25,952 nt of DNA, from positions 1 through 25,952 of IMG/VR virus record IMGVR_UViG_3300022933_000021; one strand, given 5' to 3'. Positions 1 through 25,952 of this stretch are shown in pieces; positions within the stretch are counted from its first letter, which is position 1; every line of letters begins with the position of its first letter. The position numbers and the translations under genes are program-made. The stretch comes from a virus. The notes under the pieces were generated by a model. That model saw nothing but the letters and a program-made list of their open reading frames with translations, was not told the origin of the DNA and ran no database searches.

Positions 1-978
1 AATACCTATGCCACCAACGTTCTCTGTGAAAGAGGCATTCTTATTAGTCAGGTTAGTTTTATCTGTATCTGATAAATAGTTACCAGTAAGAGGATTCTTA
101 GCTGCACCAATACCTTTAGTAAGGTTTCCTGAGATTACATACTTACCTGCATCACGGGGGGCAAACATTGCTAAGTAATTCATCTCTGGAAACTTAGTAT
201 CTGCTTCGTGGTGAAACCAGTAAGATGTTCTATAACGAGCATTCTGTTTTAATACAGAGGGTATATCTGTAGCACTCTCTGAGTACACACCTAAGTCAGC
301 TTGATTCTGAGTTGATACCCAATACTGCTTAGTACGTGATTCAATATCATTAGATAATGCTTCAATAAATGCTGCACTATGGTCGTTACACGCTACGAAG
401 TAGAAGTCATCATCTTCATCTGTAATATCAGCCATCATATTAGCGGCTGTCTGTGTAGTGATAGTTGTGTAAGTTAGTTTATTAATATCTGTAACAGCAT
501 AAGCGGCTGTACCAGACTTAGCTAATGTAACACTACCTGTGTTGTCTGTAAGTGTAATACCAGTGGGACTGCCTAATGCTGTAAACAAAGCTGTAGCAAT
601 AGTAGTGGCTGTTTCTGAACCAGTGGTAGTTACGAATGTAGCTGTAGTAGTTACATCTGCTGTATCAAGAACTTGTAGTGTATACTCTTGTCCAGCACTT
701 GTAGCTGCATCTGGTGTGAATGTAATACTATCAACTTCTCTACGGCCTACTTTAACTGTAGCAGGATCAATGTCTTGAGAGAATGCAGCTTGCATACCTA
801 CATAAACATCAGATGAAGTAGGGAAGTCGCCCTGCCATCCTGTAGCGGTTGTATATGATCTAGTTTTCTCTTTAAACCAAACATGGTCTGCAATAAAGAT
901 AGGAGTACCAAATGTTGCTCTGGATACGCCTGTAACATCTAGCGAGATGTTAACTGTGACAATTTGTTGATAAGACAA
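1..978 (-). CDS. Tail sheath protein (DUF3383-like), C-terminus beyond window
   Basis: The 326 codons read here encode the N-terminal part of a contractile tail sheath subunit, which polymerises around the tail tube and contracts during DNA injection. The N-terminus (TVNISLDVTGVSRATFGTP) matches the start typical of DUF3383-type sheath proteins, followed by a Thr/Ala-rich domain and a segment with FYFVACNDHSAAFIEAL, as in that family. The start is a TTG at 978, chosen because AGGAG lies seven bases upstream and no ATG is available near it; the next in-frame Met is about 60 residues in. It follows the tail terminator-like gene with a 29-base gap, the usual neck-to-sheath order. The reading frame is open at base 1. 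Family assignment rests on remembered sequence pattern, not on a search. Confidence 0.85.
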   Translation of the reverse strand, partial: MSYQQIVTVNISLDVTGVSRATFGTPIFIADHVWFKEKTRSYTTATGWQGDFPTSSDVYVGMQAAFSQDIDPATVKVGRREVDSITFTPDAATSAGQEYTLQVLDTADVTTTATFVTTTGSETATTIATALFTALGSPTGITLTDNTGSVTLAKSGTAAYAVTDINKLTYTTITTQTAANMMADITDEDDDFYFVACNDHSAAFIEALSNDIESRTKQYWVSTQNQADLGVYSESATDIPSVLKQNARYRTSYWFHHEADTKFPEMNYLAMFAPRDAGKYVISGNLTKGIGAAKNPLTGNYLSDTDKTNLTNKNASFTENVGGIGI

Positions 979-1007
979 TATATTTCTCCTTTAAGAAATT
1001 TTATTAT

Positions 1008-1571
1008 TTATGGTGTTGGAACTACTATGGTGGAATCCAGAGTGTTATTTACAGAGTTATCAATATTAATAGTTGATATATAACCTGTCTGTTCATCTAT
1101 CACTGTGTCTGTAATACTAAAGTTCAAGGTGAACCCTGCTGCTTCTACATAACGAGTGGATAGTTTTTCAGGGAGAGAATTAACTGCAAATACATCTTCT
1201 ACTTCTCCTGTTGTATTAGTTTTAACTTCATCTAATATCCTACCTATACGGAACTTACCTTTAAGCTCATGTGCTATGTCAAAGGCATCTTCTCCGTATA
1301 CAGTGTATTGAAATAAGATTCTGTAGTAAGATGAGAAGTAAGGGTTGCCATCTGTATTAACTCCTGATTGCATTAACCAAGAACCTGAATCATCCACTAC
1401 TATTTTATCTACTGTGATATAAGGGTAATCAGGGAGTGTACCTGTGTCCCTGCTTAGAATTACAGAAGGTACTAACCCTGTTTCTATTTCTATAGTAGAT
1501 AATTTACTTCCTACTTCTTCTCTGGCAACTCTTATGAGTTCATCTGTTATTACATCAAAGGCTATAGCCAT
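1008..1571 (-). CDS. Neck / tail terminator-like protein
   Basis: This 187-residue protein lies directly upstream of the sheath gene, where myophages place the tail terminator or neck protein that caps the tail tube and joins it to the head. The segment around residues 75-110 (FSSYYRILFQYTVYGEDAF followed by a helix) resembles the beta-sheet plus helix fold of terminator proteins, and the N-terminal helix (ITDELIRVAREEVG) also fits. There is no catalytic motif. It starts two bases after the stop of the preceding gene, so the two are probably translationally coupled. The role is inferred from position and general pattern. Structure prediction against tail terminator proteins would decide it. 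Confidence 0.55.
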   Translation of the reverse strand: MAIAFDVITDELIRVAREEVGSKLSTIEIETGLVPSVILSRDTGTLPDYPYITVDKIVVDDSGSWLMQSGVNTDGNPYFSSYYRILFQYTVYGEDAFDIAHELKGKFRIGRILDEVKTNTTGEVEDVFAVNSLPEKLSTRYVEAAGFTLNFSITDTVIDEQTGYISTINIDNSVNNTLDSTIVVPTP

Positions 1572-1573
1572 TA

Positions 1574-1963
1574 TTAATCCTCAAGGTTAAACTGAGATAA
1601 GATATCTTCTCTTATTGCTAAGGCTTCATAATGATCTGCTAATAGTCCGTGTGTAGACCAGTTGGCTACTTTAAAAGCTACATAAATTTCATCATCTATC
1701 TCTACTCTATCTGCTTTTAGCTTTGTCTTTTGACTAGCTTGTTTCATAGCAAACTTAGTAAATAACACCCTAGCATCATCTGATTTTATACCTTCAGGTA
1801 GTACGTGCTGTGTGCTTCCTTTAGTGAAAGGTTGTATACTAAACTTGACATCCTCTATGTACTCAGGCTCTCTATCTACTGTTCTATTTCCTTTAGTAGA
1901 ATCTCTATAACTCCCTGTATGTCTGATAACATCTAAAGGTGTTTTAATAATCATAAACGTCAT
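1574..1963 (-). CDS. Head-tail connector / neck protein, unassigned family
   Basis: A 129-residue protein, mostly beta-rich in composition, with KFSIQPFTKGSTQHVLPEG, which resembles the minor head-tail joining proteins found between the gp10-like and terminator genes of many tailed phages. The ATG at 1963 overlaps the stop of the upstream gene in an ATGA arrangement, so translation is likely coupled; a second Met three codons later is an alternative start. I do not recognise the family with certainty. The neck role is inferred from position (connector, completion protein, this gene, terminator, sheath). Confidence 0.55.
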   Translation of the reverse strand: MTFMIIKTPLDVIRHTGSYRDSTKGNRTVDREPEYIEDVKFSIQPFTKGSTQHVLPEGIKSDDARVLFTKFAMKQASQKTKLKADRVEIDDEIYVAFKVANWSTHGLLADHYEALAIREDILSQFNLED

Positions 1964-2457
1964 ATACCAACCTCCTTAACTACGTTATCATAAGAACTCT
2001 TATAAGCTGTTGCTGACTTCAATTCACCTGTATCTAAAAGAGGAGTAGTGTTACTTCCAATGATAGGCATCATATGTCCAGTTTTACCAAACATACTCAT
2101 GTAATCTCTACGTAATGCTTCGCCAACTTCTTCTAAGAAAACCATATTAGCTTTTTTATTATCTAGGTTCTTAGACCACTTAATGTATGCAGCTTTAACT
2201 TTGGGGTTTTTAAGTATTCCACCGTTCCTGAGTTGCATGAATTGAAACGCTGCCATTGGATTCTTTCTAACGCCTTCTTGGAAAGTTCCAGCAGCCCAAC
2301 CTTGTAAAAGTTCTACATAGGATAAATCAGATGAACCATGTAATCCGCTTGATGCGAAATGACCAACCTCTAACTTCTGCTTACTTAGATTTTGAAGATT
2401 TTTTATTAGTTGATCTGTCTTTCCGTTCTTCTTTTTTACTACCTTCGACTGCACCAT
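1960..2457 (-). CDS. HK97 gp10-like tail/neck completion protein
   Basis: A 165-residue basic protein whose C-terminal part contains NTTPLLDTGELKSATAYKSS. The 'PLLDTGxLxxS' pattern is characteristic of HK97 gp10-like and Mu gpG-type virion morphogenesis (tail/neck completion) proteins. The N-terminus is lysine-rich (residues 5-30), followed by helices that include NPMAAFQFMQ and a conserved-looking EEVGEALRRDY segment. The start at 2457 lies inside an overlapping small frame (2381-2545). Its SD (AAGGA) is rather far away, about 12 bases, so it may rely on coupling to that upstream frame. It sits in the head-tail connector cluster. Confidence 0.6.
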   Translation of the reverse strand: MVQSKVVKKKNGKTDQLIKNLQNLSKQKLEVGHFASSGLHGSSDLSYVELLQGWAAGTFQEGVRKNPMAAFQFMQLRNGGILKNPKVKAAYIKWSKNLDNKKANMVFLEEVGEALRRDYMSMFGKTGHMMPIIGSNTTPLLDTGELKSATAYKSSYDNVVKEVGI

Positions 2458-2545
2458 TAGTAGAGGATTCCTTTTCTGTTTTAATCTCTATAATTGAATC
2501 TTCTAAGATGTTTCCATCTTTATCTTTTACTAATCGCTTTATCAT
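2381..2545 (-). CDS. Small basic protein overlapping the gp10-like gene start
   Basis: A 54-residue frame starting MIKRLVKDKDGNILEDS and ending in a Lys/Ser/Arg-rich tail (KKEERKDRSTNKKSSKSK). Its ATG at 2545 has a strong SD (AGAGGA, about five bases away), stronger than the one for the larger gene at 2457. It overlaps that gene by 77 bases in another frame and follows the connector gene by 11 bases, filling an otherwise empty gap. Short proteins like this are common in phage neck operons. Function is unknown; only the start signal and the spacing support it. Confidence 0.5.
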   Translation of the reverse strand: MIKRLVKDKDGNILEDSIIEIKTEKESSTNGAVEGSKKEERKDRSTNKKSSKSK

Positions 2546-2556
2546 ATTATTCCTCT

Positions 2557-2991
2557 TTATAAGATTAAGTTAGTTTCTTCACTGCAACCTGTAGTCACAG
2601 CTTTATCAGCGTCTCTAATCACTTGGATACCAAATGTAGTGGGTAAGTTATAGCCGCCTTTAGGAAGGTAAGGGCATATATCTGGGAGAGAATTAATAAA
2701 CTCTTTCCATACACTCTTCTGATTCTCTAAGGAGAACTCTAACAGTACGCCGCCTACTTTCTGCTTAGTCATAGATGCAGAATCTACAGAGTGTTTGGAG
2801 TTATTCATTAGTCCAGCCACTTTCATAGCCTTACAAAGAGCTTCTGAATAATACAACTCATCGTCTTCTGGGATATGCCTAGTGATAATGGTTTCTAGTA
2901 TGTTCTCTAACTGGGATTCAATTAGTTTATTTTGATCTGGAAGGTTAAGTATTAAATCCCCCAGTATTTCTTTTCTATTTATTATGGGCAT
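2557..2991 (-). CDS. Head-tail connector-like protein, unassigned family
   Basis: A 144-residue protein immediately downstream of the capsid gene, in the position of the first head-tail connector (gp6/adaptor-like) of many tailed phages. The sequence is largely helical in the first two thirds, then turns into a Pro/Gly-rich region (ICPYLPKGGYNLPTTFGI). There are no catalytic motifs and no membrane segment. It has an AAGGAT SD just upstream of the ATG at 2991. The connector role is inferred from gene order only. Confidence 0.5.
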   Translation of the reverse strand: MPIINRKEILGDLILNLPDQNKLIESQLENILETIITRHIPEDDELYYSEALCKAMKVAGLMNNSKHSVDSASMTKQKVGGVLLEFSLENQKSVWKEFINSLPDICPYLPKGGYNLPTTFGIQVIRDADKAVTTGCSEETNLIL

Positions 2992-3005
2992 ATAGTATCC
3001 TTAAA

Positions 3006-3050
3006 TTTTATAATAAATACTCATAGGGAATATAAATACTTATTATAAAA
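3006..3050. repeat. 11-bp perfect AT-only inverted repeat
   Basis: TTTTATAATAA at 3006-3016 is the exact reverse complement of 3040-3050, with a 23-base loop. It lies in the noncoding gap between the capsid gene and the connector gene, next to the terminator-like hairpin at 3052-3071. It may add to a processing or termination signal, or be a protein-binding palindrome. Confidence 0.5.
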
Positions 3051-3051
3051 T

Positions 3052-3071
3052 AAGCCACGTCCCTGTGGCTT
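3052..3071 (-). terminator. Terminator-like hairpin after the major capsid gene
   Basis: On the minus strand AAGCCAC and GTGGCTT form a perfect 7-bp stem around a 6-base loop, followed by TTATTTTAT. It begins 20 bases after the stop of the major capsid gene and precedes the connector gene. It probably gives partial termination or 3'-end protection, letting capsid mRNA exceed that of the downstream genes. The T tract is interrupted, so termination may be leaky. Confidence 0.6.
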
Positions 3072-3090
3072 CAATATAAACTTCTAATTA

Positions 3091-4194
3091 TTAGTTAGAA
3101 GAAAAAAACTTCTGAACTAGCTTAGGATTACGGTTCATGTAGAGGTTATTAGACTCTTCAAACAATGTAATACCACGGCGTTTATGTTCTTCTGCAAAAG
3201 AATAACGTTTCATACCAGAGGTATTAACATAATCCATAGTCATAGAAGGGCTATAAATAGTGGCAAACATATTATCCGCACCTGCTGGAATCAAGAAACC
3301 TGCGTTAGTACCTAATAGTGAAGTACCACCAATGCTATCTGCCATACGGATATAAGTAATACCAGTTAGTACAGAAGTAAAGTTTCTACGTTTGAATACC
3401 ATCTCATCTGCACTGAAGCCACCACGATCACCAGCTAAGATAGACAAGTCTAAAGTAGTACTAGAGTCAATACCTGCAACAGCAGCAGTTTGTGTTTGTT
3501 CATAGTCAAATAGTTTGTCGTACAAGTCACCAGATACAGGCATAACTAGAGAAGTATAGCTTGTACCAGCTAATGCACATTCTTCTTGCATCTTATCCAC
3601 TGCATCGTTAAGTTTCTTCTCTACGTCTGCACCACTGCCTACTAGCAAGTCTACAGCGTCATAACCTAAGTTAGCACGTGTATCACCATGAATATCGGCA
3701 AAGTAGTCATAAGATTTAGCATCGCCACCAAATACAAAGTTAGTATCTGTAGTTAATACTTTAGCTAGTGCAATCTCGTTAAAATCATTCCATGAACGAT
3801 CCATCTTAGTAGACATCTCTTGTACACGCTCTTCAGTTGTGTACATTTCTTCACTGAAAGGTTTACGCTTGCCAGCAACATCCATAGGAGATACATTAGC
3901 AGAGATACCATAAGAACCTGTGCGGTATAACATCTCACGTGCATTATCTTTCTTAACTCGTCCACCACCAACTTCATCGAAGCGTTTACCTTCAGGTAGT
4001 TGTACAGTTTCTACTAACTCATCATGACTAAGTTTATCTGTGGTTACAGAGAACTCATTAGAAGTACCCGCAAGTAGTGCTTGTAATAAACCTGTCTTAA
4101 CAGATTCCTTACGCTTAATACCACTTGTTACATCCTGCATCTCAAAAGAGTTCATCTCTGAGCGTACAGCTTTATCAATCGCTTTAATTGTCAT
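3091..4194 (-). CDS. Major capsid protein (lambda gpE-like)
   Basis: This 367-residue protein is the shell-forming head subunit. It has the length and pattern of the phage lambda E-type capsid family: an N-terminal region with a KRKESVKTGLLQALL segment, a middle segment with VGSGADVEKKLNDAVDKM, and a C-terminal part with TIYSPSMTMDYVNTSGMKRY, where the 'Y..p.m..d.vnt.G' pattern precedes the final beta strands. It follows the decoration-protein gene by 16 bases, the usual D-E order. The start ATG at 4194 is preceded by AGGAATTAAAG. A hairpin terminator follows it. Codon use is GC-richer than in the flanking small genes, as expected for a highly expressed product. Confidence 0.85.
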   Translation of the reverse strand: MTIKAIDKAVRSEMNSFEMQDVTSGIKRKESVKTGLLQALLAGTSNEFSVTTDKLSHDELVETVQLPEGKRFDEVGGGRVKKDNAREMLYRTGSYGISANVSPMDVAGKRKPFSEEMYTTEERVQEMSTKMDRSWNDFNEIALAKVLTTDTNFVFGGDAKSYDYFADIHGDTRANLGYDAVDLLVGSGADVEKKLNDAVDKMQEECALAGTSYTSLVMPVSGDLYDKLFDYEQTQTAAVAGIDSSTTLDLSILAGDRGGFSADEMVFKRRNFTSVLTGITYIRMADSIGGTSLLGTNAGFLIPAGADNMFATIYSPSMTMDYVNTSGMKRYSFAEEHKRRGITLFEESNNLYMNRNPKLVQKFFSSN

Positions 4195-4210
4195 TGTTCT
4201 TTAATTCCTC

Positions 4211-4696
4211 TTATGCTAAGTAAGATGCAGCAGCATCAGCAGCTTGGTTAGTAGTAGTGATACGTTGTGCTTCTAGTTGCGCTAAGAATAGTGCTTGTGC
4301 AGGAGCAGCCGCGCCGTTCCAGATAACACCTTCATTTAAGATAGCTGCATCACCACGGTATAGTACAGTCATTTTGCTTCCTGCAACTGCTAGATCAGTA
4401 TCTTCATCATTGAAACCTTTACCTTGATAATTACCAACTGATACAGCAACTACTGAACCATCTTTAAGTGGTGAACCACCTGTTGAAATAGCTGTTGCAA
4501 TATTCTGTGCTACATATGGTTCAAATCGTGAATTACCATCAACCCAAATAAGTGCTACACCAATATTATCTACTTTACCTGTACCGCCTACTGCAACAGT
4601 TTGGAAGTTAAAGTCCACTGCGTTTTCGTATGCAAAAGTGTCAACACCTGCTAACAATTCTGATTCTAATTTTCTACTTGTAGAAACTACTGGCAT
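4211..4696 (-). CDS. Head decoration protein (lambda gpD-like)
   Basis: A 161-residue Ala/Gly/Val-rich protein directly upstream of the major capsid gene. Head decoration proteins bind the capsid exterior at three-fold positions and stabilise it after expansion. The middle segment, with KDGSVVAVSVGNYQGKGF and the later MTVLYRGDAAILNEGVIW, matches the beta-barrel pattern of D-type proteins, in which a 'vlyrg.a.v....i.w' strand pair is typical. Its ATG overlaps the last base of the preceding stop codon at 4696, so translation is coupled to the scaffold-like gene. Confidence 0.7.
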   Translation of the reverse strand: MPVVSTSRKLESELLAGVDTFAYENAVDFNFQTVAVGGTGKVDNIGVALIWVDGNSRFEPYVAQNIATAISTGGSPLKDGSVVAVSVGNYQGKGFNDEDTDLAVAGSKMTVLYRGDAAILNEGVIWNGAAAPAQALFLAQLEAQRITTTNQAADAAASYLA

Positions 4697-5352
4697 TATT
4701 TATTCTCCTGATCTTTGTTAAGTTCTGCTAGTTTTTCAACTAATGTAAGAGGTTTTGCACTTGCTTTATCAATCTCTGCTTCACCGTCTATACCTTCTTC
4801 TGTAAAACCTGCTTCTTTCTTAGCAGCCTTTTGAATCTCATCTTTGTTAGCATGTAATTCATCGAATGCTTTGATAATAGCTTCACGCTCTGTAACTTCC
4901 ACACTTTGCAATGCTTTAGTAATTCCTTCTACTTCTGAGAACTCATACTTAGATAGGCTTTCAGTTAAACTCTTAGTTAGCTGCTCTGTTTGATTATCTT
5001 CAATCTGCTTAGTGAGTGCTGCGATAGTATCTAATGCCTTTTGCAAGTCATCTTTTTCTTTATCTGACATTTCGTTTCCTTTTGTCAAGTTATCTTCCCC
5101 TGCATCACTCTTGACAGAGGAGAGGGAGTTGGTATCACCCTTCTGCTTTTGCAGAGGAGTAAATTCTTCGCCATACTTTTCTAATAGGGCTGTTTGTTCT
5201 GGGGTTAAATCTTCTTTACATGTTAATCTATTCTTTACTAGAATAGTCTCCATGCCTGATGCTGCAAAACCTTGAGATTCATCTGTCATTGATATTTCAG
5301 ATATATCCAGACTATGCAAAACTGCCTTTGCTTTACCGTTTGAATCACTCAT
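4696..5352 (-). CDS. Scaffold-like protein, 218 residues
   Basis: An acidic, lysine- and glutamate-rich, helical protein between the protease-like gene and the decoration gene, which is where scaffolding proteins are encoded. Residues 95-165 form a probable coiled coil (DKEKDDLQKALDTIAALTKQ onward) with few aromatic residues. The first 70 residues contain EISMTDESQGFAASGMETIL, reminiscent of the ends of XkdF-type protease proteins, so it may be the second half of a protease-scaffold module. It overlaps the upstream gene by eight bases. An internal ATG at 5070 with a strong SD suggests that a shorter scaffold form (124 residues) is also made. No family was recognised with certainty. Confidence 0.6.
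   Translation of the reverse strand: MSDSNGKAKAVLHSLDISEISMTDESQGFAASGMETILVKNRLTCKEDLTPEQTALLEKYGEEFTPLQKQKGDTNSLSSVKSDAGEDNLTKGNEMSDKEKDDLQKALDTIAALTKQIEDNQTEQLTKSLTESLSKYEFSEVEGITKALQSVEVTEREAIIKAFDELHANKDEIQKAAKKEAGFTEEGIDGEAEIDKASAKPLTLVEKLAELNKDQENK
5068..5081 (-). promoter_or_regulatory. Internal ribosome binding site and in-frame start inside the scaffold gene
   Basis: On the minus strand AAGGAAACGAA is followed directly by ATG (5070-5068) in the frame of the 218-residue gene. The spacing is near ideal and the SD is as good as those of separate genes here. Starting there gives a 124-residue protein consisting of the coiled-coil half, analogous to nested scaffold genes such as lambda Nu3 within C. 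Seen in sequence: the SD and the Met. Inferred: its use. Confidence 0.5.
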
Positions 5353-6097
5353 CTTCTAACTCCACTTTAATACCTTTTGCTCCAAAAGAAGGTGCGCCTA
5401 ATATACCCGCTTTCTTATCTTCCCAAGCAATCTTGTTATTCCATTTAGCAGAGATAAGAGGTGTTCCTGCTTTAACAAAAGTCTCACCTAATGTAGCATC
5501 AACCTCTTGCACCCAAGCTCTTTGCCAAGTGAAAGTATCTGTCTTATGTCCGTGGAATAAACCAGCCTGTAATTCACCTTTATCTATCTTCTGATTGATG
5601 TCGTCTACAGCTTTTCTTATTTCTTCTAAGGAGATTGTGTCTCCATGTAAATCAACTTCCCCAGCAGGTCGCCAGATAGGTTCTACAGAGATCATCTGCT
5701 CATCATCAAAAGCTTTGATAACTTCTTTCTTAGTGAAGTATTTATCTAGCCAAGTAAATAAACTCTTCTCTGTCATTTCAGTCGGAGTTTCTGGTAATAG
5801 TTTCCACTCTGTCATCTGTACAGTTTTAATTGCTTCTTCGCCTAGTACAACTTCACCATTGTCTGTGTTGTATGTATAAGCTACCGCCCATTGCATGTAT
5901 TTGTTAGATTCACAACCCCAGATAGAGAAGTATATATAACTATCATCGTGGTCTTCGTAATAGGCATATTCTCTACAACCCCCTACTTCAAAAGCTGAAT
6001 CAATAGCATCTCTAAGTTGCCTGACTTTATCTTGATTAGTATTCTTCTGTAGATAAGTCTCGTTGGGCTTAACTAACAGTTCTTTAAGTTTTATCAT
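5345..6097 (-). CDS. XkdF-like prohead protease
   Basis: A 250-residue protein with an XkdF-type putative serine protease domain in its C-terminal half. It contains EPIWRPAGEVDLHGDTISLE followed by an EIRKAVDDIN helix, then GLFHGHKT (His candidate), a strand with QRAWVQEVDATLG, and a C-terminal GAPSFGAKG strand, as in XkdF and related prohead proteases. These enzymes cleave scaffold and capsid N-termini during head maturation. The N-terminal 110 residues form a separate beta-rich region with EYAYYEDHDDSYIYFSIWG. The gene lies between portal and scaffold, the standard place. Catalytic residues cannot be assigned firmly by eye; the His in GHKT is the best candidate. Confidence 0.7.
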   Translation of the reverse strand: MIKLKELLVKPNETYLQKNTNQDKVRQLRDAIDSAFEVGGCREYAYYEDHDDSYIYFSIWGCESNKYMQWAVAYTYNTDNGEVVLGEEAIKTVQMTEWKLLPETPTEMTEKSLFTWLDKYFTKKEVIKAFDDEQMISVEPIWRPAGEVDLHGDTISLEEIRKAVDDINQKIDKGELQAGLFHGHKTDTFTWQRAWVQEVDATLGETFVKAGTPLISAKWNNKIAWEDKKAGILGAPSFGAKGIKVELEDE

Positions 6098-6105
6098 TTA
6101 TCACC

Positions 6106-7605
6106 TTATGAAGCATTTTCATTATTAGTATCACTTCCCAGTCCATTATTCTGAGTAGAGCCATTTCCTGATCCTTCTGAAGAACTAGGGTTGCTTAGTG
6201 CTGCGAAGTCAATATCTTCCAAACCCTCTGTTGGTAGTCCGAGGTCTTCGTATATTTTCGTAGTTGCTGCTAAGGTTAGTATACCTCCGCTGGCTAATCT
6301 GCTAGCTAACTTACCTAACACCTCTGAATCAGCTTTAGTGGGATCATCTGCCTCAAAATATGGCATGTCTTCATAATCAACTTGGATACCGTTAGCTTCT
6401 AAAAGCATTGGTAGTAATTGATTATTGATTACATCTTCTACCCACATGATTAATCTTTGCACATAATAATCATGTGTAGACATTTGATTAGAGGATAAGG
6501 CATTAGAGCCATGTCCATTCTGACCAAGCAGCTTAAACCCTGCTCCAAATACGTTATAGATACATTTCTTTTTAGTTTCTATAATCTCAGAAGTGGTATA
6601 CTGTTTACCACCACCATCTATACCTTTAACTTGGAAGTCGTACATCTTGGTCTTGGATTGTGGGTCTACATCACTAGCAAGTACTACTAAGTTACCTTCT
6701 GCATTCTGAACATTAACTGCATTCTCTAGGAGAGACATATATGATGCGTATTCTTCTGGAAATAGTTCAGGCTGTGCAGCTTTATTCATTAACTCTAGTG
6801 GAAGGTAGACAATACCTACTCCGCCTAAGTCTTTACTTGCTGCCATTAACTCGTACTGTTCTATTAACTTCTTCTCTGAGTAAGCATCATAACAATAGAA
6901 CAATGGACTATAACCTTGTGGGTTGTTATCAGAAGGGTTGAACCTAAAATGTAATAGCTTCTCTGATTTAAGAAAAGGATATTTACTGTCTTGGTAATAC
7001 CCAGAGGCTACAGATGTAAAAGATATTTTATTATCTGAATAATCACCTATTGTAGAAATCCTACTGGAAATTTTCATAGGCTTCTGTATAGCACCTTTCA
7101 ACTCCCTACCCTTGTCATCCCACACCCAGCCATAAATACTAGACTGTGTTCTTGGGGCAAGTTTCTTCAATACTACTGTGTCTTTATATTTCCCATAAGT
7201 TCTATATTCTAAGACAGGGTTAATCAAGGCATATCCATGTATCAAACATGATGAAGCGTTTTGCATTGCCTCTAGCCACGTCCCTTGTGACATATTCCTT
7301 ATAATATAATTTAACCTCTCTGCCAGTTCTTTAGATTTATCTGACTTAGGTTTAGCCTTCACAACTCCTTTTGCTAAAGCAGGAAGTGTCTTAACTAAGA
7401 TACTATCCACTGCATCTGCAACGTCTGCATCATTCAACATCTCTTTAAATGTACAAGGGAGTTGACTAGGACTTAACTCTGCTTTCTTCTGTTGTTTTAT
7501 TAATGAATAACCGTTGACTATATGGGGCTGACCTACTTCCCTAGGAAGTCTTGACAAATCTGCTAACCCTGTAGACTCCGCTTTATCTATATTAGTTTCA
7601 GTCAT
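6106..7605 (-). CDS. Portal protein
   Basis: A 499-residue portal subunit; the dodecamer forms the DNA entry channel at one capsid vertex and docks the terminase. The length suits the family. Diagnostic pieces are LIHGYALINPVLEYRTYG (wing region), LLHFRFNPSDNNPQGYSPLF (the 'h.r.....p.G.S.l' motif of portals), and the long helical segment with LIEQYELMAASKDLGGVG, together resembling DUF935-type (Mu gp29-like) portals. The C-terminal tail after residue 470 is Ser/Gly/Asn-rich and probably disordered. It lies downstream of the large terminase and upstream of the protease, as expected. Confidence 0.85.
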   Translation of the reverse strand: MTETNIDKAESTGLADLSRLPREVGQPHIVNGYSLIKQQKKAELSPSQLPCTFKEMLNDADVADAVDSILVKTLPALAKGVVKAKPKSDKSKELAERLNYIIRNMSQGTWLEAMQNASSCLIHGYALINPVLEYRTYGKYKDTVVLKKLAPRTQSSIYGWVWDDKGRELKGAIQKPMKISSRISTIGDYSDNKISFTSVASGYYQDSKYPFLKSEKLLHFRFNPSDNNPQGYSPLFYCYDAYSEKKLIEQYELMAASKDLGGVGIVYLPLELMNKAAQPELFPEEYASYMSLLENAVNVQNAEGNLVVLASDVDPQSKTKMYDFQVKGIDGGGKQYTTSEIIETKKKCIYNVFGAGFKLLGQNGHGSNALSSNQMSTHDYYVQRLIMWVEDVINNQLLPMLLEANGIQVDYEDMPYFEADDPTKADSEVLGKLASRLASGGILTLAATTKIYEDLGLPTEGLEDIDFAALSNPSSSEGSGNGSTQNNGLGSDTNNENAS

Positions 7606-7612
7606 TTATGGC

Positions 7613-7975
7613 CTACTTTTTCTTAGATGGACGACCTGCTTTCTTAGCTGGAGTTTCAACAACTTTCTCTTCTGCTGGTTCTACAATAGGCTCTGGTGTA
7701 ACTACGTCAGGTTTAACCGCTACTTCTGGCTTAGGCTCTTCAACTTTAGCTTTAGGAGCTGCACCTTCTTTAAACATCACACATTTGCCCATAGCTGTAC
7801 TTTTATAGTTACGGAAAGACATATCTACACCTAGTGATACTTCTTCAGGGATTTTATAACCTTTACTGATACCGTCTTGGATAGCTAGGAAGAATTGAAT
7901 CTCTCTCTTCTGGCCTAAACCTGTTTGTAGGATTTCTAATCTACCGTTCTCTTCTTTAATAATAATTGGTTTCAA
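7613..7975 (-). CDS. Small protein with Pro/Glu-rich linker and AT-hook-like tail
   Basis: A 120-residue protein between terminase and portal. The first 60 residues look globular (ILQTGLGQKREIQFFLAIQD); residues 70-105 are a low-complexity Pro/Glu/Val linker; the C-terminus ends KKAGRPSKKK, where 'GRP' flanked by lysines is the core of an AT-hook that binds the minor groove of AT-rich DNA. It could be a DNA-binding head or packaging accessory protein. I do not recognise the family. The AT-hook reading is from the motif alone. Confidence 0.5.
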   Translation of the reverse strand: MKPIIIKEENGRLEILQTGLGQKREIQFFLAIQDGISKGYKIPEEVSLGVDMSFRNYKSTAMGKCVMFKEGAAPKAKVEEPKPEVAVKPDVVTPEPIVEPAEEKVVETPAKKAGRPSKKK

Positions 7976-7991
7976 TGTATTTTCCTTTATG

Positions 7992-9590
7992 TTAAAATCT
8001 TCTTGATGATAATAAATCAGAAGCTAGTGTTTTATAATTTGATAGTGAATGATATTTAGGGGTTACTAATACTTTAGATTGTGCTACTGTATTAAAAGCT
8101 GTCCCTGTTGCATCCACCCAATCATCCTTTCTTGCTGTTGTACTTTTCTTATTAGGGTCAAAGTTTTCATGTTCCTTTAACCAAGCCTCTAATGTTTTAG
8201 CATTAGGGAATGAATCAGGGACTATATAAACTAGACCACTTGAACAAGCATTACAGAAAGGCTGGAAATCTTTCATCTTCTTATCTGGTGTATTGCTTGG
8301 AGACTTATCTTCTGTAACATTTACACCTTCCCCTATAAGCTTACCCACTGTATAAGTGTGGTCTGTCAACCCTGAGCCAGAATCCTTGGTTAGAATAACT
8401 GTAGTGTCATCCCCATCGTACAATGCTTGTGATAGTATTAAGTTATCTCTAGCACCTGCTAACCGCCTAAACCTGCCATAAATCTTATCTGAGTCTGGTT
8501 TACCTTCATATTCTGGATCATAATTAGAAGGAGCATAGTTACCTATTATCCAAAAGAACCCGTCTTTATCTTTTAGTATCTCTGGAGAAGCTGCTGTGTA
8601 ATCCACTTGAGGATTTTCTTTAGAAGGTTCTGTATATGCTTTATCCCAAGCTCTATACCTTTTCACATCTGTAGGTATATCTGTTATTTTCTTAGCCTTC
8701 TCCCCATCTTCACCTAGTACCCATTCTCTTTTCCACAAAGAAGAACCTTTAGGTCTTGAGTACCAGTTGCCGTACAACTGTGTGTTTCTTTCATGGTCTT
8801 CTAGGTTATTAAGTTCTGATAGATAAGCAGGGTTAGCTTTTAAACCTAATGGATTATCAAATATATTAAAGAATACAAAAGTAAATGTCTTAGGTCTTAC
8901 ATACCTTTCCCCTTCTTCTGAAGTAGGGTCTGGTACATATACTGCATCTCTATGATTCTCTATGAACCACTCTTCTGTGTCTCCAAATATAACTTCATTA
9001 TCTTTTATTACAAAGTAACGTATAACACCTACTTTATCATCTGCTGGGAATCCTTCGTCGTTTAAGTAATACTCTACCCAAGGCAAACACCAAGAATCTG
9101 GAGAAGGGTTTAATGTACCTACCATGAAGCTATCTGCTTTAGCCTCAGAACGTAGACAAGTCATCATAAAAGAGACTTGACTTTGAGAGAACTTATCTAT
9201 CTCATCGAATGCAATAAGAGTAGCACCTGAACCCCTGTGATCTTCCTTATCTCTTTCGTGGTACATGTGACTGTACTGCACTCTACAGCCAGAGGGGAAT
9301 TTCCAAGTGTTAGAAGAGGGTGTACCTGCACCATTAAATAAAGGGTACATACTATTAGCTTTATCCCACAAGCCATTACTTTGCATAATCTCTTTATAAG
9401 TTCTTCGGAAGTATATACCCCTAAAGTTTGGGTCTTTGTAAAAGGGTAGTGGAATCATGGTTAGCAATTCCGACTTGCCACCAAACCTTGAACCTCCCCA
9501 TAACATAAAGTCCACTTTTCCTAACAAACTAAAAGCTAACTCTTGTTTACCCTCTTGAGGTTTAATATCTTTCCAAGAGTTATATGACAT
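7992..9590 (-). CDS. terL: Terminase large subunit
   Basis: This 532-residue ATP-driven packaging motor and nuclease moves DNA into the prohead through the portal. Walker A is GGSRFGGKS (residues 32-40), Walker B with catalytic Glu is LIAFDE (125-130), and the coupling motif is VGTLNP soon after. The C-terminal RNase H-like nuclease half begins around KRYRAWDKAYTEP, with acidic residues in RAWD, LYDGDD and DDWVDATG as metal-ligand candidates. The frame is intact and near the family's usual length. It follows the small-terminase candidate by 16 bases and precedes the AT-hook-like protein. Confidence 0.92.
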   Translation of the reverse strand: MSYNSWKDIKPQEGKQELAFSLLGKVDFMLWGGSRFGGKSELLTMIPLPFYKDPNFRGIYFRRTYKEIMQSNGLWDKANSMYPLFNGAGTPSSNTWKFPSGCRVQYSHMYHERDKEDHRGSGATLIAFDEIDKFSQSQVSFMMTCLRSEAKADSFMVGTLNPSPDSWCLPWVEYYLNDEGFPADDKVGVIRYFVIKDNEVIFGDTEEWFIENHRDAVYVPDPTSEEGERYVRPKTFTFVFFNIFDNPLGLKANPAYLSELNNLEDHERNTQLYGNWYSRPKGSSLWKREWVLGEDGEKAKKITDIPTDVKRYRAWDKAYTEPSKENPQVDYTAASPEILKDKDGFFWIIGNYAPSNYDPEYEGKPDSDKIYGRFRRLAGARDNLILSQALYDGDDTTVILTKDSGSGLTDHTYTVGKLIGEGVNVTEDKSPSNTPDKKMKDFQPFCNACSSGLVYIVPDSFPNAKTLEAWLKEHENFDPNKKSTTARKDDWVDATGTAFNTVAQSKVLVTPKYHSLSNYKTLASDLLSSRRF

Positions 9591-9606
9591 ATACTACCTA
9601 TTGTTA

Positions 9607-10029
9607 TTATTTTCTAAAGTTTCCACTGACAACTGAACTCATGTCTGGCTCATCTTCTTTAACTTCTTCTTTCTTACCACCACTCTTATTACCTGACATC
9701 TTCTTCTTCTTATCTTCAACTTGTTTAGCTTTAGTCTGTTCATCTATTAACTTAGAATAAATACTAAAACTCAGCTTAGGGTCGTATGTGGGGTTAGGTT
9801 TTAATTGTGGTTCTCCGTCTTTATCAACACCCTCTGCTATATAAGGATGGTAGACGCTATTAGCTAAGTCTTCGATTCGGATGAAATAGTGTTCTAATCT
9901 TTTACCTAAATAATCAGTGACTTGTTTATTAGTCATTGGCTTATTCTTAACACCCTCTTTCCTGCCCCTTGGGTTGCCACTTACGCCCTTAGGGAATTGG
10001 CCTTTAGCATTACGTTCTGGTTTATCCAT
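9607..10029 (-). CDS. Putative small terminase / DUF5681-like DNA-binding protein
   Basis: A 140-residue protein whose N-terminus contains RNAKGQFPKGVSGNPRGRKEG, the 'GQF.kG.SGNP.GR' pattern of DUF5681-type proteins often annotated near terminases. A helical middle region follows (KQVTDYLGKRLEHYF) and then a lysine-rich, probably disordered tail. Being directly upstream of terL, it is the best candidate for the small terminase that recognises packaging sites. That role is inferred. The start codon overlaps the stop of the upstream gene. Confidence 0.55.
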   Translation of the reverse strand: MDKPERNAKGQFPKGVSGNPRGRKEGVKNKPMTNKQVTDYLGKRLEHYFIRIEDLANSVYHPYIAEGVDKDGEPQLKPNPTYDPKLSFSIYSKLIDEQTKAKQVEDKKKKMSGNKSGGKKEEVKEDEPDMSSVVSGNFRK

Positions 10030-10363
10030 ATACCCAACCCTCTACTACTTTAATTTCTACTATATTGTCAGGGTCTTCTATAACTTGCCCTGTAACAGTG
10101 TTTCTATACTCAACCCCTAATATATAATCATCTTCATTTATATCTGTTTCAGTATTAGTAAGAGTGATTACGAAGTTAGTGTTGGTTTGATTCTTGGTAG
10201 TGACTTCCCTGTCAACACTCCCTGTTATTTTTTTATTTTTCTTATTTCTTAATTGGATAAAACATGTCCAATCTGTCAAGTCTGTTACTTGCACTTTATC
10301 TATTTTTAATAAAGAAGAAAAGGACTTGGTACTAGCCCTTACAATTTTGTACTGTTTCGACAT
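10022..10363 (-). CDS. Small beta-rich virion-associated protein, unknown
   Basis: A 113-residue protein of alternating hydrophobic and polar residues, predicted mostly beta (WTCFIQLRNKKNKKI, VITLTNTETDI, YILGVEYRNTVTGQVIED). Small Ig-like or BppU-like accessory domains next to fibre genes look like this, but I cannot name the family. It overlaps the upstream 78-residue gene by 32 bases and the downstream gene by eight, so all are likely translated together. A fibre-assembly or fibre-attachment role is inferred from position only. Confidence 0.5.
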   Translation of the reverse strand: MSKQYKIVRASTKSFSSLLKIDKVQVTDLTDWTCFIQLRNKKNKKITGSVDREVTTKNQTNTNFVITLTNTETDINEDDYILGVEYRNTVTGQVIEDPDNIVEIKVVEGWVYG

Positions 10364-10568
10364 CCTCTTCCATTTCCTCTATTATTATTTCTTGTTGTAT
10401 TACATCTACTTCTATTACATCCGAAGATATATTAAAATCTAATGTTATATTCTCTTCAGATGTAATTATTTCTTCTTGTGTTATATTAAAATCCACTGTA
10501 TCTACAGGAGTAAAGTAAACATTATTCTCTGCTATTACAGCATTGTTTAAGCAGAAAGGTAATATCAT
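10332..10568 (-). CDS. Small acidic protein between fibre and terminase genes
   Basis: A 78-residue, strongly acidic, Ile/Val-rich protein with imperfect repeats of an 'xITxEEI/VDxIxQEEI' type (residues 25-70). Its ATG at 10568 directly follows the stop of the 1069-residue gene, giving coupled translation. No motif is recognised. It could be a fibre chaperone or a small virion component. The low-complexity acidic sequence means chance similarity is likely in database searches. Confidence 0.45.
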   Translation of the reverse strand: MILPFCLNNAVIAENNVYFTPVDTVDFNITQEEIITSEENITLDFNISSDVIEVDVIQQEIIIEEMEEDVETVQNCKG

Positions 10569-13500
10569 TTAACTGTACCCCGTATGTTCAGATAATATAG
10601 TTGGTGTGTTAGTAGCATCTAGTGGTGTTATTCTTCTTAACTCTGTAGTACCGTCAGCACTTCTTAGAGATATGAAATAAGCATCCTTTTGTAATACCCT
10701 AGTCACTCCGTCTTGCCCAAAGTAATAAGTTGGATTATTATGATTAGCTATAATCTCTGATACGCTTTCCTGTACATCTAATATTGTGCTATTATCTGGG
10801 GCAGTGTAATTAGAATTAAGTAAAGCATTATCTGTGCCTCTCATGTTAGTTACCGTTGTTACTGTAGCAACTACATCACTGGCAGGATTGAAATCATTTA
10901 ATGCTTGAATCTCAGCACTTGTTGCTAATCCATCTTGTATCTCTACAACAGTAGGAGAACTCACTGTAAGTGTTCTAGTGGCGTTATTCCATATATCTGA
11001 TACTAGACTAGTAAAAGAAGATAACGTCCTTGTAGTGTAATCCCACACGTCCTGTGCTGTAAGAGTAGAACGACTACTAATTGTAGCATCCAAGTTATCT
11101 AATCTCACATCGTCAGATGCTAAAGGTGTTGGCAGATTATCTACACTGGTTTGTGTAGCTCTGCTAGACACTGCTACATCTAAATACTGATCTACTAATA
11201 TCTTAATATCTGTTATCTGTTCAGAATTAGCATTATAAAGTCTATCATTTGGAACCCATCTTATAGTTTCTGAATCTTCTGCTATAATAGACTCCCCTTC
11301 AAAATGAGTCCAAATACCATTTACAATAGTTAATCTAGAACCTATTTTACTATTCTTTATTTTTAATCTTCCTTGGAGTTCAATATTATATTCATCGGGG
11401 TTATAAACCAACCCTAGTGCATCATATATCAAAGCACCCTGTGCAGTGGTGTTAACCCATCTCCACCAAGCAATACCTCTGCGACAATCAAATATATCAT
11501 TATCATCATTAATATTAACTTCTACATCTGTAAGATTAGCTGTAAGTTCTCCTCCATTAGAGCTGTCTACTAGACTACCATCTAAGCCTACTACACCATC
11601 AAAGATCATATTGTTATGAATGATATCATCTACTTGCGAGTCAATAAGTGTTATACCACTTTCAGTCATTACAGCAAATATTCTTAATGGTAACTTAGCC
11701 AGTACACCTGATTGCCAGTTAGCTTTTATTAGAATAACATCCCCAAGTTGTGTCACTTCACTGCCACCTACTCTGACCTCTATATCATAGCCATTACCAC
11801 CTGACACTACACTGTTGTCTATTAAGGCTGGATTTATAATAATATCTTCCAATAAAGTAGAACGTGTGTAGTTGATTACTACGACTCTAGTCCCATCTAT
11901 TAAGTTTGGAATTGTAATAGGTAATAAGGGTGCAGGTTCACTCCATATGTAAGTAGAATCAAATGGGCATTGTATTTCTATGCCCTCAATATAACCATCC
12001 TTTAAAGGGAGGGAGTTTTTAGTCACTCTAACTTTTAAAAACCACTCAGTTTCAAAAGTATATCCAGTCTGAGAATTTTGTAAATTAACCAAGGTTAAGT
12101 CTGAATAAGTAGAAGGTTCAGTTTCAGATATAAGCCATACTTTATATTCTACAGAGAAGTTCCATGTATTATTACCAGTAATGTTTACAGCAGTAGCAAT
12201 ACCTACGCCTTTTTGTACATTACTTTGTTGCTCTGATACTGTGTTTGGTATGTAATAAGCCTTTGTTCCATTGAATACAACTTCCCCTGTACTTGCTAAG
12301 TAAGGTTGTACCCATATACTTCCCTGATCTCCAGTGGAGTTGGTAATAATTTCACTGGATGTTGAACCTTTGCCTAACTTAGGAGTATTACCTATCATAC
12401 TTACAAAGTGGTAATCTGTATTAGATTGTGTCTGATTGCCATGATCGGTGTCATTAAGCATTTTTATGTTACTAAATCTCCAACCACGTTGGGCAAAAGT
12501 ATTATAATCCCTAGAACCTCTAGAGCTTGTACCGTTGTTTATAACCCTATTTATAGAGCCTCTGCTATCTCCACCTAAGTTAAATATTTCATAAAAGTCT
12601 GCATCAATAGGGAATATAATGTCCTGAGAATCACTGCCTATATTGACTTCTCCAGAGTTTGCCAATATAAAATGTCTGGTCTGGTCAGGCCAAGGCTCTG
12701 TTCCTATACGTTCAAAACCTGTTATAGCACCCTTGATATCTCCATTTCTTAGATATATACCTGCGTATAAGCCTCCATCTGTCCTTTTATAACCAGTGCT
12801 ATATTTTATATAGGTAGAACCTCCAACCCCTCCTTTAAACTCAAAGGCGTATTTATTACCTCCTAAGTCTATGACAACTGCATCACCGCCGTTATTATAC
12901 AGGCTAGTAAATGCGAATGATTGTTTTGAAGAGGGTTGTGTAAGATATCTAGCTTCTATAGTTCCATTTAAAGGCCTATAAGCATTAGCAACTCTTTCAG
13001 ATATAGGTGTTGCTTCTATGGAATAGATAATATGATCTGTTCCTGTAGTTTCCCCTAAGGTGATTCTTCTATTGTTAGTACCTGTTAGTACAAATACTGC
13101 ATTTGCATGGGAGTTTTTAACTAAACGAGATGTTACATAATTGCCATTGTGGTTGACTATACCCCAGTAGGAGTCTTGTGTTAATTCTATACTATGATCA
13201 AAGGAGAACTTAGGTTTATTAAAGACTACTCCTCCTGTACCTATTAAAACTCCTTCATTTAGGAAAATATCGTTGTTATTCATCTCTACATATAGGTTAG
13301 GTATCTGTATAGATCCTACAGGAGTTTTGCCATTTGTATTATCTCCTACTGTAATAACACCTGTGGTATTATCATATAAGAAATGTAATCCTCTTTCATC
13401 TGCATACATATTAGATAAAGATTCACACTCTGTGTAGCAGTCTCCATTATTAATAAAGAAACCTATATGTGACGGTCTATCTCCATTTGAATCTACTGGG

Positions 13501-13778
13501 ACTACAAAAGGAGAGGTTAACGATATAAAACCAGAGTCTAACTCTATAGTACCTTGAGAAGCGTTTATATCTCCTGTCATATTCAGGATTACTATACCCG
13601 AAGTAGAACTATTACTTAGTTTTAATCTCTGTAATGAACTATTACACCACAAAGTAGATATGTCTAGGCTAGATTCATCTATAGTCAGAGTGGCAGAGCC
13701 TCCCAAATCTAGGGAATCCCCTGCCGAATATGTAATATTCGATAGGTTGGAGTCTGAACTGATGTTTATATTAGCCAT
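10569..13778 (-). CDS. Large fibre/beta-helix-like virion protein
   Basis: A 1069-residue protein with the composition of a phage fibre or spike: Ser/Thr/Asn/Gly-rich, almost no Cys, many short beta strands. Residues 1-450 look like right-handed beta-helix coils (repeated 'xIxGxxxxN' turns). Middle segments (about 470-760) look like separate beta domains. The C-terminal 200 residues hold two copies of a 'DxWxxxTRTL' motif (DVWDYTTRTL, DIWNNATRTL) preceded by 'SSRxT' turns, a repeat seen in various phage structural proteins. It lies upstream of the terminase, away from the tail genes, so a head fibre is as likely as a receptor-binding tail protein. SD AAGGAT lies upstream of ATG 13778. Confidence 0.65.
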   Translation of the reverse strand: MANINISSDSNLSNITYSAGDSLDLGGSATLTIDESSLDISTLWCNSSLQRLKLSNSSTSGIVILNMTGDINASQGTIELDSGFISLTSPFVVPVDSNGDRPSHIGFFINNGDCYTECESLSNMYADERGLHFLYDNTTGVITVGDNTNGKTPVGSIQIPNLYVEMNNNDIFLNEGVLIGTGGVVFNKPKFSFDHSIELTQDSYWGIVNHNGNYVTSRLVKNSHANAVFVLTGTNNRRITLGETTGTDHIIYSIEATPISERVANAYRPLNGTIEARYLTQPSSKQSFAFTSLYNNGGDAVVIDLGGNKYAFEFKGGVGGSTYIKYSTGYKRTDGGLYAGIYLRNGDIKGAITGFERIGTEPWPDQTRHFILANSGEVNIGSDSQDIIFPIDADFYEIFNLGGDSRGSINRVINNGTSSRGSRDYNTFAQRGWRFSNIKMLNDTDHGNQTQSNTDYHFVSMIGNTPKLGKGSTSSEIITNSTGDQGSIWVQPYLASTGEVVFNGTKAYYIPNTVSEQQSNVQKGVGIATAVNITGNNTWNFSVEYKVWLISETEPSTYSDLTLVNLQNSQTGYTFETEWFLKVRVTKNSLPLKDGYIEGIEIQCPFDSTYIWSEPAPLLPITIPNLIDGTRVVVINYTRSTLLEDIIINPALIDNSVVSGGNGYDIEVRVGGSEVTQLGDVILIKANWQSGVLAKLPLRIFAVMTESGITLIDSQVDDIIHNNMIFDGVVGLDGSLVDSSNGGELTANLTDVEVNINDDNDIFDCRRGIAWWRWVNTTAQGALIYDALGLVYNPDEYNIELQGRLKIKNSKIGSRLTIVNGIWTHFEGESIIAEDSETIRWVPNDRLYNANSEQITDIKILVDQYLDVAVSSRATQTSVDNLPTPLASDDVRLDNLDATISSRSTLTAQDVWDYTTRTLSSFTSLVSDIWNNATRTLTVSSPTVVEIQDGLATSAEIQALNDFNPASDVVATVTTVTNMRGTDNALLNSNYTAPDNSTILDVQESVSEIIANHNNPTYYFGQDGVTRVLQKDAYFISLRSADGTTELRRITPLDATNTPTILSEHTGYS

Positions 13779-13807
13779 CGTTTATATTCAAATCCTTATT
13801 GTTTACA

Positions 13808-13975
13808 TTATAGATAGATGTCTTGCTCTGAATCCTCTTGGAAGAAGTCATCTGTAACGTCTGCTATAAAGCAATTCTCGCAGATATCTTCTCTCTCTTG
13901 TATATTCTGTTTATACTCTTTAATGGGAAGTTTACAAGATGAGCAGAGTGTATTTATATTATCTATAATATCCAT
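13808..13975 (-). CDS. Small zinc-ribbon protein
   Basis: A 55-residue protein with two CxxC pairs (CSSC at residues 11-14 and CENC at 32-35) spaced as in a zinc ribbon, followed by an acidic C-terminus (DVTDDFFQEDSEQD). It is the first gene of the leftward operon, about 135 bases downstream of its promoter. The rightward open frame over the same bases lacks any such motif. First-gene position and a zinc ribbon suggest a small regulatory or nucleic-acid-binding role, which is inference. The SD is weak. Confidence 0.6.
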   Translation of the reverse strand: MDIIDNINTLCSSCKLPIKEYKQNIQEREDICENCFIADVTDDFFQEDSEQDIYL

Positions 13976-14110
13976 ATTTGTTATTCTTATTATTTATTTT
14001 AATTATTCTGTGCAGGGCACTTTACTTTTAGTCTAAAATATGTATATAATAGAGTATAGGTAGTAGGTGTTCTTTGTTGTTATTGTTTATTTCTTTACCT
14101 TATACTTACC

Positions 14111-14139
14111 ATTATATAGCAAAAACGATCAAAAGTCAA
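14111..14139 (-). promoter_or_regulatory. Leftward sigma70-like promoter of the structural operon
   Basis: On the minus strand TTGACT (14139-14134), a 17-base spacer and TATAAT (14116-14111). The spacer ends in TTTTTGC and the sequence continues into GGTAAGTATAAGG, nearly the same as the rightward promoter at 14791-14819. It lies 135 bases before the first leftward gene. Confidence 0.75.
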
Positions 14140-14150
14140 GTGTTTTGATG

Positions 14151-14178
14151 AAATTAGTTGAAAATAATTGAAATTAGT
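14151..14178. repeat. Direct repeat between divergent promoters, possible operator
   Basis: AAATTAGT occurs at 14151-14158 and again at 14171-14178, 20 bases apart (about two helical turns), inside the 13976-14274 divergent intergenic region between the leftward (14111-14139) and rightward (14218-14246) promoters. The placement suits a regulator binding one face of the DNA, but AT-rich chance repeats are possible. Nothing else is seen in this gap apart from the two promoters. Confidence 0.3.
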
Positions 14179-14217
14179 ATGATTTAGACCTAATTTGGCA
14201 CTAATATGAGATAAATG

Positions 14218-14246
14218 TTGACAATATAGATGAGTGCAGGTATTAT
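14218..14246 (+). promoter_or_regulatory. Rightward sigma70-like promoter
   Basis: TTGACA (14218-14223), a 17-base spacer and TATTAT (14241-14246), 29 bases before the ATG of the 58-residue gene at 14275. With the leftward promoter at 14111-14139 it makes a divergent control region. Confidence 0.75.
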
Positions 14247-14274
14247 ATTTGGACATTAACTGAGGAGAGAAGTA

Positions 14275-14451
14275 ATGGATGTGAGTTTAGAAGAGCTGTT
14301 TGAGATTAATCAAGGTGCTATTAAATCTACTAAAGAGGGTATGGTACTGAAGGTACATGATATGAAAGGCACAGTAAGCCGATTTGGTACACATGAAGAG
14401 TGTGTTGCATATAACCAAGCAATACAAAATGTTATTGACATGTTAGAATAA
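14275..14451 (+). CDS. Small protein, unknown, first rightward gene
   Basis: A 58-residue protein (MDVSLEELFEINQGAIKSTK...) with two helices flanking a short beta hairpin (GMVLKVHDMKGTVSRFGTHE). It has a strong SD (GAGGAGAG) and sits directly behind a consensus promoter, so it is probably well expressed early. Small acidic first genes of phage early operons are often host-takeover factors, but nothing here shows that. No family recognised. Confidence 0.6.
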   Translation: MDVSLEELFEINQGAIKSTKEGMVLKVHDMKGTVSRFGTHEECVAYNQAIQNVIDMLE

Positions 14452-14497
14452 GGTGTGTAACATACCACTAAACAACAATATAAAGGTAGTAGAATAT

Positions 14498-14794
14498 ATG
14501 GGTAATATCGTAGATGAACTTTGGGAAGATGAAGTGACCACACCATTAGAGTATGAACTTAGACGTATGTTCTATGGATACCTTGATGGATTGGGCAAGG
14601 ATAACGTTATGACGGACTCTGGGATAGAGCAGTACCTACACACCAGTTTAGACTATAATGTCTCTACAGAGAGCTACGGAAGCTCTGACATGGACATAGA
14701 TGGCATAGGTTGGAAGAATAGCTACAGTAAAGAAGAAATAGACTATTTGGAGAAGGGATTAGATTCTTTTAAATTAAATGAAGAAAATACTTGA
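14498..14794 (+). CDS. Acidic small protein, unknown
   Basis: A 98-residue acidic protein starting MGNIVDELWEDEVTTPLEYE. The ATG at 14498 is chosen over an in-frame GTG at 14453 because AGGTAGT lies upstream of it and the extra N-terminal residues look non-protein-like. The C-terminus contains a repeated Tyr/Ser/Asp-rich segment and a final helix (SKEEIDYLEKGLDSFKL). The -35 box of a promoter for the tRNA region overlaps its stop codon. Function unknown. Confidence 0.55.
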   Translation: MGNIVDELWEDEVTTPLEYELRRMFYGYLDGLGKDNVMTDSGIEQYLHTSLDYNVSTESYGSSDMDIDGIGWKNSYSKEEIDYLEKGLDSFKLNEENT

Positions 14795-14819
14795 CATTTT
14801 GAGCTTTTTGCTATATAAT
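14791..14819 (+). promoter_or_regulatory. Rightward promoter sharing a long phage-specific motif
   Basis: TTGACA (14791-14796), a 17-base spacer and TATAAT (14814-14819). The -35 flank, the TTTTTGCTATATAAT segment and the downstream AAGTATA match the leftward promoter at 14111-14139 almost base for base. It reads towards the tRNA genes. Confidence 0.7.
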
Positions 14820-14868
14820 AGGAAGTATAGGGTAAGTAATAGAAATAGGTATAATACAATTACTTATA

Positions 14869-14881
14869 TTATATAGCAAAC
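14869..14881 (-). promoter_or_regulatory. Third, inverted copy of the promoter core motif
   Basis: On the minus strand TTTGCTATATAAT repeats the core shared by the promoters at 14111 and 14791, but no good -35 box lies 17 bases upstream. It sits between the two tandem tRNA promoters, where it could be a repressor site or a weak opposing promoter. Confidence 0.35.
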
Positions 14882-14886
14882 AAGAC

Positions 14887-14915
14887 TTGACTTGTGTTAG
14901 AAAATACGTTATAAT
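14887..14915 (+). promoter_or_regulatory. tRNA promoter
   Basis: TTGACT (14887-14892), a 17-base spacer and TATAAT (14910-14915), 15 bases before the first tRNA base. This is the expected placement for a tRNA operon promoter. Confidence 0.7.
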
Positions 14916-14930
14916 ACAGGTAAGAGAGTA

Positions 14931-15007
14931 GGGTCTTTAGCATAGTTGATTAATGCAGCCGACTCATAATCGGAAGATGCGGGGTTTAAGTCCCTGAAGA
15001 CCCACCA
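14931..15007 (+). tRNA. tRNA with CAT anticodon (Met, or Ile2 if modified)
   Basis: Acceptor GGGTCTT pairs with AAGACCC, a D arm GCA/TGC follows, the anticodon arm has loop CTCATAA with anticodon CAT, the T arm has loop TTTAAGT, and ACCA is encoded at the 3' end. CAT may decode AUG, or AUA if C34 is changed to lysidine by the host. The identity cannot be set by eye. It would make sense for an AT-rich phage to carry an AUA-decoding tRNA. Confidence 0.9.
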
Positions 15008-15013
15008 GTTAAT

Positions 15014-15090
15014 GTTCTCATAGCTCAATCGGATAGAGCAATAGATTTCTAATCTATAGGTTGTAGGTTCAAATCCTACTGGGAACGCCA
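15014..15090 (+). tRNA. tRNA-Arg (TCT)
   Basis: Acceptor GTTCTCA pairs with TGGGAAC (one G-T pair), D stem GCTC/GAGC, anticodon stem ATAGA/TCTAT with loop TTTCTAA (anticodon TCT), T stem GTAGG/CCTAC with loop TTCAAAT, and GCCA at the end. It lies six bases after the previous tRNA. It reads AGA, a codon common in this phage (frequent AGA in nrdA and nrdB). Confidence 0.95.
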
Positions 15091-15507
15091 CATTAGAAGG
15101 TAAAGCCTCTCATAGAAGCTCAAATATAGATGGGATAACCCATATCGCCTAGTAGACGTATTAGGAGTCCTTCAATTATTGACCAGTGTTAGTAATCTTA
15201 TTAATTAGAATTATAAGGTAAAAGCCAGAGTCCTTGCCCCCACCTCTTCCTTACATTGGGACGTAAGATACGTGAGAAGATATACTAGATAAGGTTTATC
15301 AGTTCCTTATGTTCTAGTTAGGCTATCAATAATACTGAATACAGCTTACCACCTGTCGGGTAAGAAAGAGATTAATGTTATATCATGTCCCACATGGTTG
15401 ATATATGGCAGGGTTATTAATAAATATAACTACCTTGGCTAGTCGAGGTTAAATAATACCAGTGATTAGGCTCGTATATCACAGGGGTAGTTATATTTAT
15501 TAATAAT
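15091..15507 (+). ncRNA. Hairpin-rich noncoding region, candidate structured RNA (5' part)
   Basis: There is no credible gene in these roughly 415 bases, but inverted repeats are dense: 15130-15134/15139-15143, 15148-15151/15162-15165, 15250-15254/15263-15267, 15285-15294/15305-15317 (two 5-bp stems), 15345-15350/15359-15364, 15379-15385/15399-15405, and a 21-bp perfect repeat 15414-15434/15486-15506. It lies between tRNA genes in a phage, where large ornate RNAs such as GOLLD and ROOL are known to occur. Assignment to either is a guess; a covariance search would decide. Confidence 0.35.
15414..15506. repeat. 21-bp perfect inverted repeat enclosing 51 bases
   Basis: Bases 15414-15434 (starting TTATTAATAA, ending ACTACC) are exactly the reverse complement of 15486-15506. 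The 51 bases between contain a smaller hairpin with GTGAT/ATCAC arms. The right arm ends one base before the tRNA-Trp-like gene. It is either the strongest stem of a structured RNA or a small MITE-like element inserted beside the tRNA. Confidence 0.85.
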
Positions 15508-15589
15508 GTCTCAGTAGCTCAATTGGTAGAGCGTTGGTCTCCAAAACCAAAACCAAAGGTTGTAGGTTCGATCCCTACCTGATTCGCCA
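15508..15589 (+). tRNA. tRNA-Trp-like gene (CCA) with an enlarged variable arm
   Basis: D stem GCTC/GAGC, anticodon stem TTGGT/ACCAA with loop CTCCAAA (anticodon CCA), T stem GTAGG/CCTAC with loop TTCGATC, and GCCA at the 3' end. The acceptor pair GTCTCAG/CTGATTC has two mismatches (second and third pairs). The variable region is 11 bases (AACCAAAGGTT) instead of about five and could itself form an AACC/GGTT stem. An apparent tandem duplication of six bases (AAACCA) explains it. It may be a functional variant or a decaying gene. Confidence 0.7.
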
Positions 15590-15980
15590 TATTAAAGCGG
15601 TTTTTGATGCAGTGTGTTACCGCTATATAAACAAAAATGACCACTCAGTAATGAGCATAAACTAGAACACAAACTAAACCCATGCGCTAACCCACCCCTG
15701 TTATCATGGTGAGAGGAGCTGTATCAGGTATGGTACAGATCTATACGATACTACTAAGGGATTATCATTGCAGTAAGTAATACACTGTATATATTTTAAA
15801 TATAACTTGATAATCGCGCCAAACCTTGGTATTATACTTACATATTACTTGATATAGATGTTTATATTAGTGAGTATATTCAATATAATTATAGAGAGCC
15901 TACGAAGTGCCGTAGTAGTATAAGAAAGTTTGATTGGTTTAAGCTGATTAATCTTATCACATACTCCTCTCTATAATGGG
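15590..15980 (+). ncRNA. Hairpin-rich noncoding region, candidate structured RNA (3' part)
   Basis: There is no credible gene in about 390 bases. Paired segments include AGCGGT/ACCGCT near 15596-15631, CTCA/TGAG near 15646, GATTATCA 15760-15767 with TGATAATC 15808-15815 (enclosing a CAGT/ACTG hairpin and an AT-rich palindrome, giving a three-way junction), and an 11-bp perfect repeat ATTATAGAGAG 15888-15898 with its complement 15967-15977, enclosing a CTACG/CGTAG hairpin. Such multi-branched pairing suggests a folded RNA. The transcript ends are unknown and no family is assigned. Confidence 0.35.
15807..15835 (+). promoter_or_regulatory. Possible rightward promoter
   Basis: TTGATA (15807-15812), a 17-base spacer and TATTAT (15830-15835), about 190 bases before the gene at 16028. 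Its -35 box coincides with one arm of the 8-bp inverted repeat, so this stretch could instead be purely RNA structure. Confidence 0.45.
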
Positions 15981-16027
15981 GTAGTTGTAACTAAAATTTG
16001 AATACAGTTGAATAAGAGGTAAATACA

Positions 16028-16426
16028 ATGAGTAATAGAAACTTTAAACGTGCGTTCCACAACCCTCTCGAACTGATAACTCAATGGTGGCCTGGTACTG
16101 ATATAAGCCATATACACTACGACCCTGATATGAAGTCTAGTGAGAGGGATTACTGGCGTGTAGGTCAATCAGGAGGGGATGGGACTATGGCATTCACTAT
16201 GCAGATGTTACAAGAAGTTTTACTACCATTGCTTAATAAAGAATCTTATTATAATCAAGTACCTGAAGAAGACATTAAAAGAGCAGTGGATATTGAATAT
16301 ACTATTGGGAATATATGGCACTCGACAGTGTACGGGATGATTTATTTAAAGTGTAGTAAAGACCATAAGTACCACGGACAAAAAGAAAGAGTAAGAATAC
16401 CTGTGAAATGTACGTTATTATATTAA
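16028..16426 (+). CDS. Phage protein of unknown function, 132 residues
   Basis: A 132-residue protein rich in Trp, His and Tyr (NPLELITQWWPGTDISHIHY; RDYWRVGQSGGDGTMAFTMQ). The middle region is helical and the C-terminus is basic. SD AAGAGG lies ahead of the ATG. No membrane segment or known motif is visible. It is the first protein gene after the tRNA/RNA region and is followed by a consensus promoter eight bases after its stop. Confidence 0.6.
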   Translation: MSNRNFKRAFHNPLELITQWWPGTDISHIHYDPDMKSSERDYWRVGQSGGDGTMAFTMQMLQEVLLPLLNKESYYNQVPEEDIKRAVDIEYTIGNIWHSTVYGMIYLKCSKDHKYHGQKERVRIPVKCTLLY

Positions 16427-16433
16427 TCAACCA

Positions 16434-16462
16434 TTGACACACACCAGACATCAGTGTATAGT
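16434..16462 (+). promoter_or_regulatory. Sigma70-like promoter reading into the cassette array
   Basis: TTGACA (16434-16439), a 17-base spacer and TATAGT (16457-16462), 28 bases before the gene at 16491. It is the nearest strong promoter upstream of the attC-bounded cassettes and could supply their transcription, as Pc does in integrons. Confidence 0.75.
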
Positions 16463-16490
16463 GGCTGTACATTAACTAGAGAGATATAAT

Positions 16491-16712
16491 ATGACTACAC
16501 AAGTTACAGTAAGTATAAACCAAAATATATGGTGGGATAATCACCAAGCATTAGTAGATGCTAAAGATAATGTATTAGATCTACTGGAAATGATAGACTG
16601 TCATAGTCCATCAAAAATAGATAAGTGTATGCGAGATGTATATGAGAAAGAGATACGAACATTAAATAGCTTATTAGAGTATTCAAGTAATAACGGTGGT
16701 GTTCCTTTTTAG
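16491..16712 (+). CDS. Small protein, unknown, 73 residues
   Basis: A 73-residue protein with a central helical region (ALVDAKDNVLDLLEMIDC) and a second helix (CMRDVYEKEIRTLNSLLEY), likely an alpha-helical hairpin. SD AGAGAT lies before the ATG and a strong promoter is just upstream. No family recognised. It is the last intact gene before the cassette array. Confidence 0.6.
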   Translation: MTTQVTVSINQNIWWDNHQALVDAKDNVLDLLEMIDCHSPSKIDKCMRDVYEKEIRTLNSLLEYSSNNGGVPF

Positions 16713-16723
16713 GAGGGTATAAT

Positions 16724-16786
16724 ATGCTACAACAATTAAATGATACAATAGGCTCACATAAAGTGTTTGATTATGTTAAGGTGTAG
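16724..16786 (+). CDS. 20-codon reading frame with very strong SD, possibly a truncated gene
   Basis: MLQQLNDTIGSHKVFDYVKV then stop. The SD (AGGAGGGT) is among the strongest in the window and properly spaced, yet the frame is only 20 codons and ends exactly where the first attC-like repeat begins (16787). It may be a leader peptide, or the stub of a phage gene cut by the arrival of the cassette array. Which one cannot be told without a relative lacking the array. Confidence 0.35.
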   Translation: MLQQLNDTIGSHKVFDYVKV

Positions 16787-16823
16787 GATAACCACAACCT
16801 TCGATTTGAAAGCGGTTGTTATG
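16787..16823 (+). repeat. Short attC-like hairpin at the left edge of the cassette array
   Basis: GATAAC (16787-16792) and GTTATG (16818-16823) are R''-like and R'-like boxes, with AACC/GGTT and TTC/GAA arms between them separated by an unpaired AGC. At 37 bases it is shorter than known attC sites, so it may be a reduced attC, a target site, or an unrelated hairpin. Its GTTATG is the left boundary of the first cassette if the array is real. Confidence 0.4.
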
Positions 16824-16847
16824 ATCTATTAATTAAGGAGAATATGT

Positions 16848-17036
16848 ATGTTTGATTCACTAAAAAGTTTAACTAAGGCAACGATAGGTGTAGCGATTGA
16901 GACACCGTTAGCTGTAGCTGCTGATTTTGTCACACTAGGTGGCTCTATAACAGAAAGGGATGAGCCTTACACTACTACAGCAATCAAGAAAGTAGTAAAA
17001 AACGTAAGCGATTCTACTGAAAGCGATGAATCATAA
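16848..17036 (+). CDS. Cassette 1 protein, 62 residues, phage-type small protein
   Basis: A 62-residue protein: an amphipathic N-terminus (MFDSLKSLTKATIGVAIETP), a small-residue hydrophobic stretch (LAVAADFVTLGG), then a polar Ser/Asp-rich tail. It resembles a group of unnamed small proteins common in proteobacterial phages and plasmids ('..AVAADVVTLGG..'); that is recollection, not a search. SD AAGGAG is seven bases before the ATG. The TAA stop lies inside the R'' box of the attC site at 17032, the arrangement seen in integron cassettes. Confidence 0.65.
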   Translation: MFDSLKSLTKATIGVAIETPLAVAADFVTLGGSITERDEPYTTTAIKKVVKNVSDSTESDES

Positions 17037-17089
17037 CCCTTTAAATAACGGGCGCAGCTTTTCGCGTCCCTGTTTATTTTGTTGTTATG
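17032..17089 (+). repeat. attC-like recombination site A
   Basis: R''-type box CATAAC (17032-17037) and R'-type box GTTATG (17084-17089). Between them AAATAA/TTATTT outer arms and GGG-CGC pairing with GCG-CCC form an imperfect hairpin in which T17067 is unpaired on one side only. This box order and one-sided unpaired bases are what integron integrases recognise in folded attC strands. Length is 58 bases. It separates cassette 1 from the methyltransferase cassette. Confidence 0.75.
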
Positions 17090-17115
17090 TTGCACTTACA
17101 CAAGAGGAAAGATTA

Positions 17116-17841
17116 ATGCACTACGATGAACAAAGAGAAAAAGAATTATTAAAGCCTTGGTTGATGCAAGGCGATTGCCTTGAGAAGATGAAAGAAATTC
17201 CAAGCGGTAGCGTTGATATGATATTAACTGACCCGCCTTATGAGCTATCAAAAAGCAAAGGTGGTGGCATGATGGGTAAAGGTGGGTGAAAGTTCATGCA
17301 AGAAGTTAAAGAGCAAGGAATGATTGACGGCATAGAAACAGGATCATTTTTAAATGCTTGTTTATCATTGTTTGATCATAAACAAGCATTTTGTGCAGTG
17401 GTTACTTGTTCAACAAAGCAAATTATTGAATATATAACATGGGCTGAAAATAACGGCTTTCAATATGGCGTAGGTGTTTGGCACAAATCAAACCCAGTGC
17501 CACTATGTAACTTCAAGTATCTAAATGATGTGGAGTATTGGATTTATATAAAAGGAAATAAATCTAAAATACTTGGCGACTACCATAGTAAAAGCATGGT
17601 TTATAAGTCACAAATAAACAAGAAAGATAAAAAACTATACGGTCACGCCACTTGTAAGCCTGTCGAGTTAATGGAGAAATTCATAATAAACCATTCAACA
17701 GAACAGCAGATTATTGTTGATCCATTTATGGGGAGCGGGACAACTGGTGTAGCATGTAAAAACCTACACCGTAGCTTTATTGGGATTGAGTTAGACGAAG
17801 AATATTTTAAGATTGCACAGGATCGGATAAGTGCAACATAA
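17116..17841 (+). pseudogene. DNA methyltransferase interrupted by one in-frame TGA
   Basis: A site-specific DNA methyltransferase (N6-adenine or N4-cytosine, beta-type order). The catalytic DPPY motif is at residues 39-42 and the AdoMet-binding motif DPFMGSGT at 202-209, with NxxxPVEL-like helper sequence (GHATCKPVELMEKF) between. Codon 58 (17287-17289) is TGA, where the context GKGG-stop-KFMQEV suggests an original TGG (Trp). No base is gained or lost, and the frame continues to TAA at 17839. The start at 17116 has SD AGAGGAAAG. The stop lies in the next R'' box. It is probably inactive unless read through; other genes here use TGA as stop, so recoding is unlikely. Methyltransferases are common integron cargo. 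Confidence 0.8.
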
Positions 17842-17912
17842 TCTATCAATTAGCGGCTGGCGTTATCTAGTCCGAACGAAGCGCAGCGCAGTGACTATAT
17901 TGCGTTGTTATA
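17837..17912 (+). repeat. attC-like recombination site B
   Basis: R''-type CATAAT (17837-17842) and R'-type GTTATA (17907-17912). Between them CAATTAG (about 17848-17854) pairs with CTATATTG through unpaired bases, and inner GCG-TT/AACG and CTG/CAG segments give a longer, branched middle. The segment AATTAGCGGCTG is shared with site D at 23.9 kb. Length about 76 bases. It separates the methyltransferase from the 68-residue gene. Confidence 0.65.
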
Positions 17913-17929
17913 ATTTTTGAGGATTTGAA

Positions 17930-18136
17930 ATGGATACGAAGATTAAAACTTTATTAATTGCAGCGTTAAATGTAGCGGATGGGAGATATGGCGATGTTGA
18001 TACAGAGGATGGTAGTTTTGCAACAACTTCTGTTGAAAATATGATTGCGCTGGAAGAGGCGTTTTGTGATGCGTTTAATACTAATTCTGACGATGTTATT
18101 GCAAGCGAGATAATGCCGAAGATAGCGGAGTTATAA
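17930..18136 (+). CDS. Cassette 3 protein, 68 residues, acidic, unknown
   Basis: A 68-residue acidic protein (MDTKIKTLLIAALNVADGRY...) with two helical segments around a Ser/Thr/Asp-rich turn. No motif recognised. SD GAGGAT is about eight bases before the ATG, which lies 18 bases after the R' box of site B. The TAA stop lies inside the R'' box of site C. Size, spacing and lack of recognisable function are typical for integron cassette genes. Confidence 0.65.
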   Translation: MDTKIKTLLIAALNVADGRYGDVDTEDGSFATTSVENMIALEEAFCDAFNTNSDDVIASEIMPKIAEL

Positions 18137-18196
18137 CCCATACATAAATTGAGAATGGAGCGAAGCGGAATGAGTCAAATTGATGATGTTGTTATG
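18132..18196 (+). repeat. attC-like recombination site C
   Basis: R''-type TATAAC (18132-18137) and R'-type GTTATG (18191-18196). AATTGA (18147-18152) pairs with TCAAATT (18175-18181) with one unpaired A. The purine-rich centre (GAATGGAGCGAAGCGGAATG) does not pair and would be a large terminal loop. Length 65 bases. The ATG at 18194 of the DUF551 gene is the last three bases of the R' box. Confidence 0.6.
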
Positions 18197-18388
18197 TGTG
18201 AATGGGTCGATGTTAATGAACAATTACCAAAGGACGCTGAACCCGTAATAGTACAAGGCGGTTGCGGCCACTACAGTCACAAATATAAGCAGTGGTTTAC
18301 AAATATGGAACGTGACAACTTCGGCGAGTATCGGGCTATCCAGTGGGAAGTCACCCACTGGATGCCTATCCCGAAATTAAACACATAA
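18194..18388 (+). CDS. DUF551 family protein (cassette 4)
   Basis: A 64-residue protein starting MCEWVDVNEQLPKDAEPVIV and ending WEVTHWMPIPKLNT. The 'W..v.e.LP....' opening and 'VTHWMP.P' ending are the hallmark of DUF551, a small family common in phages and also found on mobile cassettes; its function is not known. The start at 18194 is preferred to an in-frame ATG at 18149 because the family begins near here and the upstream codons would lie inside the attC site. The stop TAA sits in another R''-like CATAAC (18384-18389). Confidence 0.7.
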   Translation: MCEWVDVNEQLPKDAEPVIVQGGCGHYSHKYKQWFTNMERDNFGEYRAIQWEVTHWMPIPKLNT

Positions 18389-18445
18389 CACTACAAAACA
18401 AAGGAATCCCTGTTATCAGTAAATATCGTGATAACGAGGATTCCT
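18384..18445 (+). other. R''-like box followed by a strong hairpin, right end of array
   Basis: CATAAC (18384-18389) looks like the opening R'' box of a fourth attC, but no matching GTTATG-type box follows. Instead AGGAATCC (18402-18409) pairs with 18438-18445 and GTTATCA (18412-18418) pairs with 18429-18435 across one mismatch, making a long stem with a 10-base loop. The rightward side lacks a T tract; leftward it is followed by TTTGTTTT. It may be a terminator remnant, a decayed attC, or a foreign hairpin. Confidence 0.5.
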
Positions 18446-18476
18446 GTATATCAAAAAATTAAGAAGTACATATAAT

Positions 18477-18608
18477 ATGAAAAATACATGCTTTATTAAA
18501 CATTCTGAAGGTTTCTTCTTTAAGGTGTACGGATATGGTCTATGTGTTAATAATAGAGATACAACTAAGCCATTATTCAGTATTAGAAATGGGGAGTTCA
18601 ATTGTTGA
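18477..18608 (+). CDS. Small phage protein, 43 residues, unknown
   Basis: MKNTCFIKHSEGFFFKVYGYGLCV... ending FSIRNGEFNC. The alternation of aromatic and small residues and the 'VYGYGLCV.NR......FS.RNG' pattern resembles small beta-rich proteins found in many phage early regions. The SD is weak (AAGAAG). It lies after the array and 39 bases before the next gene. Function unknown. Confidence 0.5.
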   Translation: MKNTCFIKHSEGFFFKVYGYGLCVNNRDTTKPLFSIRNGEFNC

Positions 18609-18647
18609 AGCCTAGTAAGTATATAAAGTAAGAGGGGTAAATATACA

Positions 18648-18947
18648 ATGAAATTGAAAGATAACACAGAAGCTGAATTTGGAGATATAATACGTTGGAA
18701 TTGTTGGGATAATGATGACTTCGTTACGTGGAATATGACAGGGATGTACACTAGGCAAGGTGTTATATATTTAGGAGGAGGGATTGACTTCGGCTTAGGT
18801 ATAGGGCAGATATTGGAAGTGGAAGAAGTTATAGAGGAATCAGAGAATAATGACCCTGATGATTGTGGAATAGTTAAAGTGGGTGTTGCGACAGACTTGG
18901 TTAGATATATTAATAAATATGAGATGAAAAAGGAGAGTGAAGATTAA
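18648..18947 (+). CDS. Small acidic phage protein, 99 residues, unknown
   Basis: A 99-residue protein with a beta-rich, Trp/Gly-containing front half (EFGDIIRWNCWDNDDFVTWN; GVIYLGGGIDFGLGIGQILE) and an acidic C-terminus. SD AGAGGGG lies upstream of the ATG. It overlaps nrdA by 11 bases, and the SD of nrdA lies within its last codons, so nrdA translation is probably coupled to it. No family recognised. Confidence 0.55.
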   Translation: MKLKDNTEAEFGDIIRWNCWDNDDFVTWNMTGMYTRQGVIYLGGGIDFGLGIGQILEVEEVIEESENNDPDDCGIVKVGVATDLVRYINKYEMKKESED

Positions 18948-21771
18948 AAATAGAGTAGAAGATTATTTAGGTATTACTATAGATTATAACAGAGATGCTT
19001 TGTTAAAAGAAAAAGCTAAGAAGATGTTAACAACAAAGGGTTTTTATAAGAGGTCAAATGAAGACAGCCCTCAGCAAACTTTAGCAAGAGGGTCTACATG
19101 TTATTCCTTTGGAGATTATGAGTTTGCACAGAGGATTTATGAGTATTCATCAAAAGGTTATTTTACATTTGCATCTCCTGTATTGTCTACAGCTATGGAA
19201 GTGGATTGGCCTACTTTCAATAAAGATGAGTTTGAAGTTGCAGGAGATTGGCTGGAAGAGAATGTAACGCCAGAGGGATTACCAATTAGTTGTTTCTTAT
19301 CTCATATCCCAGATAATAAAGTGGGACTTGTAGAAGGCCGTAAGGAGACAGCATGGCTTAGTATGATGGGAGGTGGTATTGGTATAGGAATGAATAATAG
19401 AAGCCCTGATGAGAAGTCTACAGGGGTTATGGCACACCTAAGAGGTTATGATGCAGATGCCCTAGCATATAAACAAACTTCTAGCCGACGAGGAAGCATT
19501 GCAGCGTACTTAGATATAGACCACCCTGAGATTAAGAATTTTATTAGTTGTCGTAACCCTGTAGGCGGGGATTCTAATAAAAAATGTTTTAACTTGAATA
19601 ATGCTGTATGTATCACTGACTCTTTTATGGAGAAAGTTATAAAAGGTGAGAAGTATGAGCTTGTAGATCCTAAACATGGTGCAACTGGTACTTTTCTTGA
19701 TGCTAGAGAAGTCATGGAAGATATAAACCAGCAACGTTATGAAACTGGTGAACCTTATATAATGTTTAAAGATACGGTTAATAGGGGTATCCCTAAATGG
19801 ATTACTAAACCTACTTACCATGTATCGCAGAGTAATTTGTGTGTCGCACCTGATACTTTTATACTCACGGATAAAGGACATATCCAAATAGGTGACTTAG
19901 AAAATGAAACCGTTAATGTGTGGAATGGGGAGCAGTTCTCAGAGACTACGGTAATTAAAACATCTGAAAGTAGCAGTCTATTTAGGGTAGGTTTAAACTC
20001 TGGTCAAGAGTTGGATTGTACAGAATATCATAAGTTTTATGTACAAGAAGACTACGGGAAAGACCCTGTAATGAAATCTTACAACGAGCTAAAAATAGGG
20101 GATAAATTAATTAAATCTAAATTCCCTGTAATACAAGGAGATAAATTTTTAACTAACGCCTACCAGAATGGTTTTTATACTGGAGATGGTTGTGAAGTAA
20201 AAGGGAAATCCCGTGTGTACTTCTATGGAGAGAAGAAGGAACTAGAGGCTTGGTTTGATTTAGAACAAAGAGTAGACCAACCTCAGTACGACAGGGTTTA
20301 TGGCAATTGTTCTGGACTAATGCCTAAATTCTTTGTACCCTCCAGTGAGTATAGTGTAGACATAAGACTTACATGGTTGGCTGGATTACTAGACGCTGAT
20401 GGTACTGTAGCTAGGAATGGAGATAATGAATCACTACAACTGGCATCTATAAATAAAGACTTCCTGCTAGAAGTCCAACTTATGTTACAAACACTGGGTG
20501 TTAATTCTAAAGTATGTTTTGCCCGTAAAGAAGGTAAGTATTTACTGCCAGCTAATGATGGCACTGGAGGACTTAAAGAATATAATTGCTCTGAAACTAA
20601 TAGATTATTAATAAGCTCTACAGGCCTTTATCAGTTAACTTCACTAGGTTTAGACTGTGTTAGGTTAAAATGGGAGAATAAAAAGCCACAAAGATGTGCA
20701 GAGCAATTTTCTAAAGTGATATTTTTACAGGATTTAGAAACAAAATCTTCTACATACTGCTTTAAAGAAGAACTTAGAGGTATGGGTATTTTTAACGGTA
20801 TCCTTACAGGTCAGTGTTCAGAGATAACACTAATGACATCTGAGAAAAGAACTGCTGTATGTTGTTTATCTAGTCTTAACTTAGATAAATATGACGAATG
20901 GAAAGATACAACTATAGTAGAAGATTTAGTCAGATTATTAGATAATGTATTAGAATATTTTATACGTCTAGCACCAAAAGAATTATATAGAGCTGTACAT
21001 TCTGCTAGCCAAGAAAGAGCTATAGGGTTAGGCAACTTAGGCTTTCATTCATTCTTACAGAGAAAGAACATACCATTCGAGTCTGGTGGTTTTAATAGTG
21101 CATCGCAGTGGGCGCATATATTAACGTCTACCATACAAGAAAGAGCTATTGCATCTTCTAAAGTATTAGCTGAAGAACGGGGAGAGCCAGAAGATTGTAT
21201 TGGTTCTGGAATGAGGAATAGCCACCTTACAGCAACAGCCCCAAATGCTTCAAGTAGTGATTTCGTTGGTGTCAGTCCTAGTATAGAGCCTTGGAGTTCT
21301 AATGCTATAAATACTGAAGGTAGGGCTGGAAGTTACCTCATTAAGAATCCACATTTAGAAGATGTATTAGAGAAGTTAGGATTAAATACAGATGAGATGT
21401 GGGATAGTATTATAAAGAATAATGGCTCTGTACAACACAGAGATGACTTATCAGGTGAGATTAAAAAAGTATATAAAACTGCATCTGAGATAGATCCAAT
21501 GTGGGTGGTAGAGTTAGCAGCTTTAAGGCAACCTAATATTTGCCAAGCACAATCATTAAATATTTTTGTTACAGCTAATATTACAAAAGAAAAGATGATG
21601 GATGTAGTAATTGCTGCTTGGAAAAAAGGTGTAAAGACGTTATACTATTGTAGAGCTGAACAAGCATCTAAGACAAACATAGGTAAAGGAGATAAAGCAC
21701 CATTAAACTCAATACCTGTAGAAAGTACATTCAAGGTGGACATAGAAGAGTGTCTTTCCTGTCATGGTTAA
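18937..21771 (+). CDS. nrdA: Ribonucleoside-diphosphate reductase alpha subunit (class Ia) with intein
   Basis: The 944-residue precursor contains a 325-residue intein (302-626); the spliced enzyme would be 619 residues. It reduces ribonucleoside diphosphates to deoxy forms together with NrdB. Visible active-site parts are Cys119 (PISCF, redox partner), Asn300-Leu301 then Cys627-Ser-Glu629 (NLCSE after splicing, the thiyl Cys motif), Cys642/643 (second redox Cys), the YYCR radical-transfer tyrosines near residue 905, and the C-terminal CLSC pair (939, 942). There is no N-terminal ATP cone, so allosteric control is reduced, as in other short phage enzymes. Start: GTG at 18937 is only one base from AGGAG; an in-frame ATT two codons later has ideal spacing, so the true start is uncertain. 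Confidence 0.93.
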   Translation: MKIKNRVEDYLGITIDYNRDALLKEKAKKMLTTKGFYKRSNEDSPQQTLARGSTCYSFGDYEFAQRIYEYSSKGYFTFASPVLSTAMEVDWPTFNKDEFEVAGDWLEENVTPEGLPISCFLSHIPDNKVGLVEGRKETAWLSMMGGGIGIGMNNRSPDEKSTGVMAHLRGYDADALAYKQTSSRRGSIAAYLDIDHPEIKNFISCRNPVGGDSNKKCFNLNNAVCITDSFMEKVIKGEKYELVDPKHGATGTFLDAREVMEDINQQRYETGEPYIMFKDTVNRGIPKWITKPTYHVSQSNLCVAPDTFILTDKGHIQIGDLENETVNVWNGEQFSETTVIKTSESSSLFRVGLNSGQELDCTEYHKFYVQEDYGKDPVMKSYNELKIGDKLIKSKFPVIQGDKFLTNAYQNGFYTGDGCEVKGKSRVYFYGEKKELEAWFDLEQRVDQPQYDRVYGNCSGLMPKFFVPSSEYSVDIRLTWLAGLLDADGTVARNGDNESLQLASINKDFLLEVQLMLQTLGVNSKVCFARKEGKYLLPANDGTGGLKEYNCSETNRLLISSTGLYQLTSLGLDCVRLKWENKKPQRCAEQFSKVIFLQDLETKSSTYCFKEELRGMGIFNGILTGQCSEITLMTSEKRTAVCCLSSLNLDKYDEWKDTTIVEDLVRLLDNVLEYFIRLAPKELYRAVHSASQERAIGLGNLGFHSFLQRKNIPFESGGFNSASQWAHILTSTIQERAIASSKVLAEERGEPEDCIGSGMRNSHLTATAPNASSSDFVGVSPSIEPWSSNAINTEGRAGSYLIKNPHLEDVLEKLGLNTDEMWDSIIKNNGSVQHRDDLSGEIKKVYKTASEIDPMWVVELAALRQPNICQAQSLNIFVTANITKEKMMDVVIAAWKKGVKTLYYCRAEQASKTNIGKGDKAPLNSIPVESTFKVDIEECLSCHG
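19840..20814 (+). mobile_element. Intein with LAGLIDADG homing endonuclease inside nrdA
   Basis: It starts at Cys302 (CVAPDTFILTDKG, splicing block A). Block B is LDCTEYH (Thr362, His365). The endonuclease motifs are NGFYTGDG (411-418) and LAGLLDADG (481-489). The C-terminal block is IFNGILTGQ directly before Cys627. The last two residues are Gly-Gln rather than the usual His-Asn; Gln-ending inteins have been described, including one in a viral ribonucleotide reductase (Chilo iridescent virus). The insertion point is immediately before the catalytic cysteine of the NLCSE motif, a highly conserved site typical for homing. Both endonuclease motifs keep their acidic residues, so it may still be active. 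Confidence 0.92.
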
Positions 21772-21789
21772 TAAAATAAAAGGATAGTA

Positions 21790-22785
21790 ATGTCAGTATT
21801 TAAAGAAAGTGAAAGTTATAGACCGTTTCAGTACCCTTGGGCTACGGAGGCAGCACGTAAGCACTCTATTGATATGTTTTGGGACGTACACCAAGTGGAG
21901 TTACAAGAAGATTTAAGACAATATAATTCTAAGGATGGACTGAAGACAGAGAATGTTAGCCATGAAGTAAATAAGAATATTATTGATAAAGTGCTATGCC
22001 TATTTACTGAAATGGATAAGACCGTAGGTGGTTCTTATACTAAACTAATACCTCGTATAGGTAATAATGAAATAAGAAACCTCCTTATTACCTTTGTAGG
22101 GAGGGAAGTGGTACACCAACGAGCATACGCTTTATTAGCAGAGACTTTTGGTTTTAGTGATAGTGATTGGGTTATCTTCTCTGAGTATGTAGAGATGCAA
22201 GATAAGTTAGATATTATGTCACAAGAGGGAGAATTAGAATCTAAACTGGATGACGCTAAACTTCTTGCTAAGATACTATTAGGAGAAGGTATTGGATTAT
22301 TTGCTGCTTTCGCTTGCTTCTTGAATTACAAACGCCAAGGATTGCTAGTAGGTTTTAATGATGTCAATGCTTGGTCATTAGCAGATGAAGCATTTCATGT
22401 AGAGAACAACATGAGAGTTCTAGTCCACATACGAGAGGACTTATCTGAGGTTGAGAATATAGAGTTAGATAAGTATATTGTATCTCTGGCTGGAGGTTAC
22501 GTTGATGCAGAGATAAAGTTTATTGATTTAGTATTCGAGCTAGGAGATCAAGAAGATTTAACTAAAGAGGACTTACAAGAGTATATCAGATATCTACATG
22601 ATTTACGACTATACCAATTAGACTTAATGGATTACACAGAAGTTAGAGTCAATCCTCTGAAATGGATGGAGTGGATGTTAGGAGCTAAGAAACATAGCAA
22701 CTTCTTTGAAAAACGTGTGACTGATTATTCACATAATAAACTACAAGGCGAAGTAGATTACGCGAAGTATGTAATAACACCTTGA
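21790..22785 (+). CDS. nrdB: Ribonucleoside-diphosphate reductase beta subunit
   Basis: A 331-residue radical-generating subunit with a di-iron site. Metal-ligand and radical motifs are visible: GREVVHQRAY, where E, H and Y have the spacing of E115, H118 and Y122 of the E. coli enzyme; a Glu in LLGEGIGLFAAF; and DEAFHVEN, giving the second E..H pair. The first carboxylate is probably in VELQEDL. It follows nrdA by 18 bases with SD AAGGAT, so both come from one transcript. A promoter for the following genes overlaps its last codons. Confidence 0.95.
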   Translation: MSVFKESESYRPFQYPWATEAARKHSIDMFWDVHQVELQEDLRQYNSKDGLKTENVSHEVNKNIIDKVLCLFTEMDKTVGGSYTKLIPRIGNNEIRNLLITFVGREVVHQRAYALLAETFGFSDSDWVIFSEYVEMQDKLDIMSQEGELESKLDDAKLLAKILLGEGIGLFAAFACFLNYKRQGLLVGFNDVNAWSLADEAFHVENNMRVLVHIREDLSEVENIELDKYIVSLAGGYVDAEIKFIDLVFELGDQEDLTKEDLQEYIRYLHDLRLYQLDLMDYTEVRVNPLKWMEWMLGAKKHSNFFEKRVTDYSHNKLQGEVDYAKYVITP

Positions 22786-22810
22786 CATACAACACAAACT
22801 CATATACAAT
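22782..22810 (+). promoter_or_regulatory. Sigma70-like promoter after nrdB
   Basis: TTGACA (22782-22787, overlapping the nrdB stop), a 17-base spacer and TACAAT (22805-22810), 31 bases before the ATG at 22842. It would start the small-gene and endolysin unit. Confidence 0.75.
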
Positions 22811-22841
22811 AACCTCTCAATATAATTATTAGAGATACATT

Positions 22842-23075
22842 ATGAGCAACATGACTGAGATGGAAATGTGTACCACTTACAGACGTAAAAATGATCTATG
22901 TACAATATCATGTAAATTAGGATTATGGTCTGTGAGTGGTAAGTGTGGGTTAGCATTAATCAATGAAGCAGATCATTATTTCAAGCAATATAAAGAAGAT
23001 GGCGAGTATAGCAGTATTATTGGTGGTAAAAGTGCTAGTGAAGTGTTAAGTGAATTTTTAAATAGGGATAAATAA
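22842..23075 (+). CDS. Small Cys-containing protein, unknown, 77 residues
   Basis: A 77-residue protein with four Cys in the first 35 residues (MCTTYRRKNDLCTISCKLGL... GKCGL), then a Tyr-rich helix. The Cys spacing does not clearly fit a zinc ribbon. It is the first gene of the unit leading to the endolysin, and its stop overlaps the next start in a TAATG arrangement. Function unknown. Confidence 0.6.
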   Translation: MSNMTEMEMCTTYRRKNDLCTISCKLGLWSVSGKCGLALINEADHYFKQYKEDGEYSSIIGGKSASEVLSEFLNRDK

Positions 23076-23245
23076 TGCTGGAAGATTCACAAAGTTATAG
23101 GAAAAAGACTCTCGGATGCTGGGTTTTGGGAATGAAGTGGTTTCGAGTACGTGAAGATACCTACTGGGAGTATTTAGAGTTGAAGAGTCAAGGTTCGCCC
23201 AAAACTTATTGGATTAAAAAGATGGAGTATTATGGGAATGATTAG
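23075..23245 (+). CDS. Small basic Trp/Tyr-rich protein, 56 residues
   Basis: MLEDSQSYRKKTLGCWVLGM continuing to MEYYGND. It starts on the stop codon of the previous gene (TAATG) and overlaps the next gene by 14 bases, which is typical coupled phage gene packing. It is rich in Lys, Trp and Tyr with no membrane segment. No family recognised. Its tight fit between neighbours is the main support. Confidence 0.5.
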   Translation: MLEDSQSYRKKTLGCWVLGMKWFRVREDTYWEYLELKSQGSPKTYWIKKMEYYGND

Positions 23246-23441
23246 TGTAACACAATCAGAACAAATAGATGGTATAATCAAGACAACTACATTCTCTTCA
23301 TCAGCAGAGGAAGCCTCAAAGTTGCTTAATTTCATGGTAGCTTATGAGTGTGGGATGCACAGAAAATCCCTAACACCTGATGAAGAGTTTTGGTATAGAA
23401 ACTACATGGGTATTTCTAATCCCATAGAAGGAAATAAATAA
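23232..23441 (+). CDS. Small protein, unknown, 69 residues
   Basis: A 69-residue protein starting MGMISVTQSEQIDGIIKTTT. A helix follows (SAEEASKLLNFMVAYECG) and the C-terminus is polar. It begins inside the previous gene and its stop overlaps the endolysin ATG (TAATG). A role with the endolysin is only suggested by this coupling. No transmembrane segment is visible, so it is not an obvious holin. Confidence 0.55.
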   Translation: MGMISVTQSEQIDGIIKTTTFSSSAEEASKLLNFMVAYECGMHRKSLTPDEEFWYRNYMGISNPIEGNK

Positions 23442-23851
23442 TGTATAAATTAAGCAAACGTTCACTATCAAACTTAGAAGGTGTTCATCCAGACTTAGTA
23501 TCTGTAATTAAGCGTGCAATAGAAATATCTCCATTAGACTTCGGAGTTAGCGAAGGTGTACGTACAGTGGAACGCCAGAAAGAGTTAGTAGCCCAGGGCA
23601 AGTCTACTACAATGAATAGTAAGCACATACCTAGAAGTTTTAAAGATACTGGGGAGGAGTATGGAGCTGCTGTAGATTTATTCGTATTAGTAAATGGTGA
23701 AGTATCTTGGGAGCATAAAGAGTTTAGGAAAGTTATACAAGCCGTATTCACTGCTGCTATAGAGCTAGGCGTTCAAGTGGAAGCTGGAGCATTATGGAGA
23801 ACATTCTTAGATTCTCCTCATATTCAATTAAATATGAAGTATTACGGATAA
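23441..23851 (+). CDS. Endolysin, M15-type L-Ala-D-Glu / D-Ala-D-Ala peptidase
   Basis: A 136-residue peptidoglycan peptidase. The segments SEGVRTVERQKELVAQGKST, SKHIPRS, AAVDLF and DSPHIQL hold the M15 zinc ligands: His in SKH, Asp in AVD and His in SPH, with a catalytic Glu expected near VEAGALW. The length and motif order fit T5-type and VanY-like phage lysins that cut the cell wall at lysis. There is no signal peptide, so a holin must release it; none is visible in the window. A promoter and attC site follow directly. Confidence 0.88.
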   Translation: MYKLSKRSLSNLEGVHPDLVSVIKRAIEISPLDFGVSEGVRTVERQKELVAQGKSTTMNSKHIPRSFKDTGEEYGAAVDLFVLVNGEVSWEHKEFRKVIQAVFTAAIELGVQVEAGALWRTFLDSPHIQLNMKYYG

Positions 23852-23866
23852 AGTTTAGAAAAAGGT

Positions 23867-23895
23867 TTGACATAACCTGAACACTATGTTATTAT
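23867..23895 (+). promoter_or_regulatory. Sigma70-like promoter directly in front of attC site D
   Basis: TTGACA (23867-23872), a 17-base spacer and TATTAT (23890-23895), four bases before the R'' box of the attC site at 23899. It reads straight into the second cassette locus, as an integron Pc promoter would. Confidence 0.75.
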
Positions 23896-23898
23896 GTA

Positions 23899-23956
23899 TT
23901 TAACGTTGTAATTAGCGGCTGCGTTTTTCGCAGTCCGACTACATTACCTTGTTATG
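23899..23956 (+). repeat. attC-like recombination site D, best formed copy
   Basis: R''-type TTTAAC (23899-23904) and R'-type GTTATG (23951-23956). The arms GTAAT-TAG-CGG-CTGCG (23908-23923) pair fully with CGCAG-CCG-CTA-ATTAC (23929-23947), leaving T23934, A23938 and C23942 unpaired, all on the same arm, around a five-T loop. One-sided unpaired bases at regular spacing are the structural signature of integron attC sites. Length 58 bases. Confidence 0.85.
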
Positions 23957-23984
23957 TGAATGTTAATTAATAAAGGAAATAAAA

Positions 23985-24149
23985 ATGAATATTGAATATG
24001 TAAATAATAATTTCATAATTAGACCAAGCTCTGACCGTGAAGTAGAGAAATTAAAAGAGTTATTAGGTGTCACTATAGATGCAACTAATTTAACACCTTG
24101 TGGCAATGTTGGACTACATCGAGAAGACCAAAGCCTATATAAGGACTAG
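23985..24149 (+). CDS. Cassette protein, 54 residues, unknown
   Basis: MNIEYVNNNFIIRPSSDREV... ends HREDQSLYKD. A front beta strand, a helix (REVEKLKELLGVTI) and a polar tail. SD AAAGGA lies about eight bases before the ATG, which is 28 bases after the R' box of site D. It is the first gene behind the promoter at 23867. No family recognised. Its stop does not fall in an R'' box, unlike the first array. Confidence 0.55.
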   Translation: MNIEYVNNNFIIRPSSDREVEKLKELLGVTIDATNLTPCGNVGLHREDQSLYKD

Positions 24150-24210
24150 AAGCCCTTGTGATTACCCTTGTTATACTAGATTAAAATTAATTAAATAAAA
24201 GGTAAAGGTT

Positions 24211-24531
24211 ATGGACAAAAAAAGTGCAAGTAGTTTTATGGACACTGTAGATGAATTAGATCTTGTATCTAATACTATTAAAGAGTCAGCTAAGTCTTTA
24301 GTCTGGCTTAGTTTCTACGATGAGTCCGATGTGCTTAAAGAACTTAAAAAGTTGGGCTACAGTAGTTTCCCATCTGTCCACCAACTCTTGGATAGTAATG
24401 GAGGATTGGAAATCGCAGGAAGTACAATTACTGGTAAACTTACTGTAGGCAAGGCTAACCTCGCTAGTAAGGTTCTCGCCGCACTTAGGGCAAATGTCAG
24501 CACTATCGAGCCTACTTTGAAACTCGTCTAA
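24211..24531 (+). CDS. Rightward frame overlapping the zinc-ribbon gene, doubtful
   Basis: A 106-residue frame starting MDKKSASSFMDTVDELDLVS with a reasonable SD (AGGTAAAGG). The first 29 residues lie outside the opposing gene and look protein-like; the rest is antisense to the zinc-ribbon gene at 24298-24603. Either it is a genuine gene truncated by, or overlapping, that gene, or only its start remains. No motif recognised. Confidence 0.35.
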   Translation: MDKKSASSFMDTVDELDLVSNTIKESAKSLVWLSFYDESDVLKELKKLGYSSFPSVHQLLDSNGGLEIAGSTITGKLTVGKANLASKVLAALRANVSTIEPTLKLV

Positions 24532-24603
24532 TCTGGATGACATTTCATCGAATTTTTTAAACTTTGCTTCCATGTCTTTGAAGCGTTGCTCTATATTAGT
24601 CAT
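24298..24603 (-). CDS. Coiled-coil zinc-ribbon protein in reverse orientation
   Basis: A 101-residue protein with a charged coiled coil (residues 3-35; EQRFKDMEAKFKKFDEMSSR onward), then a zinc ribbon (CPKCGENL ... CTSCDF, residues about 38-65) and a C-terminal helix (ELVDRWETTVAQLFKFF). SD AAGGAATAAA precedes the ATG. It is read leftwards within the segment bounded by attC sites D and E, while its neighbours read rightwards. A DNA- or protein-binding role fits the ribbon but is inferred. The four ordered cysteines make this the more credible of the two overlapping frames. Confidence 0.65.
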   Translation of the reverse strand: MTNIEQRFKDMEAKFKKFDEMSSRLDEFQSRLDSADICPKCGENLTSEVSLAYSKFTSNCTSCDFQSSITIQELVDRWETTVAQLFKFFKHIGLIVETKPD

Positions 24604-24662
24604 AATTTTATTCCTTGAAATAGGGGTTAAATAGATTAAGCAAATATTAACATAGTAAAATT

Positions 24663-24688
24663 AAATACAATGATTATTTATTGTATTT
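24663..24688. repeat. 9-bp perfect palindromic repeat upstream of the zinc-ribbon gene
   Basis: AAATACAAT (24663-24671) and ATTGTATTT (24680-24688) with an 8-base loop, about 60-85 bases upstream of the leftward start at 24603 and just before attC site E. It could be an operator for the zinc-ribbon gene or an AT-rich terminator. Confidence 0.45.
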
Positions 24689-24692
24689 TGGG

Positions 24693-24750
24693 TATAACGA
24701 CCAAATAAGTGGCTACGCTTTTTGTAGTACACTTAATCTAATTTGTTATA
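24693..24750 (+). repeat. attC-like recombination site E
   Basis: R''-type TATAAC (24693-24698) and R'-type GTTATA (24745-24750). CAAAT/ATTTG outer arms, AAGTG (24707-24711) with CACTT (24730-24734) and CTAC (24713-24716) with GTAG (24724-24727); G24712 and T24728-A24729 form a small internal bulge. Length 58 bases. It closes the second cassette locus. Confidence 0.65.
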
Positions 24751-24774
24751 AATATTAATTAAATAAGGAATGTT

Positions 24775-24882
24775 ATGAACAATAAAGAAATATACAGTAT
24801 ACTCTTAGAGATTAAAACTAAGATGATAAATATACATAAACAATTAGAAGATAATAGGAAGATTAATGAGGGTGAGGTATGA
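24775..24882 (+). CDS. Small helical protein, 35 residues
   Basis: MNNKEIYSILLEIKTKMINI then HKQLEDNRKINEGEV, one long amphipathic helix, likely a coiled coil. It starts 24 bases after site E with SD AAGGAAT, and its stop overlaps the next start (ATGA). It could belong to a further cassette, but no attC follows in the next kilobase. Function unknown. Confidence 0.5.
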   Translation: MNNKEIYSILLEIKTKMINIHKQLEDNRKINEGEV

Positions 24883-25061
24883 AACTACCCCTCCGAAACA
24901 ACTTATATTGGATAATCAAGATTCAACGGAATAATCCCGCGAATCTTTTTGCTATGTATAGTCCTCCCAGATTCCTAGCTGGAAATAAGATAAGATCATT
25001 TGAAGCATACCCTTGTAACAGATGGTGTAGTGGGTATATAAGTAGATTACCATACAGATAA
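24879..25061 (+). CDS. Small basic protein, 60 residues, unknown
   Basis: MKLPLRNNLYWIIKIQRNNP ... RFLAGNKIRSFEAYPCNRWC... Basic and rich in Arg, Asn and Pro. It starts within the stop of the 35-residue gene (ATGA) with GAGG upstream. No motif recognised. Coupling is the main support; the sequence composition is less convincing than that of its neighbours. Confidence 0.4.
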   Translation: MKLPLRNNLYWIIKIQRNNPANLFAMYSPPRFLAGNKIRSFEAYPCNRWCSGYISRLPYR

Positions 25062-25094
25062 TAACAATAAAAATAAATAATAAGGAATAATAAT

Positions 25095-25352
25095 ATGCCA
25101 AGTTTAATATCAGGCGCACAAAGAGAAATGGAATTTAGGAATTCATACAAAGAAGTAATTGCTAATCATGGCAAAGACTCTAAAGAATATAATACAATGT
25201 TAAAGAAGTATAATGCAGAAGTGGATTACTACCCTAAGATTAAGAAACATGAGGTGTATCTTCCCAGTATGAAAATACCTGATAGTAGGACTAATACACA
25301 ATCAGTTATGTTCTTTTTAGAGGATAAATCGTGCGGGTGGGGGAGTGGTTGA
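25095..25352 (+). CDS. Small phage protein, 85 residues, unknown
   Basis: MPSLISGAQREMEFRNSYKE... An N-terminal helix with many charged residues and Tyr, then a short Pro-containing segment (KIPDSRTNTQSVMFFLEDKS) ending CGWGSG. SD AAGGAATAA lies before the ATG. It is adjacent to the next gene, whose ATG follows immediately after its stop. No family recognised. Confidence 0.55.
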   Translation: MPSLISGAQREMEFRNSYKEVIANHGKDSKEYNTMLKKYNAEVDYYPKIKKHEVYLPSMKIPDSRTNTQSVMFFLEDKSCGWGSG

Positions 25353-25353
25353 T

Positions 25354-25497
25354 ATGAACGGTAAAGGTGATAAGTATAGACCATTTGACAAAGATAAGTT
25401 CAGCGAAGGTTATGATTTAATATTTAATAGTAAGCCTGTAGTAGAAGAAATTCAACTTGACTTACTAGAGGATTTAGAAGAAGAGGAATCTACTTAG
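25354..25497 (+). CDS. Small acidic protein of a common phage type, 47 residues
   Basis: MNGKGDKYRPFDKDKFSEGY then an acidic Leu/Glu tail (VEEIQLDLLEDLEEEEST). The 'M.GKGD..RP.d...F.e.YD.IF' opening is seen in many small uncharacterised phage proteins; recognition is from memory. Its function is not known. It converges with the leftward gene at 25490, overlapping it by eight bases. Confidence 0.6.
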   Translation: MNGKGDKYRPFDKDKFSEGYDLIFNSKPVVEEIQLDLLEDLEEEEST

Positions 25498-25807
25498 ATT
25501 CCTTTATACGTTTAACTACATCTAAGTATTCATTGTATAGCTCTTCTGTAGTTTCATATACACCATCACGTAGTTGAGCTGTAAACTTACTACTTGTTAC
25601 TTTTCTAACGTATGTATATTGATTTACAGCACCGTACTCATCAAGTACTACTACAGGGTAGTCAACAGTTGCCACATCTGTATCTTCAGGGTAGTCCCCT
25701 ATAAAAGATGAACAGTCTGCTAAGAATGTAGCATACCTTAAAGTAGAGAAATCCTCATAATCACTCACTTCTACCACTTCCCCTGTTTTAAATTCCACTT
25801 TACTCAT
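25490..25807 (-). CDS. Small acidic protein, 105 residues, unknown
   Basis: MSKVEFKTGEVVEVSDYEDF... A beta-rich front part (TVDYPVVVLDEYGAVNQYTY) and a final helix (YNEYLDVVKRIKESK). It has its own consensus promoter 35-63 bases upstream and SD AGAGAATAT. It is transcribed against its left neighbours, so it is a separate unit. No family recognised. Confidence 0.6.
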   Translation of the reverse strand: MSKVEFKTGEVVEVSDYEDFSTLRYATFLADCSSFIGDYPEDTDVATVDYPVVVLDEYGAVNQYTYVRKVTSSKFTAQLRDGVYETTEELYNEYLDVVKRIKESK

Positions 25808-25841
25808 AATATATTCTCTCTTAATTGTTTAATTAGGTTGT

Positions 25842-25870
25842 ATTATAATGTCTGTTATAGGGGATGTCAA
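25842..25870 (-). promoter_or_regulatory. Leftward sigma70-like promoter
   Basis: On the minus strand TTGACA (25870-25865), a 17-base spacer and TATAAT (25847-25842), a perfect consensus. It is 35 bases before the ATG at 25807. Confidence 0.85.
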
Positions 25871-25952
25871 CTATGTTTCTACAGTGATAATAGTATTATT
25901 TCTCACCACTGCCTTACCTCCTCCGTCAATAGGATACTTACCATTCCCCATA
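25871..25952 (-). CDS. C-terminal end of a leftward gene entering from beyond the window
   Basis: An open frame runs from the window edge to a TAG at 25873-25871, encoding GNGKYPIDGGGKAVVRNNT then IITVET. It directly abuts the promoter at 25842-25870. Only 26 codons are visible, so identity cannot be given, and the frame could be chance. Confidence 0.4.
   Translation of the reverse strand, partial: MGNGKYPIDGGGKAVVRNNTIITVET

Follow-up and report, generated by a model that had tools for sequence, protein, structure and literature searches.

A probable integrase-less attC cluster, antisense to phage transcription, in a PH101-like phage

Behind the endolysin gene of a phage fragment, a well-matched promoter runs straight into a near-perfect hairpin, a second hairpin follows further on, and a few small genes lie between the two: are these hairpins the attC sites of integron cassettes, in which direction do they read, and how may the genes between them have arrived? 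The window, by which we mean the whole stretch of DNA analyzed, has 25,952 bases and is the complete IMG/VR record IMGVR_UViG_3300022933_000021, itself a phage fragment, with terminase and portal genes on its minus strand and ribonucleotide reductase (RNR) and endolysin genes on its plus strand. The phage is of marine type and PH101-like: the named phage closest to it by terminase is Pseudoalteromonas phage PH101 (H101, NC_029094; 47.6%), and two sister phages from IMG/VR, L002 and L003, stand at 74–75% by terminase and 76–78% by endolysin. The reading that we favor, with a probability of roughly 0.8, is that the locus is an integrase-less phage attC cluster (a CALIN) in a PH101-like phage, lying antisense to phage transcription and moved by the integron integrase (IntI) of the host. 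The features on which the argument turns are the following.

23441–23851, plus strand: endolysin (M15-type peptidase), left flank (PHROG 465 endolysin, E=3.6e-55; 78% identical in L002, 76% in L003)
23867–23895, plus strand: sigma-70-like promoter, TTGACA-17-TATTAT, 11/12 match, TG before the -10 box, antisense to attC polarity
23898–23957, minus strand: attC D, with R'' at 23951–23957 (ACATAAC) and R' at 23898–23904 (GTTAAAT); attC of the predicted cassette
23904–24697, minus strand: predicted cassette, 794 nt between two R' cleavage points, placed by the G^TTRRRY cleavage rule together with D and E
23985–24149, plus strand: 54-aa ORF, beginning 27 nt after D, reversed in the cassette, with an AAAGGA ribosome site
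about 24145–24176, minus strand: truncated attC remnant between D and E, R'' at 24170–24176 (GTATAAC) plus the L'' half
24211–24531, plus strand: 106-aa ORF after the remnant, reversed, overlapping the minus-strand ORF; reality uncertain
24298–24603, minus strand: 101-aa ORF in canonical cassette orientation, with a CPKCG...CTSCDF zinc-ribbon-like motif
24663–24688, no strand: operator-like inverted repeat AAATACAAT-N8-ATTGTATTT, immediately within the E end of the cassette
24692–24751, minus strand: attC E, with R'' at 24745–24751 (TTATAAC) and R' at 24692–24698 (GTTATAC)
24775–24882, plus strand: 35-aa ORF from the ORF list, right flank
17031–17090, minus strand: attC of the first locus, 32.8 bits, E=7.5e-6, of the same polarity as D and E

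To score these sites, we used a covariance model drawn from 48 attC sites, none of them from the window phage or PH101; nearly all were taken from bacterial genomes, where they lie upstream of intI, which gave their orientation, and the remainder comprise one site of plasmid R100 and a few belonging to the integrons of two prophages. On this model, whose E-values are rough owing to a shortened calibration and a hand-drawn structure, attC D reaches 50.8 bits on the minus strand (E=3.2e-10) and its plus strand just 8.1 bits, in a stretched match. The preliminary description had called D an almost perfect fold with three one-sided unpaired bases and the best attC of the window, and both statements hold: the fold has -12.8 kcal/mol (z -4.6), none of 200 shuffles is as good, and its score compares with 32.8 bits for the site at 17031–17090 and 25.5 for E. 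D shows the full attC architecture, with R''/R' and L''/L' pairing, bottom-strand polarity and, at model positions 16, 20, and 24, extrahelical bases confined to one arm, the one that bears them in bacterial attCs. Site E, which had been said to close the locus, does so as an attC of 25.5 bits on the minus strand (E=4.5e-4), with no plus-strand match at E<=10; its fold is the weaker of the two, at -6.1 kcal/mol (z -1.7) with 15/200 shuffles doing as well, and it shows the box architecture in part, with one extrahelical base missing and one mismatch. E is more degenerate than D and is probably an older resident site. Both sites having scored as attCs, as the preliminary description had held they should, D and E are, judged by their sequence, true integron attC sites that enclose a short block of captured genes.

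Published phage attCs from outside the training set are also recovered by the model (PH101 36–40 bits, TJE1 13–33, MW202573 23–42), with that of P12002L scoring poorly at 14.5 bits; D is a near-ideal attC that scores above all of them. Beyond the sister pair, 22 phage records totaling about 1.36 Mb (18 other IMG/VR phages plus Barba1A, HM1, Vibrio 166E36-1, and Aeromonas 2L372X) gave no match at E<=1, but the first-look filter of the whole-record search missed one sister-phage site that a direct search found (27.0 bits), so that weak sites in these control records could have escaped. HM1, Vibrio 166E36-1, and Aeromonas 2L372X thus gave no attC match, and neither did L183, a relative of 72.5 kb with 52% terminase identity, which argues that attC presence is patchy and not general to these phages. 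When 11 phage attCs were aligned, both helices were paired in 76% of cells versus 31–48% with slid partners, a figure that leans toward D-like structure since the structure came from D, and two-sided changes occurred in 11 of 19 pairs, as expected of covarying arms. Searches with Rfam returned only tRNAs and nothing further for the locus; the core of D, taken as a DNA pattern, was absent from other IMG/VR contigs, and the phage-type attC signature was absent from 395 genomes of one bacterial order. Two further candidates in the window, at 18131–18197 and 16786–16824, were rejected by their covariance model scores.

The strand-specific scores overturn the plus-strand orientation that the preliminary description had assigned to the attCs and that a combined regular-expression and fold scan had also given, as the model scores these sites on the minus strand only. 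With this polarity, the recombinogenic bottom strand is the plus strand of the window, and the cassette of D occupies the interval from D to E; its limits would be the R' cuts of these two sites, with D as its attC. The strong sites of the window, of both sisters, and of PH101 share one polarity, antisense to the adjoining phage genes. The promoter at 23867–23895 is real enough as a match, and from its -10 box only 2 nt lead to the first base of D, which is the R' box. In PH101, a TTGACA-17-TAGTAT promoter lies 2 nt before the terminal attC, on the same side as in the window. At this offset, a promoter score as good is reached by 0.12% of positions for the window, counted over all positions in the window phage and three related sequences, and by 0.48% for PH101; in the sisters, the match is weaker (8/12, at 4 nt) and by itself not significant, and beside internal attCs no promoter match was found. 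In an integron, the Pc promoter reads through attI into the 5' end of the cassette ORFs. Here, the promoter meets R' and not R'', and therefore cannot be a Pc in the usual sense: the promoter that had been compared to a Pc exists, and the comparison fails, as it faces the R' end of D and reads the cassette antisense. An integron-like array with this promoter as Pc and cassettes in plus orientation, as first proposed, could draw on a real promoter with plus-strand ORFs downstream; with plus-strand attC scores at noise level and the promoter abutting the R' end, we find it scarcely credible.

What the putative cassette encodes is less clear-cut. The 101-aa minus-strand ORF is probably, not certainly, real: its DZR match is weak (E=0.008, below the cut-off), its codon score unremarkable (0.025), its AF2 pLDDT 64, and apart from one 31-residue match no relatives were found. 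Of the two reversed ORFs, the 54-aa one has a phage-like codon score (0.267) and no family was found for it, and the 106-aa one has a codon score of 0.19, an AF2 pLDDT of 42.5, and no relatives found. Small ORFs with a ribosome site begin about 20–60 nt past R'' in 4/4 phages (window, L002, L003, and PH101), and the sister cassettes carry a palindrome at the same place as the inverted repeat at 24663–24688. Nothing convincing by way of relatives of the cassette proteins appeared in IMG/VR, phages, plasmids, 369 gammaproteobacterial genomes, Pfam, PHROGs, or NCBIfam, which leaves a bacterial origin of the cassettes unsupported. The truncated attC, which over 56 nt has 78.6% identity with the attC plus leader of sister L003, shows that the block between D and E is composite.

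Under the published rule, a CALIN has at least two attC sites within 3 kb; D and E are about 0.73 kb apart, with an ORF-bearing cassette between them and no integrase in the record, which is a fragment. A search for intI (TIGR02249) gave no match anywhere in these 26 kb, and with no intI in this fragment and no Pc reading ORFs in attC orientation, the locus is not a complete integron. The PH101 attC cluster was found among virulent phages by Qi et al. 2023 (PMC9892861), where five of six tested attCs from PH101, TJE1, and P12002L recombined with IntI1. That cluster resembles the one described here in sitting in a related phage (RNR large subunit 63% over 296 aa, RNR small subunit 48%), near endolysin and RNR genes, with attCs antisense to phage genes, a promoter 2 nt from the terminal R' box, and small orphan ORFs. 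It differs in that the PH101 array lies between RNR beta and endolysin whereas that of the window comes after the endolysin, and in its four attCs, all fairly strong, and its other cargo; no endolysin homology was detected between the two phages. The CALINs of TJE1, P12002L, and MW202573 (PMC9892861) are likewise attC clusters without intI in phage genomes, with methyltransferase cassettes as in the window; these phages were not found as relatives of the window phage, and in gene direction TJE1 follows attC polarity whereas MW202573 runs against it. Attention may also be drawn to attG-mediated cassette insertion (Loot et al. 2024, as cited in PMC12901181), which likewise places a cassette outside the integron platform, and from which the window differs in that attCs flank the cassette and the target is seemingly a resident phage attC.

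The order promoter, hairpin, AT-rich leader, ribosome site, and ATG recurs in the window, L002, L003, and PH101, and some hairpins at the same position are poor as attCs (16786–16824, 9.5 bits). This would suit a regulatory stem-loop module, in which promoter, 5'-UTR hairpin, and ribosome site form a unit around which genes shuffle, the likeness to attC being convergent or co-opted. The PeSL elements of T4-type phages are such a case, with a promoter and then a stem-loop ahead of small genes and modular shuffling, and a promoter directly followed by a stem-loop is indeed found at the window locus. Unlike PeSLs, the hairpin of the window has attC box architecture and polarity. An mRNA hairpin needs no attC asymmetry (AACAA, GGAC/GCC, three extrahelical bases on one arm), which D, the site at 17031–17090, and the sites of L002, L003, and PH101 carry on one strand only, and internal attCs have no promoter; we hence regard a purely regulatory module as quite improbable.

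A further hairpin may be mentioned here. In L002, at about 5155–5220, a promoter-like sequence is followed by the hairpin CATAACAATTCC...GGATTGTTATG and TTAATTAAATAAG, attC-like in its outer boxes only, and the short hairpin at window positions 16786–16824 resembles it.

The sister phages allow the history of such loci to be approached. L002 and L003 are 93% identical over 3.4 kb including the RNR genes, and between RNR beta and endolysin they carry unrelated inserts with near-identical flanks, which is the different cargo in related phages that the preliminary description had advised looking for. Toward the promoter, their homology stops 2–3 nt beyond the R' cleavage point; at the opposite end, it restarts 25 nt before the resident attC, within a leader common to both cassettes, and the minus-strand ORFs of the two (133 and 72 aa) have a shared ribosome-site region ahead of each. 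In the L002 contig, moreover, two loci carry cassettes that are paralogs of each other (68.7% DNA identity over 702 nt, the whole unit; 53% in protein), the second locus lying upstream of RNR alpha, and this second locus and the first locus of the window border the same phage sequence, with ATAAC meeting ACTGTAAAACAAAGGATTC in G001 and ACTACAAAACAAAGGAATCC in the window. These paralogs and this common border speak for two ports at which cassettes were captured repeatedly or copied within the genome. The claims of two separate cassette loci in one phage (17031–17090 and D/E) and of repeated cassette capture are thereby supported, and the same genes without attCs in all related phages, which had been named as counterevidence, were not found; attC × attC exchange with the host, also proposed, may be involved. 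No empty site exactly at the D/E position was found in the sisters: both are without an attC after the endolysin, but they differ in gene content there.

The sister data suggest, from comparison of sequences, that these phages acquire and exchange gene cassettes of bacterial style by means of a recombinase that the host provides. The break in the 25-nt leader could, however, also come from homologous recombination. It is conceivable that the attCs are of old integron origin, that recombination by IntI has been lost, and that phages swap units by homologous recombination between similar attCs, leaders, and ribosome-site regions; the weakness of E (25.5 bits), the truncated attC inside the block, the leader as one border of the L002/L003 swap, and the near-identical attC and leader copies of PH101, where two such stretches stand ahead of two unrelated proteins, would all agree with such fossil cassettes. 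Nevertheless, D is near-ideal on the model, and the other border of the L002/L003 swap falls at the R' cut, and for these reasons we consider this alternative unlikely.

Two different PH101 cassettes (attCs at 5920–5977 and 7309–7385 of L169, which is PH101 70000–90000) share an identical 60-nt leader, and this leader has an inverted repeat beside the R' box.

If the locus is indeed a CALIN moved by host IntI, cassettes would enter as folded single-strand attC substrates on which the integron integrase of the host acts, the target being the R' box of an attC already resident beside the phage promoter, and would come to sit antisense to phage transcription. Insertion at the terminal R' box leaves the promoter outside, so that the attC of the newest cassette would lie directly under it. 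The canonical gene of the D cassette would be the minus-strand 101-aa ORF, and the promoter would then read through the hairpin into the reversed small ORFs at 23985–24149 and perhaps 24211–24531. That attCs occur in virulent phages and work with IntI1 in the laboratory is already known; what the comparative data newly suggest is that close phages exchange cassettes in nature, with one break falling where the integrase cuts, and that a single cassette type has settled twice in the same phage, at two loci. Should this be right, lytic phages would carry and use integron cassettes, and phage accessory regions would be linked to the pool of integron genes; the layout, antisense and facing the promoter, is a directly testable design. 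We may even speculate, although we hold it to be rather doubtful, that the PH101-like lineage has evolved a reverse integron platform, in which a promoter is fused to a resident R' box, host integrases insert antisense, and selection favors reversed genes; it would be a phage-owned port for cassette capture and expression without an integrase.

Some observations on the rest of the window may be added. At the first cassette locus, the DNA methyltransferase gene (17026–17841) has an in-frame TGA at 17287–17289, and the parts before and after it match DNA methyltransferase families; at the right end of the locus, a DUF551 protein (18170–18388) ends at a border, ATAAC meeting ACTACAAAAC, common to sister G001. 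The RNR large subunit (18937–21771) contains an intein with a LAGLIDADG endonuclease domain, the large subunit of PH101 being much shorter (1860 nt). A 1069-aa protein without a PHROG family is encoded in the structural region (10569–13778, minus strand), and at 15090–16030 a tRNA-Trp lies in about 0.9 kb of otherwise scant coding, beside tRNA-Met and tRNA-Arg.
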